Positions 1 through 64,000 of a stretch of 64,000 bases of DNA are shown here, one piece after another. This DNA is from Nitrospirota bacterium (lineage in GTDB: Bacteria > Nitrospirota > Leptospirillia > Leptospirillales > Leptospirillaceae), in the NCBI GenBank assembly GCA_021826965.1, contig JAKAYA010000001.1, positions 62,001 to 126,000 of the forward strand, written 5' to 3'. Positions within the stretch are counted from its first letter, which is position 1. Each line of letters starts with the position of its first letter. Below the pieces are notes generated by a model that was given only the letters and a program-made list of their open reading frames with translations, made no database searches and was not told where the DNA came from. Made by a program: the position numbers and the translations under genes.

Positions 1-941
1 CGGGGCAATCCATCCGCATATCCCATTCCCAGTACACCTACCCGGGACTTTCGGGTCAGGGACAAGGTCCCCCCATAGGAAATCCGGCTTCCTCCCGGAA
101 GTGTTTTCAAGGAAATCAGACGAGCCTGAACTTCCATCACCGGCTTCAGGCCTGAAAAGGGAATAAGGGGATCCACCGGTATACCGTACAGAAGAATTCC
201 CGGCCGAATCCAGTAACGGGCATGTTTTTCCCAGGGTCTGTCTTTCTCGTCGATGATGTATGTCCCGGAAAGAAAGGCAGCGCTGTTCGCCAGATGGATG
301 ACAAAGGGCCGGGGTCGAATGACCCCCCTCCCCCAAAGCTCATCGAGCATGCTTCCAAAAAGGTCAATCTGTCGACAGGTTTCAGGGGCGTTCTCACCTT
401 CTGGAAAGTGAGTCATGATCCCTTCAATATGGACCAACGGTTCCGATTCGAGTCTATCGCAGACCCAGGCAATCTCGTCGGGCAGAAATCCTAACCTGCC
501 CATTCCGACATCCAGTTTCAGATGGATGCGAACTTCCACCTTCTTCCTGGCAAGGGCAACCGCCTCTTCCAGCAATTCCCGGTTGTGAATAACAGGAAGA
601 AGGTCACAAGACAGGCATTCTTCCAGCTCCGCAGGAAGAATCCCGCCCATGATGAGGACATCCGTCGTGATGCCTGCATACCGTAACCGGATACCCTCTT
701 CAAGTCCCATGACTCCCAATGCCGGAACTCCCAGTTCCATAAGCGATTTCGCAACCGGAACCATACCATGCCCATAGGCATCTGCCTTGACAACCGGAAG
801 AATTTCAACATTGCCAAGCAGACGAGTCCGAATCAGTCCAAAGTTGTGCGAAAGGGCATCCAGATCGACAATAAGACGGCTCCGGGAAAGATCTCTTCCC
901 GCACTTCTCGGAATCTCGACAAGGGAGGACTCGCTATCCAT
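1..941 (-). CDS. alr: Alanine racemase, C-terminus beyond the window edge
   Basis: PLP-dependent enzyme interconverting L- and D-alanine, which supplies D-Ala for peptidoglycan in the cytoplasm. About 313 residues are visible; the family has about 370, so roughly the last 55 lie outside the window. The PLP lysine is Lys52 in the motif VVKADAYGHG. Further on come RPGILLYG, the ISYGG segment that carries the second catalytic tyrosine, and GYADG, all in the family order. The ATG at 941 lies 16 bases after the frr stop. An ATG overlapping the frr stop is in another frame, so 941 is the first usable ATG. It is the last member of the rpsB-tsf-pyrH-frr group on this strand. Confidence 0.93.
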   Translation of the reverse strand, partial: MDSESSLVEIPRSAGRDLSRSRLIVDLDALSHNFGLIRTRLLGNVEILPVVKADAYGHGMVPVAKSLMELGVPALGVMGLEEGIRLRYAGITTDVLIMGGILPAELEECLSCDLLPVIHNRELLEEAVALARKKVEVRIHLKLDVGMGRLGFLPDEIAWVCDRLESEPLVHIEGIMTHFPEGENAPETCRQIDLFGSMLDELWGRGVIRPRPFVIHLANSAAFLSGTYIIDEKDRPWEKHARYWIRPGILLYGIPVDPLIPFSGLKPVMEVQARLISLKTLPGGSRISYGGTLSLTRKSRVGVLGMGYADGLP

Positions 942-957
942 GGGTCTTGACCGGCCA

Positions 958-1512
958 TCAGGTGGTCATGATCTCCTGTTCTTTTTTCTGGGTCAGATCG
1001 TCGATCTTCTGGACCGTCAGATCGGTCATCTTTTGCAACTCCTCCTGAAGTTTCTTCAAACGGTCTTCCTGAATCAATCCGTCCGATTTTTTTTTCTTCA
1101 AGTCGTCGTTACCGTCCCGACGAATATTTCGAATGGCGATCTTTGCCTCTTCCGCCATTTTTTTCAGGAGTTTGACCATCTGTTTCCGACGTTCCTCTGT
1201 CATCGGAGGAACCGCTATCCGGATGACTTTCCCGTCATTTTGCGGTGTCAGCCCGATATTCGCAGCCATGATAGCCTTCTCGATTTCCGGAATCATCTTC
1301 ATATCCCATGGGGAAATGACAATAATCCGATTATCCATGATGTTCAGGGAAGCCACTTTGTCGACGGAGGATGGGTTACCATAGTAAGAAACTTTTACAT
1401 TCTCAAGAAGGGACAAGGAGGGTCGGCCTGTTCGCAGGGTCTGAATCTCCTTTTTATAAAAGTCGACGGCACTGTCCAGTTTTTTTTGTAACTCTTTCAG
1501 GTCCGCATCCAT
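958..1512 (-). CDS. frr: Ribosome recycling factor
   Basis: Splits the post-termination ribosome together with EF-G. At 184 residues it has the standard family length. It is recognised by the N-terminal pattern of helices, by TLRTGRPSLSLLENV, and by the conserved domain II stretch including PPMTEERRKQMVK followed by IRNIRRDGND. The C-terminal half is highly charged and helical, as expected for the long three-helix bundle. It lies between pyrH and alr on the same strand, in the common rpsB-tsf-pyrH-frr order. Confidence 0.97.
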   Translation of the reverse strand: MDADLKELQKKLDSAVDFYKKEIQTLRTGRPSLSLLENVKVSYYGNPSSVDKVASLNIMDNRIIVISPWDMKMIPEIEKAIMAANIGLTPQNDGKVIRIAVPPMTEERRKQMVKLLKKMAEEAKIAIRNIRRDGNDDLKKKKSDGLIQEDRLKKLQEELQKMTDLTVQKIDDLTQKKEQEIMTT

Positions 1513-1549
1513 ATTGTTTTTCCCCTCCGGTCATCAATCGGCCTGCCTG

Positions 1550-2263
1550 TCAGTGGTGAACGAACGTCCCCAGGATCTCTCCTCGAATGACGCTCATGAT
1601 ATTTCCTTCTCCCATAAGATCGAAAACAACGATCGGCATATCATTTTCTCGACACAGCGCAATCGCCGTCTGATCCATGACCCGAAGGTTTTTTTCCAGA
1701 ACTTCCGCATAGGTGAGGCGGAGGAATTTTTGAGCATGAGGGCTTTTCTTGGGATCTTCCGTATAAATACCATCCACTTTCGTCGCCTTAAGGACAACTT
1801 CCGCACCAATCTCACTAGCCCTCAATGCTGCAGCGGTATCCGTTGTAAAATAGGGATTTCCTGTTCCACCGGCAAAAATGATCACCCGACCTTTTTCAAG
1901 ATGGCGAATGGCTCTTCTCCGAATATAGGGTTCAGCCAACGCCCTCATTTCAATCGCTGACAGAACCCTCGTCGGAACTCCTTTTCTTTCAAGGGCCGAC
2001 TGAAGTGCGAGACTGTTCAACACCGTGGCAAGCATTCCCATATAATCGGCCGACGCTCTTTCAATTCCTTGCTCAATACCAGCCAATCCCCGAAAAAAAT
2101 TTCCTCCCCCAATGACAATCCCCAGTTCGGTTCCACTGTTGATCACCGACTGGATATCTCCGGAAATCCTGTCAAGCACAAGGGGATCAATCCCAAAGGA
2201 TTGATCCCCCATAAGTGCTTCGCCGGAAAGCTTCAGAAGAACCCTTTTATAGGGCCCCATCAA
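1550..2263 (-). CDS. pyrH: UMP kinase
   Basis: Phosphorylates UMP to UDP with ATP in pyrimidine nucleotide synthesis. The bacterial type is an amino-acid-kinase fold hexamer. It has 237 residues, the normal length. It starts [12 protein letters not shown], followed by the glycine-rich [12 protein letters not shown], and has the ATP-side [13 protein letters not shown] and KATKVDGIY segments. The ATG at 2263 overlaps the tsf stop by four bases (ATGA), which indicates translational coupling; a second ATG directly follows. Confidence 0.97.
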
Positions 2264-2856
2264 TCGTTCCCTTCACCGATCTGGAACCGGCTGAACCGGT
2301 TGACCGTAATATTTTCCCCCAATTTCGCTATGGCCGATGCCACAAGATCCCTGACCAGAACACCGGGATCCTTGACATAGGGCTGATCCAGCAAACACTT
2401 TTCCTGCATATATTTGTCGAGCTTACCCTGAACAATTTGGTCCCGAATTTTTTCGGGCTTGTCCTGGACTTCTTCTTCAAATTTTTTACGGGCAGTGTCC
2501 TGAACATCTGGAGGAATGTCCTTCCGGTCAACATAGAAGGGAGAGGAGGCGGCAATATGCATCGCAAGGTTTTTGACAAGGTCCCGAAAGTCTTCAGTCC
2601 GAGCAACAAAGTCCGTCTCACAGTTGACCTCGACAAGCACGCCAATCTTGTTCCCCGCATGAATATAGGAAGAAACAATCCCTTCGGATGTCTTGCGATC
2701 CGATTTTTTCTGAGCTTGCAAAGATCCTTTCTGCTTCAGGACCTCAAACGCTTTAGCAATATCCCCACCCGCTTCCACCAAAGCTTTTCTGCACTCCATA
2801 AAACCAGCCTGGGTCTTTTCCCGAAGCTCTTTTACCAATTGGGCATTAACGTCCAA
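2260..2856 (-). CDS. tsf: Elongation factor Ts, short form
   Basis: Nucleotide exchange factor for EF-Tu. The start is taken as TTG at 2856 because GGAGG lies 7 bases upstream. An ATG-less extension to 2877 has no better site. The product has 198 residues, the short form known from several phyla rather than the longer E. coli form of about 280. Key motifs are [12 protein letters not shown] in the N-terminal UBA-like domain and [12 protein letters not shown] in the core, which contains the TDFV residues that contact EF-Tu. It sits between rpsB and pyrH. Confidence 0.96.
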
Positions 2857-2919
2857 TCCACATCCTCCTTCCTGCAATTTCTTTCCAGTCGCTCATGCCC
2901 CGAGAAGCGAGCGCAGGCT

Positions 2920-3696
2920 TTAAGATTCTTCCCCAGAGTTTTCTTTCACCCCTGCCGCCACTGTCTCTCTGGCAACATCCGGGGGAGCTGCTTCCTGCCC
3001 TTTCTGCACCTGGCCTTCCAGAGCTCCATCAAGCACCGCATCAGCAATACCTGCAGTGATAAGACGGATAGAGCGAATGGCGTCATCATTTGAAGGGATC
3101 GGAAACTGAATCGTGTCGGGGTCGCAGTTTGTATCGACCATCGCGATCACGGGTATGCCGAGCCGGTTTGCCTCATGAACGGCAATATGTTCCTTCTTAG
3201 GGTCGATGACAAAAATTGCAGCCGGAAGATGGCTCAATCCCCGGATTCCATCCAGGATGCTGGACAGTTTGCCGTGTTCCTTTTCAAGCTGGGCCGCTTC
3301 CTTTTTCGGAAGTCGGGAGATCTGGCCGCTTTCCATCATTTCTTCAATCTTGTTGAGCCTCTCCACCGATTTCCGGACGGTCTGCAGATTGGTCAACATG
3401 CCGCCTAACCATCGTTCGGTCACGAAATACATGCCACATCGTTGGGCTTCCTGCTGAATGATGGGCTCTGCCTGGCGCTTCGTCCCAACAAAAAGGATGC
3501 TGCCCCTGTTACGGACAACACTCTTGGCAAATTCCCGAGCGACCCGAAAACGCCTTACGGTCTGCTGGAGATCCAGAATATAGATCCCGTTTCTTTCCCC
3601 ATAAATGAACCTCTTCATTTTCGGGTTCCATCTTTTGGTCTGGTGTCCGAAATGAACACCTGCCTCCAGCATTTCTTTCAATGTAACGTCGATCAT
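2920..3696 (-). CDS. rpsB: 30S ribosomal protein S2
   Basis: Small-subunit protein S2. The family begins with a short segment before [17 protein letters not shown]; here [20 protein letters not shown] is seen. The open frame extends upstream to 3819, but AAGGAG lies 9 bases before the ATG at 3696 (and only 3 before the ATG at 3702), so 3696 is chosen. This gives 258 residues, the normal size. The tail after about residue 230 is rich in Gln, Ala and Glu and is probably disordered. First gene of the rpsB-tsf-pyrH-frr group. Confidence 0.96.
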
Positions 3697-3912
3697 AACC
3701 ATATTCTCCTTGACACGGGGTTTAACCTTGCCCGGAACAGCACGCTCCTTCTTCCTCCCGCGACTCCTCAATGCTCTGGAAGAGGTCAGGAAGGAGCGAC
3801 CCCATCTTCTTTCCGGCAAATCGGAAAGGCCTGTCCGGACAGACGGAGTTGAGTCGCTTCCAGAAACTGAAATCTCTTTATGATCAGATATTATGGAACT
3901 GAAATCAATGGA
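3697..3912 (-). promoter_or_regulatory. Untranslated leader between argJ and rpsB
   Basis: A 216-base stretch upstream of rpsB without a convincing gene. On the minus strand it contains the palindrome CTGTCCGGACAG (near 3834-3845) and, next to it, a hairpin with 7-base arms CTTTCCG and CGGAAAG. An AT-rich segment with TAATAT just after the argJ stop could hold a -10 element, but I see no convincing -35. An S2 leader with a structured, possibly autoregulated mRNA is a reasonable inference from position only. Confidence 0.35.
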
Positions 3913-5127
3913 CTAGGTTCTTCCTTTGTATCCGGCATTGATTCGGACATATTCATAGCTCAGATCCGTCGTCCAGTATTCCGCCGTCATGGGACCCATT
4001 CCAAGGGAGACAGAAAGGTGAATTTCTTTACCTTTCATCACTTCGAGAGCTTTTTCTTCCTGGGCCTCTCCCATTCCGATACCATGATGAACCAGCGAGA
4101 CATCCCCGACCGAAATATCAATTTTCTCTTCTCTGACAACGACTCCTGCGTTCCCGATAGCAACCATGATTCGCCCCCAGTTGACGTCTTCTCCAAAAAA
4201 AGCCGTCTTCACCAGAATGCTTTTTGCAATCGACGCCGCCACTTTTTTCGCATCGGTTCGGGACTTGGCTCCCTGGACTGAAATATGAATAAATTTCGTC
4301 GCCCCCTCTCCATCATGAACGAGAAGTTCTCTCAGTTTTTGACAAACGCCATCCAGGGATTCGATAAAATCGGCATACGCCGGAGTGCCTTTCTGAATTT
4401 TTGGATTTCCGGCACACCCGTTTGACAGAATGATGACGCTGTCATTCGTACTGGTCTCTCCGTCCACGGACAATGTGTGGAAGTTGCGGTCGACGACCGT
4501 CTGGAGAGCGGCTTTCAGTGCTTCCCGGGAAATGTTTGCGTCACTCGTCAAGAAAACCAGCATCGTCGCCATCTGAGGATGAATCATTCCCACCCCCTTG
4601 GCGATCCCGCCTATCCGAACCGGGAATCCGGAACATTGAAACTCTGCTTGAGCCTCTTTCGGATAGGTGTCGGTCGTCATGATGGCCTTTGCGCATTCCA
4701 TATTTTTGTACGGAGATCCCCCCGCAACAAGATCGGGAATCACTTCGAGAATGTTATTCACTGGAAGTGGGCGACCAATGACTCCTGTGGATGCGCAAAG
4801 AATCTTTCGGGCAGTGCACGTCAGAAACTGGGAGACCTTTTCCGTCATCCGAAGAGCATCTTGCATTCCTGCATCGCCGGTACAGGCGTTCGCATTGCCG
4901 CTATTGACAAGAATGGCACGTGCTTGCCCGCCTCGGATTCTCCTCTGCGAAAGACTGACAGGAGCAGCTTTGATCCGGTTTGTCGTAAAGAGACCTGCCG
5001 CTTCCGCGTCCACATCGGAAACAATCAATGCGAGATCTAATTTCCGGTTCGACTTGATTCCTGAATACAATCCGTTCGCCTGAAACCCTTTAGGGAATGT
5101 AATCCCTCCCTGTATTTTCCGTGCCAA
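3913..5127 (-). CDS. argJ: Bifunctional ornithine acetyltransferase / N-acetylglutamate synthase
   Basis: Moves the acetyl group from N-acetylornithine to glutamate in the cyclic arginine pathway, and may also acetylate glutamate from acetyl-CoA. It has 404 residues, the usual length. The autocleavage site is visible as GMIHPQMATML, with the nucleophilic Thr at about residue 188; the precursor is cut before it into alpha and beta chains. Also present are NSGNANACTG near residues 75-84 and GATKFIHISVQG. The start is TTG at 5127 with GGAG 5 bases upstream. It lies 39 bases after argC and is probably cotranscribed with it. Confidence 0.96.
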   Translation of the reverse strand: MARKIQGGITFPKGFQANGLYSGIKSNRKLDLALIVSDVDAEAAGLFTTNRIKAAPVSLSQRRIRGGQARAILVNSGNANACTGDAGMQDALRMTEKVSQFLTCTARKILCASTGVIGRPLPVNNILEVIPDLVAGGSPYKNMECAKAIMTTDTYPKEAQAEFQCSGFPVRIGGIAKGVGMIHPQMATMLVFLTSDANISREALKAALQTVVDRNFHTLSVDGETSTNDSVIILSNGCAGNPKIQKGTPAYADFIESLDGVCQKLRELLVHDGEGATKFIHISVQGAKSRTDAKKVAASIAKSILVKTAFFGEDVNWGRIMVAIGNAGVVVREEKIDISVGDVSLVHHGIGMGEAQEEKALEVMKGKEIHLSVSLGMGPMTAEYWTTDLSYEYVRINAGYKGRT

Positions 5128-5166
5128 TTGATCTCCTCAATACGTTCACTCTCTGAGACTGCACTC

Positions 5167-6195
5167 TCAGGGGAATCCCCCGGCAAGGGGCAGTCCTTTC
5201 GACTCTTCCCAGCCCTGAATCAGATTCATGGTCTGAACCGCCTGTCCTGCGGCCCCTTTAAGTAAATTGTCGATCGCGGTCTCGACGACAGCCGATTTTC
5301 CGATGGAACGAACGGTGATCGCTGTCCTGTTCGTTCCACGGACCATCGCTGTTGAAGGAGGTTCGTTCGTCAAATGAACACTCTTCTCCTTTGTATAACA
5401 TTCCCGCAAGATCTCCCAGGATTCATCCTCGGGAACTACCCTGTCAAAACTCAAATAGATCGAAGAGAGAAGACCTCTGTTAATCGGGATCAGATGTGGA
5501 ACGAAAAGAATATTCAAGTGACTCTCGAAAAGGCATTCCACGGCTTCTTCCATCTCAGGCCCATGCCGATGGGAGAACGGCTTGTAGGACTTCATGTTTT
5601 CGGCGATTTCCGGAAAATGGGTATCCAGCGACAAACCCCGACCGGCCCCGGACACACCGGATTTTCCATCCACAAAGACTTTACTCTCTGTCAACAGACC
5701 CTTCCGTACAAACGGGAGCAGCCCCATCAACGTCCCGGTCGGATAACACCCGGGGCAGGCCAGTATTTTGGCTTTTCTTATCGCCTCCCGGTTCCACTCC
5801 ACCAATGCGTATGTTGCATCCGGCAAACCCTCGGGATAAGGATGGGGGATTTTGTATATCTCGGAGAAACGACGAGATGAACGGAATCGGAAATCCGCTC
5901 CCAGATCGATGATCCGAACATCCTGATCCCGATAGAGTTTCGCAATCTTTGCACTTTCACCAGCCGGAAGAGCTGTAAAAAGGATTTGAACATCTTTCCA
6001 GGGTTCATCCGTCGGGTGTTTTTCCATAAAACCGGAAATAGAAAGATGCGGGAAAACGGATTCGACCGATTCCCCTGCACGGCTATCTGCAGCCAGGTGG
6101 ACGATTTCAACTTCCGGATGGAAATGAAGAAGACGCAACAATTCCCCACCACCATATCCGGATGCCCCTGCAATTCCAATCTTCAGTAAACTCAC
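5167..6195 (-). CDS. argC: N-acetyl-gamma-glutamyl-phosphate reductase
   Basis: NADPH-dependent reduction of N-acetylglutamyl phosphate to the semialdehyde in arginine synthesis. It has 342 residues. The nucleotide-binding start GIAGASGYGGGELLRLL and the catalytic cysteine Cys150 in ACPGCYPTG are clear. HFPEIAENMKSYKPFSHRH and the VPHLIPINRG segment are also typical of ArgC. The start is GTG at 6195 with AAGGAA upstream. It begins only 27 bases after a strong terminator hairpin, so its transcription must come from readthrough or from a promoter inside rpsI. Confidence 0.96.
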   Translation of the reverse strand: MSLLKIGIAGASGYGGGELLRLLHFHPEVEIVHLAADSRAGESVESVFPHLSISGFMEKHPTDEPWKDVQILFTALPAGESAKIAKLYRDQDVRIIDLGADFRFRSSRRFSEIYKIPHPYPEGLPDATYALVEWNREAIRKAKILACPGCYPTGTLMGLLPFVRKGLLTESKVFVDGKSGVSGAGRGLSLDTHFPEIAENMKSYKPFSHRHGPEMEEAVECLFESHLNILFVPHLIPINRGLLSSIYLSFDRVVPEDESWEILRECYTKEKSVHLTNEPPSTAMVRGTNRTAITVRSIGKSAVVETAIDNLLKGAAGQAVQTMNLIQGWEESKGLPLAGGFP

Positions 6196-6221
6196 AGAAG
6201 GAATTCCTTTTCATTCGTCCG

Positions 6222-6253
6222 CAAAAAAAAAGGGAGGTTTTCCACCTCCCTTT
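6222..6253 (-). terminator. Rho-independent terminator after rplM-rpsI
   Basis: On the minus strand AGGGAGGT, a five-base loop and ACCTCCCT form a perfect GC-rich stem (extendable by AAA/TTT pairs), followed at once by a run of eight or more T. It lies 20 bases after the rpsI stop and 27 before the argC start. Confidence 0.9.
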
Positions 6254-6273
6254 CGTATGATTCCTACATCGAC

Positions 6274-6681
6274 TTAACGCTTGGAGAACTGGAATCTCTT
6301 CCGGGCACCTTTTTGCCCGTATTTTTTTCGTTCTTTGATTCGGGGATCCCTTGTCAGGAATCCCTCTTTCTTCAAAGATTCCCGAAGTTCGGGATTGATT
6401 TCAAGCAACGCCCGGGAAATCCCGTGCCGGATGGCTTCTGCCTGTCCCGTCAAACCACCGCCCGTCACGCGCGCAAACACATCAATCCGGGAAAGCATAT
6501 TGGTGATTTCAAGAGGCGCCTTCACCTGATTGGACCATATCGTACGGGGGAAATACTCTTCAAGTGATCGGTCATTGATGCGGATCTGACCAGAACCGGC
6601 TTGAACTCTCACTCTTGCAATGGCTGTTTTCCTTTTACCGGTCGCATTTGATCGATTTTCTTCCAATGTTTCACGCTCCAT
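6274..6681 (-). CDS. rpsI: 30S ribosomal protein S9
   Basis: Small-subunit protein S9, whose C-terminal tail reaches the P-site tRNA. The start at 6681 is chosen because GGAGG lies 5 bases upstream; the open frame extends to 6693. The product has 135 residues. Motifs: [14 protein letters not shown], then [21 protein letters not shown], and the basic C-terminal tail ending in [17 protein letters not shown], whose terminal SKR is a hallmark. It overlaps the rplM stop by 11 bases, consistent with coupled translation of this conserved pair. Confidence 0.97.
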
Positions 6682-7126
6682 GACGTCCTCCAAGTCTGAC
6701 CTCGATCGGGGACTGGGCTACATGTTGATGTTCTGAACCGGGGAAAACACGCAACCGGGTCATATAGAGCTTTGCCAGCTTGTTCTTCGGCAACATCCCC
6801 TTGACAGAATGCATCAATATCGTTTCAGGCTTGCGCTCAATCACATCCTTGGCTCGTTCCTCCCTGAATCCGCCAGGATATCCACTGTGCCGGTAATACA
6901 TTTTGTCCGTTAGCTTGTTGCCGGTCAGAACAACTTTTCCGGCATTGATCACGACCACGTAATCCCCCAGATCCTGATGGGAGGTGAAGCAGACCTTCCC
7001 TTTTCCCCGAAGAATCCTGGACACTTCCACACTCACTTTTCCAACTGTCTTCCCCGCTGCATCGATCAAAAACCATTTTTTCTCACCGACTTCGCTGGGT
7101 GAAGCAATGCGCGTTGACTTTTCCAT
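6671..7126 (-). CDS. rplM: 50S ribosomal protein L13
   Basis: Large-subunit protein L13, an early assembly protein. It has 151 residues. Visible signatures are [13 protein letters not shown] near the N-terminus, [28 protein letters not shown], and [25 protein letters not shown] in the C-terminal part. It is followed by rpsI as in most bacteria. It starts 28 bases after the radical SAM gene, so its promoter is probably inside that gene or further upstream. Confidence 0.97.
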
Positions 7127-7154
7127 CTTCTTTTCGTATTCCTCCCTGTTCGAC

Positions 7155-9035
7155 CTAGACCCTCAAGATAACCGGCTTTGATTCTACCGGAGCATGGGAA
7201 AGGATGTCACTCCCGGAAAGGGAGGGAATGATCGAACGATACGCTTTGTTAACCTTGTCCAGATCCTTCGTAAAGATGCCGGCAATCTGGGCCATTGATG
7301 AATAAAGGGAACCGTCCTGTCGGTCCAGAAACAACTTGACCATTGCAGGAAGATCCTCTTTCTGGCGGGAAAGTGTTTTCCAGAGACGCTGAACCTTTTC
7401 ATAAATCTCTTCCTGTCCTTGTCCCGCCCTGTCCATGACAGGTATGACAATACAATCGACTTTTCCCCTGAGCCAGTCCAGTCTGGAAGGAAATCCTGCA
7501 GGAAATGAATGGGCCGATGCAGCAAAAGGCACGACCGAAATTCCCAGCTCCGTCAAAAAGCTTGTCAAGGACTTCCCGATTTCCGCATCAAGAATAAACC
7601 GGGGTACACCAATGCGGTAGGAAAGCTTGATGTCCCTGTGAACAGCCACTTCTTTCGCCTTGTCAAAAACCTGATCCCGAAGACTTTGTATGTAATCCCG
7701 GTTTTCTTTTTTCCATTCCTTCAGAAGATTCTTGGACGACGTCTGGATGATCACAGAAATAAGATCTTTTCTCATAACAGAGCCGAAGATGGTTTTCCAA
7801 GAATAGAACTCTTCCATGGCATCGATCGCCGCAACGTTCAGCTCATACGCCGTCATGTTCTTCGGTCGGTACACGGCGTGGTGACCGTCATAGAGGCTCC
7901 AGTCCCTGCTGAGCAATTCCCTGTTTCCCGTTGCGTAAAACTGGTCGTAATCCGGCGAACCCGGCAATGGGGTCAGGATCATGAGCTGGATGGTTTCCAG
8001 ACCATACTCCCTTGCAAAACGACTGGTTTCATATATCGTTTCCTTGTCGTCCGCATCCGAACCCACAACAAACATTCCGTGAATGCGAATTCCGGCTTCC
8101 TTGAACTTCTTGATGCTTGCCACAATCTTTTCATACGTCTGGCGCTTGTTGAAAAGATCGAGAGTCTTCGGATTTATCGACTCGAAACCGACAAAAACAT
8201 TAAAACAGTTACTTTCTTTCATAAGTGTCAGCAATTCGGGATCAAACGCCGTTTCGATGCGGACCTGGGCCCCCCATTGTGGCGTCAGACCTTCTTCAAT
8301 CATTCTGCGCAAAAGATCTTTGGTTCGTTTTCTGTTTGCCGTAAAGAGGTCGTCTGCGAAGAAAACATACTGGGGGTTATTGACCCGGATTTCCTCTATC
8401 ACGCGTTCAATGGAATGCATCCGGAATCCATGCCCGTACATCCCGGGCACAGAACAGAATGTGCATGTAAAGGGACAACCTCTTGACGTTGCGATGGAAA
8501 TGATGGCGTTACTGCTCCACCCCTCAACCAGACTGTAATCCGGAACCGGATTGGAATCGAGATCTTCTTTCAGCGGTCGGTCCGGAGTGTGGACCTTTTT
8601 TCCGGATTTCCAGAAAGATAATCCGAGGATCTTGTCAAAGGGTCCCTTTCCATCCATGGCCTCGAGCAACTCAAAGAGGGTCTCTTCACCTTCCCCCCGC
8701 ACGACATAGTCCGAATAGTCAAGGGCTTCATCCGGGCAGAAGGTTACATGCGTTCCCCCCATGATGACAGGGATACCCTTGCTCCGAACCATTTCTCCTA
8801 ACTTGTATGACTGGGGTGCCGTAGACGTGAGGGTAGAGATCCCAACGATATCGGCGGACAGAACTTCATTCATATCGACGGGGGAAACATCTTCAATATA
8901 AACCCTTACATCCCAACCCCTGTCACGCAACATTGTCCCCAGCAGGATCACTCCAAGCCGGGGTATCGTATATCGACTGTAAACATGAAGGTGCGTGGAC
9001 TTTGGTTCAACGAGAACAAATTTCCTTTTTCTCAT
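7155..9035 (-). CDS. B12-binding domain radical SAM protein
   Basis: A cobalamin-dependent class radical SAM enzyme of unknown substrate, 626 residues. The start is ATG at 9035 behind a GGGGGA site; the open frame runs further upstream without support. Residues about 25-130 form the B12-binding Rossmann part (ADIVGISTLTSTAP, IMGGTHVTFCPDEAL). The radical SAM core begins near 175, with the cluster cysteines Cys187, Cys191 and Cys194 in RGCPFTCTFC. The last 130 or so residues are an extra C-terminal region I do not recognise. Members of this class methylate or rearrange unactivated carbon or phosphorus atoms. A 2[4Fe-4S] ferredoxin gene directly upstream on the same strand may supply electrons (inference). 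Confidence 0.88.
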   Translation of the reverse strand: MRKRKFVLVEPKSTHLHVYSRYTIPRLGVILLGTMLRDRGWDVRVYIEDVSPVDMNEVLSADIVGISTLTSTAPQSYKLGEMVRSKGIPVIMGGTHVTFCPDEALDYSDYVVRGEGEETLFELLEAMDGKGPFDKILGLSFWKSGKKVHTPDRPLKEDLDSNPVPDYSLVEGWSSNAIISIATSRGCPFTCTFCSVPGMYGHGFRMHSIERVIEEIRVNNPQYVFFADDLFTANRKRTKDLLRRMIEEGLTPQWGAQVRIETAFDPELLTLMKESNCFNVFVGFESINPKTLDLFNKRQTYEKIVASIKKFKEAGIRIHGMFVVGSDADDKETIYETSRFAREYGLETIQLMILTPLPGSPDYDQFYATGNRELLSRDWSLYDGHHAVYRPKNMTAYELNVAAIDAMEEFYSWKTIFGSVMRKDLISVIIQTSSKNLLKEWKKENRDYIQSLRDQVFDKAKEVAVHRDIKLSYRIGVPRFILDAEIGKSLTSFLTELGISVVPFAASAHSFPAGFPSRLDWLRGKVDCIVIPVMDRAGQGQEEIYEKVQRLWKTLSRQKEDLPAMVKLFLDRQDGSLYSSMAQIAGIFTKDLDKVNKAYRSIIPSLSGSDILSHAPVESKPVILRV

Positions 9036-9072
9036 AGGATATTCCCCCGTCTTGTTCTGTCTCCTGCGCTCG

Positions 9073-9327
9073 TCAGCCCTCCGGATGAATTCGGGCTTTC
9101 TTTGCAAGCAACTCCTCCTGGGTTTCCTGATATTCCGGATCCAGGATACAGCATTCGTCGATAGGACAAACCGCTGCACACTGCGGATCTTCATGGAACC
9201 CGACACATTCCGTACAAAGCTCCGGATCAATGATATAAAGCGGATCCCCTTCGCTGATCGCATCGTTCGGACATTCTGGAAGGCAGGCTCCGCAGGAAAT
9301 ACAGTTATCAGCAATTTTCAAAGACAT
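9073..9327 (-). CDS. 2[4Fe-4S] ferredoxin
   Basis: Small soluble electron carrier, 84 residues. The start at 9327 has GGAGG 8 bases upstream; an extension to 9354 lacks a site. The first cluster motif is CISCGACLPECP. The second is CTEC, an eight-residue insertion, then CAAVCP. This is the wider spacing of the Allochromatium vinosum (YfhL-like) type, usually associated with very low potentials. The C-terminus is a charged helix, also typical of that type. It lies 37 bases upstream of the radical SAM gene, so the two probably form one transcript. Confidence 0.93.
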   Translation of the reverse strand: MSLKIADNCISCGACLPECPNDAISEGDPLYIIDPELCTECVGFHEDPQCAAVCPIDECCILDPEYQETQEELLAKKARIHPEG

Positions 9328-9783
9328 GCAAGCAACCTCCTCATTGCAGTTCAATCGAATTTTACGTTTGTCGTCTTAAGTGGATTTTTACAGGGAACTT
9401 ACTAGTCCCTTCCCGGAAACCGGGTTTCGATTCCCTCCGGAAAGAATCCGGTACCCCTTCCCGGTGAATCATATCCTTACCTTTTCAGGACCTTGCCTTG
9501 ATGGCTGTCGACCCAAAACAACAGGAAGCCCGTTTCGCCCCTGAACAAAGCCATGGTCTCGGCATATCTTTGCCATGCTAAGGTCTTCCATCATAACCTT
9601 GTAAACTTTCAGAATGCAAGGTGCCTCGCCCCTTTTGACCCGTCGTCGGATTGCCATCATGCTTTTCATTGTGTTCGCAAGGGATGTGTATTACAATCGG
9701 CCCACATTATTCCTTATTCTTATCTTTCAGACCTGAATCCTTATTTTCTCGCATTTTGCGATAACACAGACTGGGGTTCGATT
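9328..9783. other. Divergent intergenic region with no convincing gene
   Basis: This region of 456 bases separates the ferredoxin (leftward) from the lipoprotein-folB operon (rightward). It contains short inverted repeats near 9415-9465 (for example CCCGG TTT CCGGG), but no gene I can support. A 66-codon leftward frame at 9469-9669 has no ribosome site. A plausible rightward promoter is listed separately. Confidence 0.5.
9669..9697 (+). promoter_or_regulatory. Candidate sigma-70 promoter for the lipoprotein-folB operon
   Basis: TTGTGT at 9669-9674, a 17-base spacer and TACAAT at 9692-9697. The -10 matches the consensus at five of six positions; the -35 is weaker. The implied leader before the TTG start at 9784 is about 80 bases. 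Confidence 0.4.
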
Positions 9784-10239
9784 TTGTTTCGTCGTTTCAG
9801 CTCCCTTTTTTTTCTCTGCACGATTCTTTTTATAACCGTCACAGGAAACAGTTGCTCCAGGAAAACCTCCTCGACAAACCTTTCCAGTACGATTACGGGA
9901 GTCGTCCGTCTGGGACCTCACGTTCCTCTTTGGATGATGCATGGCACCTTGACGGTCGTCGTTTATATGAAAGGATCGACTTCTCCCGGATATTTGCCTG
10001 TCGCCCTGGCGGAATTCTATCATCCGGCATTCCCGGTTCCCTTCCGGATCACTCAGGAAAACGTAAGGCTGTCCGGTATCGACCTGAAGGGAAACGTTCG
10101 TCTGGTTGCCAGACTTGTACTGGACTCCGGATCTCCGCTCGTTGCAAGTGGCACATACACTGGTTCTACCGATGGGGAAGTAACTGTCGGAGGACCTCCT
10201 GTCAACTTGTTGATTGATACCCCCTCCCCCCGAAGATGA
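9784..10239 (+). CDS. Putative lipoprotein resembling the CcmI C-terminal domain
   Basis: Predicted exported protein of 151 residues. The TTG start at 9784 has GGGG 7 bases upstream. The N-terminus is two arginines, a hydrophobic stretch (FSSLFFLCTILFITV) and a cysteine in GNSC, which could be a non-canonical lipobox. From about residue 35 to the end, the order ITGVVRLGP, then TVVVYMKG, then PVALAEF, FPVPFRIT, SGIDLKGNVRLVARLV and PVNLLID follows the pattern I know from the periplasmic C-terminal domain of CcmI/CycH, the apocytochrome c handling protein. Here that domain stands alone, with no TPR part. Its stop overlaps folB by four bases. The family match is from memory. Confidence 0.6.
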   Translation: MFRRFSSLFFLCTILFITVTGNSCSRKTSSTNLSSTITGVVRLGPHVPLWMMHGTLTVVVYMKGSTSPGYLPVALAEFYHPAFPVPFRITQENVRLSGIDLKGNVRLVARLVLDSGSPLVASGTYTGSTDGEVTVGGPPVNLLIDTPSPRR

Positions 10240-10631
10240 AAGCGGAAGGCGCCAGAATTTCGATTCGCGATCTTCGATTTGCAGCTGTTGTCGGAGTCCT
10301 TCCCCAGGAACGAACGGAGGAACAGATACTGTCTTGCTCAGTCGACATCGACTTTCATTTCCTTCCAAATCATGATCCTTCCCGTACAGACAGGATACAG
10401 GACACGGTTGATTATTCGGCCGTCATCGAAGACATTCTCCATGCCGGCATCAAAGATTCTCCATTTCTTCTGGAAAGACTCTCCAGGATGATCGCAGAAA
10501 AAATCGCCAGCCGACATCCGGAAATCCGGTCGATTTCGGTTTTCCTGAAAAAAGTTCCACCTCCTGTCATCGGCGTGTCTGCCGAAACCATCGGGGTTTC
10601 CATCACCTATACTCCGGAGAACTATCCATGA
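10236..10631 (+). CDS. folB: Dihydroneopterin aldolase
   Basis: Cleaves 7,8-dihydroneopterin to 6-hydroxymethyl-dihydropterin in folate synthesis. It has 131 residues, slightly longer than the usual 115-125. Family features: ISIRDLRFAAVVGVLPQERTEEQ at the N-terminus (the Glu-Arg pair), DTVDYSAVIEDI in the middle, FLLERLSRMIAEKI, and VFLKKVPPPVIGV near the end with the conserved Lys-x-x-Pro. It overlaps the upstream lipoprotein by an ATGA and the downstream membrane protein by another ATGA, so the three are one translational unit. Confidence 0.93.
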   Translation: MKAEGARISIRDLRFAAVVGVLPQERTEEQILSCSVDIDFHFLPNHDPSRTDRIQDTVDYSAVIEDILHAGIKDSPFLLERLSRMIAEKIASRHPEIRSISVFLKKVPPPVIGVSAETIGVSITYTPENYP

Positions 10632-11470
10632 CATTCCAACCCAATGTATTTGGACTTCTTCTCCTGCAAACTTGCGCGGGGGGATTATATCTGACGAGCT
10701 TTGTCTACCGTTTCAACCGCGTCAACCGGACGTTTTACCGCTTGCACGGGACCCTGTTTCTGATTTTCTCCGGCCTGGCCTTTTTTTTCATGGGCCCGGC
10801 CACCTTTTCGCATCTGAGGTCCCTGGGGTTATCCAGCCCCGGACAAATCGCCATGACGTTTCTGGGTGTGGGAATAATCGCACTGGTCCTTTATAATCTC
10901 ATCGTCTATTTCGGCAATTGGGAAAAACAAAAACCTCTTTCCCGACCAATCCTGATTGCGACAGCCACACTTCACCTTTTTTCACTGGGAAGCACATTTC
11001 TCGCACTGGCTCCGGACTGGCGACTCTCTCTTTCAAACATCCTATCGGTTCTCTCGATCCTGGGATCCGCGTTTCTGCTTGGCGCGGTACTCCTCGCAAT
11101 GAATCTTGGGCATTTCTACCTGACAAATCCGACTCTGCCGATCGAACCTCTCCTCTTTCTCACCAGAGTTCTGACCGGAGTCATGATCTTTGTCGCATTG
11201 CTGGCTCTTCCAGAAATGGGCTATATGATCAAGACCAGCCCGGACTACCTGAAAGCCCTCCTTTTGGAGAATTTTGACGGACTTTACCTCTGGGGAAGGA
11301 TTCTTTTAGGGATCGTCGGTGGAACGGTCATCACGATCCTCGCACTCAAGACGGTCAAGATGCATTCTACACAGGCGGCGACAGGGCTTCTTTATGTAGA
11401 ACTGATCTTCATTCTTTTCGGTCAGGCGTTCTCGAATTTCCTCTTTTTAAGGCTCCAGATTCTCTCCTGA
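10628..11470 (+). CDS. Polytopic membrane protein of unknown function
   Basis: 280 residues with about eight hydrophobic segments (roughly residues 5-25, 40-57, 75-95, 107-127, 135-160, 178-200, 225-245 and 255-275). I do not recognise a family. A histidine in the second segment region, and NLGHFYLTNPTLP around residue 160, are conspicuous polar features inside or beside the membrane. It is translationally coupled to folB. The operon as a whole, with a CcmI-domain lipoprotein, makes a role in cytochrome or membrane-protein maturation conceivable, but nothing in the sequence proves it. Confidence 0.8.
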   Translation: MTFQPNVFGLLLLQTCAGGLYLTSFVYRFNRVNRTFYRLHGTLFLIFSGLAFFFMGPATFSHLRSLGLSSPGQIAMTFLGVGIIALVLYNLIVYFGNWEKQKPLSRPILIATATLHLFSLGSTFLALAPDWRLSLSNILSVLSILGSAFLLGAVLLAMNLGHFYLTNPTLPIEPLLFLTRVLTGVMIFVALLALPEMGYMIKTSPDYLKALLLENFDGLYLWGRILLGIVGGTVITILALKTVKMHSTQAATGLLYVELIFILFGQAFSNFLFLRLQILS

Positions 11471-11478
11471 GAACTGTG

Positions 11479-11523
11479 GAGTTCTCCATCGTGATCCTTT
11501 TAGGGAGCCACGATGGAGAACTC
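11479..11523. terminator. Convergent 15-bp inverted repeat at the rng 3' end
   Basis: GAGTTCTCCATCGTG at 11479-11493 and its exact complement CACGATGGAGAACTC at 11509-11523, separated by 15 bases. It lies just after the stop of the rightward membrane protein and covers the last codons and stop of the leftward rng gene, so it can act as a two-way terminator. No strong T-run follows on either side. Confidence 0.6.
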
Positions 11524-13080
11524 TTCTATGTGCGAGAGGGGATCCGACTTGATAACGATCTGACGCCGGATCTTCCGTTCGACTGCCTGAAGGAAATCTC
11601 TTTCCTCCTCCTGGAGGACAGTCTGTATCTCCGGATGTACGAAGAGGATCGCTTTCTTTTCCTTTGGATTCTGTCCACCCAGCGGAACGCTTCTCAATTC
11701 TTCGAGTATCTCATAGGCAATGGTTCTGAGAGATTTCGTATACCCCTTCCCGTCACAATAAGCGCATGTTTCGCCCAGGAGGTGGACCAGATCTTCCCTT
11801 ACCCTTTTCCGGGACATTTCGACAAGACCCAGATCAGAAATTTTGAGTGCGTTCGTCCGCGCCTTGTCGTGCGCCAGAGACTCCTGCAATCCCTGGAATA
11901 CCTTTTCCCGATTCTTTTCCTTTTCCATATCGATGAAATCGATAATGATGATGCCACCTATATTCCGGAGCCGAAGCTGACGCGCGATTTCCGTAACGGC
12001 TTCGAGGTTGGTTTGAAGGATCGTCGACTCCGGATCGTTTTCCCCGACAAATCGGCCGGTATTGACGTCAATGACCGTCAACGCTTCAGCCCGATCGATT
12101 ACCAGGTAACCTCCGCTCTTGAGCCAGACCTTTTTTTCCAGCGCTTTCGACAGCTGTCGCTCTATGTCATATGCCGAAAAAAGTGGTGTAGTCCCTTCCC
12201 AGTAACGGACACGTGACGCATAATCCGGCATGTAGGTTCCGATAAAATCCATAACCCGCTTGTATTCTTTCAAATCGTCGATATAAAGGGTTTCGACCTC
12301 ATTGGTCAGATAGTCCCGAATTGTTCGAAAAACCACATCCAGGTCTTCCCGGACAAGAGAAGGAGCTTTCATCGTCTCCGCCCTGGATCGAATATCCTGC
12401 CAGAGCAATTCCAGAAAGATGATATCGGACCGGGATTCCGATTCCGACATTCCTTCCGCAACCGTACGGATAATATATCCCCCTTTTCCTCCCTTGAGCG
12501 CGTTCACCATTTCCTTGAGTCGCTGACGCTCTTCCTCGTTGGTGATCCGGCGTGACACTCCCACATGGTTCACTTGGGGCATATAGACGAGATAGCGACC
12601 TGGAAGACTGATATAGGTCGTCGCCCTGGGACCTTTCGTACTGATCGGTTCCTTCGTCATCTGGAGAAGGATTTCCTGACCTTCCGTCAGAATTTCTTCG
12701 ATCGGCTTCCGGGGCATCTTGCGCGACGGTTCCGGTCGGGGCACCGGGACGGATGCCGGATCTTCCGGCAACATACCTTCCGGAGGTATCTCGTCAGAAA
12801 GGGCCGGAGGAGGGGACTGTTCATCCTGCGGCATTTCCCCGGGCAAGATGTCCGAACCTTCCACATAGATGTCATCCACATAGAGAAAAGCGGCCTTGTC
12901 CAGGCCAACATCTACAAAAGCTGCCTGCATGCCGGGAAGAACCTTGTTCACTCTTCCTTTGTAGATATTGCCGACAACCCCGGCTTCTCTCTTCCGCTCA
13001 AAAAAGAATTCCGCTAACTGGCGATTTTCCACGAGTGCGACTTTCGTTTCCTCATGACTGACATGTATCAATATTTCCAC
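11500..13080 (-). CDS. rng: Ribonuclease G/E family endoribonuclease
   Basis: Single-strand-specific endoribonuclease for rRNA 5' processing and mRNA turnover. It has 526 residues, RNase G-like in size with no long C-terminal scaffold. The GTG start at 13080 has GGAGG 9 bases upstream. The N-terminal S1 domain (GNIYKGRVNKVLPGMQAAFVD) is interrupted by a proline-rich insertion of about 40 residues, roughly 85-125. The catalytic DNase I-like part has VIDVNTGRFVG and IIIIDFIDM, whose aspartates bind magnesium. The zinc-link is reduced to CAYCDGKG. It is the last gene of the shape-gene run that starts with mreB. Confidence 0.95.
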   Translation of the reverse strand: MEILIHVSHEETKVALVENRQLAEFFFERKREAGVVGNIYKGRVNKVLPGMQAAFVDVGLDKAAFLYVDDIYVEGSDILPGEMPQDEQSPPPALSDEIPPEGMLPEDPASVPVPRPEPSRKMPRKPIEEILTEGQEILLQMTKEPISTKGPRATTYISLPGRYLVYMPQVNHVGVSRRITNEEERQRLKEMVNALKGGKGGYIIRTVAEGMSESESRSDIIFLELLWQDIRSRAETMKAPSLVREDLDVVFRTIRDYLTNEVETLYIDDLKEYKRVMDFIGTYMPDYASRVRYWEGTTPLFSAYDIERQLSKALEKKVWLKSGGYLVIDRAEALTVIDVNTGRFVGENDPESTILQTNLEAVTEIARQLRLRNIGGIIIIDFIDMEKEKNREKVFQGLQESLAHDKARTNALKISDLGLVEMSRKRVREDLVHLLGETCAYCDGKGYTKSLRTIAYEILEELRSVPLGGQNPKEKKAILFVHPEIQTVLQEEERDFLQAVERKIRRQIVIKSDPLSHIEEFSIVAP

Positions 13081-13188
13081 AATTTCTATCCTCCAAAAGC
13101 TGCAATAACCCACCATGAAGCCCGAACAGGCAAGTCCATTCGAGAATTCACAACCGACCCCCTGCATTACTCATTTACATCTATAGAT

Positions 13189-14280
13189 CTAGGTTTCCTC
13201 GTGAATCCTGACATTCAGGACGAGAGCCAATCCCATCATCGAAACCAGTAACGCGGACCCCCCGTAACTTAGAAGCGGCATGGGTATCCCGACAACCGGC
13301 AAAATCCCGACTACCATGGATGCATTAACCAGAAAACTGATTCCGAACAGGCTTGTCATTCCAGCCGCCAAAAAGAATCCGCGCGATTCGCGGCAAAGGA
13401 CGGCAGTCCTGTACCCGAACCATAAGATGTAACCATTTGCCAACAAAAGAAAAATTGCTCCAATCAAACCCCATTCTTCTGAGAAAACAGCAAAAGCAAA
13501 ATCCGTATGAGCTCCCGGAAGATAGCGAAACTTCACCTGTGTCGCCCCTTTGAGTCCTTGCCCGAACCATCCCCCGGATCCGACCGCCACCATCGACTGC
13601 ATCGTATGGTAACCCAGTCCCGTCGGATCCGATTCCGGATTGAGAAAAGTTCGGATTCTGTCTTTCTGGAAAGCATGGAGGTGATTCCAGAGAATCTGCC
13701 ATCCGATCGGAAGCAGGATCACCGATGCCCACAGAGCCGTGAAAAATGTCCGGGATCGGACTCCTCTCAAAAAAAGAAAAACCCCGAGAGAGAAAAAAAG
13801 TCCAATAGCTGTCCCCAAATCCGGCTGCTTGGCGATCAGGATTCCAGGCAAAAGGGCCATACCGGAAGCTGCAAGGACCTTTTCAAAAGACAAGCCATCC
13901 TTGTCATCCATCTTCCCGAAAAACCAGATCAACGCCATCATCAAGGCGAGCTTCATAAACTCGGAGGGCTGAATCATTACGGGTCCATAACCGATCCATC
14001 TCCTGGCACCATGACTCTGGTGTCCGGCGAATTTGACAAGTATCAGAAGAACAAGAAGCACACCATAAATTGGAAAACTGACTTTCAATATTTGCTTGTA
14101 CGGTATGCCGACGAGAATAACAAGCATTCCGAAACCTGCGGCTGCCCATACTCCTTGTCGGGCGGCCAGATGCCAGTCGATCGACCACTGCACAAGGATT
14201 CCCGACAGAACGATGGCAAGAATGTCCAATAAATAAAACGGATATGACCGGAATACGTAAGAAATCGGAACCGATTTCAA
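13189..14280 (-). CDS. rodA: Rod-shape-determining SEDS glycosyltransferase RodA
   Basis: Peptidoglycan polymerase of the elongasome in the inner membrane, paired with PBP2. It has 363 residues with about ten membrane segments. Typical motifs: GARRWIGYGPVMIQPSEFMKL, AKQPDLGTAIGL (the Asp is catalytic in this family), FAVFSEEWGLIGAIFLLL and GIPMPLLSYGGSALL. The start is TTG at 14280, overlapping the PBP2 stop (TTGA), with AAGGAG upstream. Confidence 0.96.
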   Translation of the reverse strand: MKSVPISYVFRSYPFYLLDILAIVLSGILVQWSIDWHLAARQGVWAAAGFGMLVILVGIPYKQILKVSFPIYGVLLVLLILVKFAGHQSHGARRWIGYGPVMIQPSEFMKLALMMALIWFFGKMDDKDGLSFEKVLAASGMALLPGILIAKQPDLGTAIGLFFSLGVFLFLRGVRSRTFFTALWASVILLPIGWQILWNHLHAFQKDRIRTFLNPESDPTGLGYHTMQSMVAVGSGGWFGQGLKGATQVKFRYLPGAHTDFAFAVFSEEWGLIGAIFLLLANGYILWFGYRTAVLCRESRGFFLAAGMTSLFGISFLVNASMVVGILPVVGIPMPLLSYGGSALLVSMMGLALVLNVRIHEET

Positions 14281-16205
14281 GAATGAGGCTCCTTCCTTTT
14301 CTCCGACGCCTGGACGTTTTCGTTTCCGGCCAGATAATCCTGGTAAAACTCCTGAAATACCGCTCGAGCGACCGGTCCGGCGACATCTCCCCCGTCTCCA
14401 CCGTTTTCAACAAGAACGGAGACAACGATGCGCGGGTGATCGAAAGGAGCGAACCCAACGAACCATGAATCCGGACGGATCTTCTCATGGACGGTGCCGC
14501 CTTCAGGGATCCTGTTCGAAATGACCTGGGCTGTGCCGGTCTTTCCGGCAATTTCCATCTCTTTCATCCGCACAGGATGACCGGTGCCATGCGGTTCATT
14601 TACCACCGCCCACAATCCCTCCCTCAAAGAGGAAAAACTGGCTTCCCGAAGAGGAGTCGTCCGAACGGCCTCAACAGATGGAGAATTCCCGGGAGGATCT
14701 GAGGAAAGATAAAGGTGAGGTTTGACCAGCACGCCCTGTGTGGCGACAACTCCCATCAGACGAGCCATCTGTAAAGGGGTGACCGTCAAATAACCTTGCC
14801 CGATGGCGAAAGGCAATGTTTCCCCCGGATACCAGGGCTGGTGCATCCGCTTCATTTTCCAGTCGCGATCCGGAACCGTACCGGGATTTTCAGACGGCAA
14901 ATCGATTCCTGTCCGGGATCCAAGACCAAAGCTGTGGGCCATTTCCGCAATCTTGTCCGGACCGAGCGCCATCCCTGCCCGATAGAAATAAATATCACAC
15001 GACTGCATGATAGCCCGACGCAGACGAAGTATTCCATGGCCACCCCGCTTCCAGTCGTGAAAGGCCCATCCGCCAAGGAATACGATTCCCTTACAATTGA
15101 ATGGTTTGGCGGGATCGATTACGCCCGCTTTGAGCCCGGCCATCGTTGTCACAACCTTGAAGACGGAGCCGGGAGGATATAACCCCTGGATGGCCCTGTT
15201 CGTTAATGGGCGATCCGGATTGTTCAGGAGGTCGTGCCATGTTTTTGCCGTCAGAGCGGAGGAAATCTGATTCGGATCAAAACTGGGATGACTGGCCAGA
15301 ACCAGGATTTCCCCGTTGTTGGGATCAAGCGCCACAACGGCTCCACGACGGTCTCCCAACGCTGTTTCCGCAACCTGCTGCAAACGGAAGTCCACTGTCA
15401 GCCGAATGGATCTGCCCTGTGTCGGATATTTTGGCGCAAGCTTCCGGATGATGCTTCCCTGCGAATCCACAAGTTTTCGGGACTCGCCGGGAGCTCCTTG
15501 GAGGATGGAGTCGAACTCCATTTCGACCCCCGTCTTGCCGATCCCCGTTCCCGGAGGCAGGTGGTGGGCGTAGGACTTTTTCATGTCTCCCACGGTCAGG
15601 GAACCGACATACCCCAGAATATGCGCGGCCAACGTTCCCTGGATATAAGTCCTTTGGGGTATGGTCTGGATAATGATCCCTGGAAGGCGATACAGATCCA
15701 TGCTGACTCTTCCGACTTGAGCCGTCGTCATATGGGCTTTCAGCGGAATTGGGATATAGCTGGGAAGCACATCTCGCATCCGGTCAAAAGCGTCCTGAAG
15801 GTCGGTGGGAGGGAGGGACAAATCCTGACTGAGAATGAAAAACGTCCTGCTTCTGTTCCGGACTTCGTCCGGAATGATGGAGACGACAAAATTGGTTCCG
15901 TTTCCAACAAGGATATGCCCGTTCCGGTCCAGAATAGATCCCCGGAGAGGGGGAAGGGGGACGATGCGGAGAATGTTTCCCTGGGCCAGCTTCACATACT
16001 TTTCATGCTGATCGATCTGGACTTCGAAAAGACGGAAAAGAAGAACAAAGAACCCTGCTGCAATCAGAATGAGGAGAGCAAGAAGCCTCTTCCGGGGTGT
16101 CGATGCAAGCCGGAAGAAAGAACCTCCTCCGGGGATGAATCGTCTGTTTAGCCCTGAAGCCGAACCGAATCCGGATAAACCACGAACACGCGTATACTCC
16201 AGCAC
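14277..16205 (-). CDS. mrdA: Penicillin-binding protein 2
   Basis: Class B transpeptidase of the elongasome, anchored by one membrane helix (residues about 39-60), with 642 residues. The dimerisation domain begins with PPLRGSILDRNGHIL. In the transpeptidase domain the active-site serine is in GSVFK (YPPGSVFKVV), the second motif is SCD (MQSCDIYF), and the third is KTGTA. The start is GTG at 16205, preceded by AAGGTGA; an out-of-frame ATG overlaps it. The first 35 residues are a basic, glycine-rich cytoplasmic tail. RodA is coupled directly downstream. Confidence 0.96.
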   Translation of the reverse strand: MLEYTRVRGLSGFGSASGLNRRFIPGGGSFFRLASTPRKRLLALLILIAAGFFVLLFRLFEVQIDQHEKYVKLAQGNILRIVPLPPLRGSILDRNGHILVGNGTNFVVSIIPDEVRNRSRTFFILSQDLSLPPTDLQDAFDRMRDVLPSYIPIPLKAHMTTAQVGRVSMDLYRLPGIIIQTIPQRTYIQGTLAAHILGYVGSLTVGDMKKSYAHHLPPGTGIGKTGVEMEFDSILQGAPGESRKLVDSQGSIIRKLAPKYPTQGRSIRLTVDFRLQQVAETALGDRRGAVVALDPNNGEILVLASHPSFDPNQISSALTAKTWHDLLNNPDRPLTNRAIQGLYPPGSVFKVVTTMAGLKAGVIDPAKPFNCKGIVFLGGWAFHDWKRGGHGILRLRRAIMQSCDIYFYRAGMALGPDKIAEMAHSFGLGSRTGIDLPSENPGTVPDRDWKMKRMHQPWYPGETLPFAIGQGYLTVTPLQMARLMGVVATQGVLVKPHLYLSSDPPGNSPSVEAVRTTPLREASFSSLREGLWAVVNEPHGTGHPVRMKEMEIAGKTGTAQVISNRIPEGGTVHEKIRPDSWFVGFAPFDHPRIVVSVLVENGGDGGDVAGPVARAVFQEFYQDYLAGNENVQASEKRKEPHS

Positions 16206-16266
16206 ATTCTCACCTTATTTAGTCGATGGCCGGCGACCGCTCTTTATCTATATCCAGAATCACCCG

Positions 16267-16776
16267 TCACCGGACAGGCATCCAACCCCTCAGGAGCCGG
16301 GTGCCATATATGCCAAGTATCAGGAAAGTCGCCATAATCCCAGTGTTAACCTCTGTTTTTGTGTCCTGCAAGATCCGGTGAAGCGACTGGGGATCGCCCA
16401 ACAACTCCTTGCCACCCCAGATCCCTCCGAGATAGACAGTCATCACCGACCAGAAAGCCAGAATGGCATTTCTTGGATGGTCCCATCGAATCAGCGGGTA
16501 CAAAAAATAAACCAGAAAAGATGCCCATTCGGCACGAAGAATCCATTCGACCCATGAGCCCATATTCAAAACGGAAATCAGAAGACCGACGGAAAACCCC
16601 ATCAGAAAGACACCCCATGGGGAAACATTGCGCATCACAAAGAAAAGGGTCAGAAGGAGCCAGTCCACCCCCGCCTGCCAGAGCCCACCCGAATTCTGTA
16701 TCGATCCGCCGGCCAGAAGGAGGATGCAGGCAATTCCGATCCGGCTCCAAGAATTCCTCACTTCGACTGTTTCCAT
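16267..16776 (-). CDS. mreD: Rod-shape-determining protein MreD
   Basis: Small inner-membrane protein of the elongasome, about 169 residues with five to six hydrophobic segments. Identification rests on position between mreC and PBP2, size and topology, because MreD sequences are weakly conserved. The start is uncertain: ATG at 16776 overlaps mreC, and GTG at 16761 forms a four-base GTGA overlap with the mreC stop; neither has a strong ribosome site. Confidence 0.82.
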   Translation of the reverse strand: METVEVRNSWSRIGIACILLLAGGSIQNSGGLWQAGVDWLLLTLFFVMRNVSPWGVFLMGFSVGLLISVLNMGSWVEWILRAEWASFLVYFLYPLIRWDHPRNAILAFWSVMTVYLGGIWGGKELLGDPQSLHRILQDTKTEVNTGIMATFLILGIYGTRLLRGWMPVR

Positions 16777-17597
16777 TCGAGAGAAGACCGATTCCATTCA
16801 CGGGGAGGCGTAAGTACATAGACGACCGACAGGTCGGAAAGATTTTCCGCCGCAACAACATCCAGTTTTTTGAACAGGAGGCCGGGAGAAGGACGGACAT
16901 CCTTGACAAAACCAATCGCTTCTCCGGGAGGGAAAAACCCGTCTTCTCCACTCGTCACGACAGCCTGACCCTTCTGCACCTGTGTCATCGAAGGAATATA
17001 TTCCATCGTCATGGGACGTCCCACCCCCATCCCCCGGAGGACCCCTTTTTGCTCACTCCCGGGAAGAAGTCCTTCCATGGCAAAAAAGGAGTCCTCCAGC
17101 CAGAGAACCTGGGAAAAATCCGGAAAAACTTTCACGACAAAACCGACCACGCCCTGAGGCCCCATCACACCGTCTTTTCGATGCACTCCCTGATCCTTGC
17201 CACAATCCACAAGAAGCGTCCTGTGCCCCAGAGTCGGGTTATCCGCAAGCAATCGGCAGGAGATCCCCTTGCTTACCACGCGTTTCTTCAGTTCGAGGAG
17301 TGCCTGGAGACGCTCGTTCTCGACCAGAAGGGATTCCGCCTTTTCCAGACGAGTCGAAAGAAGGACGACTTCCTTCCGAAGCATCGTGTTTTCTTTTTCC
17401 GCCTCCATCAAATGAGCGTACCGGTTCCAGAAAGAGGATGTCGTCAGATAGGTGTCCTGGAAGAGGCCAAGGATTGACCGGACAACCAGCATCGGAGGAC
17501 GAACGATAATTTTCTCGAACAGTGCCGGATAAAACCCCAGGAACAGGAGAACGATTCCCGCCATGGAAAAGGCTATGACAATCCTTTTTCTTGTCAA
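16758..17597 (-). CDS. mreC: Rod-shape-determining protein MreC
   Basis: Bitopic protein linking MreB to the periplasmic elongasome, 279 residues. One membrane segment at residues about 7-25, then a coiled coil at about 62-105 (EAEKENTMLRKEVVLLSTRL and on), then the beta domain with VDCGKDQGVHRKDGVMGPQGVVG and the second half QVQKGQAVVTSGEDGFFPPG. This is the normal MreC architecture. The start is TTG at 17597, with AGGAG rather far upstream. Confidence 0.95.
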   Translation of the reverse strand: MTRKRIVIAFSMAGIVLLFLGFYPALFEKIIVRPPMLVVRSILGLFQDTYLTTSSFWNRYAHLMEAEKENTMLRKEVVLLSTRLEKAESLLVENERLQALLELKKRVVSKGISCRLLADNPTLGHRTLLVDCGKDQGVHRKDGVMGPQGVVGFVVKVFPDFSQVLWLEDSFFAMEGLLPGSEQKGVLRGMGVGRPMTMEYIPSMTQVQKGQAVVTSGEDGFFPPGEAIGFVKDVRPSPGLLFKKLDVVAAENLSDLSVVYVLTPPREWNRSSLEWKQSK

Positions 17598-17629
17598 TCT
17601 TTACAAAGCTCCTGGCCTGACAACCGAAA

Positions 17630-18661
17630 CTAGTCCCGGATGGACACCTTCTTCAGAACATCCAGTTCCTCGAGCGTTTTGCCTGTCCCCATAACGACTG
17701 TCGTCAGAGGATTGTCGACCGTTACAATGGGCAGATGAATCTCATCCCGGATACGCATATCGAGACCCCGGAGCATCGATCCCCCTCCCGTCAGAACGAT
17801 CCCTCTGTCGATGATGTCCGCGGACAATTCCGGTGGGGTGTTTTCGAGCGTTTTCTGGATAGTCTGAATGATCCTCGCGATCGTGTCCGACAAGGCTTCA
17901 CGAATTTCCTCCTCGGTCACCTTCAGGGTTTTCGGCAAACCATGTACGAGGTCTCTTCCCTTGATCACCATGGACCGGGGTTCATTCTGGGCACATGCCG
18001 AACCAACCTCCATCTTGATCCGTTCACCCATGGCGTCGCCAATCAAGAGATTATGTTTTTTTCGGATGTAGTGGATGATATCCTCGTCCATCTGGTCTCC
18101 TGCAACCTTGATGGATTCACTATATACAATGCCCCCGAGAGAAATCACCGCGATATCCGTCGTCCCTCCACCGATATCGATCACCATGTTGCCCGAAGGC
18201 TCCATGATCGGAAGACCCGCCCCGATCGCTGCTGCCAAAGGCTCCTCGATGAGATAGACCTCGCGAGCCCCGGCCAGTCTGGCCGAATCCTTGACGGCCC
18301 GCTGCTCGACCTGGGATATTCTGGACGGAATGCACACGACCATCCGGGGGCGAACGAAAGTCGATCTCTGATGAACCTGGTTGATAAAGTAGGAGAGCAT
18401 CTGCTGGGTCACGTCCGGGTTGTCGATAACTCCGTTTCGCATGGGACGGACAGCCACGATATTTCCTGGAGTGCGCCCGAGCATCTTTTTGGCTTCATGT
18501 CCGATTGCGAGAATCTGGTCCGTCTTCTGGTCGATTGCCACGATCGACGGCTCATTGATGACGATCCCCTTGCCCCTTACATACACAAGCGTATTGGCCG
18601 TTCCAAGATCGATCGCAAGATCCTGCGACAGAAATCCGAACAAGCTGGCCAGCAAAGACAA
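17630..18661 (-). CDS. mreB: Rod-shape-determining actin homologue MreB
   Basis: Membrane-associated actin-like filament protein, 343 residues. The nucleotide site is seen as DLAIDLGTANTLVYVRGKG (phosphate 1), VIDIGGGTTDIAVISLGG (phosphate 2) and GIVLTGGGSMLRGLD (adenosine). The N-terminal stretch MSLLASLFGFLSQD can serve as the amphipathic membrane helix. The start is TTG at 18661 with GGAGG 5 bases upstream. It precedes mreC, mreD, PBP2 and rodA, the standard shape operon. Confidence 0.98.
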   Translation of the reverse strand: MSLLASLFGFLSQDLAIDLGTANTLVYVRGKGIVINEPSIVAIDQKTDQILAIGHEAKKMLGRTPGNIVAVRPMRNGVIDNPDVTQQMLSYFINQVHQRSTFVRPRMVVCIPSRISQVEQRAVKDSARLAGAREVYLIEEPLAAAIGAGLPIMEPSGNMVIDIGGGTTDIAVISLGGIVYSESIKVAGDQMDEDIIHYIRKKHNLLIGDAMGERIKMEVGSACAQNEPRSMVIKGRDLVHGLPKTLKVTEEEIREALSDTIARIIQTIQKTLENTPPELSADIIDRGIVLTGGGSMLRGLDMRIRDEIHLPIVTVDNPLTTVVMGTGKTLEELDVLKKVSIRD

Positions 18662-18717
18662 TGGAGCCTCCTAAAAAACGATGAATACCTGTTGGACTCG
18701 GGCATGACTATCATCCA

Positions 18718-19167
18718 TCATGCCGTCACTGGTGGACGTTCTTCCTTGACTACCACGCGTGTCTGTGCAAGATCGTCTCCGAGCCTTCTGGCCGACCGCT
18801 GTCCGACCATCAGAAGGAACTCGAGTCCGACGATGCAAACAAAAAGAAAGGGTCCCGCATAAGGGATCAGAGAGAAAAGGAAGGCCCCTCCTATCGTCAG
18901 GTTCCGGACAGTTGACTCGAAGAAGCGGCATGGAGCTTCTTCCTTCCGAAGAACAAGAAGTCCCGTCAGACGCTTTCCCAGGCTCCGTCCTCCTGGTAGC
19001 CCATCTGCGACCAGCAGATAGGTGAATCCTCCTGCATCCCCAACAAGAGGTGCACCCAGCAGTGCACCCACTTTCTCGAAAGCCACCGCCACAAGCAGAT
19101 CGACGAACTTCGAGAGGACCCTGTCAAAAAGGAAGGACCCCCTGTCTGAAATTTCAAGGAATCTCAA
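18718..19167 (-). CDS. RDD family membrane protein
   Basis: 149 residues with three hydrophobic segments. The family signature appears as an Arg near the N-terminus of the first helix (DRVLSKFVDLLVAVAF carries the Asp), the loop GGRSLGKRLTGLLVL after the second, and the final RRLGDDLAQTRVVVKE. RDD proteins may act in transport or in membrane quality control; substrates are largely unknown. The start is TTG at 19167 with GGAG 6 bases upstream. It is located directly upstream of mreB on the same strand. Confidence 0.85.
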   Translation of the reverse strand: MRFLEISDRGSFLFDRVLSKFVDLLVAVAFEKVGALLGAPLVGDAGGFTYLLVADGLPGGRSLGKRLTGLLVLRKEEAPCRFFESTVRNLTIGGAFLFSLIPYAGPFLFVCIVGLEFLLMVGQRSARRLGDDLAQTRVVVKEERPPVTA

Positions 19168-19246
19168 GTCAATCTCCGGGGACGTCCCGAACCGTCTTGC
19201 GGCTCCGGAAGGACTGTACGAAAAAGCTACACATTACAACGTAAAA

Positions 19247-19270
19247 TTGCAATGAAAATCACCATTGCAA
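19247..19270 (-). repeat. 8-bp inverted repeat upstream of the RDD gene
   Basis: TTGCAATG and CATTGCAA separated by 8 bases, 38 bases after the rpe stop. On the minus strand it is followed by TTTT. It could be a weak terminator for rpe or an operator in front of the RDD-mreB genes; the sequence does not decide. Confidence 0.4.
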
Positions 19271-19308
19271 CACGAAAAGAAGAAACGAGTCCGTCCGATA
19301 TCCTGTCC

Positions 19309-20004
19309 TCAGGAAGGCGTCCCCGCAACAGCAGCCGAACGGAGACGGACCACGGACTCCTCGTAGGGAGGATGTCGAAAAATAGCCGTTCCTGCAACCA
19401 GGACATCGGCCCCTGCTTCGACCACTTCGGCTGCCGTGACAGGAGAGATGCCTCCGTCCACTTCAATCCGGAACGACAGACCCCGACCGTTTTCACGCAT
19501 ATGCTTCACCCTTGCAATTTTTTCGCGCATCCCCGAGAGATAGGCTTGTCCACCGAAGCCGGGGTTCACCGTCATAACCAGTACCAGGTCGACCAGATCG
19601 AGAACGTCTTCGAGAAAGGCTGCCGGTGTAGACGGGTTGAGGGCCACCCCCACAGAAAATCCCATTTTTCGAATCCGGTAAAGAAGACGATTCAGGTGAA
19701 CGTCCGACTCTTGATGAACAATGATCCGGTCCACCCCGGCTTCCTTCATGTCGTCGAGGTAGGTATCCGGATGCCAGACCATCAGATGGGCTTCAAGAGG
19801 GATCGAAGAGAAAGTGCGGATGGACTGAATCACTCCGGGACCGAACGTCAGATTGGGAACAAAGTCACCATCCATGACGTCCAGATGAATCAGGTCGGCG
19901 CCAGAAGAGGAAATTTTCGTGACTTCGTCCCCCAGACGGGCGAAATCCGCCGCCAGAAGGGACGGCGCAATCAGAATCTCTTTTTGAATTGACGATCCGT
20001 TCAA
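19309..20004 (-). CDS. rpe: Ribulose-phosphate 3-epimerase
   Basis: TIM-barrel enzyme interconverting ribulose 5-phosphate and xylulose 5-phosphate in the pentose phosphate and Calvin cycles, 231 residues. Signature segments: APSLLAADFARLGDEV, HLDVMDGDFVPNLTFGP (metal-binding His and Asp), LMVWHPD, VMTVNPGFGGQ, and VDGGISPVTAAEVVEAGADVLVAGTAIF. The TTG start overlaps the htpX stop (TTGA). Confidence 0.97.
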   Translation of the reverse strand: MNGSSIQKEILIAPSLLAADFARLGDEVTKISSSGADLIHLDVMDGDFVPNLTFGPGVIQSIRTFSSIPLEAHLMVWHPDTYLDDMKEAGVDRIIVHQESDVHLNRLLYRIRKMGFSVGVALNPSTPAAFLEDVLDLVDLVLVMTVNPGFGGQAYLSGMREKIARVKHMRENGRGLSFRIEVDGGISPVTAAEVVEAGADVLVAGTAIFRHPPYEESVVRLRSAAVAGTPS

Positions 20005-20888
20005 AATGCGTGCCTCACCGGAGACGGAGCGGTGGGAACCATCCGTTCGAGTTTCCGGATGCGATCCTCCGTTCGAGGGTGTGTCGAGAACAAGGATAAA
20101 AGTCCACCTCCCTTGAAAGGTTCCAGTATGAAAAGATGGGCGGTGGAGGGGTTTACATTCATCGGCTCCTGCTCGACCCCTCGCTCAAGCTTTGCCAGAG
20201 CCCGGGCCAGAAAGATCGGGTTTCCGCACAACTTGGCCCCGCCTTCGTCGGCCATGAATTCCCGGGATCGGGAGATCGCCATCTGGATCAGAAAACTGGC
20301 AACCGGTGCCAAAAAAATCATGGCGATATCTCCCAGTCCTCCTCCTTCCCGTTCTTCCCTGTCCCGTCCTCCGAAAATGGCAGCCCACTGGGCCATGTTG
20401 GCAATCATTGTGATCGCTCCGGCGATCGATGCCGCAATTGTTGAAATCAGGGTATCCCGATGGATCACATGGGTCAACTCGTGACCCAGAACACCGGAAA
20501 GCTCTTCCGGTGTCAGCAGGTCCAGGATACCTGTCGTCACCGCAACCGCCGCATGTTCAGGGTTCCTTCCCGTCGCAAAGGCGTTCGGGGATGGATCCTC
20601 GATGATATAGAATTTCGGCACCGGGATATTTCCCCTCCTCGCGAGAGAAACGAGAATGTCGTGCAACTCCCGGAGACGAGGTTGCCCGAGCATGTCGGGC
20701 GTTACTTCCTTCGCCTTGTACATGGACAGGATGATTCGGTCGCTGAACCAATACGATCCGGCGTTAATGGCGATCGAGAACCCCAACGCCAGGATCATTC
20801 CCGCATCGCCACCCCAGTGTTTTCCAAGAAACAGGAGCACTCCCGTCAACGCACCAAGAAAAAGCACGGATTTCATTGAATTGATCAT
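20001..20888 (-). CDS. htpX: Membrane zinc metalloprotease HtpX
   Basis: M48 family membrane protease for quality control of inner-membrane proteins, about 295 residues. Two N-terminal membrane segments (residues about 6-25 and 30-50), the zinc site HELTH (GVLGHELTHVIHRD), two more hydrophobic segments, and the third ligand region SREFMADEGGAKL. The start is ATG at 20888 behind GGGG; the frame extends to 20939 without a start preceded by a better site. It lies between fmt and rpe. Confidence 0.95.
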   Translation of the reverse strand: MINSMKSVLFLGALTGVLLFLGKHWGGDAGMILALGFSIAINAGSYWFSDRIILSMYKAKEVTPDMLGQPRLRELHDILVSLARRGNIPVPKFYIIEDPSPNAFATGRNPEHAAVAVTTGILDLLTPEELSGVLGHELTHVIHRDTLISTIAASIAGAITMIANMAQWAAIFGGRDREEREGGGLGDIAMIFLAPVASFLIQMAISRSREFMADEGGAKLCGNPIFLARALAKLERGVEQEPMNVNPSTAHLFILEPFKGGGLLSLFSTHPRTEDRIRKLERMVPTAPSPVRHAF

Positions 20889-20940
20889 GACACCCCTATC
20901 CCCCCGAAAAACGCTTTTGATTGTCCGGAATCCGAGCAAT

Positions 20941-21900
20941 TCACGTCGAATTCAGGACCGTTCCCGGAAAAAAACGGTGCCCCCTCAAGAATTCCTTTGA
21001 AAGCATGACTTTTCCCCCCGACTTCTGAATTTCCCGAACACAATAGACGCCATCGCCACAGTTCACGAGAATCTCCAGATCCGGTCCTTCCCATACCATC
21101 CCCGGTGTGCCGGCTCTCATGTTCCCTCTGTCCCAGACGAAACCGGAGTGAATCTTGAGCGTTCCAGCTACCGATTCGCAAAAGGTTCCGGGCCAAGGGT
21201 TCATAGCCCGTACGTGACGGTCGACCCCTTCTGCGGTCCATGTGAAATCCAGTTTTCCGACCTCCTTGCGGATCAACGGAGCCATCGATCCTTCGCCAGT
21301 CTGAGAAACCGGATGGAGAACGCCTGAAAGATACTCCTGGAGCTTTTCCAGAAGAAAGGGTGGGCCTTGCTCCATCATTTTTTCTGTCAGGGAAGTTGTC
21401 GTTTCCCCCGGGTCCACCGGTATCGACCAACGATCCAGAATCGGTCCCGTGTCCATTCCTTCATCCATCTTCATCAATGTCATTCCCGTAACGGGAAAGC
21501 CTTTCAGAATCGCCCACTGGATCGGAGAGGCGCCGCGCAGTTCCGGCAAAAGGGATGCATGGACGTTCAGACAGCCGAAACGGGGGAAATCGAGCATCCC
21601 TTTGGGAAGAATCTTACCATAAGCTACAACAACAATGACATCGGGAGACCAGTCTCGCAAGGTTTTCCAGTCTTCCGCCTTTTTAAGGGAATCGGGAGTC
21701 AAAACGGGAATCCGGTGATTTTCCGCCGCGGTCCGGACGGGTGAAGGAGCCAGATTGTATCCCCTGCCAGCCGGTTTGTCCGGACGGGTCACAACACCGA
21801 CAACAGGGTATCCTCTCCGGACCAGCCCTTCAAGGAACGGGACAGCAATCCGGGGGGTTCCCATGAATGCCACGCGAAATCGGCTTGGATCAAAAGACAT
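20941..21900 (-). CDS. fmt: Methionyl-tRNA formyltransferase
   Basis: Formylates initiator Met-tRNA with 10-formyl-THF. It has 319 residues. Start FRVAFMGTPRIAVPFLEGL, then TRPDKPAGRG, GCLNVHASLLPELRGASPIQWAIL (Asn, His and the SLLP loop of the active site), and MDEGMDTGPIL. The C-terminal tRNA-binding domain follows from about residue 210. It overlaps the def stop by 11 bases; def and fmt form the usual pair. Confidence 0.97.
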   Translation of the reverse strand: MSFDPSRFRVAFMGTPRIAVPFLEGLVRRGYPVVGVVTRPDKPAGRGYNLAPSPVRTAAENHRIPVLTPDSLKKAEDWKTLRDWSPDVIVVVAYGKILPKGMLDFPRFGCLNVHASLLPELRGASPIQWAILKGFPVTGMTLMKMDEGMDTGPILDRWSIPVDPGETTTSLTEKMMEQGPPFLLEKLQEYLSGVLHPVSQTGEGSMAPLIRKEVGKLDFTWTAEGVDRHVRAMNPWPGTFCESVAGTLKIHSGFVWDRGNMRAGTPGMVWEGPDLEILVNCGDGVYCVREIQKSGGKVMLSKEFLRGHRFFPGTVLNST

Positions 21901-22423
21901 TCTTGCCCTTTCTCCCGTCCTTTTCGATCGCCCGGATTTCCTTACGGAGCCGAATCTTGTCCCAACGGGTCATCCGTTCGGACAACAGAACCCCTTCCAG
22001 ATGGTCCATTTCATGTTGAATCAGACGGGCGAAAAGTCCTTCTCCTTCCAGAACCAACTCCTTACCGTCCATATCGATACCCTTGACTTCGATACGGAAG
22101 GCCCGTTCGACGGGTACAAAAATGCCCGGAAAGCTGAGACATCCTTCTTCTCCGGTCATGGAACCTTCTTTTGCGGAAATGACCGGGTTTATAACCGTCA
22201 CAGGGGTTCGTCCCCCCGGATCGGCTCTACGGTTCATGTCAAAAACAAAAAATCGCTGGTTGCATCCTACCTGTGGTGCGGCAATCCCGATGCCCGGCAC
22301 TATGTAAAGAAGTTCAAACATACCCTGGACGAGATCCACCATTTTCTGGTCGATCCGGGTTACCTCCGTCGACTTGACCGAAAGTCTCGGATCGCCATAA
22401 GATAAAATCCTGTTCGGTTTCAA
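21890..22423 (-). CDS. def: Peptide deformylase
   Basis: Iron or zinc enzyme removing the N-formyl group from nascent proteins, 177 residues. The three family motifs are visible: GIGIAAPQVG (motif 1), EEGCLSFPG (motif 2 with the metal Cys), and IQHEMDHLEGVL (motif 3, HEMDH, with two metal His and the catalytic Glu). It overlaps the upstream small gene by an ATGA. Confidence 0.97.
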   Translation of the reverse strand: MKPNRILSYGDPRLSVKSTEVTRIDQKMVDLVQGMFELLYIVPGIGIAAPQVGCNQRFFVFDMNRRADPGGRTPVTVINPVISAKEGSMTGEEGCLSFPGIFVPVERAFRIEVKGIDMDGKELVLEGEGLFARLIQHEMDHLEGVLLSERMTRWDKIRLRKEIRAIEKDGRKGKNVF

Positions 22424-22848
22424 TTGTCCGTTCCCTGTCTTTTCCCCATACGATCAACCCCGTTTTCCGGCATCTCCGAAGACTCTTTCGACAATACACG
22501 GATTCGGAAGACTTTTTCGTCTCCAAATTCATACTGATCCGGATGAGCAAAACGAAAGGTGACACGATGCCATCCCGGGGGCAAATGATCGATCACAATC
22601 CGAATCGGCGAATTCCCTTCGAGGCTTCTCACGACAAGTTTGACCCCGTCCAGACGGACACCAACGAGACTCCGCGGATGGTTTTTGATGACGAAAACAG
22701 CTTTCCGCCCATGAAGATCAAAAAGCTTGACCATGATGCCCTTGGGAACAGGGTTGTCTTTCTGGGAGGCGGCCTCCGCGGAAAACAAACCCAGGATGGA
22801 CTCCAAAAAGAAAAAACAGATCATCAGGAACCGGCATCGACCATCCAT
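22420..22848 (-). CDS. Small exported protein of unknown function
   Basis: 142 residues. The N-terminus has Arg residues followed by a hydrophobic stretch and SAEAASQ, a plausible signal peptide cut near residue 27. The mature part looks beta-rich, with KAVFVIKNHPRSLVGV, IRIVIDHLPPGWHRVTFRF and a hydrophilic tail. I know no family for it. The start at 22848 has GAGG about 10 bases upstream and keeps the charged n-region; an ATG at 22824 would overlap the esterase stop but weakens the signal. Coupled to def. Confidence 0.72.
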   Translation of the reverse strand: MDGRCRFLMICFFFLESILGLFSAEAASQKDNPVPKGIMVKLFDLHGRKAVFVIKNHPRSLVGVRLDGVKLVVRSLEGNSPIRIVIDHLPPGWHRVTFRFAHPDQYEFGDEKVFRIRVLSKESSEMPENGVDRMGKRQGTDN

Positions 22849-23519
22849 CGATGAATTGCCTCAATCTCTTTCAGTGTCAACGTATGCCCTTCCGGATGGG
22901 AAAACCATTCTCCCTTCCATCCCAGACGGGAAAATCCATGAAAACTTTTTTCCCCCAGACCGTAAGGTACGACCGGATCCTCCGTTCCGTGACCCATGAA
23001 GAGATTCTGACCGTTCTTTCCGATCCAGCGCTCTTTCAGAGAGTCCGGGTCGGGGTCATATGTCGACAACGCCAGAATTCCTCCCAATTTCCCGGTGATT
23101 CTGAGGCCCGCCTGCAAACAGACAAGGCCTCCCTGGGAAAACCCCGCGAGAAAAATCTTCTCCAGAGGAACACCCTTCTCTTCTTCGGACCGAACCCATT
23201 TCAGGAGTTGATCTGCAGAACGGTTCATGCCATCCCAGTCCGGATCCTTTTCAATACGCGGGGAAACGATGTCATACCAGGCTCTCATCCGCATTCCCTG
23301 ATTGATTTTCACCGGACGAACCGGGGCGTTTGGAAGCAAAAAACGGAGAGAGTCTTTACCGGAAAACCCAAGATACGGGAGAATCCCTGCCAGATCCTGA
23401 CAGTCGGCTCCCAGCCCATGCAACAGGAAAACGGTTCCCGAAAAGGGGGAGGGAAGAAATTGCTCCAAACCTCCTTCCGGACCAAAGTCAAAAGAAATAC
23501 GGTCTCCCATTTCAGACAT
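22824..23519 (-). CDS. Alpha/beta hydrolase, carboxylesterase type
   Basis: Cytoplasmic serine hydrolase of the phospholipase/carboxylesterase (EstB-like) family, about 231 residues. The nucleophile is in GFSQGG; the oxyanion region is [13 protein letters not shown]; the acid is in [13 protein letters not shown]; the His is in HPEGHTL. Three ATGs (23528, 23519, 23510) are possible; GGAGAG lies just upstream of 23519. It overlaps the stop of the DUF255 gene at 23512, so the two are coupled. The natural ester substrate is unknown. Confidence 0.85.
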
Positions 23520-25581
23520 TCTCTCCATAAGACGAGGTTTTTGCAGCAAGCCCCGCCCGGAGACTTTCAAACGTGTCCACAGGAGGCAAGCAGACCGTCC
23601 CCCGACAAATCCATCCGGTCGTTCGATTTTCCGGAAAATGTTTTCTCATCCCCTCCGGCAAGAGGATGGACTGTCGGATCGCTTCCGTCAGATCGATCAC
23701 AAAAGACTCCGGATCCATCTCCTGCTCGATTTTCCCTTTCCAGTCCTTTGCCTGGGGTCCCGAGAGAAGAAGCACCGGCTGAGAAGCGGAATACGTTTCC
23801 AGGGCAGCAGTCATCGTCGTGTAACCGGCAGGTTGCTCTTTCATCTGGGAAAAATAGAGTCGAAGACTCCGATCCGCGGCCGTATGGTATGGAAGGTGGC
23901 CTGTCAGATTCCCCAGCCAAAGAAGAGCCTGGGTCGCGACAGCGTTTCCCGAGGGAAGGGCTCCGTCGTGCCCGTTTTTTGGACGATGGATCAAAGTTTC
24001 ATGATGTTTTCCTGTAAAGTAAAAACCGCCGGTCTCTTCGTCTTGAAATTCCTCGAGAAGAATGTCCGCGATTTTTGTCGAAAAATCAAGGTCTTCCGGA
24101 CGAAAATCAACTCTCAGAGACTCAAGGACAGCCGAAAGAAGAAAGGCATAATCGTCAAGATACGCCGGAAGCGGATGCTCTTTTTCCGAAAAAACAGCCA
24201 TGAGTGACCCATTTTTCCACATCCGTCTGCCGATAAAATCAATGGCCTTCCGACCGGCCGCGACCCATTCGTCTTTTCCGAAAAGACGGCCTGCATAAAG
24301 AAGAGCTTTCGCCATCAACGCGTTCCATGAGGCAAGGATCTTGTCGTCCAAGCCAGGTCTCACCCGTGAAGACCGGTAGTCAAACAGTTTTTGCCGGGAA
24401 GACTTTATCCGACTTTCAATTTCGGCTTCTTCAAGACCAAACTTCCTTGAAAGATCACCGATTGAACGTGCTTCGTGAAGATGCCAGGCATGCCCCTCGA
24501 AATTTGGGGGTCCGGAAAGCCCATAGTACTCGGAAGCTATACGAAACTCCCCATCGGTAAGAACGCGCCTGACCTCCTCAACCTGAAACACGTAAAAACG
24601 GCCTTCTTCTCCTTCAGAATCGGCATCCAGAGAAGAATAAAAAACTCCTTCGGCCGAGCGCATCTCCCGGAATAACCATTCGACAAGTTCTTCCGCGGTC
24701 CTGGAAAAAAGAGAATTTTGGGAAACCCTGGCCGCCAGTGCCAATGATTCAAGAAGGAGAGCATTGTCGTAAAGCATTTTCTCGAAATGAGGGATCAACC
24801 ATCGATCGTCCACGCTATATCGGGCGAATCCACCCCCTATATGATCCCATATTCCTCCGGCCTTCATTCGGGACAGGGTCAATGCCGCCATGTGAACCGC
24901 CGAGGAATCCTCCTGCCTCTGGTAACGGCGCAGAAGATACGAAAGGTCCATTGCGTGCGGGAATTTCGGAGCCCCTCCGAACCCACCATATTCCGGATCA
25001 AACCGGGATTTCAGACTGTTCACGAGAGCATCAGACGGCGACAAGTCCAGTTCGACTTCCCCCGTCTTGGCAACCGGGTTGGTTTGCCCGAGATATTGCA
25101 ATATCGGGTGATCTGTTTTTCCAAGTTCTTCCCGATGATCCCGGTAGAAATCACGAATCTGCTCGAGCACCTGTACGAATCCGGGAAGACCGAACCGTGG
25201 TTGGGCCGGGAAATACGTTCCTCCGGCAAAGGGGACTTGAGTTGGGGTCAAGAACATCGTCAATGGCCACCCCCCGTTCCGCCGGGTAATCATCGTATGC
25301 GCCATCTGATAAATCTGGTCCAGGTCCGGACGCTCTTCCCGATCGACCTTGATGTTGACGAAAAACGCATTCATCACCCCTGCGACTGCAGGGTTTTCGA
25401 AGGATTCATGCGCCATGACATGACACCAGTGACATGCGGCATATCCGATCGACAGAAGTACTGGCTTTTCTTCCTGACGGGCCCTCTCAAAAGCCTCCGG
25501 TCCCCATGGATACCAGTCCACAGGGTTATGTGCATGCTGTCTCAGGTAGGGACTTGTTTCCTCTTTCAGCCGGTTTGCCAC
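23512..25581 (-). CDS. DUF255 thioredoxin-fold protein (YyaL/SPATA20 family)
   Basis: Protein of 689 residues combining an N-terminal thioredoxin-like domain (about 1-165) with a C-terminal alpha/alpha barrel like those of glycosidases and epimerases. The start of the family is clear: [25 protein letters not shown], then the redox-type motif CHWCHVM and DREERPDL. The GTG start at 25581 follows AAGGGGG; the frame runs 34 codons further without a site. The function is not established in this family; a redox or sugar-related role has been proposed. Neighbours trxB and the cysteine-paired propeller fit a thiol-redox theme. Confidence 0.9.
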
Positions 25582-25834
25582 GATGCCCCCTTTACGAAAT
25601 AGGATTTCCACCGGCAGATGATCCGATGGGCTCCATGGAACAGAGCTTTTTTCGCAATTGAAATAAAACTGTTGTATATCCAATGTATGTCAAACGGATC
25701 AGACCCGTCAAAATAAGGCTCATCAATGATCAGACGATGCTCTTGTAACAAACTGGACACGCAAAGGAAGGTCTTCCGGACAAAACCCTCCGTCCGGAAG
25801 ACAGGGAAGAACAGCAAGACAGGCGGTAGAGAGT
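25582..25834 (-). promoter_or_regulatory. Intergenic region with a candidate -35 box
   Basis: On the minus strand TTGACA (near 25686-25691) precedes an AT-rich stretch with TATACA and TTTTAT, a possible promoter for the DUF255-esterase-def group, though no -10 sits at ideal spacing. The region also contains the inverted repeat listed at 25771-25802. Confidence 0.35.
25771..25802 (-). terminator. 11-bp hairpin after the beta-propeller gene
   Basis: GTCTTCCGGAC and its exact complement GTCCGGAAGAC, loop of 10 bases, 33 bases after the propeller stop. On the minus strand it is followed by a modest pyrimidine-rich stretch (CTTCCTTTGC) rather than a clean T-run. Confidence 0.55.
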
Positions 25835-27046
25835 CTAGTGGGAGACTTCCTGATGGTATTCTTTATGATACAGCGTTTCACTTCGCCTAAAAGCGATCGT
25901 CTGGTAGCAGCTGACAGAGATTTTTGGACGCGGACCGGAGCAACGTCCGGCTCCCAGATGAAACAGGACAACCTGATCCGAATTCTGGAGTGTCATCCAG
26001 TATTCTCCGTTTCGCCCTTCCGCCAATCCGGAGGGCTTTCCACCGTCAAGCGCAAGAATCTTCAAATCCGTACAGGCTGAAACCGAGGTCCCGTCACCCC
26101 GGAGACAATTCTCCGATAGCCGGATTTTTCCCACATGCAAAAGTGTTCCTTTTGCCAGAAGAATGAGTTCTCCCTTATGATTCACCGCAATCGAAACCGC
26201 ACGGCCGATTCCTTTTTCCATGTTCAGAAAAACGAACGAAATCCCTGTCGTTCCCGTCTTCATGACCGACACGATCCGTCCGCCCTTTAGCAAAAAGGCC
26301 ACCTTGTCACCTCCGATAAAAACCGGAGAGAAAGGACGGAGTTTTTCGTTTTCGGAATGCAACGGGATCGGAACCTCCCGAATACAAGTTGTCGCAATAC
26401 ATCCTTTGGGGATAAAAGCCAAGCGGTCTCTGTTTTTTTCCGTGACCCACAGGCCCTTTCCGGGGTCGACCGTCACACCGGAAGGGGCAGCGCCTCTGGA
26501 CGGAAGGTCGATCGATTTCATGCAGGATCTCCCGAAGCATCCGGCGGGGATCATCGAAATCTGATCCGCCAGCTGTTCGGTGATCCAAACGGTGTGCGTA
26601 AGGGGCTCGACCGTTCCGGAAGACGGATACGACGGACTGCGCGGAAGAACGATTGTCCTGAGGCAACCGGACGCATAGCAACCAGAAGGAACAAAGATGA
26701 CCCGATCCGCCAGACGGAGGAGCACAAAGGCACCACCGCGAGGCAATCCAATTACCTGCCCGGGGTCCGACAAAGGTATTTTCAGATGAAGAAAGGTCGC
26801 ACATTCCTGTTTGACACAGGAGGGAGGAATGACATAAATACCATTTTTCAAAAGGGATGTGAGATAGATCTGTCCTCTGCCGTCTTTTCCAATCCCCCTG
26901 AAACCGTATTCGGATATTGGTATTTTCAGAGTCTGATAGTTGTCCTTGGCCAATAAGGGTTCTGCAGAGAACGAAACGGACGGAAAAAGGACCGCCGGAA
27001 AGAGTCCGAGCAGGTACAACAAAAAGGTCCTTATATCAAAAACCAT
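25835..27046 (-). CDS. Exported beta-propeller with one cysteine pair per blade
   Basis: 403 residues, signal peptide at about 1-28 (hydrophobic core then VSFSAEP). The mature part is made of repeats of 46-47 residues, each carrying a small cysteine pair: Cys-x4-Cys at about 78/83, 124/129, 171/176 and 217/222, typically as VPSGCYASGCLRTIVLP. Two later pairs with ten residues between occur at about 315/326 and 370/381. Other blade features (SGVTVDPGKGLWVTEKNRDRL) resemble streptogramin-lyase/NHL-type propellers. No catalytic site is recognised. The ATG at 27046 has AAGGA 6 bases upstream. It follows the DUF1499-like gene by 13-15 bases. Confidence 0.75.
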   Translation of the reverse strand: MVFDIRTFLLYLLGLFPAVLFPSVSFSAEPLLAKDNYQTLKIPISEYGFRGIGKDGRGQIYLTSLLKNGIYVIPPSCVKQECATFLHLKIPLSDPGQVIGLPRGGAFVLLRLADRVIFVPSGCYASGCLRTIVLPRSPSYPSSGTVEPLTHTVWITEQLADQISMIPAGCFGRSCMKSIDLPSRGAAPSGVTVDPGKGLWVTEKNRDRLAFIPKGCIATTCIREVPIPLHSENEKLRPFSPVFIGGDKVAFLLKGGRIVSVMKTGTTGISFVFLNMEKGIGRAVSIAVNHKGELILLAKGTLLHVGKIRLSENCLRGDGTSVSACTDLKILALDGGKPSGLAEGRNGEYWMTLQNSDQVVLFHLGAGRCSGPRPKISVSCYQTIAFRRSETLYHKEYHQEVSH

Positions 27047-27061
27047 CACAGATCCTTTCGA

Positions 27062-27571
27062 TCAGGCAGGTGGATGAATGGCGATCTGGTTCTCTATCGC
27101 ATGGTACAATCGGAGAATCGTATTTCGCGTCGCACCAAAGTCGGCGTGCGAAGAATCGGAATCTGCCTTCGCCCTGACAAGTATTCCGAATTTGTCCGGC
27201 ACCATTGTCAACGTCAATCGTTCCGGTGAACGCCAGAAATTTCCCGGAACACGGATACGAAGTGTTTCCACCCTGCCCTTGAGGGGACCGCTGTCCGATT
27301 GAACCGACCAGGTCTCAAAATGTTTGATCCCGGCCAAGATGTCTTCCCGTACACGGGACGGTTCTCCCATATACTCCTTTGCACTCACCTCCGGCAGGGG
27401 GTAGCCGGAGCCGGTCCAGGCGGAATGCATCGTCAGGTAGACGCTCATGCGACTCCAGGGTCCAGGTGGACTGAAGAAACTGGCGTTGTTTGCGATCAGG
27501 TCTCCAAAGAAATAGACCAGACCTCCCAGAACAATGATCCCGAAAAGTGTTGCCGCCACACGCGATTTCAT
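27062..27571 (-). CDS. DUF1499-like membrane-anchored protein
   Basis: 169 residues with one N-terminal hydrophobic segment (about 8-26) and a periplasmic or cytoplasmic remainder. The C-terminal part, ILVRAKADSDSSHADFGATRN followed by a terminal helix, follows the pattern of DUF1499 proteins, which carry a conserved (S)-D-F-G-x-N/R-R motif. Function unknown. It overlaps the trxB stop by an ATGA and is followed closely by the propeller gene, so it belongs to the trxB transcript. Confidence 0.65.
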   Translation of the reverse strand: MKSRVAATLFGIIVLGGLVYFFGDLIANNASFFSPPGPWSRMSVYLTMHSAWTGSGYPLPEVSAKEYMGEPSRVREDILAGIKHFETWSVQSDSGPLKGRVETLRIRVPGNFWRSPERLTLTMVPDKFGILVRAKADSDSSHADFGATRNTILRLYHAIENQIAIHPPA

Positions 27572-28500
27572 GAATGTCCGGCAAGGGATTCCAGGTATCT
27601 TTCAGCGTCTATCGCCGCCATGCAACCACTTCCGGCAGCGGTCACCGCCTGACGATAAACCGGATCCTGAACGTCGCCGGCGGCAAATATTCCCGGCGTT
27701 GAAGTGCGGCTGCCTCCGAATGTCTTGATATATCCGTTGGGATCCCGTTCGACGACCCCCTCCAGAAAACTGCTGTTGGGAGTATGCCCTATCCCCAGGA
27801 AAAATCCCTGGCACGGGTATTCACTTCTGGAACCGTCCACCACATCCTGCAGAAGGATTCCCGTCACCCTTCCTGCCGACACGTCCCGGACTTCGACCAC
27901 TTCCTTGTTCCATACGAATGCAATCTTCTTGTTGTTCCTGGCTCGTTCCTGCATGATTTTGGAAGCACGAAGAGAATCTCTCCGGTGAACGATCGTCACC
28001 TTGGTACCAAATCGCGTCAGAAAAAGGGCTTCTTCGATCGCCGTGTCCCCTCCTCCGACCACCACAATTTCCTTATCCTTGAAAAAAAATCCGTCACACG
28101 TGGCACAGGCAGAAACCCCCTGCCCCATCAAGGCCTTTTCAGACGGAAGCCCGAGATACTTGGCCGAGGCGCCACTCGCAACAATCAGAGTCTGTGTCTC
28201 CAGCACCTTTTCGTCATCACAGACAATCCGGATCACGTCCTTCTCGCGAGTCACCTTTTCAACGACCCGTGTATCGAACCGGGTGCCGAAACGCAAAACC
28301 TGTTCGCGCATGGATTCGATCAATTCCGGACCGGTCACCCCCTTCGGAAATCCCGGGAAATTGTCGACATCCGTCGTTGTCGTCAACTGTCCGCCCGACT
28401 GGGGGCCTTCAACAAGCAACGGCGAAAGAAATGCCCGCGCGGTATATAACGCCGCCGTCAATCCGGCAGGGCCCGACCCCAGTATGACAACCTTCTCCAC
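27568..28500 (-). CDS. trxB: Thioredoxin reductase
   Basis: FAD- and NADPH-dependent reductase of thioredoxin, 310 residues. FAD site GSGPAGLTAALYTARA at the N-terminus; redox cysteines Cys132 and Cys135 in ACATCDG; NADPH site VVGGGDTAIEEALFLTRFG; C-terminal FAD motif GIFAAGDVQDPVYRQAVTAAGSG. The GTG start has GGAGG 7 bases upstream. First gene of a set with the DUF1499-like and propeller genes. Confidence 0.97.
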   Translation of the reverse strand: MEKVVILGSGPAGLTAALYTARAFLSPLLVEGPQSGGQLTTTTDVDNFPGFPKGVTGPELIESMREQVLRFGTRFDTRVVEKVTREKDVIRIVCDDEKVLETQTLIVASGASAKYLGLPSEKALMGQGVSACATCDGFFFKDKEIVVVGGGDTAIEEALFLTRFGTKVTIVHRRDSLRASKIMQERARNNKKIAFVWNKEVVEVRDVSAGRVTGILLQDVVDGSRSEYPCQGFFLGIGHTPNSSFLEGVVERDPNGYIKTFGGSRTSTPGIFAAGDVQDPVYRQAVTAAGSGCMAAIDAERYLESLAGHS

Positions 28501-28627
28501 CCGAACGCCTCCTTAAGACTTTTGACTTGAATATTCCGGACGACCCAGAACTCATAAAACTTGAACCTATCATCCGACGAATCGGGCGTCAACGATTCCC
28601 TTCAAAAAAGACCGGCCGCCTCTCCCA

Positions 28628-28777
28628 CTAAAAATATAACCGCAGTCCCTGGAGTATCTCTTTCGCGAATCCGGACTCGACCGCACTCACGCGATCGGTC
28701 TTTCCTCCGGACTTAAATCCTCCGGGTTTGTCGTTGGCCCAGAGTCGATTATTGCGGTATCTGGCGATCGAGAGACG
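28628..28777 (-). pseudogene. Orphan C-terminal end of an outer-membrane beta-barrel
   Basis: In the frame shifted against the tolC-like gene, about 49 codons run to a TAG at 28628. The translation has barrel-like alternation, with LSIARYRNNRLWANDKPGG, a Gly/Ser/Lys loop, and ends in ILQGLRLYF. A final aromatic residue after alternating hydrophobics is the sorting signal of outer-membrane barrels. There is no start codon with a ribosome site, and the frame is closed upstream at about 28778. It looks like the tail of a deleted porin fused against the end of the tolC-like gene. Confidence 0.45.
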
Positions 28778-30221
28778 TTTTTACGGGGGCATCCCGAACT
28801 TGTCCCGTCATAGTGACAAACTCCGGGTAATCGATTCCCGTCGAAAACCGGAGCGCGGCCTGATCCACCCCCATGTGGTAGACGGAAATCGCCAGACTGG
28901 CCTCGGCGTCCAGAAGATAGACTTCGGCCAACGTCAGCGCCACGATCGAGATCAGGTTGGCTTCATACTTCTTGTTGGCCAGCAACAACGCCAACTTGGC
29001 TTCCTTGACAGCCTTCGTGTACGCCACAATGTCCGCCGCGTCCGCACGGACACGATCATAAGCTTGCGTCACCTGGAGACGGATCCGTATTCTCCAGTCC
29101 TGTTCGTGATATTGGGATGTCAGGGTGGCTTCCCTGGCCCGAGCCACCATTCCGCGAATCATTCCTCCTGTGTAAAGAGGAACATTGATCATCGCTCCAC
29201 CCGTCCATAAACCGGGAGAATAACTGAGTCCGTTGACCATATTCCCTAAATATCCATAATTTCCGAAAGCGGAAATATAAGGATAATGTTTCGCCTTTTC
29301 GGCTGCCGTCTGTTCAACTCCCGCATGGAAGCGATGGGCGGTGGACAAGAGTTCCGGGCGCTTGTGAATTCCGGTACTGATCAATTCTTCCAACGGCACG
29401 GGGACAAGAGTTTCGGGAGCCTTGTCTTTCAGCTGATAATCGTTCCGGCTTTTTTTCCCCAGACCCATGGCTTCGTTCAGACGGGCTATCTGGGTTTTGA
29501 GATCGTTTTGTTCGTTGACAAGAAGTGCCTGGGACTTCTCGAGATCCACGACAGCCAGATCGTAGTCCAGTCGGGATTTGTAGTTTGCCCTGTAGAGCGA
29601 TCGCGTCAGGTCGCGCACCATTTGTCGTTGTTCGAGATTCTTTTGGTAAACTTCGATCAGTTTGCGATCCAGGCTCACATGATAATAGGCTTCCTTGATC
29701 TGCAGGATAACCCAGGCGTCACGAGTCAGGAGATTGTCGGTGGAGGCTTTCGTCATCTCCTTCCGGGACTTGGTCAAATGCTCGTATCTTCCGAAGTCGT
29801 AAAGAAGCTGGGTAACACCCAAAGAGGCCATTGCCGTCTGGGCCATCGAAAGGTTCGCATTGTGTCCGTATGGACCGAGAAGGCCGTAATTCACCGGCAA
29901 AAAGCCGGAATAGGCATAGGCATTGTTAAAGGGGCGATTGCCAACTCCCGGCTCCCCCACGCCGAACAATCCGCCGGCCCCGATATTGGGAAGGAAATGG
30001 GCGTTTGCAATCTGGACCGCCGCCTGAGCCTTTTTCACCTGGTGCTGAAACATGAAGATCCTGGGGTGATGTGTTAACCCGAAAGAAATGGCGGTATCCA
30101 AATTCAGTATGGCTGGAGGTCGATCCAGATTCTTTTGCTGGGACGAGCTGGCCGCAGATGCAACCCCCAAAAAACCCAATACTAAAACAGAAATCACACA
30201 CCAGGTTCTGCAAAGACTCAT
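28749..30221 (-). CDS. TolC family outer-membrane efflux protein
   Basis: 490 residues. Signal peptide about 1-22 (hydrophobic core then VASAASSSQQ). The two-fold repeated helical hairpin pattern of outer-membrane efflux proteins is present: LDTAISFGLTHHPRI at the start of repeat 1, and a long helix region with KAVKEAKLALLLANKKYEA in repeat 2. The ATG at 30221 has AGGAAGGTGG about 7 bases upstream. The last 15 or so residues may be altered, since an outer-membrane barrel tail from another gene overlaps the 3' end. Part of the regulator-fusion protein-TolC transcript. Confidence 0.92.
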   Translation of the reverse strand: MSLCRTWCVISVLVLGFLGVASAASSSQQKNLDRPPAILNLDTAISFGLTHHPRIFMFQHQVKKAQAAVQIANAHFLPNIGAGGLFGVGEPGVGNRPFNNAYAYSGFLPVNYGLLGPYGHNANLSMAQTAMASLGVTQLLYDFGRYEHLTKSRKEMTKASTDNLLTRDAWVILQIKEAYYHVSLDRKLIEVYQKNLEQRQMVRDLTRSLYRANYKSRLDYDLAVVDLEKSQALLVNEQNDLKTQIARLNEAMGLGKKSRNDYQLKDKAPETLVPVPLEELISTGIHKRPELLSTAHRFHAGVEQTAAEKAKHYPYISAFGNYGYLGNMVNGLSYSPGLWTGGAMINVPLYTGGMIRGMVARAREATLTSQYHEQDWRIRIRLQVTQAYDRVRADAADIVAYTKAVKEAKLALLLANKKYEANLISIVALTLAEVYLLDAEASLAISVYHMGVDQAALRFSTGIDYPEFVTMTGQVRDAPVKTSLDRQIPQ

Positions 30222-30290
30222 TTTCAAACCACCTTCCTCTTCAAGAACCATTCCGAACTGAAAGATGAGAAAGAATAAACTTCACCAGCA

Positions 30291-31499
30291 TCATAACTGT
30301 CTCGCCGGACGGAACGGAACCGCTTTATAAGCTATGGCATTGACCTTTTGGCCTTCATCTACATGCCATTTTCCCATCATCACCACTTTGTCCCCAGATA
30401 AGAGACCGGATTTTATTTGCACCCAGTTTCCATTATCGATGCCGATTTCAACTGGCTGAAGATGAATTTTTCCATCCCGTACCACTGCTACTGAATACCC
30501 CTTGTCTTTTTCTTTTCGAATAGCCATTCCTGGAATGAGAATCGCCCGGTTTATCTTTGACAGATAGAAAGTGAACTGGCCATACATTCCCGGATGTATG
30601 ATGAACTTCGGATTTTCGATATCCACTTCTGATCTCATTGTTCTCGTACGGAGATTTTCTTCATTGTCATAACGCGTCACACGCCCATCAAATAACATTC
30701 CCGGCAAACCCGAAAACTTGGCAATGACTTTCTGACCTCTCCGGATTTGTGGAGCAATATCTGCCGGCACCCAAACATAGGCACGAAGAGTCGTCACTTG
30801 CTCTAACGTCACAATGGGCTGAATCGATTTTGTCTGATCGGTCCCCTGAGAAATGAGTTTTCCCTGATCGATAAAACGGTGGGTGATCATCCCATCGAAC
30901 GGGGCCCGGATTGTTTTATAGTCAACAAGGGCTTCGTAGCGACGCATATTGGAAACTGCCGAGATATAAGCCGCAAGTTTTTCCTGGACGCGCTGTTTTG
31001 AAATCAGAGACGGATGAGTCAGCCATACTTTTTTGATCCGTTTATAGGTAAGATAATTGATACGCACTCGGGCTTTCTTTTCCTCTAGTGAATGGCGCAG
31101 TTCAGGATCCTGGATATAAGCCAGAATTTGACCTTTGTGAACATAATCTCCCTTATCCACATTCAATACCTTCAGATACCCGGGAACATGAGCATAGATA
31201 ACTGTTTCCCGGAAAGATCGGATACCGGCAGGGATCGTCACCTTGTGATACATCTGACGGGAGCGTACCCGAATCACCTGTACGATCTGGGGGGGGAACT
31301 TGGGGGGATGGGCCGGGAAAATCTTGTTCAGCACGAAAATGGAGAAAGGTCCTATGATCAAAAGAAAAAGTATCACCCCCGCCCATTTCTGAATCTTGTG
31401 GTTGTCCGGAATGTCCTGAAGATTGATCTCATGACGCATTTCTTCAGAAACATTATCCTCTGAAGAAGCATCTCCCGAAGACTTTCTCTCTTCCGACAC
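30291..31499 (-). CDS. RND efflux membrane fusion protein (first paralogue)
   Basis: 402 residues, one membrane segment at about 39-60, then a periplasmic adaptor. The lipoyl half-motif reads HVPGYLKVLNVDKGDYVHKG followed by QILAYIQDPEL. A helical hairpin follows, then the second lipoyl half with KTIRAPFDGMITHRFID and a beta-barrel (TLRAYVWVPADIAPQIRRGQ). The GTG start has AAAGGAG upstream. It lies between the response regulator and the TolC-like gene, with no pump gene in between. It is closely similar to the fusion protein at 37387-38451 and probably serves the pump at 34057-37227. Confidence 0.92.
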   Translation of the reverse strand: MSEERKSSGDASSEDNVSEEMRHEINLQDIPDNHKIQKWAGVILFLLIIGPFSIFVLNKIFPAHPPKFPPQIVQVIRVRSRQMYHKVTIPAGIRSFRETVIYAHVPGYLKVLNVDKGDYVHKGQILAYIQDPELRHSLEEKKARVRINYLTYKRIKKVWLTHPSLISKQRVQEKLAAYISAVSNMRRYEALVDYKTIRAPFDGMITHRFIDQGKLISQGTDQTKSIQPIVTLEQVTTLRAYVWVPADIAPQIRRGQKVIAKFSGLPGMLFDGRVTRYDNEENLRTRTMRSEVDIENPKFIIHPGMYGQFTFYLSKINRAILIPGMAIRKEKDKGYSVAVVRDGKIHLQPVEIGIDNGNWVQIKSGLLSGDKVVMMGKWHVDEGQKVNAIAYKAVPFRPARQL

Positions 31500-31525
31500 C
31501 TTGGCTCCTTTCCTTTAAACATAAT

Positions 31526-32869
31526 TTATCCAATTTTCATCTTCTTCAAACGATATTGGAAAGTGGTGCGTTTCATTCCCAAATAATGGGCGGCCAAAGT
31601 ATGATTTCCCTCCGCCTTTTCGAGAGCTACAAGGATCATTTCCTTTTCTCTTTCTTGAATTTCCTTTTTAAAACTTACCTCCCAGATTTTTCCCGAGTTT
31701 TCAAAGGGCGGTTTTTTCCATAGGACTTGGGCAAAGTCCTTTTCTCGAATAACTCCGTCTTCAGATATAACTGCAAGTCTCTCCAGCACATTTTTAAGTT
31801 CACGGATATTTCCAGGCCATTCGGCTCTCTGGAGAGCCGGAATCAAGGACTTGTCTGCAATAAGTTTTCGATGCAAGTCTACAGACAATTCCTTGAGTAA
31901 ATATTCTACAAGGTACGGCAAATCCTCCAGACGCTCACACAAGGAAGGCATTTCCAGAACCAAAACATTCAATCGGTAATAGAGGTCCAGCCGAAAAACA
32001 TCTTTCTTGACAAGATTCTCCAAATTCCTGTTTGTCGCAGAAATAATACGGGCATCCGTCTTTAGAGTCTGCTTCCCGCCAATTCGTTCAAATTCACCCG
32101 TCTCGATGATACGCAAAAGTTTTGCTTGCAAAGCCCATGGGAGTTCACCGATTTCGTCAAGAAAAATCGTCCCACCCCTTGCCAGTTCGAATTTTCCTTT
32201 CTGTAACGCATGCGCCCCTGTAAAAGAACCCTTCTCATGTCCAAAAAACATGGATTCCATCAAATCCATGGGGATCGCACCGCAGTTCACTACTATAAAG
32301 GGTTCGTACCGTCGTGATGATTGATTAACGATCATTCTGGCGGCAATTTCTTTTCCAGTCCCGGATTCTCCCAAAATCAACACGGGCGAATCGACTTTGG
32401 AATAACGGGTGATCTGTTCCCGAACTTCCTGGATGCGAGTATGATGACCAACTAAAGTCCATTTTTTACTTTCAAGTTCCTCACGTAAAATTCCATTTTG
32501 CGTTTTGAGAGACAAATGAGACTGAATTTTCTCCAATTTGATTCGGAGGAAGGATAAAGAAAACGGCTTTTCCAGAAAATCGAACGCCCCCAGCTTCATG
32601 GCTTCTACCGCTTGCTCGATTTTCCCAAAAGCCGTCATCATGAGAATGATCATATCGGGTCTGGCAGAACGGATTTTTCGAAGAACTTCGAATCCATCTT
32701 CTGTCTTAAGTCTCATATCTAAAAGCACGACATCCCAGTCCGCATTTTTCAGGCATACAAAACCCATTTCCGGTTCAAACACCGAACGAACCTCATGCCC
32801 GTCTTTTTCAAGAGCCGAAGTCAAAACATCCAGCAAGCTCTCATCATCATCAATGACCAATATTCTCAT
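31526..32869 (-). CDS. Sigma-54-dependent response regulator (NtrC family)
   Basis: 447 residues in three domains. Receiver (1-115): acidic pocket DDD at 7-9, phospho-acceptor Asp51 in VVLLDMRL, Thr at about 79 and Lys at about 101. AAA+ domain (140-375): Walker A GESGTGKE near 168-175, GSFTGA at 214-219 instead of the commoner GAFTGA (this loop touches sigma-54), Walker B GTIFLDEIGELP. C-terminal Fis-type helix-turn-helix (about 410-445) with NHTLAAHYLGMKRTTFQYRLKK. No histidine kinase gene is nearby. It precedes the fusion protein and TolC-like genes by 26 bases, so it probably controls the efflux genes. Confidence 0.96.
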   Translation of the reverse strand: MRILVIDDDESLLDVLTSALEKDGHEVRSVFEPEMGFVCLKNADWDVVLLDMRLKTEDGFEVLRKIRSARPDMIILMMTAFGKIEQAVEAMKLGAFDFLEKPFSLSFLRIKLEKIQSHLSLKTQNGILREELESKKWTLVGHHTRIQEVREQITRYSKVDSPVLILGESGTGKEIAARMIVNQSSRRYEPFIVVNCGAIPMDLMESMFFGHEKGSFTGAHALQKGKFELARGGTIFLDEIGELPWALQAKLLRIIETGEFERIGGKQTLKTDARIISATNRNLENLVKKDVFRLDLYYRLNVLVLEMPSLCERLEDLPYLVEYLLKELSVDLHRKLIADKSLIPALQRAEWPGNIRELKNVLERLAVISEDGVIREKDFAQVLWKKPPFENSGKIWEVSFKKEIQEREKEMILVALEKAEGNHTLAAHYLGMKRTTFQYRLKKMKIG

Positions 32870-32887
32870 GACATTTCCCTATTATCA

Positions 32888-32917
32888 TTGACACAAAGAA
32901 AAATGGATTCTTATCAT
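32888..32917 (+). promoter_or_regulatory. Candidate sigma-70 promoter for the ygfZ-like gene
   Basis: TTGACA at 32888-32893, an 18-base spacer and TATCAT at 32912-32917, pointing right. Just downstream, GG at 32926 and GC at 32938 with ten bases between also resemble a sigma-54 site (CGGGATTAATTTTGCT), a weaker match. Confidence 0.4.
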
Positions 32918-32979
32918 GAAAGATCGGGATTAATTTTGCTCCAACTTATTATTAGAAAATGATTCATTTTTCCCATCAA

Positions 32980-33009
32980 TTTATAAAGAACGGGATAATC
33001 CCGCGCCAA
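32980..33009 (-). promoter_or_regulatory. Candidate promoter of the response regulator with a palindrome in its spacer
   Basis: On the minus strand TTGGCG (33004-33009), an 18-base spacer and TATAAA (32980-32985). The spacer contains the palindrome CGGGATAATCCCG at 32991-33003, a plausible operator. The same bases lie just before the ribosome site of the rightward ygfZ-like gene. Confidence 0.4.
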
Positions 33010-33019
33010 GGAGATTCAC

Positions 33020-34027
33020 ATGAAAACATCATCAAAATCCAAGACTCTTCTCGCCCACAAAAAACTTGGACTTTTTTGCCCGACCATCTCTCGACCCTGC
33101 ATTTTTATCGAAGGGGAAGACAGAAAAACTTTTCTTCAAGGAATTATGAGTCAGGACCTCCTGAAACAAGAAGACTGGAGCTTGTCTTATAGTTTTTTCC
33201 TGAATCCCAAAGCTCGAATTTTGTTTGATGCGTGGTGCGGCACCTGTAACGATAAAATTGCTCTCTTTCCACCCTCTGGAACTCAAAAAGATTTTATTTC
33301 CCATCTCCAGCAATATCTTTTTTTCCGAACGAAAGCCAAAATCGTTGATTTGTCAGATACCTTCAGTGAGCTTCGTCTTGTAGGACCTGATACAATTTCT
33401 GCACTCCTCTCTCTATTTGATCATGATTTTTCGGGTTCCTCCTTCCGAAGGCTGAGAGATGGCGGATATGTCCTCATCCATCCAATTTCCTTCCAGCTCG
33501 ACCTGAATGTCGGGCTGCAAGCAGATCTGTTCATACCCAATCAAGACTTTTCCAGAATCCGTAAAAGTCTCGAAGACTCCGTCCAAGAAAGAGAAGGGGT
33601 GATCATGGATGAAGATACCTACATGACCTACCTTACGGAAAAAGGAATACCTCTTTTTCCCACTGAGTTGAATACGGCTTACTTCCCTGCAGAAGCTGGT
33701 CTTGATACCGCAGGGATCTCCTACAACAAGGGATGCTATGTAGGCCAGGAACCTGTCACCCGACTGAAGTTCCAGGGACATATCAATCGACTTCTTTCCG
33801 GTTTCCTCATCAGCTCACCATCTTCTTCTCCAGAAACCTTTCCCCAAACTCTCCTCAATCCGAAGGACGGAAACGAGGCCGGTATCCTGACCCGAACAGC
33901 CTATTCGGATATTCTCGAGTCCGTTATCGGCTTGGGCTATCTGAAAAAAAGCGTCTTGGACAACGATACCGAACTCCTTTTGCCGGATGGACGGACAGCA
34001 AAGACAATCAATCTTCCATTTGTTTGA
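33020..34027 (+). CDS. ygfZ: YgfZ/GcvT-domain folate-binding protein
   Basis: 335 residues. YgfZ proteins act in iron-sulfur cluster maturation or repair, using tetrahydrofolate, and are paralogues of GcvT. The family hallmark K-G-C-Y-x-G-Q-E is present as NKGCYVGQEPVTR, near residue 235. Start at ATG 33020 with AAGGAG 6 bases upstream. The gene stands alone, divergent from the response regulator and convergent with the RND pump. It shares the lower GC of this block. Confidence 0.88.
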   Translation: MKTSSKSKTLLAHKKLGLFCPTISRPCIFIEGEDRKTFLQGIMSQDLLKQEDWSLSYSFFLNPKARILFDAWCGTCNDKIALFPPSGTQKDFISHLQQYLFFRTKAKIVDLSDTFSELRLVGPDTISALLSLFDHDFSGSSFRRLRDGGYVLIHPISFQLDLNVGLQADLFIPNQDFSRIRKSLEDSVQEREGVIMDEDTYMTYLTEKGIPLFPTELNTAYFPAEAGLDTAGISYNKGCYVGQEPVTRLKFQGHINRLLSGFLISSPSSSPETFPQTLLNPKDGNEAGILTRTAYSDILESVIGLGYLKKSVLDNDTELLLPDGRTAKTINLPFV

Positions 34028-34056
34028 CAGTCATTGCTCATGCATAAAAATTTTCA

Positions 34057-37000
34057 TCAGGACTGCCTGCTTTTCCAACGATCTTCCAACCGGTGGAACA
34101 GGACAAAAAGGATCGGGACCTGAAAAAGCGTCAATATCGTCATGACAATCAGCCCTCCGATAACGGCTCGGGCGAGGGGTTCCTCTGGTCCGGAACCCTC
34201 ACCCATCCCGACGGCCGTCGGAATCATAGCAAGTACAGTTCCGACAGCCGTCATTAAAATCGGTCTCAACCGGGTTGAACCTGCTTCAACGACCGACCGG
34301 ACAAGAGGCGCACCTTTTTCCCTTAGTCGAATTGCAAATTCGACAAGAAGGACCGAGTTCGAAACACCTATCCCGATATCCATGATGACACCAATCATCG
34401 ATTCCACATTGAATCCCGAACCTGTGATGTAAAGCATCAGAATCACACCTATTAATCCGAACGGAACGGACAACATGATGATGAACGGGTCAAGAAAAGA
34501 CTGAAATTGAGCAACTAATGCCAGGTAGACCAGGGCCATCGCGAGAAGGACAGCGATACCCATCGACCCGAAGGATCGTTTCATACTGGCCAACATTCCT
34601 GTTTCATGCCAGGAATATCCATCCGGGAAAGGGTATTTTTTAAGGATGTCCTCGATGTTTTTGCCGATTTCCCCCATCGAAACCCCTCTCTTGTGCTGAA
34701 AATTCACAAGGACATCCACCACGCGCTCCACGTTATAATGGAAAATGGCTGGGGGAAAGGTAATTCTCTTGATATCTGCCACATCCCGCAAATACACAGG
34801 AGGAGCCGTTGAACCCGGGGCAGTGACATCCGCACTCCCCAATGGACGGATCAGAATGTTGTTCAGAGAATCCAGATCGGACCAGCGGTCTTCCGGATAT
34901 TGGGCTGTGAGAAAGTATGGGTTTCCCGATTTCGGATCGACCCAGAAATTTTCACCGATAGCCATATCTGTGACCAAGCTTGTAATGACCTGACGTTCCA
35001 CATCTGTTTCGGATAGCCCCAGAAAACCGGCTTTATTTCTGTCCACATTGACCATTAATCCCGGGTAATGAAAATTCTGCTTGACCCGAACATCTTGGGT
35101 TCCAGGAATCTGCTTAATCCTGTCCCGAATATCTTTGGATATTTTCCCAAGCACCCTATAACTTGGACCGAGAATCTGAAGATCGATCGGCGCTTCTCCG
35201 GACCCGGACAGGACCTGAGTAATAATCGATGCCGATTCAAAATCAAATTCGATATTGGGAAAATGTTCTTTCAAATAAGACCGCAACCTGGTCTCATAAT
35301 CCCATACCGAATGATGCCTTTTTGTGGAAGGGACCAACTGGACCAGGACAAATGACATATGGGTCCAGAGGTTAGTGGTATACATAGCTGCCCAACCAAT
35401 CCGTATCCCCTCATTCGCCACGATATGAACGATATCCTTTTGCGGAATGACACGACGAATCGCTCCGTCGAGTTTGGCCATATAGGCGTCGGTCCACTCG
35501 ACCCTTGCTCCAACAGGAAGTCGGACCGATATGATGAAAGAACCTGTATCATCGGAAGGGAAATACTCAGATCCCACTTGACTTGCCAGAAATAAGGCAG
35601 CCACAAACGCAAATGCCAGCATGACAGAAAATGTTTTTTGCTTCTTGAGAGCTTGGGTCAGAACCTCCCGATAACCATTTCTGAACTTGTCAAATGCGGC
35701 GTCAAACTTTTTAAAACCTCTCCTCAACGCGCTGTCATGGGAATCATAATAGGATTCCGGCCTCATGAACCAGCGAGAAAGAACGGGGACAAGCGTCATA
35801 GATACAAGATAGGAAGCCATCATGGAAAACGCGACCGCAGCCGCAAGGGGTGTGAACAAAAATTTGCCTTTTCCCACAAGAAAGAGCACAGGGGAAAAAA
35901 CGATCATCGTTGCAATCGTCGAGGCCAGAACAGGCATGGCAACTTCTCCGGCCCCTTCAAGCGAAGCCGAATAAAGATCCTCGCCCATTTCGATATGACG
36001 GTTCGTATTTTCCAATACAACAATGGAGTCGTCCACCAGACGTCCGATAGCAAGAGCCAATCCCCCCAACGTCATGATATTGATCGTTTGACCTGTCATA
36101 TGGAGAAGGGTGATTCCCGTCAAAAGCGACAAGGGGATGGAAGTAAAAATGATGGCTGTTGCGCGGACATTTCCAAGGAAGACCAATATCATAAAGGCGG
36201 TCAGAATGATTCCAACTATTCCTTCTCTTTCAAGAGAGGCGACAGAATCCTTGATATAGACGGACTGGTCAAAAATAACGGACATGTGAAGACTTTTGGG
36301 AAGACCATAAAAGGATTTCAGAGCTTTCCTGGTCGCCTCCACAACCTTGATGGTATTGGCTCCACTCTGTTTGAGAAGGGGAAAATAAACCGATTTTCTT
36401 CCATCCACCCTCACCGGATTGAACTGGAGTCTATAAGAATCTTTCGCTTCGCCTACATCCTTGATATAAACTGGTTGCCCATGATCAAATTTGATCGGAA
36501 CATTATTGATGGATTTTGGTCCACCCAAGAGGGCGTTGACAAAAACATCATAATTCTGCGTCCCGTAGGTCGTGACTCCGGCCGGCCAAATAATATTCTG
36601 ACGATTCAGCGTTTGAGCAATGTCCCAGATCGAAAGCCCACGAGCCAAAAGAGCTGTATTATTCGTATACACCTGAATCTGGCGAGACATGCCGCCGAAA
36701 ACCGGCGGGGCTGCAGCCCCGGGAACAGTTCCCATCTGGGAGCGTACATTGTAATAACCGATATCGTACAACTGCATCTGGGAAAGCTCCTTGCTTTCCA
36801 GAACGATATCGGCGATCGGTATAGCCGACACGCCGAAAGGGATGATAATCGGCGGAAAAACGCCGGGAGGAAGGTATTTCAGGGAGGAATACACCATGGA
36901 AACCGTCATGGAAACACCTGCAGCGAGGGAATAGGATGATCTGTAACGAACATTGATCATGCTGATTCCTGTCACACTGTTCGACTTGATGCTCCGGATA

Positions 37001-37227
37001 TAGGGAGCCTGGAGAATGATCCGCTCCATCTGTTCCGTGATTTCCGTTTCCACTTCATAGGGACTAAGTCCCGGAAAAACGGTTAACACTTCCACATCCG
37101 GATCCGGGATCTGGGGAAAAATGGAAACGTTCATCGAAGACAGGCTTTGACTCCCGAGAAGAACGATGGCGAGAGCAAATGCGATTATCGTGTATGGGCT
37201 CTTTAACGAAAAGCGGACAAGAAACAT
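34057..37227 (-). CDS. RND efflux pump, AcrB-like (HAE1-type)
   Basis: Inner-membrane proton-driven exporter, 1056 residues. Twelve-helix RND layout with two large periplasmic loops. The family start FSLKSPYTIIAFALAIVLLG, then FPQIPDPDVEVLTVFPGLSP is seen. The proton-relay Asp pair is in GRLVDDSIVVLENTNRH in TM4, the arrangement of drug-type rather than metal-type pumps. The repeat-type GYSWHETGM is seen in the second half. It lies downstream of the fusion protein gene at 37387, with a 159-base gap containing a large inverted repeat. Substrate unknown. Confidence 0.95.
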   Translation of the reverse strand: MFLVRFSLKSPYTIIAFALAIVLLGSQSLSSMNVSIFPQIPDPDVEVLTVFPGLSPYEVETEITEQMERIILQAPYIRSIKSNSVTGISMINVRYRSSYSLAAGVSMTVSMVYSSLKYLPPGVFPPIIIPFGVSAIPIADIVLESKELSQMQLYDIGYYNVRSQMGTVPGAAAPPVFGGMSRQIQVYTNNTALLARGLSIWDIAQTLNRQNIIWPAGVTTYGTQNYDVFVNALLGGPKSINNVPIKFDHGQPVYIKDVGEAKDSYRLQFNPVRVDGRKSVYFPLLKQSGANTIKVVEATRKALKSFYGLPKSLHMSVIFDQSVYIKDSVASLEREGIVGIILTAFMILVFLGNVRATAIIFTSIPLSLLTGITLLHMTGQTINIMTLGGLALAIGRLVDDSIVVLENTNRHIEMGEDLYSASLEGAGEVAMPVLASTIATMIVFSPVLFLVGKGKFLFTPLAAAVAFSMMASYLVSMTLVPVLSRWFMRPESYYDSHDSALRRGFKKFDAAFDKFRNGYREVLTQALKKQKTFSVMLAFAFVAALFLASQVGSEYFPSDDTGSFIISVRLPVGARVEWTDAYMAKLDGAIRRVIPQKDIVHIVANEGIRIGWAAMYTTNLWTHMSFVLVQLVPSTKRHHSVWDYETRLRSYLKEHFPNIEFDFESASIITQVLSGSGEAPIDLQILGPSYRVLGKISKDIRDRIKQIPGTQDVRVKQNFHYPGLMVNVDRNKAGFLGLSETDVERQVITSLVTDMAIGENFWVDPKSGNPYFLTAQYPEDRWSDLDSLNNILIRPLGSADVTAPGSTAPPVYLRDVADIKRITFPPAIFHYNVERVVDVLVNFQHKRGVSMGEIGKNIEDILKKYPFPDGYSWHETGMLASMKRSFGSMGIAVLLAMALVYLALVAQFQSFLDPFIIMLSVPFGLIGVILMLYITGSGFNVESMIGVIMDIGIGVSNSVLLVEFAIRLREKGAPLVRSVVEAGSTRLRPILMTAVGTVLAMIPTAVGMGEGSGPEEPLARAVIGGLIVMTILTLFQVPILFVLFHRLEDRWKSRQS

Positions 37228-37315
37228 CCGTTGTCTTCCTTTCCTCGTTTACGACCTACCTGTTGCCGATAGCGTCAAATTACCAGATAGTCCAGTCTAT
37301 TCCTGCAACCAAGTT

Positions 37316-37363
37316 TGTCATGACAATAAAATATTTTTACCTGGGCATTTTATTGTCATGACA
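37316..37363 (-). repeat. Perfect 17-bp inverted repeat between fusion protein and pump genes
   Basis: TGTCATGACAATAAAAT at 37316-37332 and its exact complement ATTTTATTGTCATGACA at 37347-37363, with 14 bases between. Each outer end is itself the palindrome TGTCATGACA. It may be an mRNA hairpin limiting pump expression, or a double operator. It starts 89 bases upstream of the pump and 24 bases after the fusion protein stop. Confidence 0.85.
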
Positions 37364-37386
37364 TGCTTGGCCCCTCACCCGTCTCT

Positions 37387-38451
37387 CTAATAGATAGTTG
37401 CATAAAGCTTCACGAGAATAGGCTCATTTTCCACCAATCCCTGAAGGATCTGGACATACCCTCCATTTTCATCACCGATGACAACGGGAACTTTTTTTAC
37501 CTTCCCGTTCCGGATGACAAAGGCATAGTCTCCATGCCTTCCTTCCAAAATAGCCATTTTAGGAACAGATAGCGCATTTTTATAGGTCTTGAGGAGAATA
37601 TGTGCCCACACATACATCCTTGGCATCAACGCGTGATCCGGATTCAGAATATCAACCTCCGTCCGCATCGTTCGGGTCTCATGATCAAGTGCATAATCAT
37701 AACGTGTCACCCGCGCATAAAACTTTCTGCCCTTCAACCCCTGGGCTTCCAACCAAACCCTCAATCCTCTCTTGACATAACGGACTTCGCTTTCGGGAAT
37801 CCCGACATAAAGGCGCATGGTATCAACATAAGACTCCTTGACAATAGGAAGAGCATCAACGGTCGTTCCCGTCCCACTCGATATGAGATTCCAGGGATCA
37901 ATGTAACGATGCGTAATGACTCCATCAAAAGGGGCCACAATCGTCTTGTACCGGACAAGCTCATGATCATAATTTGCCAAGGCTTCTTTTTCTCGAAAAA
38001 TGGCTTCTGATCGCTGAACATTTTCCAGGGAAATCACCCGATGATCTGCTTCCCAAACCTCTTTTTCACGTTCAAAGGTAATCCTCGCTATCTGCGCTTC
38101 CGCCAATGCTTTCTGATACCTCTGGTAAAGTTCCGGATCAAAAATATAGGCCAGAACTTGACCTCGATGGACAAAGTCCCCTTTGTCCACATTTAAAAAC
38201 TTCAGATAACCCGGAACGTGCGCGTAAATCTTGGATTTTCGAAAAGCATGAACGATCCCGGGAATGACAGCCCATCGTTCAAGATTCCTTCTGCGTACAT
38301 GAGACAGACGAAAACGTTTTTGATTAAAAAGCGGTGGTTTTTTCAACTCTATTTTTGCTTGGGCTGGAGAACTACGATAGCGGGATTCGAAGACTGTAAC
38401 CAGAATAAGTATTCCTATGATGCTTGCAAACCAAAATAATTTTCTGGTCAA
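37387..38451 (-). CDS. RND efflux membrane fusion protein (second paralogue)
   Basis: 354 residues, membrane segment at about 5-22. It shares with the first paralogue the lipoyl segment HVPGYLKFLNVDKGDFVHRG followed by QVLAYIFDPELYQ, a similar hairpin, and YKTIVAPFDGVITHRYIDP. This indicates duplication. The TTG start at 38451 has GGGGAG 6 bases upstream. It is followed by the RND pump gene and preceded by a good sigma-54 promoter match, linking it to the regulator at 31526-32869. Confidence 0.93.
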   Translation of the reverse strand: MTRKLFWFASIIGILILVTVFESRYRSSPAQAKIELKKPPLFNQKRFRLSHVRRRNLERWAVIPGIVHAFRKSKIYAHVPGYLKFLNVDKGDFVHRGQVLAYIFDPELYQRYQKALAEAQIARITFEREKEVWEADHRVISLENVQRSEAIFREKEALANYDHELVRYKTIVAPFDGVITHRYIDPWNLISSGTGTTVDALPIVKESYVDTMRLYVGIPESEVRYVKRGLRVWLEAQGLKGRKFYARVTRYDYALDHETRTMRTEVDILNPDHALMPRMYVWAHILLKTYKNALSVPKMAILEGRHGDYAFVIRNGKVKKVPVVIGDENGGYVQILQGLVENEPILVKLYATIY

Positions 38452-38517
38452 ACCCGACTCCCCGTGTTTAATGCTTGCCTTTCATCTGTCATCAAAAAAT
38501 CTTTCTCCAGATAATAC

Positions 38518-38533
38518 GCAAGCCAAATACCAG
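38518..38533 (-). promoter_or_regulatory. Sigma-54 promoter candidate for fusion protein and pump
   Basis: Minus-strand CTGGTATTTGGCTTGC. It has the -24 element YTGG and the -12 element TTGC, with exactly 8 bases between TGG and TTGC (GG-N10-GC), the spacing required by sigma-54. The predicted transcript start is near 38506, about 55 bases before the TTG start at 38451. Confidence 0.6.
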
Positions 38534-38769
38534 CTATAAAATGAGACTTTTTTATATGTATCATAGCGCACAACAGACAAAATTTCGTCAAATATAGTCA
38601 AAAAAATGACATGCACTGAAGTTCTTGCAAAACGCTTCAATGAGTTTCAGAAAAACCTATCCGATTTCGTTTTGGGGCCTCGTTTGATCTGAAAATCATG
38701 CTTGAAGGAAAAGAGGTTTCGCCTTTCGTGTTCTATCATTGCCTCCACTCCGAGAACCAGAACTTCACT
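38534..38769. other. AT-rich upstream region, possible enhancer sites
   Basis: No gene seen. On the minus strand it contains the near-palindrome GACGAAATTTTGTC and a GTCA-N6-TGAC element (around 38575-38615), candidates for binding of the NtrC-type regulator upstream of the sigma-54 promoter. The assignment is inference from position and symmetry. Confidence 0.3.
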
Positions 38770-39553
38770 TCATGCGTGACGGTCATGACTTAAACCGATA
38801 ACATGACTGCCACCAAAAATTTTTACGAATTGAACTGCCATTCGATTCACCGCACCAAGACAAGGACGCTTTCTCCGGAAATACCGTGACTCCGGCAAGA
38901 CGACAACACGCCACATTCGAACCGAACGGGGTGCCAACAAGGCCGTTGTGGTTTGGCCTACAAACGGCCTGAACCCCCTGAACCCTCTTGACCCGGGAGC
39001 GAGAATACAGCCAACCGGCCTGAACCAACCATCGAAGTCATTTTCCGGATAAGGAAGGATTCTCTCGCAACGGTGAGTGAAAGCGAGGCGGACCGACCGA
39101 AAGGGCAAGCCATCGGTCTCGAAAACAGGCTTAAAATGGTCTTCGAGACTTTGAAGGAATGAGGAGGAAGGCAAGCAAACTTCATCAGGACCTGATACGA
39201 GGCCGAACCCATTCGGCACCCATTTCCGTTCCACGGATTGAAAGCCACTTGCATCATCGGCAGGAACCAGCCATTAAACTCCTCTTGACATCCGCCGACT
39301 TCCGGGCTCATGAGACAATACCGATGCCCACCCCATGTTGATCGGGAGGACCGATCCTGATCGAGAAAACGGTGCTCATAAAAAGTCCGCTTCCTGATGG
39401 CCAGGAGGGAAGACGCCTTCCGGCTTCCATGCGGCCTTCTGTCATCAGGAGCACGGAGAGCGCCCTCTGCAACTCTTCCAAATTTTTGGCGCTGTTCCGG
39501 AACGGATTGGCCTGATCAAACCGTGCATGGGAAAAAGTTGCTTTTCTCGCCAT
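38770..39553 (-). pseudogene. Decayed IS630-like transposase
   Basis: Pieces of one protein lie in successive frames. The start is ATG at 39553 behind GGAGG: MARKATFSHARFDQANP, then NLEELQRALSVLL, like the helical N-terminus of IS630-type transposases. After a frame change, TWGGHRYCLMSPE resembles the WGGRR..LSPEEE linker. In the frame ending at 38770, RPVGCILAPGSRG and RPFVGQTT, then VVVLPES, resemble the catalytic-domain pattern. Stops and shifts make it inactive. The family assignment is from memory of patterns. I could not define the terminal repeats with confidence. Confidence 0.5.
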
Positions 39554-39608
39554 GGCTCGCCTCCATGACAAGAGTATATGTTCGTGACATCTTGATTGTC
39601 ATTTAAAA

Positions 39609-41189
39609 TCAGTTGATAAAAACATGGAAATCAATATCCGGGAAAATGGGACTCTTGCCCCGGATCTCCTCCAGCACCTCGGGCTTTGGTGAATTGTTGA
39701 GCACCATTTCCCGGAGAACCCGGAAATGAAAAAGATGGTCCTTCACGCGCCGGACCGCATAAGAAACAGCCGTCCCGGTTTTCATGAGAAACGGCCAGTC
39801 CGAACTCTGGGCCAGCAACAGTTCTCGGGCCATCTGGTCCAGGACATCTTTTCTGAGACCTTCCGAATGCCTTTCCTGACGTGCGATCCGGACCATTTCC
39901 CGTCCCGCATCTGTCAGCAGGGGCCAGATCCACTCATTGGATCCGTTGAGCCACACCTCATAATATCCGTTGACTCCCCAGGAGGAGGGTTCGGGATTTC
40001 CTTCCGACTCCCAATGACTCTCTCTCAAAAGACTCGAAGGGTTGGTGAACTCCACAACAGACGACTGAGCCGTTTCCCGAAAAAGTCCTTCCAGAAAATC
40101 GACGCCCTCGAACCACCAGTGGCCGAACAGCTCGGCATCAAACGGACAGACGATCGACGGAATCCAGTCTCCGGACGGAGACAGCTGACGGGCCTGAGAC
40201 TCTTTTCTTCGAACGAAGTCTCCGGCATGCGCGAACGCCCGGCTCCTCGCCGTTTCGGGTTCGTACTGCGCCTTGTCCTCTGTTTTTCCGGTAATCCGGT
40301 GGTACTTGAATCCGGTCATCCCCCGTGGACCGTCGGTATGAAGGTAGGGACGTATGTAGTCGTAGGGCAGGTCATACCCGATGTCGCGGTAAAAATCCCT
40401 GTAGTCGAAATCGCCCGGATAACCTTCCTCCTGGCTCCATATCTGTTTGGAGGAATCCGGATCCCGCGCAAAGGCGAAAAGCCCGGCAGGGGTCCGCATC
40501 GGAGCATACACACCGGACGGAGGAGTGGGATCCGCATACATCAGTCCATGTGATTCCATGAAGAAAAAAGAGATCTTGTGCCTGGCGAGAACGGCATCGA
40601 GCCCGTCGAAATAGGCGCATTCCGGAACCCATATCCCCTCCGGAGGCTGTCCCATGATACGGGAAAAGGTCTGGACGCCAACGGCAACCTGCGCTTCGAC
40701 CGTTTCCGGTACCACCGACAAAAGAGGAAGGAAGCCGTGTGTCGCACCGCACGTCAAGCCGTCGAGATTTCCCGACTGCATATGAGTCCGGAAACGTCCC
40801 GGAAGATTGCGAAACAGTTTTTCCTCCCAGTAGCGATGCAAGCTTTCCAGGCGTTCCCGATAGAATCCCGCAACCGTTTCCCACCGGGATCCTCGTGTCC
40901 TTTCTGTTTCTTTTTCAGCCAGTTCGCACAAAAGCCGAAGTCGTTCCGAAAATCGTCCGAGCAGCATGTCGTCGGTCATCATGGACAGAAGAGGGGGCGA
41001 CAAGGTCATCGTCAACTTCCAGGGCACCCTTTCCGCTGAAAGACGATCCATCACCATCACCAAGGGCAGATAGGTCTCGATCATGGCCTCGAAGAACCAG
41101 TTCTCCTCGAGAAAGACGGGATGCTCCGGATGGCGCACATAGGGGAGATGAGCGTGCAACACCCATATCAGGCGAGAATTGGACGACAT
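39609..41189 (-). CDS. GH57 1,4-alpha-glucan branching enzyme
   Basis: Forms alpha-1,6 branches in glycogen; GH57 type, unrelated to GlgB. It has 526 residues. Conserved regions in order: HAHLPYVRHPE (11-22), GATHGFLPLL (148-157), GIWVPECAY with nucleophile Glu190, and SIVCPFDAELFGHWWFEG with acid Asp351. The spacing matches the Thermus enzyme (Glu184, Asp353). The start at 41189 (second of two ATGs) is chosen for its distance to GGAGGT; it overlaps the aldolase-like stop by one base. Last gene of the glycogen operon. Confidence 0.93.
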   Translation of the reverse strand: MSSNSRLIWVLHAHLPYVRHPEHPVFLEENWFFEAMIETYLPLVMVMDRLSAERVPWKLTMTLSPPLLSMMTDDMLLGRFSERLRLLCELAEKETERTRGSRWETVAGFYRERLESLHRYWEEKLFRNLPGRFRTHMQSGNLDGLTCGATHGFLPLLSVVPETVEAQVAVGVQTFSRIMGQPPEGIWVPECAYFDGLDAVLARHKISFFFMESHGLMYADPTPPSGVYAPMRTPAGLFAFARDPDSSKQIWSQEEGYPGDFDYRDFYRDIGYDLPYDYIRPYLHTDGPRGMTGFKYHRITGKTEDKAQYEPETARSRAFAHAGDFVRRKESQARQLSPSGDWIPSIVCPFDAELFGHWWFEGVDFLEGLFRETAQSSVVEFTNPSSLLRESHWESEGNPEPSSWGVNGYYEVWLNGSNEWIWPLLTDAGREMVRIARQERHSEGLRKDVLDQMARELLLAQSSDWPFLMKTGTAVSYAVRRVKDHLFHFRVLREMVLNNSPKPEVLEEIRGKSPIFPDIDFHVFIN

Positions 41190-42571
41190 CATGCACCTCC
41201 TGGAAAATGGCGGTTGACAACAGACCGCGTACCGGAAAGACCCAGTCTTTTAAAAATCAGGGTAAAGCGCTCTTCCATCGTCGCCATGATGCCTTTGATT
41301 GTCTCTTCGGGAAGAAGGGAAAGGTCTTTCTTGAACGGACCAAAAATTCTCTTTCGGTTCTTGTAAACAAATTGTTCTTCCGTCTCGTTCTCCTTCCACT
41401 CTTTTTTATGCGCATCCTTCAGATATCCGACAGCTCTTTGGTAAAGCTCCTTCGGAAACAACGGATGATCCAGCACAAGGTTCTGGAACCCCGTTGCCAA
41501 ATGAATTTCCAGTGTTCCCACACCCGGAAATCGATCGAACATCTCTTCCGGCAAGGTCGATGCTCCATGCTGTACGGCTCCTCCCATGTGATAGCGGTCC
41601 CGGGCCATGCGGGACAACGCTTCGAGAGCCGCAAAATCCAGGGCAACTTTCTTGATCGAACCATCCGCCAGGGGCACACCCCCATGGGATGTCCCGGTCT
41701 GAACGCTGATCTTGGAAATGCCGTCTTCCTTCGGTCCCAGACGGGCGAGATGCTCCCGGAAGACTTCCATGAACGCTTCCAGTTCGGCCGGTGTGGAGTT
41801 CTCCTTGCCGACCTCTCCGATTTCTCCGCCCACGGAAACGGGATGGTCCTTTTCCCTCCCGGCCCCCATGGAAATCTGACGGATAAAGTGCGTCAACTGT
41901 GCCGTGACCCGACCGTTTTCCCTCTGCTGCTCCCGAAGGTCTTCCGGTTCGAGACGAACCAGCGTCGAAGCGTCAATATCGATGTTGCGGTACCCCGCGT
42001 CCAGAGATTCCTGAATCAGATATTTCAGGTCCTCGATTTCTTTCTCCGGGGCTTCGCGAAAACGGGGCGCATTGACCTGGTAATGATCTCCCTGAATAAA
42101 AACCGGCCCCTGAACTTTTTCCTGAAAAGCCGCTGCCATGATCAGCCCGGCATATTCCATCGGCCTCTGTCCGGTATATCCGATTTCGGATTTTGCCAGT
42201 TCAAAGATCACAGGCCCGGCATCGATCGAGCGAATCGCCCGAAAGACGGCCCTGGCCGTCTCGTATGTCAGCCCACGGATATTGATCGCCGGAACAGTGA
42301 ATCCCTGTTCCTCCCCTCTCCCGATGGCCCGATAAAGGGGTTCGATTGATTCCGACCAGGCACCGGACTGCATGAAAGCCGATCGTATCAGGTCGAACGA
42401 TGCCTTCCGGACGGACCTTTCCTCCGAAAACAGAAGATCCTGGATCGCCTTTTCCAGATACCGGGACCGAAAGCGTTCCAAATCGGTGACGATGGACTCG
42501 TTTCCTGAAAAATCCGCAACAAGTCGATAATGTTCCCGAAACTTCTCCATCGTACTGTTTGTTTCAGTCAT
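41189..42571 (-). CDS. Class II fructose-bisphosphate aldolase-like protein
   Basis: 460 residues, longer than ordinary class II aldolases (about 300-350). The zinc and substrate motifs are recognisable: FIQGDHYQVN (with the metal His), DIDAST, SVGGEIGEVG, SVQTGTSHGG and GGAVQHGAST. The extra length is an N-terminal helical region of about 85 residues and a C-terminal extension. The exact substrate (fructose or tagatose bisphosphate, or a related ketose) cannot be told. Its position in a glycogen operon suggests channelling of hexose phosphates into glycolysis. Confidence 0.8.
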   Translation of the reverse strand: MTETNSTMEKFREHYRLVADFSGNESIVTDLERFRSRYLEKAIQDLLFSEERSVRKASFDLIRSAFMQSGAWSESIEPLYRAIGRGEEQGFTVPAINIRGLTYETARAVFRAIRSIDAGPVIFELAKSEIGYTGQRPMEYAGLIMAAAFQEKVQGPVFIQGDHYQVNAPRFREAPEKEIEDLKYLIQESLDAGYRNIDIDASTLVRLEPEDLREQQRENGRVTAQLTHFIRQISMGAGREKDHPVSVGGEIGEVGKENSTPAELEAFMEVFREHLARLGPKEDGISKISVQTGTSHGGVPLADGSIKKVALDFAALEALSRMARDRYHMGGAVQHGASTLPEEMFDRFPGVGTLEIHLATGFQNLVLDHPLFPKELYQRAVGYLKDAHKKEWKENETEEQFVYKNRKRIFGPFKKDLSLLPEETIKGIMATMEERFTLIFKRLGLSGTRSVVNRHFPGGA

Positions 42572-42649
42572 GTTCTTCGAACTCCTTTCCGCAAAACGGG
42601 ACGGATATCCCTTACTTCTTCATTGTTGCTGATTGTCGTGCCGGAATCC

Positions 42650-43654
42650 TCACTCCGACAGATCGATTTCCCTTAAAAACCGGGCGGCCTCTTCGGGGGG
42701 TGTCGGATTGATATAGAAACCCGTCCCCCATTCGAATCCCGCCACGCGCGTCAGTGTCGGCATGATTTCAAAATGCCAGTGGTAGTAGTCATCCGCCTTT
42801 TCCTGAAGCGGAGAAGTATGGAGAATAAAGTTGTAGGGAGGATTCTGGAGCGCCTTGTTGAGCCGTCGAAGAACATCCAGAAAAATCCGGGCCAGAGCTT
42901 CGAACTGGGCTTTCTGTCCTTCCTCGTAACGCGCAGAATGTTTTTTGGGAAGAAGCCAAACTTCGAATGGAAATTTGGGCGCGAATGGCGTAATCGCCAG
43001 AAACTCCTGATTTTCAAAAACGATCCGGGATCCGTCGGCCAACTCCTGCCGGACGATGTCACAAAAAATACATCTCTCTTTTTCCTCGAAATGACTTTTG
43101 GCTCCCACGATCTCTTCGACAACCACCGTCGGAACAATCGGCAGGGCGATCAGTTGGCTATGGCTGTGTTCGAGAGAGGCGCCCGCTGCTTCTCCATAAT
43201 TTTTGAAAATCATGATATAGCGGAAACGACTGTCTTTTTTCAGATCCAGAATCCGATCCCGATAGGCCCACAAAACATCTTCCATCTGCTTTTCTGAAAA
43301 TTCGGCCATCATTTTGCGGTGTTCGGGAGTTTCGATGACGACTTCATGCGCGCCGATACCGTTCATCCTGTCGTAGAGCCCGATGCCTTCGCGATCCAGG
43401 TTTCCTTCGACCTGCAACGCGGGAAACTTGTTCGGAACGACGCGCAGGTTCCATCCTGTCGTGTTGGGGAGAGTACCGGGCAAACGGTAGGAAAGGACTT
43501 CCGGAGGCGTTTTCTCTTCCTGTCCGGGGCAAAGGGGACAAGTCTGATAATGGTATTCGATTTTCTCCACAGAGAAGTCGGTCGGACGCAAACCACGGCT
43601 TGTCGCAATGATGACCCACCTCCCGATGACAGGGTCCTTCCTGAGTTCCGGCAT
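42650..43654 (-). CDS. galT: Galactose-1-phosphate uridylyltransferase family enzyme
   Basis: HIT-superfamily nucleotidylyltransferase, 334 residues. Zinc motif CPLCPG near 39-44; catalytic HSHSQ with His163 and His165 (LEHSHSQLIALP); second-domain zinc and substrate segments (YYHWHFEIMPTL). In operons without other Leloir genes such proteins may act on ADP- or UDP-glucose as phosphorylases, so the name galT describes the family, not a proven substrate. ATG at 43654 overlaps the upstream GH57 stop by one base. Confidence 0.88.
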   Translation of the reverse strand: MPELRKDPVIGRWVIIATSRGLRPTDFSVEKIEYHYQTCPLCPGQEEKTPPEVLSYRLPGTLPNTTGWNLRVVPNKFPALQVEGNLDREGIGLYDRMNGIGAHEVVIETPEHRKMMAEFSEKQMEDVLWAYRDRILDLKKDSRFRYIMIFKNYGEAAGASLEHSHSQLIALPIVPTVVVEEIVGAKSHFEEKERCIFCDIVRQELADGSRIVFENQEFLAITPFAPKFPFEVWLLPKKHSARYEEGQKAQFEALARIFLDVLRRLNKALQNPPYNFILHTSPLQEKADDYYHWHFEIMPTLTRVAGFEWGTGFYINPTPPEEAARFLREIDLSE

Positions 43655-45768
43655 CAATGCATTCTCCTGTTTTCCTCTTCCTGTTCAAACGAAAACGTGA
43701 CCACCCATCCTTCCCGGGCAAGATCCAAAAGCGGGAGCAGAAGGAAAAAGATCGTACCCTGATAAACTTTCTCAATGCCCTTTTCCGAAAGGGAAACCGA
43801 ATACACAGGACGAAGGACCAATCGGAACGGACAAGAGCTTCCGATGGAAAAACGGGTTTTGGACCAGTCATCGGAGCCTTCGAAACCTGTAACAGATTCA
43901 CGGTCCGAAGGTTCCAGCCAGAGCAGCTCTTCCTCCGGGCGGTCCAAAAGCACCAGCCGGCGCCCATGCTCTTCCCCCGCAAGCATCGTCAATGGAATCT
44001 CTGTTGCCCACACTTTTCCTTCCGCCCATTTCTCCGCGCCAGGAAGATTTCCGGAGATCCGGTAATGAACGGAAAACGATTCCGGATTAAGGCGGTATTC
44101 CTTGGAAATGGTCAACTCTTCGTCCTCGAGCCGGATTTCTGCCTCAAGAAGAACGTTGTCCGGGGAACTGGAATTGCACCGGAAAAGAGTGTCCGACAGA
44201 TCTTTCTGACAGCGAAGGACCTGATCCAGATCGTTCCCCGTCACGTCCGCGGGGTAGACCGCGTCGACGAAGGCGCGCCTGGGTCGCGGATCGTATCGGA
44301 TCTCTGAAGGGTCGGGCGCTCCGGACGGCATGTCGTGAATGGATGGAATGACCCCGGAAGAGGCTGCCCCTTCCGTCGGACTGGTCCGGTCATGATAGGT
44401 TTCGAACTGGCGGGTCATCGTATTCGTCAAATGGAAGAGATGTCTCCTGTCGTCGATTTCCGTCAGGCATCCCCCCTTCCCGGGCGCTATCCAGAGGGTG
44501 TAGTTCTCCCGGAGTACCAAATATTCATCATTGCCGTCCTGATCGAAGTCCCCGTTCAGGACATGAGGCAGAACGATCTGTCCATTGCGGATCAGCACCT
44601 CTTCCGCCTTCAAGAGGTTCGAATAAGCTTCATGACGCAGATTGGACAGGTAGATGCCACCAAAAAGACCATGCCAGAAAACGTCGTTCCCCTGGGCTCG
44701 CATCAAGGCTTCAAAGGCTTCGGGATGTCCGTCCCCTTTCACCATTTCGCTGACGAGAAGCATCCGTCCGTACAACCTTGCGACATCCGGATACTTCACC
44801 AGAAAATTCTCGAAAATCCCCCCGCGCAAAAAGGGCTGAACCGAAGACAGGATTCCTCTCTGCTCCAGATCTTTACGGACAGTCTTGAAATGAAGACCCA
44901 TTCTGGCCGGAAGAGCCCATTCCATCATTTCTTCATAGGATGCATTGGGAAGCACCACCCGGCCGGATGGCTTCCTTTCCTTCACGATTTCGCCCATCGA
45001 AGCCACCCGAAGCCAATTTGCCTGACGGGTCATCTGCTCGAACAAGGAGCGAAGGTAGCCTTCCTCCCAGACCCAATGATAGGTTTCCGGCCAGACGCCA
45101 AATTTTTCGGCATCGTCGGCATATGTCAGAACGCGCCCTCCTCGCCCGTTCCGGTCCATGTAGTCAAGCAGCGCTTCAGGAAGCTGGAACGGAATGAGGT
45201 AGCGGAGATCCCGGGATATCGGGAACAAATCCAGATGACGGTCCAGCCACCCGGCCCGGAAATATCCGTGGAGATCTTCCGCCGGAATGCCCGCCAGAAG
45301 AAAATGATGATCATCAAGCGGCGCATACCCCAGTCCCGTTCCCGCAAGACGCGCAGGCAAATCGGTTTGCCATACCCTTTCCGCGAGCCAGAATCCCGGT
45401 GTCGTCAAACCCAGTCGATCTTTCATCCACCCGTTCATCCGCTCGACCTGCATCCGGGCATCGCGGGTCGGAAGCATGGCGAGAATCGGTTCGTAAAAAC
45501 CCCCTCCGATCACTTCGATTTGTCCCCGGCCCGAAAGACGGACGAGTCGGTCAATATAATCCGGCGCGTTCTCTTCCATCCACACAAGGAGCGGTCCCGT
45601 CAAATGGATCGATGCGTGAATGCCGGGGAAATCATCCAGAAGCTCAAGCGTCGGACGGTAGCACCTGTCGTAAGTCTCCCGGAAGACTTCGGGAAAATTA
45701 CCGACCGGCTGATGATGGTGAAGAACCATGACCAGGGTTGCTCGACTGTCGACGCCAGATGCTCCCAT
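43654..45768 (-). CDS. GH57 4-alpha-glucanotransferase
   Basis: Disproportionates maltodextrins; Thermococcus litoralis type, 704 residues. Region 1 HHHQPVGNF (18-25), GGGFYEP (88-94), nucleophile Glu130 in GFWLAERVW, acid Asp in YADDAEKFGVWP (216-227). The C-terminal beta-sandwich (about 400-704; DUF1925/1926 in the family) includes LPHVLNGDFDQDGNDEYLV. The start at ATG 45768 has GGAGGG 9 bases upstream, following the amylase stop at 45773. Confidence 0.92.
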   Translation of the reverse strand: MGASGVDSRATLVMVLHHHQPVGNFPEVFRETYDRCYRPTLELLDDFPGIHASIHLTGPLLVWMEENAPDYIDRLVRLSGRGQIEVIGGGFYEPILAMLPTRDARMQVERMNGWMKDRLGLTTPGFWLAERVWQTDLPARLAGTGLGYAPLDDHHFLLAGIPAEDLHGYFRAGWLDRHLDLFPISRDLRYLIPFQLPEALLDYMDRNGRGGRVLTYADDAEKFGVWPETYHWVWEEGYLRSLFEQMTRQANWLRVASMGEIVKERKPSGRVVLPNASYEEMMEWALPARMGLHFKTVRKDLEQRGILSSVQPFLRGGIFENFLVKYPDVARLYGRMLLVSEMVKGDGHPEAFEALMRAQGNDVFWHGLFGGIYLSNLRHEAYSNLLKAEEVLIRNGQIVLPHVLNGDFDQDGNDEYLVLRENYTLWIAPGKGGCLTEIDDRRHLFHLTNTMTRQFETYHDRTSPTEGAASSGVIPSIHDMPSGAPDPSEIRYDPRPRRAFVDAVYPADVTGNDLDQVLRCQKDLSDTLFRCNSSSPDNVLLEAEIRLEDEELTISKEYRLNPESFSVHYRISGNLPGAEKWAEGKVWATEIPLTMLAGEEHGRRLVLLDRPEEELLWLEPSDRESVTGFEGSDDWSKTRFSIGSSCPFRLVLRPVYSVSLSEKGIEKVYQGTIFFLLLPLLDLAREGWVVTFSFEQEEENRRMH

Positions 45769-45772
45769 TCAA

Positions 45773-47926
45773 TCATACCCTCCAGACAGACTGTGCAAAG
45801 CGTTCGTCCGGAACCCGGACGGGAAGGGCCCTTCCGCGTGGGCACTGATCGAGAAGCGACTGACCGTTGGACAGCTCTACAGTCAGATAAAACCATTCTC
45901 CCGGCAAAAGGCCCAGATCCTTCAGGTACAGGGCGAGTTCTCCAACTTTCCTGCACGCCCACAAGACCTTTGTGTCCGGCGTCCGTCCGGACGCCGGAAC
46001 GTCCAGTGCGCCGCTTCGAAGAGGCAGCTGCCACTCCAGCTCTTCGCGATTGTGCAGACGGACAGTCACCAGATGCCCTTCCGTTTCCGCGACGAGAAGA
46101 CCCGGATCCAGGTCGATGCGCAGATAGAACCGTTCGCTGTCAAATCCGAAATAGAGTTTCTGGATCAGGGGATCTCCAAGAAACATCGACCCCTGGGTCC
46201 GCACGGCATCAAATACGCCAGCCCCGGTCCATTCGTAGTAATGGGTCACGAGCCCGTCAACCACCGGCTGGACATAGTCCACCGGCTGATTGGCCGATAC
46301 GTCCGGTCCCCCCATCTGGACCGGCTCATTCAGATAAAGAGGAACGTCTTTTCCCAGGAAACGATAGACATTCTGTTGATGGACACGAAAAAGACGGTCG
46401 AAATCGGCCGACTGAACCGTTTCAAAGTCCTCTCCGAACCACCAGAACCAGTCGCTCCCTTCCGCTGCGTACATTTCACGCAGGGCGGCTTCGATCGTTT
46501 CTTCGGAATGCCGCCCCGAACGGATCTCCAATTCCAGAAACTGTCGCGTTTTTCCAAGATAGTTCCATGCCTTGTTGTCTTCGTGATGACCTATCCAGAT
46601 ATTAAAATCATGATTGATCCAGGATCCGGACCCGATCTCCGCCAGAGGCTTTGCGGGAACTTCCTGAACGGCCTCCGTCACCGTCACCGCCTGCAGGCGC
46701 GGGTGATGTTCGAGCCTTTCGAAAAGGGAATTCAGGAAAAGATAGCCTCCATCGGGATAGCTTTCCCAAGGATTTTCCCCGTCGAGGATGATGGGGATCA
46801 CTGCAGGATGTTCCCCTCTGTTGGCAATTTGCTCGACACGCTCCATGTTGCTGATCAGATCGAGAGCCGCTTCCGTTCCATTGTATCGGGCATAGAGAAA
46901 CCCGATCCGGTCGGACAGGCCCCGGTCCCGGAAAATCAGCCGGGGACTTTTGGGGAGAGATTCGATCACATACGTGTGGTAGGGAGAAAGATCCCGCCAT
47001 TTTTCCGATGAACGGGAATTTTTCAGCACATCCTCGTCGGAAGCCATCCATCCGACTCCCATCGACGAAGCCATTTCGACCAGTTCGGGACAGACGGATC
47101 CCTCCGACGGCCAGACGCCGGCCACCGGTTTTCCCCACAGGGATTCCTGCCGATCCAGAGCACGTCTTAACTGATCCCGGGCATCTTCGGGCCATGCAAA
47201 TTCGTCCGGAAGGGAAAGATCGGGACGGGGTCGACGGGCGAATCGCGAAGAGATCAGGAGAGGGAGGATAGGATGGAAATAAGGACTCGTTGAAATTTCA
47301 ATGCGCCCCTCATCGTGAAGACGACGGTATAGGGGGACCAGACTGGAAACGATCCGGATCTGAAGGCCGAGGATCTCCTTTTTCTCTTCTTCCGAAAAGC
47401 GCGATCCTTTCCGGATCCACTCATCGACTTCCGGATAATTCTTTCGCGCCGCGTATCCGAACCATGTCAGATTGAACCACACCTGCAGATCCAGAAAGTC
47501 CTGTGCTGTCATGCCGGATGCCATTTTCTGCCACTGATCCGGAGAGTGGACCGGCTGTCCGTAGACGCGTGCCCAAAGAGCGGCATAGCGGGGATAGGGT
47601 TTGATCATCGAATCGAAAGGACACGAAAAAAAATTTCGTAGCAAGAAGACTTTTTCTTCGGGCGAGAGTCCGGAGGCCTCTCTCAAAGTCAGTTGGTGAT
47701 AGGAATCGAGAACATCCCCGGAAGTCAACATCTCCATCTGGTCCATCAGAGAGGGGACAAAGTTGACAGTCGTCCGCACCAACGGAAAACGATCGACCAT
47801 ATAAGGCAAATCATTATATCCGCGGACCCCGTGGAGGCGGACCCAGGGCAAAGGCATTTCCTTCATCACCGGATCGAAGTAAAAGGGCTGGTGCATATGC
47901 CAGACAAACAGGACTTTCGCTCTCAA
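45773..47926 (-). CDS. GH57 alpha-amylase / amylopullulanase-like glycosidase
   Basis: Hydrolyses alpha-glucans, 717 residues. Region 1 HMHQPFY (10-16); nucleophile Glu275 in AGVWPSEGSVCPE; acid Asp382 in IILDGENPWESYP. These follow the GH57 thermophilic amylase/pullulanase layout. The C-terminal 200 residues are beta-rich, with probable carbohydrate-binding or DUF1926-like folds. No signal peptide, so it acts in the cytoplasm on glycogen. The TTG start overlaps the glgC stop (TTGA), with AAGGAGA upstream. Confidence 0.9.
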   Translation of the reverse strand: MRAKVLFVWHMHQPFYFDPVMKEMPLPWVRLHGVRGYNDLPYMVDRFPLVRTTVNFVPSLMDQMEMLTSGDVLDSYHQLTLREASGLSPEEKVFLLRNFFSCPFDSMIKPYPRYAALWARVYGQPVHSPDQWQKMASGMTAQDFLDLQVWFNLTWFGYAARKNYPEVDEWIRKGSRFSEEEKKEILGLQIRIVSSLVPLYRRLHDEGRIEISTSPYFHPILPLLISSRFARRPRPDLSLPDEFAWPEDARDQLRRALDRQESLWGKPVAGVWPSEGSVCPELVEMASSMGVGWMASDEDVLKNSRSSEKWRDLSPYHTYVIESLPKSPRLIFRDRGLSDRIGFLYARYNGTEAALDLISNMERVEQIANRGEHPAVIPIILDGENPWESYPDGGYLFLNSLFERLEHHPRLQAVTVTEAVQEVPAKPLAEIGSGSWINHDFNIWIGHHEDNKAWNYLGKTRQFLELEIRSGRHSEETIEAALREMYAAEGSDWFWWFGEDFETVQSADFDRLFRVHQQNVYRFLGKDVPLYLNEPVQMGGPDVSANQPVDYVQPVVDGLVTHYYEWTGAGVFDAVRTQGSMFLGDPLIQKLYFGFDSERFYLRIDLDPGLLVAETEGHLVTVRLHNREELEWQLPLRSGALDVPASGRTPDTKVLWACRKVGELALYLKDLGLLPGEWFYLTVELSNGQSLLDQCPRGRALPVRVPDERFAQSVWRV

Positions 47927-49179
47927 ACAGTCTCCTTGCCGGCAGACGAAAAGTCCTCCTTCGTGACGACAACCACGCCACCGGGAGAAACATGAAAGCG
48001 CTTGGCATCTTCTTCCGGGTCGAACCCGATGACGGTCTGGGGAGGGATCCGGACACCTTTTTCAACAATGGCGCGACGGATTCGGGCGTAACGGCCGACG
48101 TCCACGTCGTGAAACAGGATCGATTCGGAAACCTTCGAAAAACTGTTGATCCGGACGCCAGCGGAGAGGACGGTTCGGTCGATGTGTCCTCCGGAGATGA
48201 TGCAACCTCCACTGACAATCGAATCCGTTGCAATTCCGACCCGGCGGTTGGCCTCGTCGGCAAATACAAATTTGGCCGGAGGGACCTGAGGCCGATAGGT
48301 CCTGATCACCCATTCCGGATTATACAGGTTGAACACGGGAGAGACGGCCACCAGATCCATGTTCGACTGCCAGTAAGCATCGATCTGGCCGATATCCCTC
48401 CAGTAACCTTTCTCCGTGTCCTGCATTCCCGGGAAAGTATTTTGGCTGAAATCATAGACATGAATCTTCTTTTCCAGTGCTAGCGCTGGAAGGATGTCCT
48501 TGCCAAAATCGTGGGACGAATCCGGATTCTCCGCATCACGAGAGAGCACGTCCACCAGGAAACGCGCGTCGAAAAGATAGTTTCCCATACTTGCCAGGCA
48601 ACGCGATGAATCTTCCGGCATCGGCTGCGGATCCCGGGGTTTTTCCTGAAAAGACAAAGCCCGCCATTCCCTGTCGATCCGGATCACTCCGAAGGACGAC
48701 GCTTCTTCCAGCGGGACGGGAATCGCGGAGACGGAAACCGGCAATCCGGTTTCCAGATGTTCCTCGACCATCTGGTGGATATCCATCTTGAAAATGTGAT
48801 CCCCGCTAAACACGCAGACCAGATCGGGATTTTCATCGAGTATCAGGTTCAGATTCTGATAGACCGCATCCCCCGTCCCCTGGAACCAATGGGGACCTCT
48901 TCGCATCTGGGCCGGGACCGGGTCCACGTATTGATCCAGCAGAGAGGACAGCCGCCATCCCCGCGAAAGATGTGTGTTGAGCGAATGGGATTTATACTGT
49001 GTCAGGACTTTGATACGTGAATAACCGGAGTTGACGAAATTGGACAGGACAAAATCGATAATACGGTAAGCGCCCCCGAAAGGGACGGCAGACTTGACCC
49101 TGTCAAGAGTAAGCGGGTAGAGTCTCTTCCCCTCTCCACCGGCCAGAATGATTGCAAGAACGTTCGGTTCTTTTCCCAT
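47923..49179 (-). CDS. glgC: Glucose-1-phosphate adenylyltransferase
   Basis: Makes ADP-glucose, the committed step of bacterial glycogen synthesis. 418 residues. AIILAGGEGKRLYPLTLDRVKSA at the N-terminus (pyrophosphorylase loop), FRIIDFVLSN-like AYRIIDFVLSN, QGTGDAVYQNL, FSGDHIFKMD and FQEKP (SFQEKPRDPQ). The left-handed beta-helix follows. The start at 49179 has GGAGG 7 bases upstream. First gene of the operon with three GH57 enzymes. No glycogen synthase gene is in the window. Confidence 0.97.
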   Translation of the reverse strand: MGKEPNVLAIILAGGEGKRLYPLTLDRVKSAVPFGGAYRIIDFVLSNFVNSGYSRIKVLTQYKSHSLNTHLSRGWRLSSLLDQYVDPVPAQMRRGPHWFQGTGDAVYQNLNLILDENPDLVCVFSGDHIFKMDIHQMVEEHLETGLPVSVSAIPVPLEEASSFGVIRIDREWRALSFQEKPRDPQPMPEDSSRCLASMGNYLFDARFLVDVLSRDAENPDSSHDFGKDILPALALEKKIHVYDFSQNTFPGMQDTEKGYWRDIGQIDAYWQSNMDLVAVSPVFNLYNPEWVIRTYRPQVPPAKFVFADEANRRVGIATDSIVSGGCIISGGHIDRTVLSAGVRINSFSKVSESILFHDVDVGRYARIRRAIVEKGVRIPPQTVIGFDPEEDAKRFHVSPGGVVVVTKEDFSSAGKETV

Positions 49180-49229
49180 CCATCCGCCTCCTGAGAAATT
49201 GATTCCCGTTAGTCGTCCGAACCATCACG

Positions 49230-49454
49230 TCAGCCTATCAAAGCATCGTGCAACCACCGGACAACGTAAAAGCGGAGGGGCGTGAGGGCCACGATACCCC
49301 AGGTGAAAAGCAGTGCGGAAGAAAAGAGGTAAGCCAGCCATTTCTCCCGCCGTTCTCCCCGACCCAGAAGCCGGATCGAATGGATCGTCCCGAACAGACC
49401 CAGCAGCAAAAAAAGGCCCCCGTAAAGCAATTTTCCCCTTCCCTCCGGTTTCAT
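49230..49454 (-). CDS. Small two-helix membrane protein
   Basis: About 74 residues with two membrane segments (about 10-24 and 40-58) linked by a basic loop (GRGERREKWLAY). No family is recognised. No clear ribosome site. It begins 18 bases after a terminator hairpin and lies upstream of glgC, so its reality is not certain. Confidence 0.5.
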   Translation of the reverse strand: MKPEGRGKLLYGGLFLLLGLFGTIHSIRLLGRGERREKWLAYLFSSALLFTWGIVALTPLRFYVVRWLHDALIG

Positions 49455-49471
49455 CATACAGGCTTGGCGGC

Positions 49472-49511
49472 AAAAAACAAAGCGCCGGACCCTGAAAAAA
49501 GGCGTCCGGCG
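49472..49511 (-). terminator. Terminator after the Rieske gene
   Basis: CGCCGGAC at 49483-49490 and its complement GTCCGGCG at 49504-49511, extendable by G/C pairs. On the minus strand it is followed by CTTTGTTTTTTG. It is 22 bases after the Rieske stop. Confidence 0.75.
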
Positions 49512-49532
49512 AATAGCATGCCTTCCAAACGG

Positions 49533-49841
49533 TCAGTCCGGTAAAGAAATGTAATGGCGGCCGCCCTCTTCCACAACCTCGTAGCAGCCGACCTGCACCC
49601 CCGGGTGATTGGAGCTCGCTCCGGTCGTGACGTCGAAAGCCCACATGTGCAGGGGACAGCGAACGACCGTCCCGTCCAAAGGACCTTCGGACAACGGTCC
49701 TCCGCGATGCGGACAGGTGTTGTCGATTGCATGAACCTTCCCGTCGACCTTGAACACTGCGACGGCGCGAGAACCCACTTCGACGGATACCCCGCCTTTG
49801 TCCGGAAGGGGGGAAGAAAGATCGAGAGGCATTTTTTTCAT
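49533..49841 (-). CDS. Rieske [2Fe-2S] protein, NirD/ferredoxin type
   Basis: Soluble 102-residue electron carrier. Cluster ligands are CPHRGG (Cys-x-His) and CPLHMWAFD (Cys-x-x-His). The short size and absence of a membrane anchor match the small-subunit or dioxygenase-ferredoxin type rather than the bc1 Rieske protein. The second motif has His-Met-Trp in place of the usual His-Gly-Trp. Partner enzyme unknown. Divergent from the methyltransferase operon. Confidence 0.9.
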   Translation of the reverse strand: MKKMPLDLSSPLPDKGGVSVEVGSRAVAVFKVDGKVHAIDNTCPHRGGPLSEGPLDGTVVRCPLHMWAFDVTTGASSNHPGVQVGCYEVVEEGGRHYISLPD

Positions 49842-50151
49842 ATTTGCAAAACTCCTTCATTAACAGAAAAATCAAAATGATATGCGGAAATTCGCCTCCG
49901 CGACCGAAAGGGATTCCGAATGTCGGGAAAGACTTAAGCAAGGATATTTTAACTTCCCTGCATTAGACACCTATGCCCCTTCGTGATACATTACCCTGAT
50001 AAGGATGACAAATAAAGCCTGTTGGTGCAAGACAAGTCCATAACTCCGACCGAAAATTCCGGAGTTGTATTCCTCGTCCTGCCGGAATGGCCGGACTGAA
50101 TGAAACCCGCCCGGAACACCTTCCGGGTTGCCGTGGAGAGATGCCAGACTT
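49842..50151. promoter_or_regulatory. Divergent region with two hairpins before the methyltransferase
   Basis: 310 bases without a gene. Rightward leader hairpins: AACTCCG/CGGAGTT (50042-50048 and 50060-50066), and CCCGGAA-CACC-TTCCGGG (50110-50127), the second ending 24 bases before the ATG. They may affect translation. I see no clear promoter. Confidence 0.45.
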
Positions 50152-50814
50152 ATGGAAAAAGACCCCAAGAATACCAACGCCTTGAACCCACAAGAACAGT
50201 ACCTGCTGGATCTGATTCCGGACAAGGATCCCCTTATCCGAGAAATTGCCTACCTGACGAACCATCACGGCCGTCCGTTTCTTGGACCACAGGGCGGCAT
50301 GCTTCTCGCCATTCTCGCGATGATGAAAAAAGCCGTCCGCGTCTATGAATGGACCGGGGCCTATGGCTATTCGACCCTGTGGCTGACAAAGGTCCTTCCC
50401 CAGGAGAGCCAGTATACGATTGGCACGATCGCCGACGAAAATCTGCGGCTCATCTCAAACTACCTCAAGAGAGCCGGACTCCAGTCCAGGGCCCGAATCG
50501 AGATTGCCGATGGTCCGACCCACATTGCGAAGGCTGAAGGAACCTACGATCTTGTCGTCCTTGATCTCCAGCAAGAGCGTTCGAAGCTGTCAAGCTGGCT
50601 CGACATCCTTCCGGCCAAGGTTTCCCCCGGAGGAATCGTCTTCTCTCTCGGGAACCTGCCGGCCGGTGTCGGCACTTCCCAATCCAAGAATCTGACGGTT
50701 TCGGCCGTTGAAATGTACAACCATCGTATGTTCAACGATCCGCGCTTCCTTTCGTCTCTGCTTCCCTTGTCGGAGGGCATCCTCGTGTCCTGGCGAACAG
50801 ACAGGGAAGCCTGA
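50152..50814 (+). CDS. SAM-dependent O-methyltransferase family protein
   Basis: 220 residues, class I methyltransferase fold of the caffeoyl-CoA/catechol type. The SAM-binding part is VYEWTGAYGYSTLWLTKVLP, where E-x-G-x-x-x-G-Y-S/T-T is usual; here a Thr replaces one of the glycines (EWTGAYGYST). The acid DLVVLDLQQE takes the place of the metal-binding Asp segment. N-terminal helix with FLGPQGGMLLAILAMM. ATG at 50152 with GGAGAG about 11 bases upstream. Substrate unknown. Coupled by one base to the M24 peptidase. Confidence 0.78.
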   Translation: MEKDPKNTNALNPQEQYLLDLIPDKDPLIREIAYLTNHHGRPFLGPQGGMLLAILAMMKKAVRVYEWTGAYGYSTLWLTKVLPQESQYTIGTIADENLRLISNYLKRAGLQSRARIEIADGPTHIAKAEGTYDLVVLDLQQERSKLSSWLDILPAKVSPGGIVFSLGNLPAGVGTSQSKNLTVSAVEMYNHRMFNDPRFLSSLLPLSEGILVSWRTDREA

Positions 50815-51959
50815 TGAACAAACAGGAAGATTCCGGAGCGCGTCTGATCATCGCGGCCGGTGAGGCGAGCCCTGACCTTTATTACAGGACAAGGTTTCTC
50901 ACCCCTGATCCGTACATCTATCTCGAGATCCAGTCTGAACGGATCATTCTCGTCAACGATCTCGAAATCGACCGGGCCCGAAAGGAATCGATCGCCAGCC
51001 AGGTTCTTCCGACCCGGGACTGGGAGAAAAAACTCTCCGCATCCGGCAAGTCTCCGTCCGCTATAAACATCGTCTCGGCTTTTCTGGAAGAGAAAAAAAT
51101 CCTGGATATCCAGGTTCCTTTCGACTTCCCCCTGGGATATGCGGACGGTCTTCGCAAAAACGGATTCAACGTAACCGCCAGCGCGGGTCCTTTTTTTCCC
51201 GAAAGAGCCTTCAAGTCCCGTGACGAAGCCCGACAGATTCGAACCGTTCAAATCGGGGTCGAGGAATCTCTCCGGGAAATCGTACGCATCCTCAAAGAAT
51301 CGAATATCCGGGACGGATTGATCCATTATGGGGGAACGGTCCTGACATCGGAAACGGTCAAGTCGATTCTGAAAAAAGAACTGATCGGGAAAAATCTTCT
51401 CGGGGAACATACCATCGTTGCCGGCGGGGAACAGGCCTGCGATCCCCATATGGAGGGGGAAGGTCCACTTCCGGCTCACCTGCCAATCGTATTCGACATT
51501 TTTCCCCATCACGAATCTACCCGGTACTTTGCCGACATGACTCGAACCCTGTTCAAGGGATCGGTCAAACCAATCCATCGAAAGCTTTACGAGACCGTTC
51601 TGGAAGCCCAGGAAAAAGCCATCTCTCTTGCCCGTCCCGAAGAAGAATCCCGAAAACTCCACCAGTCTGTCGTGGATGTATTTGAAGCTCGCGGTTACAG
51701 GACAGGAGAAAAAAATGGACGTATGGAAGGATTTTTTCATGGTACGGGCCATGGAGTCGGGCTGGAAATCCATGAAGCGCCCCGTGTGGGAAAAACCGGA
51801 GAACTTCTGAAAGAAGGGCATGTCATCACCGTCGAACCGGGCCTCTATTATCCTGGAATCGGCGGAGTCCGAATCGAAGATATGCTCTACATCACGGATA
51901 CCGGATTCGAAAACCTGACGACGTTCCCCAAAGATTGGGGAACCGTCGCCATTCCCTGA
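50814..51959 (+). CDS. M24 family metallopeptidase (Xaa-Pro aminopeptidase-like)
   Basis: 381 residues: an N-terminal creatinase-like domain (1-140) and a C-terminal pita-bread domain. Metal ligands can be placed: Asp in IVFDIFPHHE, Asp in YFADMTRT, His in GTGHGVGLEIHE, Glu in TVEPGLYYPG, and Glu in GVRIEDMLY. All five are present, so it should be active, probably on Xaa-Pro peptides. ATG overlaps the methyltransferase stop by one base. Confidence 0.93.
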   Translation: MNKQEDSGARLIIAAGEASPDLYYRTRFLTPDPYIYLEIQSERIILVNDLEIDRARKESIASQVLPTRDWEKKLSASGKSPSAINIVSAFLEEKKILDIQVPFDFPLGYADGLRKNGFNVTASAGPFFPERAFKSRDEARQIRTVQIGVEESLREIVRILKESNIRDGLIHYGGTVLTSETVKSILKKELIGKNLLGEHTIVAGGEQACDPHMEGEGPLPAHLPIVFDIFPHHESTRYFADMTRTLFKGSVKPIHRKLYETVLEAQEKAISLARPEEESRKLHQSVVDVFEARGYRTGEKNGRMEGFFHGTGHGVGLEIHEAPRVGKTGELLKEGHVITVEPGLYYPGIGGVRIEDMLYITDTGFENLTTFPKDWGTVAIP

Positions 51960-51964
51960 CACGC

Positions 51965-52657
51965 ATGCTCCCCCAACACCTGATTATCGGGTCGGGCGGT
52001 CCGACGGGAAAACGCTTGAGAAGCCTTCTGCTGTCTTCTCGTTCGACCATCATCAATACGACCCATCGACCTCCTCCGGCTTCCCTGGAACTCGAAGGGG
52101 TTCGCTGGATTCATCTCGATCTCCTGGACATTCCCCGTGGGTTACAAACCCTTTCCCCGCTGATCGAGGGAAAAAAACTGACAAGTCTGACTTTGTTTGC
52201 CCATCCGACACTTTCCCGGAACAGAAACTCGCTCCCTTACGGAGAAATGACGGCCTTTTCGGTTGCCCTTGAAGGCGTCAAGTCCATTCTGGACCTTTGT
52301 CTTCCAGCCCTCGATAAAAGCGTTGTCTTGACAGTTCTCCCTTGCCTGACCCTTCACAAGGCGGACGGCTATCTCCAGGCCAGGGTCTATTTCGGAGGTC
52401 TCCGGGGATTACTGGAGGAATATGCCCGGAGCATCTCTCCAAAACGAACCTGTTTTGTGAATCTCGAAGTTGTTCATATTCCGGGAGAGTCCACCCCCCA
52501 CATTCCTGCCCCTCTGCTGAACCGCATGAAAAAAAACACACTCGGAGGGTTTCCGGATCCCGACTCTCTCGCCCAGACCATTCTGGACTTGACCAACCCT
52601 CCAAAACCATGGATGCATGGAGAAACGATTCGCATTCCGGACACTGCCTTTTTCTGA
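51965..52657 (+). CDS. SDR-like NAD(P)-binding protein with degenerate active site
   Basis: 230 residues with the fold outline of short-chain dehydrogenases. The cofactor loop reads IIGSGGPTGKRL, roughly TGxxxGxG-like. The region where Tyr-x-x-x-Lys is expected reads ARVYFGGLRGLLEEYA: Tyr present, Lys replaced by Arg/Gly. The catalytic Ser region is VLTVLPCLTL. C-terminal MHGETIRIPD resembles the G-x-x-x-x-V-D-G end of SDRs. It may bind but not reduce, or act otherwise. Start 51965, 5 bases after the peptidase stop. Confidence 0.68.
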   Translation: MLPQHLIIGSGGPTGKRLRSLLLSSRSTIINTTHRPPPASLELEGVRWIHLDLLDIPRGLQTLSPLIEGKKLTSLTLFAHPTLSRNRNSLPYGEMTAFSVALEGVKSILDLCLPALDKSVVLTVLPCLTLHKADGYLQARVYFGGLRGLLEEYARSISPKRTCFVNLEVVHIPGESTPHIPAPLLNRMKKNTLGGFPDPDSLAQTILDLTNPPKPWMHGETIRIPDTAFF

Positions 52658-52718
52658 TCCCTTTTTCACTGGCCTCAACATCCTGTCTTCTAAAAGAATT
52701 CCTGGGTTTACCATGTGA

Positions 52719-53774
52719 TCACCGGATCAGGGGGCGAATTCTGTCCAGACCGGAAGTCACCGCCTGATCCCCTTGATGGAAATCTCCGGAAACAGAAGTT
52801 TCCCCTTCAACTGTCGCACCGGCCACAACCCGGATACGACGAAAATGCCCCGAACCGTCCCGTACGATGACCGTCAACTGCCCCGTCCGGCTTTCAAAAA
52901 CCGACTGGGCCGGTACGATAAAGCTCGTCCTGTTCCCGGACACAGGCCGCGGAATCAGGACAGACACCCAAAGATCAGGCTCGAGCATTTGACCTGGATT
53001 GGAAAGGGCGATCCGGATGGGAATCGTCCGGGTCATAGGGTCCACCATGGGCGATACCTCCTCGATACTGGCCGGAACCTGGTGGTCCGGATCGTGCAGG
53101 GTCCGGATCCAGACCGGGCTTCCTTTCGTGATATGCCCCTCTTCCCCGGGGTATATGAAGGCCTTGACCCACAAGTGTCGAAGATCCGAGACTTCAAACA
53201 GAACGTCTCCGGGATGCACCTGACTTCCCTCGATCTCTCCTGTCTTGACAATCGTCCCGTCAATGGGGGAACGGACTTCATACCGATCGGTCGGTTGCCG
53301 AGTTGCAAACAGACGACGAATTTCCTTCTTCGAAGCGCCCATATAAACCAGCTTGGATCGGGCAAGAGCCAGAAGACTGTCGTGAGGAGTCAACCGACCT
53401 CCCCGATTGTTGAGCACGCTGATCAATTCCGATTCTGCCGTCAGAAAATCCGGACTTTTGAGAACCGCCACGACCTCATCTCTCCGGACGTGATCACCTG
53501 GGAAGGCACGCAGTCGAACTGTCGAGATCGCTGAAACCCGTGCCATAACCCTGCGGTAATAATGTGGGTCAAAGGTGATCCTACCGGGAATGGATCGGAA
53601 AGACTGCAGCATCCCCGGTCGCACCAGAATCGATTGGACCGGAATTTTTTCCGGAGAAGGTGGAGGCAAAACCTTTTCCGGCCTTCGAGAACAAGCGCCT
53701 GCCAGAAAAGCGATCCAAAGAGAAAAAAGGACAAATTGCAGGAAAGACGGAAAACATTTTTTCCGGAATTTCAT
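52719..53774 (-). CDS. RND membrane fusion protein, third
   Basis: 351 residues. N-terminal hydrophobic stretch and AGACSRRPEK suggest a lipoprotein or signal anchor. Adaptor layout: MARVSAISTVRLRAFPGDHV (first lipoyl half), a helical part, RYEVRSPIDGTIVKTGEIEG (second half), then a barrel with LWVKAFIYPGEEGHI. CusB/CzcB-like. ATG at 53774 overlaps the pump stop (ATGA) with AAGGAGG upstream; the open frame to 54206 is a shadow. Pump-first gene order is unusual. No TolC partner is adjacent. Confidence 0.9.
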   Translation of the reverse strand: MKFRKKCFPSFLQFVLFSLWIAFLAGACSRRPEKVLPPPSPEKIPVQSILVRPGMLQSFRSIPGRITFDPHYYRRVMARVSAISTVRLRAFPGDHVRRDEVVAVLKSPDFLTAESELISVLNNRGGRLTPHDSLLALARSKLVYMGASKKEIRRLFATRQPTDRYEVRSPIDGTIVKTGEIEGSQVHPGDVLFEVSDLRHLWVKAFIYPGEEGHITKGSPVWIRTLHDPDHQVPASIEEVSPMVDPMTRTIPIRIALSNPGQMLEPDLWVSVLIPRPVSGNRTSFIVPAQSVFESRTGQLTVIVRDGSGHFRRIRVVAGATVEGETSVSGDFHQGDQAVTSGLDRIRPLIR

Positions 53775-56700
53775 GACCTTTCCTCCTTTTCCGGAATCGG
53801 ACTGGTCTTTTCCAGGAAGGTCAGTATTGAAGGAATGAGGAATGTGGAAGAGAGAAAAGAGCCTACCAAGCCTCCGATGACAGCAACGGCAAGAGATCGC
53901 TCCATGTCGAGACCCGAACCACGTCCGACGGCGAGTGGAAGAAGAGCTGCCAACGTTGCGAGGTGGGTCATCACCAGGGGTATGAACCGGTCTTTGACAG
54001 AAATTTCCAGCCGCTCCCGAAGGGTTCCACGGGCATCCCTGAAGCGCCAAGCCACGAGGAAAGCGTTTTCGGCAGTAATCCCCACAACAAGGATCAGTCC
54101 GACGAACGAAGAAATATTGAGCGAATGGTTCGCCAACGTCAGGGAAAAGAGCGCTGTCATCATGGAAAAACATATGGAAAGAAAGATCGCAAACGGAGAT
54201 TTCCAACCTCTGAAGGCCCCAAAGAGCAATGTCAGAACAAGCAGGAATCCACCGGAAAGGGCAATGGACAAGTCACGGAAGCTTTTCCGTTCCTCGGCCC
54301 AGGCCCCGGAATATGTCAACCATACAGATGGCGGCAAGGGAAGCCGTGCAAGTGATGCGCGGATCTCCCGGATCGTTTTTCCGAGATTTCTGCCGTGCAA
54401 TCGGCCCTCGATCGTCAAAACGGGAGAAAGATTGAGGTCCTCCTCCTCGAAAGCCGACGGAGGATGACGGACAACAGCGATCTGGGACAATGGAAGGATT
54501 CCCGACGGGAGGACCAGCGGTATCCGTTCAAGGCTGCCTTGATCCGGATTGTACGCTCCGGGATAGACGACCCGAACGCTCTCCGGGATGCCTTTCACAA
54601 TCAGCGTTGTCGCCCGGACTCCCAAAAGATCGGTACGAAGATCACGAATGACCGAGTCTGGCGTAAGACCGAAGAGCGCAGCCCTCTTCCGGTCGACACG
54701 GACATCGAGAGCCGGAAGCATCGGACGGACCGAAAGATGAGGATCGATCATTCCCGGAATCCGGGAAAGTTTCTGCTGAATTCTGGAAGCCCAGACCAGA
54801 AGAAGTTTCCGGTCCTGCCCATGAATCTGGACAACGATCGGGGCCTGGACCCCGATCAGATCTCCCAGAGCGTCTTCCAGCACCTGGGAAAAGTCGACAT
54901 CCATTTCGGGCTCATGAAGATGGATCCATTCTCGGAGATGATCCATGACGGAAAAGATGGTTTCCTTCCGATCCGGTGAAAGACGGACAACAATGTCTCC
55001 CTTGTTCGGTTCCGTGATAAAGAATCCCATTTCCGCACCCAGTCTTCGGGATGTCGCAATCACCGAAGGATACGAGAGAATCTCTTTCTCCATCCGATGA
55101 ACGATCCGGTCGGTGTCGTCAAGCGACATTCCCGGGGGAGCATGAAAGTTGAGAACGAACGAGCCTTCATCCATACGTGGCATGAAATTGGTCGAGAGGT
55201 GACGGAGTGAAATGCCCATCACAATTGCGAGGACAACCAGCAGAGCAAGAACGTAACCCGGATTTGGACGAAAAAAAATGGATCCCGCGACGCTTTCGGA
55301 TATCTGTGGAGGTCGTTCCGGCAGATCGAGGTAAAAAGGAGTCACGAAGGTGTTCACCAGGAGAGAAACTGCCAGGAGGGAAACAAAAGCCTCTGCAAGA
55401 GGTTTGAAGAAGGCTCCAACCAGACCGCCGATACCGAGGAGAGGGAGAATCGCCACAATGGTGAGAAATCCCGAAAGGACAAATGGAGGCATCAGGCGCA
55501 AGAGACGTTCCCGGAACCTTCCTCCCTCCACAACGACGATGAAGTCATCGATAATCAGCCCCAGAGCTGCGGCCATTCCGCCCAGACTCATCAAATTGAC
55601 AGAAGCTCCCAGAAAATCCATCACACCCAACGCGATCAAAAAAATGGGCGGCATCAAACCTGCCACGATCAGCAACGGTCTCGCCTGGCGGAGGAACAGA
55701 AGTACGACGCCCAGAGAAACTGTCAGACCGGTCAGGAGCGCATAGATGACATGTTTAACTGCGGACTCCGCAAGATCTCCCTGATCGTAATAGATGCGGA
55801 CAGAAATGCCAGGAGGAAGAAGGTGAAGAAGGTTTTTCCAGTTTCGAAGAACTTCCTGACGTATCGTGATGGCGTTTCCACCGTGCGCACGAAAAACCTG
55901 GAGAAGAACAGCCGGAGAGGCATCAGCAGACACTCTGACCCATAAATCGGACGGCCGGATGCCCTCCCGAACATTCGCTACCTCACGCAAGGGAACCGGA
56001 ATGGTGCCGGGAATAAACAAGGAACGGATATCCTCCGGCCGGGAAAAGACATCGTTGACCTGGATCGTCTTCAAGCGATGGAACCCGGTACTTCGTCCGA
56101 CAACCCCAATCCGGTTTTCGAACGCAAGAGCATCGATCACGTTTTGCATCGTACGATGTACGCCTGACAATTTGTAGGGGTCCACCTCCACATGAACTTC
56201 CCTCGTCCGGCTCCCCATGATTTCGGCTTTCCAGACTCCCGGCAAATTGGACAGAAAGGGAACGATCCGATAACGAGTGATTTCTGTCATTTGCATCATT
56301 TTTTCGTGTGGACCGAAAAAGGCAATTCCCAAAACGGGAGTATCGGACGGATACATCCGCAATGCACGGATCTGTGTTCCACCCGGCAGACCTGAACGAA
56401 CACGGTCGATCGCCTGACCGACACGGGGAAGGGCCATTCTCATAGGAGAAGTCCAGGAAAATCTCAAAAAAAACTCGGCTGATCCCTGCATTGTCCTGGA
56501 ACGGACTTCCCGAACACCCCGTACACTCCGAAGAGCCATACCTACAGGGCGCGTGATCCGGCTTTCCATCTCATGAAAGGGAACATTAGGGGAAAGCACG
56601 ATCACAGAAACCCGCGGGAAGTCGATCGAAGGGTAGATGGCGGTCGGCATTTTCAGCGCATGTAATCCTCCCAAAAGTGCCAGGACCATCGTCAGCAGCA

Positions 56701-56782
56701 AGGAGAAGGATCGCATCCTGAACAATCGACCAAACAGGCCGGGGAATCTGTTTTCTGACTTCTGAAAGAATTCGTCCGACAT
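53771..56782 (-). CDS. RND efflux pump, second
   Basis: Inner-membrane exporter, about 1003 residues (ATG 56782; a TTG at 56824 is possible, neither with a clear ribosome site). RND layout with PTAIYPSIDFPRVSVIVLSP after TM1. TM4 reads LGLIIDDFIVVVEGGRF with the double Asp of proton relay, unlike the single Asp (DGAVV) of CusA/CzcA metal pumps. Second half SLNISSFVGLILVVGITAEN. Somewhat shorter than AcrB. Its fusion protein is coupled downstream. Confidence 0.93.
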   Translation of the reverse strand: MSDEFFQKSENRFPGLFGRLFRMRSFSLLLTMVLALLGGLHALKMPTAIYPSIDFPRVSVIVLSPNVPFHEMESRITRPVGMALRSVRGVREVRSRTMQGSAEFFLRFSWTSPMRMALPRVGQAIDRVRSGLPGGTQIRALRMYPSDTPVLGIAFFGPHEKMMQMTEITRYRIVPFLSNLPGVWKAEIMGSRTREVHVEVDPYKLSGVHRTMQNVIDALAFENRIGVVGRSTGFHRLKTIQVNDVFSRPEDIRSLFIPGTIPVPLREVANVREGIRPSDLWVRVSADASPAVLLQVFRAHGGNAITIRQEVLRNWKNLLHLLPPGISVRIYYDQGDLAESAVKHVIYALLTGLTVSLGVVLLFLRQARPLLIVAGLMPPIFLIALGVMDFLGASVNLMSLGGMAAALGLIIDDFIVVVEGGRFRERLLRLMPPFVLSGFLTIVAILPLLGIGGLVGAFFKPLAEAFVSLLAVSLLVNTFVTPFYLDLPERPPQISESVAGSIFFRPNPGYVLALLVVLAIVMGISLRHLSTNFMPRMDEGSFVLNFHAPPGMSLDDTDRIVHRMEKEILSYPSVIATSRRLGAEMGFFITEPNKGDIVVRLSPDRKETIFSVMDHLREWIHLHEPEMDVDFSQVLEDALGDLIGVQAPIVVQIHGQDRKLLLVWASRIQQKLSRIPGMIDPHLSVRPMLPALDVRVDRKRAALFGLTPDSVIRDLRTDLLGVRATTLIVKGIPESVRVVYPGAYNPDQGSLERIPLVLPSGILPLSQIAVVRHPPSAFEEEDLNLSPVLTIEGRLHGRNLGKTIREIRASLARLPLPPSVWLTYSGAWAEERKSFRDLSIALSGGFLLVLTLLFGAFRGWKSPFAIFLSICFSMMTALFSLTLANHSLNISSFVGLILVVGITAENAFLVAWRFRDARGTLRERLEISVKDRFIPLVMTHLATLAALLPLAVGRGSGLDMERSLAVAVIGGLVGSFLSSTFLIPSILTFLEKTSPIPEKEERS

Positions 56783-57079
56783 CAGGAGGAAAAGCCTTTG
56801 AAATCCAATCGGTCGGACACCCAAAACACGGTAAACTTCAAAATGGGGACTCCATCAATCCAATCTTTTTTTGACTTGTCTAGCGTGATCTGCTGAGAGA
56901 CATTCCTTTTCGCATCACGTCATATTTTTCTTTTTACACAAGATACAACAATTTCCCGAACGGAACCATCAAGAGTGTACGTGATCGGATCAGTCCATGA
57001 TTCTGGGTAAAAACCAAAATTAAACAGGAAAATTTTTTTGGAAAAACCTGGAATAGACCTTGAGAAGGGGAAAGAAAAA

Positions 57080-57124
57080 TGGTAGGCACGGGCGGTTTCG
57101 AACCGCCGACCTCTACCGTGTCAA
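57080..57124 (-). other. 3' half of tRNA-Val(GAC): attachment-site scar
   Basis: Reading leftward: loop TTGACAC (anticodon GAC, U33 present), stem strand GGTAG, variable AGGTC, T-arm GGCGG-TTCGAAA-CCGCC, acceptor CGTGCCT, discriminator A, encoded CCA. These 45 bases are an exact canonical 3' half. Upstream of the anticodon loop the sequence (GGTTTTAATACA) cannot pair, so the 5' half is missing. This is what an integrase leaves at the far end of an element inserted in a tRNA gene. Its direction places the element to the right. Confidence 0.88.
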
Positions 57125-57493
57125 TGTATTAAAACCCATGGATTTTACGTGAGGTCAATCATGATTATTCATTATTTTAAATAAGATAAAAAACAGAAAA
57201 GAATCACGGTTAACCATCATTCTCCGATCACGGTGTGCCAAAATTGTGCCAAGGAAACCCTTGACGAGTGACCTACCAGCCATGAGCCTATGGGGAACAG
57301 ACTCTCCCCCCTTCTTAACAGGGCATCCTTGGAAGAAGCACAGGCCGGGTGCGTATTTTGTCCATCCGTTCTTCAAGATCGACGTTCTGTCGTGATAGAG
57401 GCAACTTCTTGCCTTGCCGCATTAACCGGAGATCATTGATTTTCATGCCGATTTGAATGCATCGAACTCATTTTTTAAAACCTTCGGTCAAAA
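57125..57493. other. AT-rich stretch beside the tRNA scar, no gene seen
   Basis: 369 bases containing a very AT-rich tract (57160-57200) and GTGCCAAAATTGTGCC near 57234-57249, a pair of GTGCC direct repeats. No integrase gene or start with a ribosome site is seen. A 73-codon leftward frame is not convincing. Confidence 0.5.
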
Positions 57494-57724
57494 TTAGTGA
57501 GCGTGCATGTGTTCCCTCAAGATCCGGTTGATGACTTCGGTGAATGATCCTTCTTCTGAAGACATCGCTTTTTCTTCGTAAAACTGGGTCACATCTTTGT
57601 CTAACATCATTGTCACCTGAATCTGGCCGGCTTTGACCTCTGGGGCTTCGGGCACGCCGCGAAATCCTTTTATTGGCCCGCGCCGCTTGACCTTCAGGTT
57701 AGTGAGATCATATTCCTTGCGCAT
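57494..57724 (-). CDS. brnA: BrnA-type antitoxin
   Basis: 76 residues. C-terminal part IQVTMMLDKDVTQFYEEKA then GSFTEVINRILREHMHAH is a ribbon-helix-helix/BrnA pattern (DxDVxxxFxxxG, then YQTxINxxLRxxV in relatives). It neutralises BrnT and, in known pairs, represses its own promoter. ATG at 57724 lies inside the end of the toxin gene (17-base overlap). Confidence 0.82.
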   Translation of the reverse strand: MRKEYDLTNLKVKRRGPIKGFRGVPEAPEVKAGQIQVTMMLDKDVTQFYEEKAMSSEEGSFTEVINRILREHMHAH

Positions 57725-57986
57725 AACGAATCTCCTCTGATTTTGTTGCCTTTCGGGCTGAGATAATGCGGATCACGTCAGCTCTCATGGTATAGCTGAC
57801 AATCAATACACGTCCTTGATTGGAATGGGCGATAAGAAGTTCCCTGTCTTCATCGTCACTGTGATCAGGATCATAGAAGGCAATCTGGCGCAGATCGTAA
57901 AAACAGCTTCGGGCTTCCTCAAAAGTGACATCATGTTTTCGCACATTGGCTCTAAACTTATCAGCGTCCCACTCGAAAGCGATCAA
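57708..57986 (-). CDS. brnT: BrnT-type toxin (RelE-fold ribonuclease)
   Basis: 92 residues. Family pattern: FEWDADKFRANVRKHDVTFEEA at the N-terminus, then the DPDHSDDEDRELLIAHSNQGRVLIVSYT core and VIRIISARKATKSEE at the end, where the R-x-I-S-A-R-x-A/T-x-x-E block is characteristic. The start appears to be TTG at 57986 (upstream frame is open a little further). Toxin-first order is normal for BrnTA. Confidence 0.88.
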   Translation of the reverse strand: MIAFEWDADKFRANVRKHDVTFEEARSCFYDLRQIAFYDPDHSDDEDRELLIAHSNQGRVLIVSYTMRADVIRIISARKATKSEEIRYAQGI

Positions 57987-58099
57987 TTCAACCTCATTTT
58001 TCTCAATTCTGAGGTATTAATAAAAATCGGGACGCAAGCTCCACCGATTGGTGCTCCCTGAGAAGGGACGCAAAGACATGCGTGCCTAAAGGTCATGTC

Positions 58100-58128
58100 T
58101 TTCACCGGCATACACAATTCATTATACT
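58100..58128 (+). promoter_or_regulatory. Candidate promoter for the primase-helicase operon
   Basis: TTTCAC at 58100-58105, 17-base spacer, TATACT at 58123-58128. Good -10, weak -35. It lies about 75 bases before the ATG at 58203. Confidence 0.3.
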
Positions 58129-58202
58129 GAAAACCGTGCAAACAAAAACCTTCCTACTTCCTGTCGCTTGGACTAAACGATCCAAGTCCTGATGAGGAGG
58201 CA

Positions 58203-58757
58203 ATGTGCCTGCGGAAATCCGGTAAAAATCCGGGCTGGAGCGACCTCAAGCCGAGTCTTGCCGGGCTGGATCGCAACGGTCTGCTCAAATTGATCCAGGA
58301 TCTGTACGCCGCCAGCAGGGACAACCAGTCGTTCCTGCATGCTCGCTTCGGATTGGGCGAGGATGTAACGGGACCCTTCAAGGCTACCATTTCCCGCTGG
58401 GTCTGCCCCGATGTCATACGCAACCAGAATATTTCAGTCTCCAGGGCCAAAAAGGCCATCTCCGACTACAAGAAAGCCATCGGCGATCCCGAGGGAATGG
58501 CCGAACTGACAGTGTTCTACTGCGAATCCTGCACGGAATTCCTCGGATTTTGCGGGATGGATGACGCAGGATATTTCAATGCCCTGACCGGCATGTTCGC
58601 TCAGGCGCTGAAAAACGTCGGTCGACTCGATCCCGATCTCAGGCCGCCTTTCGTGGAGCGGCTCGAAACCGTGCGACGCGAAGGACACAACTATGGCTAT
58701 GGTGTTGGGGAGGACATGGACGACCTGATGAAGGAGTCCGGACTTGGCGGGGAATGA
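58203..58757 (+). CDS. Unknown protein coupled to the primase-helicase (DUF6155-like)
   Basis: 184 residues, no membrane segment. N-terminal part WSDLKPSLAGLDRNGLLKLI, then QDLYAASRDNQSFLHARF resembles the DUF6155 family (recalled pattern: L-x-x-L-x-x-x-x-L-x-x-L-I-x-x-L-Y then N-x-x-F-L-x-A-R-F). The middle has YKKAIGDPEGMAELTVFYCE, the rest is helical. No catalytic motif is seen. GAGGAGG lies 2-5 bases before the ATG. Its 3' end overlaps the primase-helicase gene by 14 bases, which argues for a joint function. Confidence 0.7.
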   Translation: MCLRKSGKNPGWSDLKPSLAGLDRNGLLKLIQDLYAASRDNQSFLHARFGLGEDVTGPFKATISRWVCPDVIRNQNISVSRAKKAISDYKKAIGDPEGMAELTVFYCESCTEFLGFCGMDDAGYFNALTGMFAQALKNVGRLDPDLRPPFVERLETVRREGHNYGYGVGEDMDDLMKESGLGGE

Positions 58758-61122
58758 ACCGGAGCAGAATCGGCTCGAGGAGCAGTTGCGGCAACTAAAG
58801 GAAGACAACGCCCGCCTCAAGGCTCTGCTGACATCGCACGGCATTGCATGGGAGAAAAATCCACCTCTTCCTGCGATCCAGCCTCCGGGGCCGGAACCGG
58901 CCACCCCCAGGTTTTCCAGTTCCGAAAAAGTCTCCCTGTTTCGCCGCCTGTTCAGGGGCCGGAACGACGTCTACCCGCTTCGATGGGAATCTGCCAAGGG
59001 AACGTCAGGTTATGCTCCCGCCTGCGGGAACGAGTGGACGCCGGGAGTTTGCCACAAGCCGAAGGTCCGTTGCGGAGATTGCACGCAACGCGTGTTTCTG
59101 CCGGTGACCGACCAGGTCATTTACGGCCATCTGACCGGTAAGCATACCATCGGCGTCTATCCTCTTCTGGGCGACGATACCTGCTGTTTTCTGAGTGCCG
59201 ATTTCGACGAGGCGGACTGGAAGGCCGATGCCCGGGCCTTTATCGAGTCCTGCAAGGAACTGGATATCCCTGCCGCACTCGAGGTCTCCCGTTCCGGGAA
59301 CGGAGCCCATGTCTGGATCTTCTTTTCGGACCCGGTTCCTGCCCGCGAAGCCCGCCAATTGGGAGCGCTCCTGATCAGCCACACCTGCGATCGCACCCGG
59401 CAGCTTTCCTTGTCCAGCTATGACCGCTTCTTCCCGAACCAGGATACCCTGCCCAAGGGAGGATTCGGAAACCTGATCGCGCTCCCCTTGCAGAAGCTTC
59501 CCCGCGAAAAAGGGGGCAGCGTGTTCGTCGACGGGCATTTCGAACCCTACCCGGACCAGTGGGCCTTTCTGTCCTCGATGAAATCCCTGTCCAAAACAGG
59601 TCTGGAAAACGCCCTCCTGCGGTCGGGCGATAGTCGGAATCCCCTGGATGTGGCCTCTATCTCCGAGGAAGAGGAGGGCAAGCCGTGGCAACGGCAACCA
59701 ACGCCCTCAATCCGGATATCCGGTCCGTTTCCGGAATCCCTGACCTTGGTGCTTTCGAACCAGATCTTCATCGCCAAAACAGGTCTGTCTCAGTCGTTGG
59801 CAAACCGCCTGATCCGTCTGGCCGCCTTTCCGAACCCGGAGTTCTACAAAGCCCAGGCTCTGCGTCTGCCTGTGTGGAACAAGCCGCGCCTTATCGGTTG
59901 TGCCGAGAACTACCCCCAGCATATCGGGCTCCCCCGGGGCTCTCTCGATGCCGTTCTGGAACTGCTCGAACAAAACGGCATCGGCTCGAAGATCCAGGAT
60001 GAACGTCTTTCGGGAATGAGGATCTCCGTCAAGTTCACCGGAACCCTCAGAAAAGACCAGAAAGCGGCGCTCGGGGAGCTTCTGAAACATGACGTCGGAG
60101 TATTGCATGCACCGACGGCCTTCGGCAAGACCGTCACCTCTTCTGCGATGATCGTCCGCAGGAAAGTCAGCACGCTGGTGATCGTCCATCGCACCGAGCT
60201 TCTTCGGCAATGGCAGGAGCGCCTCATCCGTTTTCTCGACATTTCCAAGTGTGGACTCGGCACGATCGGGGGCGGAAAGACCAAACCTTCCGGAAAGATC
60301 GACATCGCCGTCATGCAGTCCCTGTCCCGACGGGAGGATCTGGCGGAATTCCTCGACGGGTACGGCCAGATCATTGTCGACGAGTGCCACCACCTTTCCG
60401 CGTTTTCCTTCGAGTCTGTCCTCAAACAGGCAAAGGCCCGCTATGTCGTCGGTCTGACCGCGACTCCGGTGCGCCGGGACGGACATCACCCGATCATCTT
60501 CATGCAATGCGGACCGATCCGCCACAGTGCAGACAGGTCGGAAACCACGCCGGAACGACTGGAAGTTTGGCCGCGGCAACTCTCCTGTCCCGACATCCCG
60601 TCCGGCTCGGCCATCCAGGAGGTGTTCCGCATCCTTGCGAACGACCCGGAGCGCAACCGTCGCATCTCCCGGGATGTGATGGCGGCCTATCGGGAAGGAC
60701 GAAAGATTCTGGTGCTGACCGAGCGGACCGATCATCTGGAACTCTTGCGCGAGGCCTTGGGCGAAACCATCGAATACTGCTTCGTATTGCACGGACGGCT
60801 TTCCAGAAAGACGAGGGCGACCATTCTCGGCGAACTCGACGTTCTGAACGAATCAGCCCCGCGCGTTCTTCTGTCCACCGGGCGCTTGATCGGCGAGGGG
60901 TTCGATCATCCTCCCCTGGATACCCTGGTGCTGGCGATGCCGATCTCGTGGAAAGGAACTCTTCAACAGTACGCGGGCCGGCTCCACCGGGAGTGCACCG
61001 ACAAGCGGGATGCCCGCATCTACGACTATGTCGAGACCGGTCATCCTCAACTGAATCGCATGTGGGACAAACGCCAGAAGGGCTATCGGAACATGGGATA
61101 TCGGATCCTGCCCCTGACTTGA
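58744..61122 (+). CDS. TOTE-type primase-helicase fusion
   Basis: 792 residues. A short coiled coil (8-32, LEEQLRQLKEDNARLKALL) precedes an archaeo-eukaryotic-primase domain (about 60-280): zinc-type Cys/His cluster (C103, H104, C110, C113), catalytic DFD at 153-155 (SADFDEADW), SGNGAHVWIFF with His189, and SSYDRFFPNQD near 224-234. Then a superfamily 2 helicase related to XPB (about 425-790): APTAFGKTV (Walker A, 457-464), DECHH (546-550), LTATPVRRDG, and QQYAGRLHR (motif VI). This is the architecture of AEP-helicases of the TOTE conflict systems. TTG start at 58744 with GAAGGAG 7 bases upstream. GC-rich compared with the core. Confidence 0.85.
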   Translation: MAGNEPEQNRLEEQLRQLKEDNARLKALLTSHGIAWEKNPPLPAIQPPGPEPATPRFSSSEKVSLFRRLFRGRNDVYPLRWESAKGTSGYAPACGNEWTPGVCHKPKVRCGDCTQRVFLPVTDQVIYGHLTGKHTIGVYPLLGDDTCCFLSADFDEADWKADARAFIESCKELDIPAALEVSRSGNGAHVWIFFSDPVPAREARQLGALLISHTCDRTRQLSLSSYDRFFPNQDTLPKGGFGNLIALPLQKLPREKGGSVFVDGHFEPYPDQWAFLSSMKSLSKTGLENALLRSGDSRNPLDVASISEEEEGKPWQRQPTPSIRISGPFPESLTLVLSNQIFIAKTGLSQSLANRLIRLAAFPNPEFYKAQALRLPVWNKPRLIGCAENYPQHIGLPRGSLDAVLELLEQNGIGSKIQDERLSGMRISVKFTGTLRKDQKAALGELLKHDVGVLHAPTAFGKTVTSSAMIVRRKVSTLVIVHRTELLRQWQERLIRFLDISKCGLGTIGGGKTKPSGKIDIAVMQSLSRREDLAEFLDGYGQIIVDECHHLSAFSFESVLKQAKARYVVGLTATPVRRDGHHPIIFMQCGPIRHSADRSETTPERLEVWPRQLSCPDIPSGSAIQEVFRILANDPERNRRISRDVMAAYREGRKILVLTERTDHLELLREALGETIEYCFVLHGRLSRKTRATILGELDVLNESAPRVLLSTGRLIGEGFDHPPLDTLVLAMPISWKGTLQQYAGRLHRECTDKRDARIYDYVETGHPQLNRMWDKRQKGYRNMGYRILPLT

Positions 61123-61186
61123 CCTCCCCTACCCTCCGGGAACAGGACCGGACAAGGTCACTCTCGCCGGAATTTCTCTGAACATC

Positions 61187-61262
61187 GGGGTTGTCAACGC
61201 TCCAATAACCACTGAACAACCCCAAGACGCTTCGTCCTTCCGATCCCTGGAGGAACGAAGCG
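61187..61262. repeat. Two hairpins between convergent helicase genes
   Basis: GGGGTTGT/ACAACCCC (61187-61194 and 61216-61223), and CGCTTCGT/ACGAAGCG (61228-61235 and 61255-61262). Both are perfect 8-base arms with loops of about 20. They may terminate transcription from both sides, but no T-runs follow. Confidence 0.55.
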
Positions 61263-61280
61263 GGGAAAAATCACCCTCCC

Positions 61281-63749
61281 CTATCCCGGTCGACGGACCT
61301 GCAGTGCGGACGCCAGCAGGGTCAAAGCCTCGGACAGGCGCGCGGCCGTCTCGGGGGAAGGAAGAGGAACCCTGAGATGCTGCTTCCCCGTAGAGGGTTC
61401 CCTTTCAATCCAGGGATGGCCCGAAGAGGAGGGATTTCCGGCCGCTCCCAGAGCGGACGCCAGCAGGGTGCCCACCTTGGCCAGGGCCTGCCACGGGTCG
61501 GCGTCGGCGTCAAAACCTCCGGAACTTTCATTCGAAGCTGTCCCTTGGCCTTCTTCACCCGACTCTCGCATCTCCCTCTCAACAGAGAGGGACTCGAGGG
61601 ACTTCTCCGCGGCTCCCGTCTCTTCGGCGGGAGGCACGGCTTCGGCCGTTCCCATGCGACTTGTCACGCTCTCGATCTCGTTCATGAAGCGGGTAAGGCG
61701 GGACCCTCCCAGCGAGACCTCCCCCACACCCCCGTCGAGGATCCCCGCCGACAGGGACCGCTTGAAGGACAACACCGAAAGCATCCCTTCCTCGATCGTG
61801 CCCTTGGCCACGAAATTGACGATCTGGACCGGCCGTTTCTGTCCCATGCGGTGAATCCGCGCGATCCGCTGCTCAAGGAGGGCCGGATTCCAGGGAAGAT
61901 CCATATTCACAAGGATCGAGGCCTGCTGGAGGTTCAGGCCGGTGGCACCCGCATCCGTCGACAGGAAGACCCGACACTCCGGATCGTCCCGGAACCGATC
62001 CACAAGCGCCGGGCGCCTTTCGGACGGAACACCCCCATGAAAACGGACATATCCGATCTTCCGGGCTTCGAGACGACGGACGACGATGTCGTGGGTTCGC
62101 GTCCACTGGCTGAAGACCACCGCCTTGGCCTCAGGCTGGGCAAAGAGATCGTCCAAAAGGGCTGCCAGCTCGTCCGACTTGACCCCGTGGTCGCTTTCCG
62201 GGTCGAGAAGATAGGTGCTGTTGCAGACCATGCGCATATTCTGGAGAGCGCAGGTCAATCGTCTCTGGTCCGTGTCCGACAAAAATTTCGTCTTTCTCCA
62301 GCGCTGGACAATTTTCGCCACAATGTCGGCATTCTCCTGATGGTGGACCATCTGAGGCTCGGTCATCGGCACCAGGAGGTTCTGGTCGGTACGCTCCGGG
62401 AGCTGGGTCAACACCTCGTCCTTTCGGCGGCGTATCAGGACCGGGGCCAAGGTTTGTCCGATCTTCTCGAGTCCGGTATATCCCACGACCCGGCCGGTCT
62501 CGTCCTTGACCTGATGTTCGTGCAAGAGCTTCCAGGTCGGGCCGAGCCTGTAGCGGTCGACGAACTGGACGATCGAGACGAGTTCCTCCAGCTTGTTCTC
62601 CAGCGGAGTACCGGTGAGAACCACGGCGTAGGGGCTGTCGATGCGTTTGAGCGCCCTGGAGGCGATCGTGTTCCAGTTCTTGACCCGCTGGGCTTCGTCG
62701 ACGATCACCAGCTCAGGTCCCCATGCGGTGATCAGGTCGAGATCGGGTTGAAGTTTCTCGTAGTTGGTGATCTTGCAGAAGTCCTCCAGAGCAAACTCCT
62801 TCTGACGGTGGACGCGCCCGCCGGAAATCACCCTGGACTCCCGACCGGAGAATTTCCGGATCTCGCTCTGCCATTGATACTTGAGGGAGGTCGGACAGAC
62901 GACAAGAACCTTCGAAACGCCGAAGTGCCGGGCCAGGATTTCGGACGCGGCGATCGCCTGGATGGTCTTTCCCAGGCCCATTTCATCGCCGATCAGAGCC
63001 CGCCCCGCACAGACGGCGAAAAGAGCCCCCTCCACCTGATAAGGATACAGTGGTACCTTGAGAAGGTTCCCAAGTCGCTCCCTCCTTATCTCTCCGTGAC
63101 CAAAGAACTCCTCCAGGACCGTTTCGCGATGTTCGGTGTCCTTCCTCCCGGCGATGAAGTCCAGCGCGTCGTCGTGGGCGCGCATTTCGTGCCCTCTCTG
63201 AGCCGAAAAACTCATGAACTTTTCAATCTCGCCGAATCTCTCGGGAGAAAGCATGGCCTCGCGTTCCGCGTCGAACAGCGTTTCGGCCCTTTTCCGCACA
63301 GGCTCAGGGCATTCCGTTCCGGCCCTGAAATGTACCGAAAGCCCGTGATCGTTCCTGAGGTACAATTCGGAAAAGGGAGGACGGTAGCCTTGCGCGAAAG
63401 CCGCTTCGGATCCCGGAAGCTTTTCCAGGGCCGCAAGGACAAATTCGATGTGTTTGCAGGTTCCCAGTTCGTTCGTGGCATAATCCGGACAGAAGCAATG
63501 ATTGTCTCCCGGCCTGTTACCCCGGATTTCCACGCGATAGACGCTCTTGGAGAGAGGATTGCGGACGCGGTACTCTGAAAAGAACGGCTCCGTCCCGATG
63601 TTCTCGAGTTCGAAGTTCTGCTCGCGACCGAACTGGCGGCGGAGCCTCCTCTGCCATTCGACCGGCGAAAGATCCGCCGGCGGAAGAGTCCGGGACAATT
63701 TGGGTTCTTTAGACGATTTGTCGCTTTCGGGAAATCGCGTTATTTTCAT
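61281..63749 (-). CDS. SNF2 family helicase with SWIM zinc finger
   Basis: 822 residues. SWIM motif Cys85-x-Cys87-x10-Cys98-x-His100 (CFCPDYATNELGTCKH), then a linker of about 130 residues and an SNF2 ATPase: LIGDEMGLGKTIQA (Lys261), VDEAQRVKN, LTGTPLENKLEEL, and in the second lobe DAGATGLNLQQAS and QRIARIHRMGQKRPVQI. The last 130 residues are acidic and low-complexity, ending in a short folded-looking segment. SWIM-SNF2 proteins translocate on or remodel DNA; several occur in defence islands. ATG 63749 with GGTGAGG 6 bases upstream. Convergent with the primase-helicase. Confidence 0.92.
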   Translation of the reverse strand: MKITRFPESDKSSKEPKLSRTLPPADLSPVEWQRRLRRQFGREQNFELENIGTEPFFSEYRVRNPLSKSVYRVEIRGNRPGDNHCFCPDYATNELGTCKHIEFVLAALEKLPGSEAAFAQGYRPPFSELYLRNDHGLSVHFRAGTECPEPVRKRAETLFDAEREAMLSPERFGEIEKFMSFSAQRGHEMRAHDDALDFIAGRKDTEHRETVLEEFFGHGEIRRERLGNLLKVPLYPYQVEGALFAVCAGRALIGDEMGLGKTIQAIAASEILARHFGVSKVLVVCPTSLKYQWQSEIRKFSGRESRVISGGRVHRQKEFALEDFCKITNYEKLQPDLDLITAWGPELVIVDEAQRVKNWNTIASRALKRIDSPYAVVLTGTPLENKLEELVSIVQFVDRYRLGPTWKLLHEHQVKDETGRVVGYTGLEKIGQTLAPVLIRRRKDEVLTQLPERTDQNLLVPMTEPQMVHHQENADIVAKIVQRWRKTKFLSDTDQRRLTCALQNMRMVCNSTYLLDPESDHGVKSDELAALLDDLFAQPEAKAVVFSQWTRTHDIVVRRLEARKIGYVRFHGGVPSERRPALVDRFRDDPECRVFLSTDAGATGLNLQQASILVNMDLPWNPALLEQRIARIHRMGQKRPVQIVNFVAKGTIEEGMLSVLSFKRSLSAGILDGGVGEVSLGGSRLTRFMNEIESVTSRMGTAEAVPPAEETGAAEKSLESLSVEREMRESGEEGQGTASNESSGGFDADADPWQALAKVGTLLASALGAAGNPSSSGHPWIEREPSTGKQHLRVPLPSPETAARLSEALTLLASALQVRRPG

Positions 63750-63768
63750 GAAGAACCTCACCGTTCGT

Positions 63769-63858
63769 TCAATATTTCCGGTCCAGACAACATGTCTTGA
63801 ACTTCTTTCCGCTCCTGCAAGAGCAGGGAGCGTTCCGTCCGATACCTTTCCCGCTCAT
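63769..63858 (-). CDS. SEC-C motif microprotein
   Basis: 29 residues, nearly all a SEC-C zinc-binding motif: GRNAPCSCRSGKKFKTCC. The family consensus is GRNDPCPCGSGKKYKKCC, so the four-Cys site is complete although two consensus positions differ. ATG at 63858 has GGAGGAG 9 bases upstream. An in-frame extension to 63969 overlaps the upstream gene and lacks a site. The SNF2 gene starts 19 bases downstream, so it is probably in the same transcript. Confidence 0.6.
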   Translation of the reverse strand: MSGKGIGRNAPCSCRSGKKFKTCCLDRKY

Positions 63859-63919
63859 CGATCGTGTCTCCTCCAAATACATCCCGCTTCGGAAAGCGTC
63901 TCCCGCGTGTTCCGGAGGA

Positions 63920-64000
63920 TCAGCCCTCCTGCCAGTCGATCCCGTTCTCCGCGCACCATTCGATCGCAATCGACCGAAGGGCGTCGCCCCGGTACCGGAA
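63920..64000 (-). CDS. C-terminal end of an unidentified gene
   Basis: The last 26 codons of a frame entering from the right: FRYRGDALRSIAIEWC then AENGIDWQEG and a TGA at 63920. Codon use resembles the SNF2 gene. Too little to identify. It lies 61 bases before the microprotein start on the same strand, so it is probably the preceding operon member. Confidence 0.5.
   Translation of the reverse strand, partial: FRYRGDALRSIAIEWCAENGIDWQEG

Follow-up and report, generated by a model that had tools for sequence, protein, structure and literature searches.

The window analysed here, a stretch of 64,000 nucleotides from a Nitrospirota contig, contains a two-gene unit in which a small all-helical protein of the DUF6155 group is encoded directly ahead of a primase-helicase (Table 1). 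We conclude that this pair is a real, conserved two-gene version of an already known primase-helicase family, and that it is not a chance arrangement, because about 33 related loci have the same layout and both genes are under purifying selection. The main new result is a bias in position: the small gene, whether paired with the primase-helicase or alone, is often the 3'-terminal member of a restriction operon. A sequence-only reading of the window had described two ORFs overlapping by 14 bases, and both frames are present. In the intact pairs of relatives, the primase-helicase likewise starts inside the small gene, mostly 8 or 20 bases before its end and sometimes 14 or 17; this overlap, usually of 8 or 20 bases, recurs in ∼30 loci from several phyla. 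Promoter-like sites such as the one listed ahead of the small gene are as numerous as expected by chance.

Table 1. Features of the gene pair and its surroundings in the window.
Feature	Position	Strand	Evidence
tRNA-Val(GAC) 3' half, probable attachment-site remnant at island edge	~57077..57128	-	tRNA comparison
Weak promoter-like site 5' of small gene, TTCACC-16-TATACT	58101..58128	+	low weight
Small gene, 184 aa, all-alpha DUF6155-group protein	58203..58757	+	ORF list, family alignment, AF2 model
AAGGAG ribosome-binding site for primase-helicase TTG, within small gene, 7 nt upstream of TTG	58731..58736	+	sequence
Overlap of small and primase-helicase frames, 14 bases	58744..58757	+	sequence
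Primase-helicase gene, 792 aa, TTG start	58744..61122	+	ORF list, profiles, motif alignment, predicted structure
Predicted long N-terminal helix / coiled coil, residues 5-31	58756..58836	+	AF2 secondary structure
AEP-TOTE primase domain, residues 61-289	58924..59610	+	PF22548 E=2e-100; Foldseek to 7nqe, TMt 0.77
Putative zinc site, Cys cluster C94-C103-C110-C113	59023..59082	+	conservation in 40 relatives
AEP motif I (DxD), D153-F-D155	59200..59208	+	D153 and D155 invariant
AEP motif II His189	59308..59310	+	invariant
XPB-like superfamily 2 helicase, residues 434-760	60043..61023	+	ResIII 8e-23, Helicase_C 1.3e-6; XPBII 5tnu/6p4f
SNF2-family helicase, N-terminal CxC...CxH SWIM-like stretch, convergent with primase-helicase	61281-63761	-	

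The 792-residue protein matches the AEP-TOTE profile PF22548 with 335.6 bits against a curated cut-off of 27, and profile matches to ResIII/DEAD and then Helicase_C lie C-terminal of this domain. Across 40 relatives, the AEP residues D153, D155, H189, and D263 (motifs I DxD, II sxH, and III hD) are invariant, as are G461, K462, T463, D546, E547, H549, Q742, R746, and R749 of the helicase part, which has Walker A, DExH, and motif VI. Searching the PDB by sequence returned archaeal XPB helicases and the CAPP Prim-Pol, and the predicted structure resembles XPB/TFIIH helicases and the CAPP Prim-Pol 7nqe (TM 0.77 for the AEP domain); its mean pLDDT is 71 and its pTM 0.42, so the model is usable at domain level only. 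These data confirm the earlier assignments of an AEP primase with intact DxD and His and of an XPB-like helicase with intact motifs. A failure of the N-terminal domain to match an AEP fold had been named as grounds for rejection; both the profile and the predicted structure match AEP. The coiled coil that had been proposed is consistent with the helix predicted at residues 5-31. As for the proposed zinc cluster, its four cysteines are nearly invariant in the 40 relatives and fall in a region of low pLDDT, and the zinc site itself is putative.

The AF2 model of the small protein (pLDDT 89, pTM 0.80) is all-helical, with nine helices. Residues conserved in this protein include N41, H46, R48, K60, and K83-K91. 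Profiles from Pfam, NCBIfam, and PHROG gave no match to it, and its only PADLOC match was weak (Cas1_IIIa, E=0.01). Using tblastn, we found it related to plasmid-borne proteins, some of them annotated DUF6155; in the alignment of this family, 8 of 11 members match PF19652, and the family aligns over its full length with a Bacteroides DUF6155 protein (tblastn 1e-8, hhalign probability 100). The DUF6155 assignment of the sequence-only reading thus stands as full-length homology at the level of the family; PF19652 itself misses the window copy. A fold search of PDB and BFVD with the model found no confident relative; designed repeats, TPR, and 14-3-3 proteins were rejected as generic helical repeats, all at E>0.05. 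Among viral contigs, the small protein has no relative, and the primase-helicase has three matches, none with the small gene. Our literature search found no text on DUF6155 or on TOTE conflict systems, and no functional study of, or experiment on, either protein.

We counted the pairing from both sides. Small-gene relatives came from one scan of 84,980 species genomes, from which the best 80 of 152 loci were taken, so this sample is biased to window-like copies; the scan loci together with plasmid and Nitrospirota copies gave 72 informative loci and 12 more that could not be judged. L006, a weak sixth small-gene match in Nitrospirota, is a channel-like membrane protein and was dropped. A primase-helicase lies downstream of the small gene at 33 of the 72 informative loci (including a few with internal stops or one intervening gene), a remnant at 6, and none at 33. 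In the small-gene tree, 14 of the 16 members of the window's clade are paired. Among 35 genomes or records without an intact neighbour to the small gene, 28 have no primase-helicase at all at the threshold used; in one of the remaining seven, the genome of L033, the sole match is the adjacent primase-helicase fragment.

The complementary sample comprised 77 primase-helicases taken regardless of the small gene: 9 from other Nitrospirota, 19 from Burkholderiales, 21 from one gammaproteobacterial class sample, and 28 from the phylum of locus L026. The small gene is upstream in seven (L129, L146, L147, L157, L168, L169, and L170), broken in L146 and L170, and present as a remnant in L167; the 70 without an adjacent small gene include a few loci whose sequence stops too early on the upstream side for a decision. 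Identity to the window copy reaches 68% or more in seven of the 77 primase-helicases, of which five have the small gene (two broken), one has the remnant, and one (L148) has none, whereas below 68% identity only 2 of 70 carry it. We therefore regard the coupling as a trait of the clade. The window's 14-member clade in the primase-helicase tree is wholly paired, in a tree assembled partly via the small gene. The earlier claim of a coupled pair is borne out in that the coupling of both genes recurs; the accompanying caveat, that the small gene might rarely be adjacent to AEP-helicases elsewhere, is contradicted when counted from the small gene (33/72) but holds from the side of the primase-helicase (7/77).

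For close pairs, dN/dS is 0.15 to 0.25 in the small gene and 0.09 to 0.26 in the primase-helicase, and it is 0.03 to 0.25 in small genes that have no primase-helicase partner. Judging from these ratios, both genes are functional, and the small gene is retained without the primase-helicase too. Pairwise distances of the two proteins correlate (r=0.72, 27 pairs, 0/2000 permutations), indicating that the genes travel together. Six loci (L036, L077, L083, L091, L146, and L170) have a broken small gene. Programmed frameshifting was rejected as an explanation: the break points differ (apart from L083 and L170, which are alike) and L077 carries an insert, so this looks like ordinary decay. The insert in L077 (positions 4389-4608) is a MITE-like element of ∼220 bp with inverted ends (CCTGAATCCGTGA...TCACGGATTCAGG) that splits the small gene.

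These patterns bear on whether the two genes could form a pair like a toxin and antitoxin, with a toxic primase-helicase restrained by the small protein. Two overlapping genes, the small one in front, would suit such a relation, as would the six loci where the small gene stands beside a mere fragment of primase-helicase. However, most primase-helicases sampled have no adjacent small gene (70/77), which does not fit obligate pairing, and L146, L167, and L170 have an intact primase-helicase beside a small gene that is broken or reduced to a remnant. Given this reverse decay, we also discarded toxicity of the primase-helicase as the reason for keeping the small gene. Moreover, lone small genes are under purifying selection in genomes that mostly have no primase-helicase, so the small gene is not an obligate partner, toxin, or antitoxin. 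The sequence-only reading had suggested that the small protein could be a sensor, inhibitor, or effector. The persistence of the small gene alone and the decay of either gene beside an intact other argue against an obligate inhibitor or toxin relation, and we consider it highly improbable.

Restriction-type genes (HsdR/HsdM/HsdS, RhuM, YhcG, Mod/Res, and McrC, with representatives checked with Pfam) lie within 4 kb upstream of the small gene on the same strand at 22 of 65 loci; they lie upstream but on the opposite strand at 1 locus, and downstream at 2. This count leaves out 'HsdR' labels on the primase-helicase itself, which are helicase cross-matches. The other 43 loci have no recognised restriction gene in that interval. 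The spacing between the small gene and the gene upstream is sometimes only -10 to +20 bases, and in L067 McrC lies 2 bases ahead of the small gene. The order is HsdR-RhuM-small-AEP in L058, HsdM/S-RhuM-Fic-small in L026, and Mod-Res-small in L062, L064, and L070. Of 15 loci examined with a lone primase-helicase, 4 also have it behind a restriction gene of the same strand (RhuM in L206, YhcG in L208, HsdR in L211 and L215). No restriction genes are within view of the window pair. In L019 (positions 9989-17924), a Wadjet-type set (a DUF3375 protein, then proteins of 211, 1121, and 391 aa) separates the small gene from an N-terminal AEP fragment of 90 residues.

The repeated place at the 3' ends of restriction operons suggests that the pair acts on DNA that restriction produces or attacks. 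We give an even chance to the reading that the pair is a mobile DNA-processing cassette linked to restriction or defence with the small protein as its adaptor; the setting points to restriction or defence, and the small protein is probably an adaptor. According to this reading, the XPB-like motor would act on duplex DNA wherever breaks, forks, or other abnormal structures occur, opening it or moving along it, and the AEP domain would prime or extend DNA at these sites. The overlapping frames would ensure that the small protein is made in step with the primase-helicase; it is most likely a non-catalytic adaptor or regulator, binding either the primase-helicase or its complex with DNA and partners. 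The pair might then finish off invading DNA or repair host breaks after restriction. What we observe are the domains, the intact motifs, the conserved overlap, the joint inheritance, the restriction linkage, and the purifying selection; enzymatic activity, binding between the two proteins, and a part in defence or repair are what we infer. The genes may also lie near restriction operons simply because defence genes cluster in islands, and not because they act together. A broader version holds that restriction operons can take up either the DUF6155-group protein or the AEP-helicase as an interchangeable tail module, which would unwind and copy or cap the ends left by restriction in a step of post-restriction DNA synthesis, with the helical protein as a docking factor shared by several restriction types; we hold this only tentatively and think it rather less than probable.

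The partner of the small gene seems exchangeable. In L026 (positions 9995-12509), the small gene overlaps a 658-aa SWIM-finger protein by 8 bases in place of the primase-helicase, and Schlafen AlbA_2 proteins hold a similar place beside it in L053, L057, and L086. Divergent small genes of Azonexus/Dechloromonas (L011, L092, and L093) lie 4 bases ahead of a 115-aa gene, annotated DUF3024 in L011, and none of these three loci has a primase-helicase. That the small gene also overlaps or abuts the SWIM and Schlafen genes, and that about half of small genes have no primase-helicase, is what one would expect if the two genes merely shared a mobile defence island, the overlap having arisen once or twice and hitch-hiked since with genes that are functionally unlinked. 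Such hitch-hiking is less easily squared with pairing that spans divergent clades, with the conserved overlap and matched divergence, or with the retention of the small gene in 5 of 7 independently sampled close relatives, two of them in broken form, and we think it unlikely.

The sequence-only reading had placed the pair in a mobile island, and the surroundings agree: a tRNA-Val 3'-half remnant lies at the edge and GC content climbs from ∼53% to 60% across the pair. None of the ORFs listed near the pair was recognised as an integrase; the contig stops 1,270 bases beyond the window. The remnant is 96 to 98% identical over 49 to 54 nt to the tRNA-Val of genomes of the same family, and no complete copy of this tRNA-Val(GAC) was found in the assembly. 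In L198, a genome of the same family, a homolog of the window gene at 51.8-52.7 kb lies within 1.5 kb of tRNA-Val(GAC), so the site is probably chromosomal. An Rfam match to HPnc0260 (56992-57118, plus strand; 44 bits against a gathering threshold of 59) overlaps the remnant and is probably due to chance. Between the remnant and the gene pair, on the other strand, lie genes for BrnT (PF04365, 8.8e-25) and a BrnA-like protein (PF14384, below cut-off), in keeping with the adjoining toxin-antitoxin pair noted before. Neither this BrnT/BrnA pair nor the convergent SNF2 gene belongs to the two-gene unit: the other loci hold no relative of the SNF2 protein, and neither do plasmids at E 1e-60.

More widely, the primase-helicase occurs in 10 of 148 Nitrospirota genomes, 19 of 399 Burkholderiales genomes, and 734 of 5,426 complete Escherichia coli genomes (13.5%), where homologs are annotated 'TOTE conflict system archaeo-eukaryotic primase'. 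One E. coli O157:H7 copy lies in an integrase-bearing island beside urease genes. Z1568, which gives its name to the Z1568-like AEP family (PMC5862659), has been placed in an O157 island (PMC3064760), and we infer from this position, rather than from a Z1568-labelled sequence, that the O157:H7 homolog is Z1568.

This distribution could mean that the primase-helicase serves the island or plasmid on which it lies, by replicating it or by restarting its replication, and that the small protein is an accessory in replication or maintenance of the element. Bacterial PrimPol-PV1 AEPs are found nearly exclusively in mobile elements (PMC5862659), and the primase-helicase occurs on plasmids, near integrases and transposition genes, and in the window by the tRNA remnant. 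Yet 745 of 750 E. coli copies are chromosomal, many relatives sit within restriction operons, 103 carriers among 72,556 plasmids are too few for a usual replication gene, and no replicon genes were seen near the pair in the window; we regard a replicative role as doubtful. The XPB-type helicase core and Prim-Pol fold would suit host DNA-damage tolerance or repair, in which both activities would be used to rescue stalled forks or breaks, and the place beside restriction genes would shield the host from its own restriction enzymes. A mobile-element primase-polymerase of Thermus has been tied to genome maintenance (PMC9751324). The sporadic, mobile distribution in Nitrospirota and Burkholderiales is unlike that of a housekeeping repair gene, and this explanation too strikes us as improbable.

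AEP-TOTE helicases are thus common in E. coli, and our literature search found no described function for them. The recurrent partner gene and the place behind type I, type III, and other restriction operons provide a concrete, testable idea of their role. A further implication is that some restriction systems may include a step of DNA synthesis, which is absent from the descriptions found in our literature search.

Among known systems, CRISPR-associated Prim-Pols differ from the window protein, which falls below the NCBIfam PrimPol_Msp cut-off (94 versus 200 bits). No cas1 was found in a search of the genome (assembly 89% complete), so the setting is not that of a CRISPR-associated Prim-Pol, and the window contains no CRISPR-like exact repeats. 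The CAPP-Helicase type and the non-CRISPR CAPPs have a Prim-Pol fold and a C-terminal helicase, as does the window protein, and non-CRISPR CAPPs with helicase domains occur in mobile elements (PMC8211822). The archaeal XPB helicase with Bax1 (PDB 6p4f, 6p4o) is likewise an XPB-like helicase with a partner protein; Bax1 is an endonuclease, whereas the window small protein is all-helical and shows no such likeness among its matches. The family of the small protein is ∼25% identical to the Bacteroides DUF6155 (PF19652) protein, and on the single Bacteroides plasmid examined DUF6155 has no neighbouring primase-helicase, unlike the window small gene. The AEP-TOTE or Z1568-like AEPs of the Prim-Pol clade (PMC5862659) share with the window protein the AEP domain and its motifs, the Cys cluster, and the joining of AEP to helicase; the AEP-TOTE genes in the examined E. 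coli and most others have no DUF6155-type gene upstream, whereas the window's clade mostly carries one.
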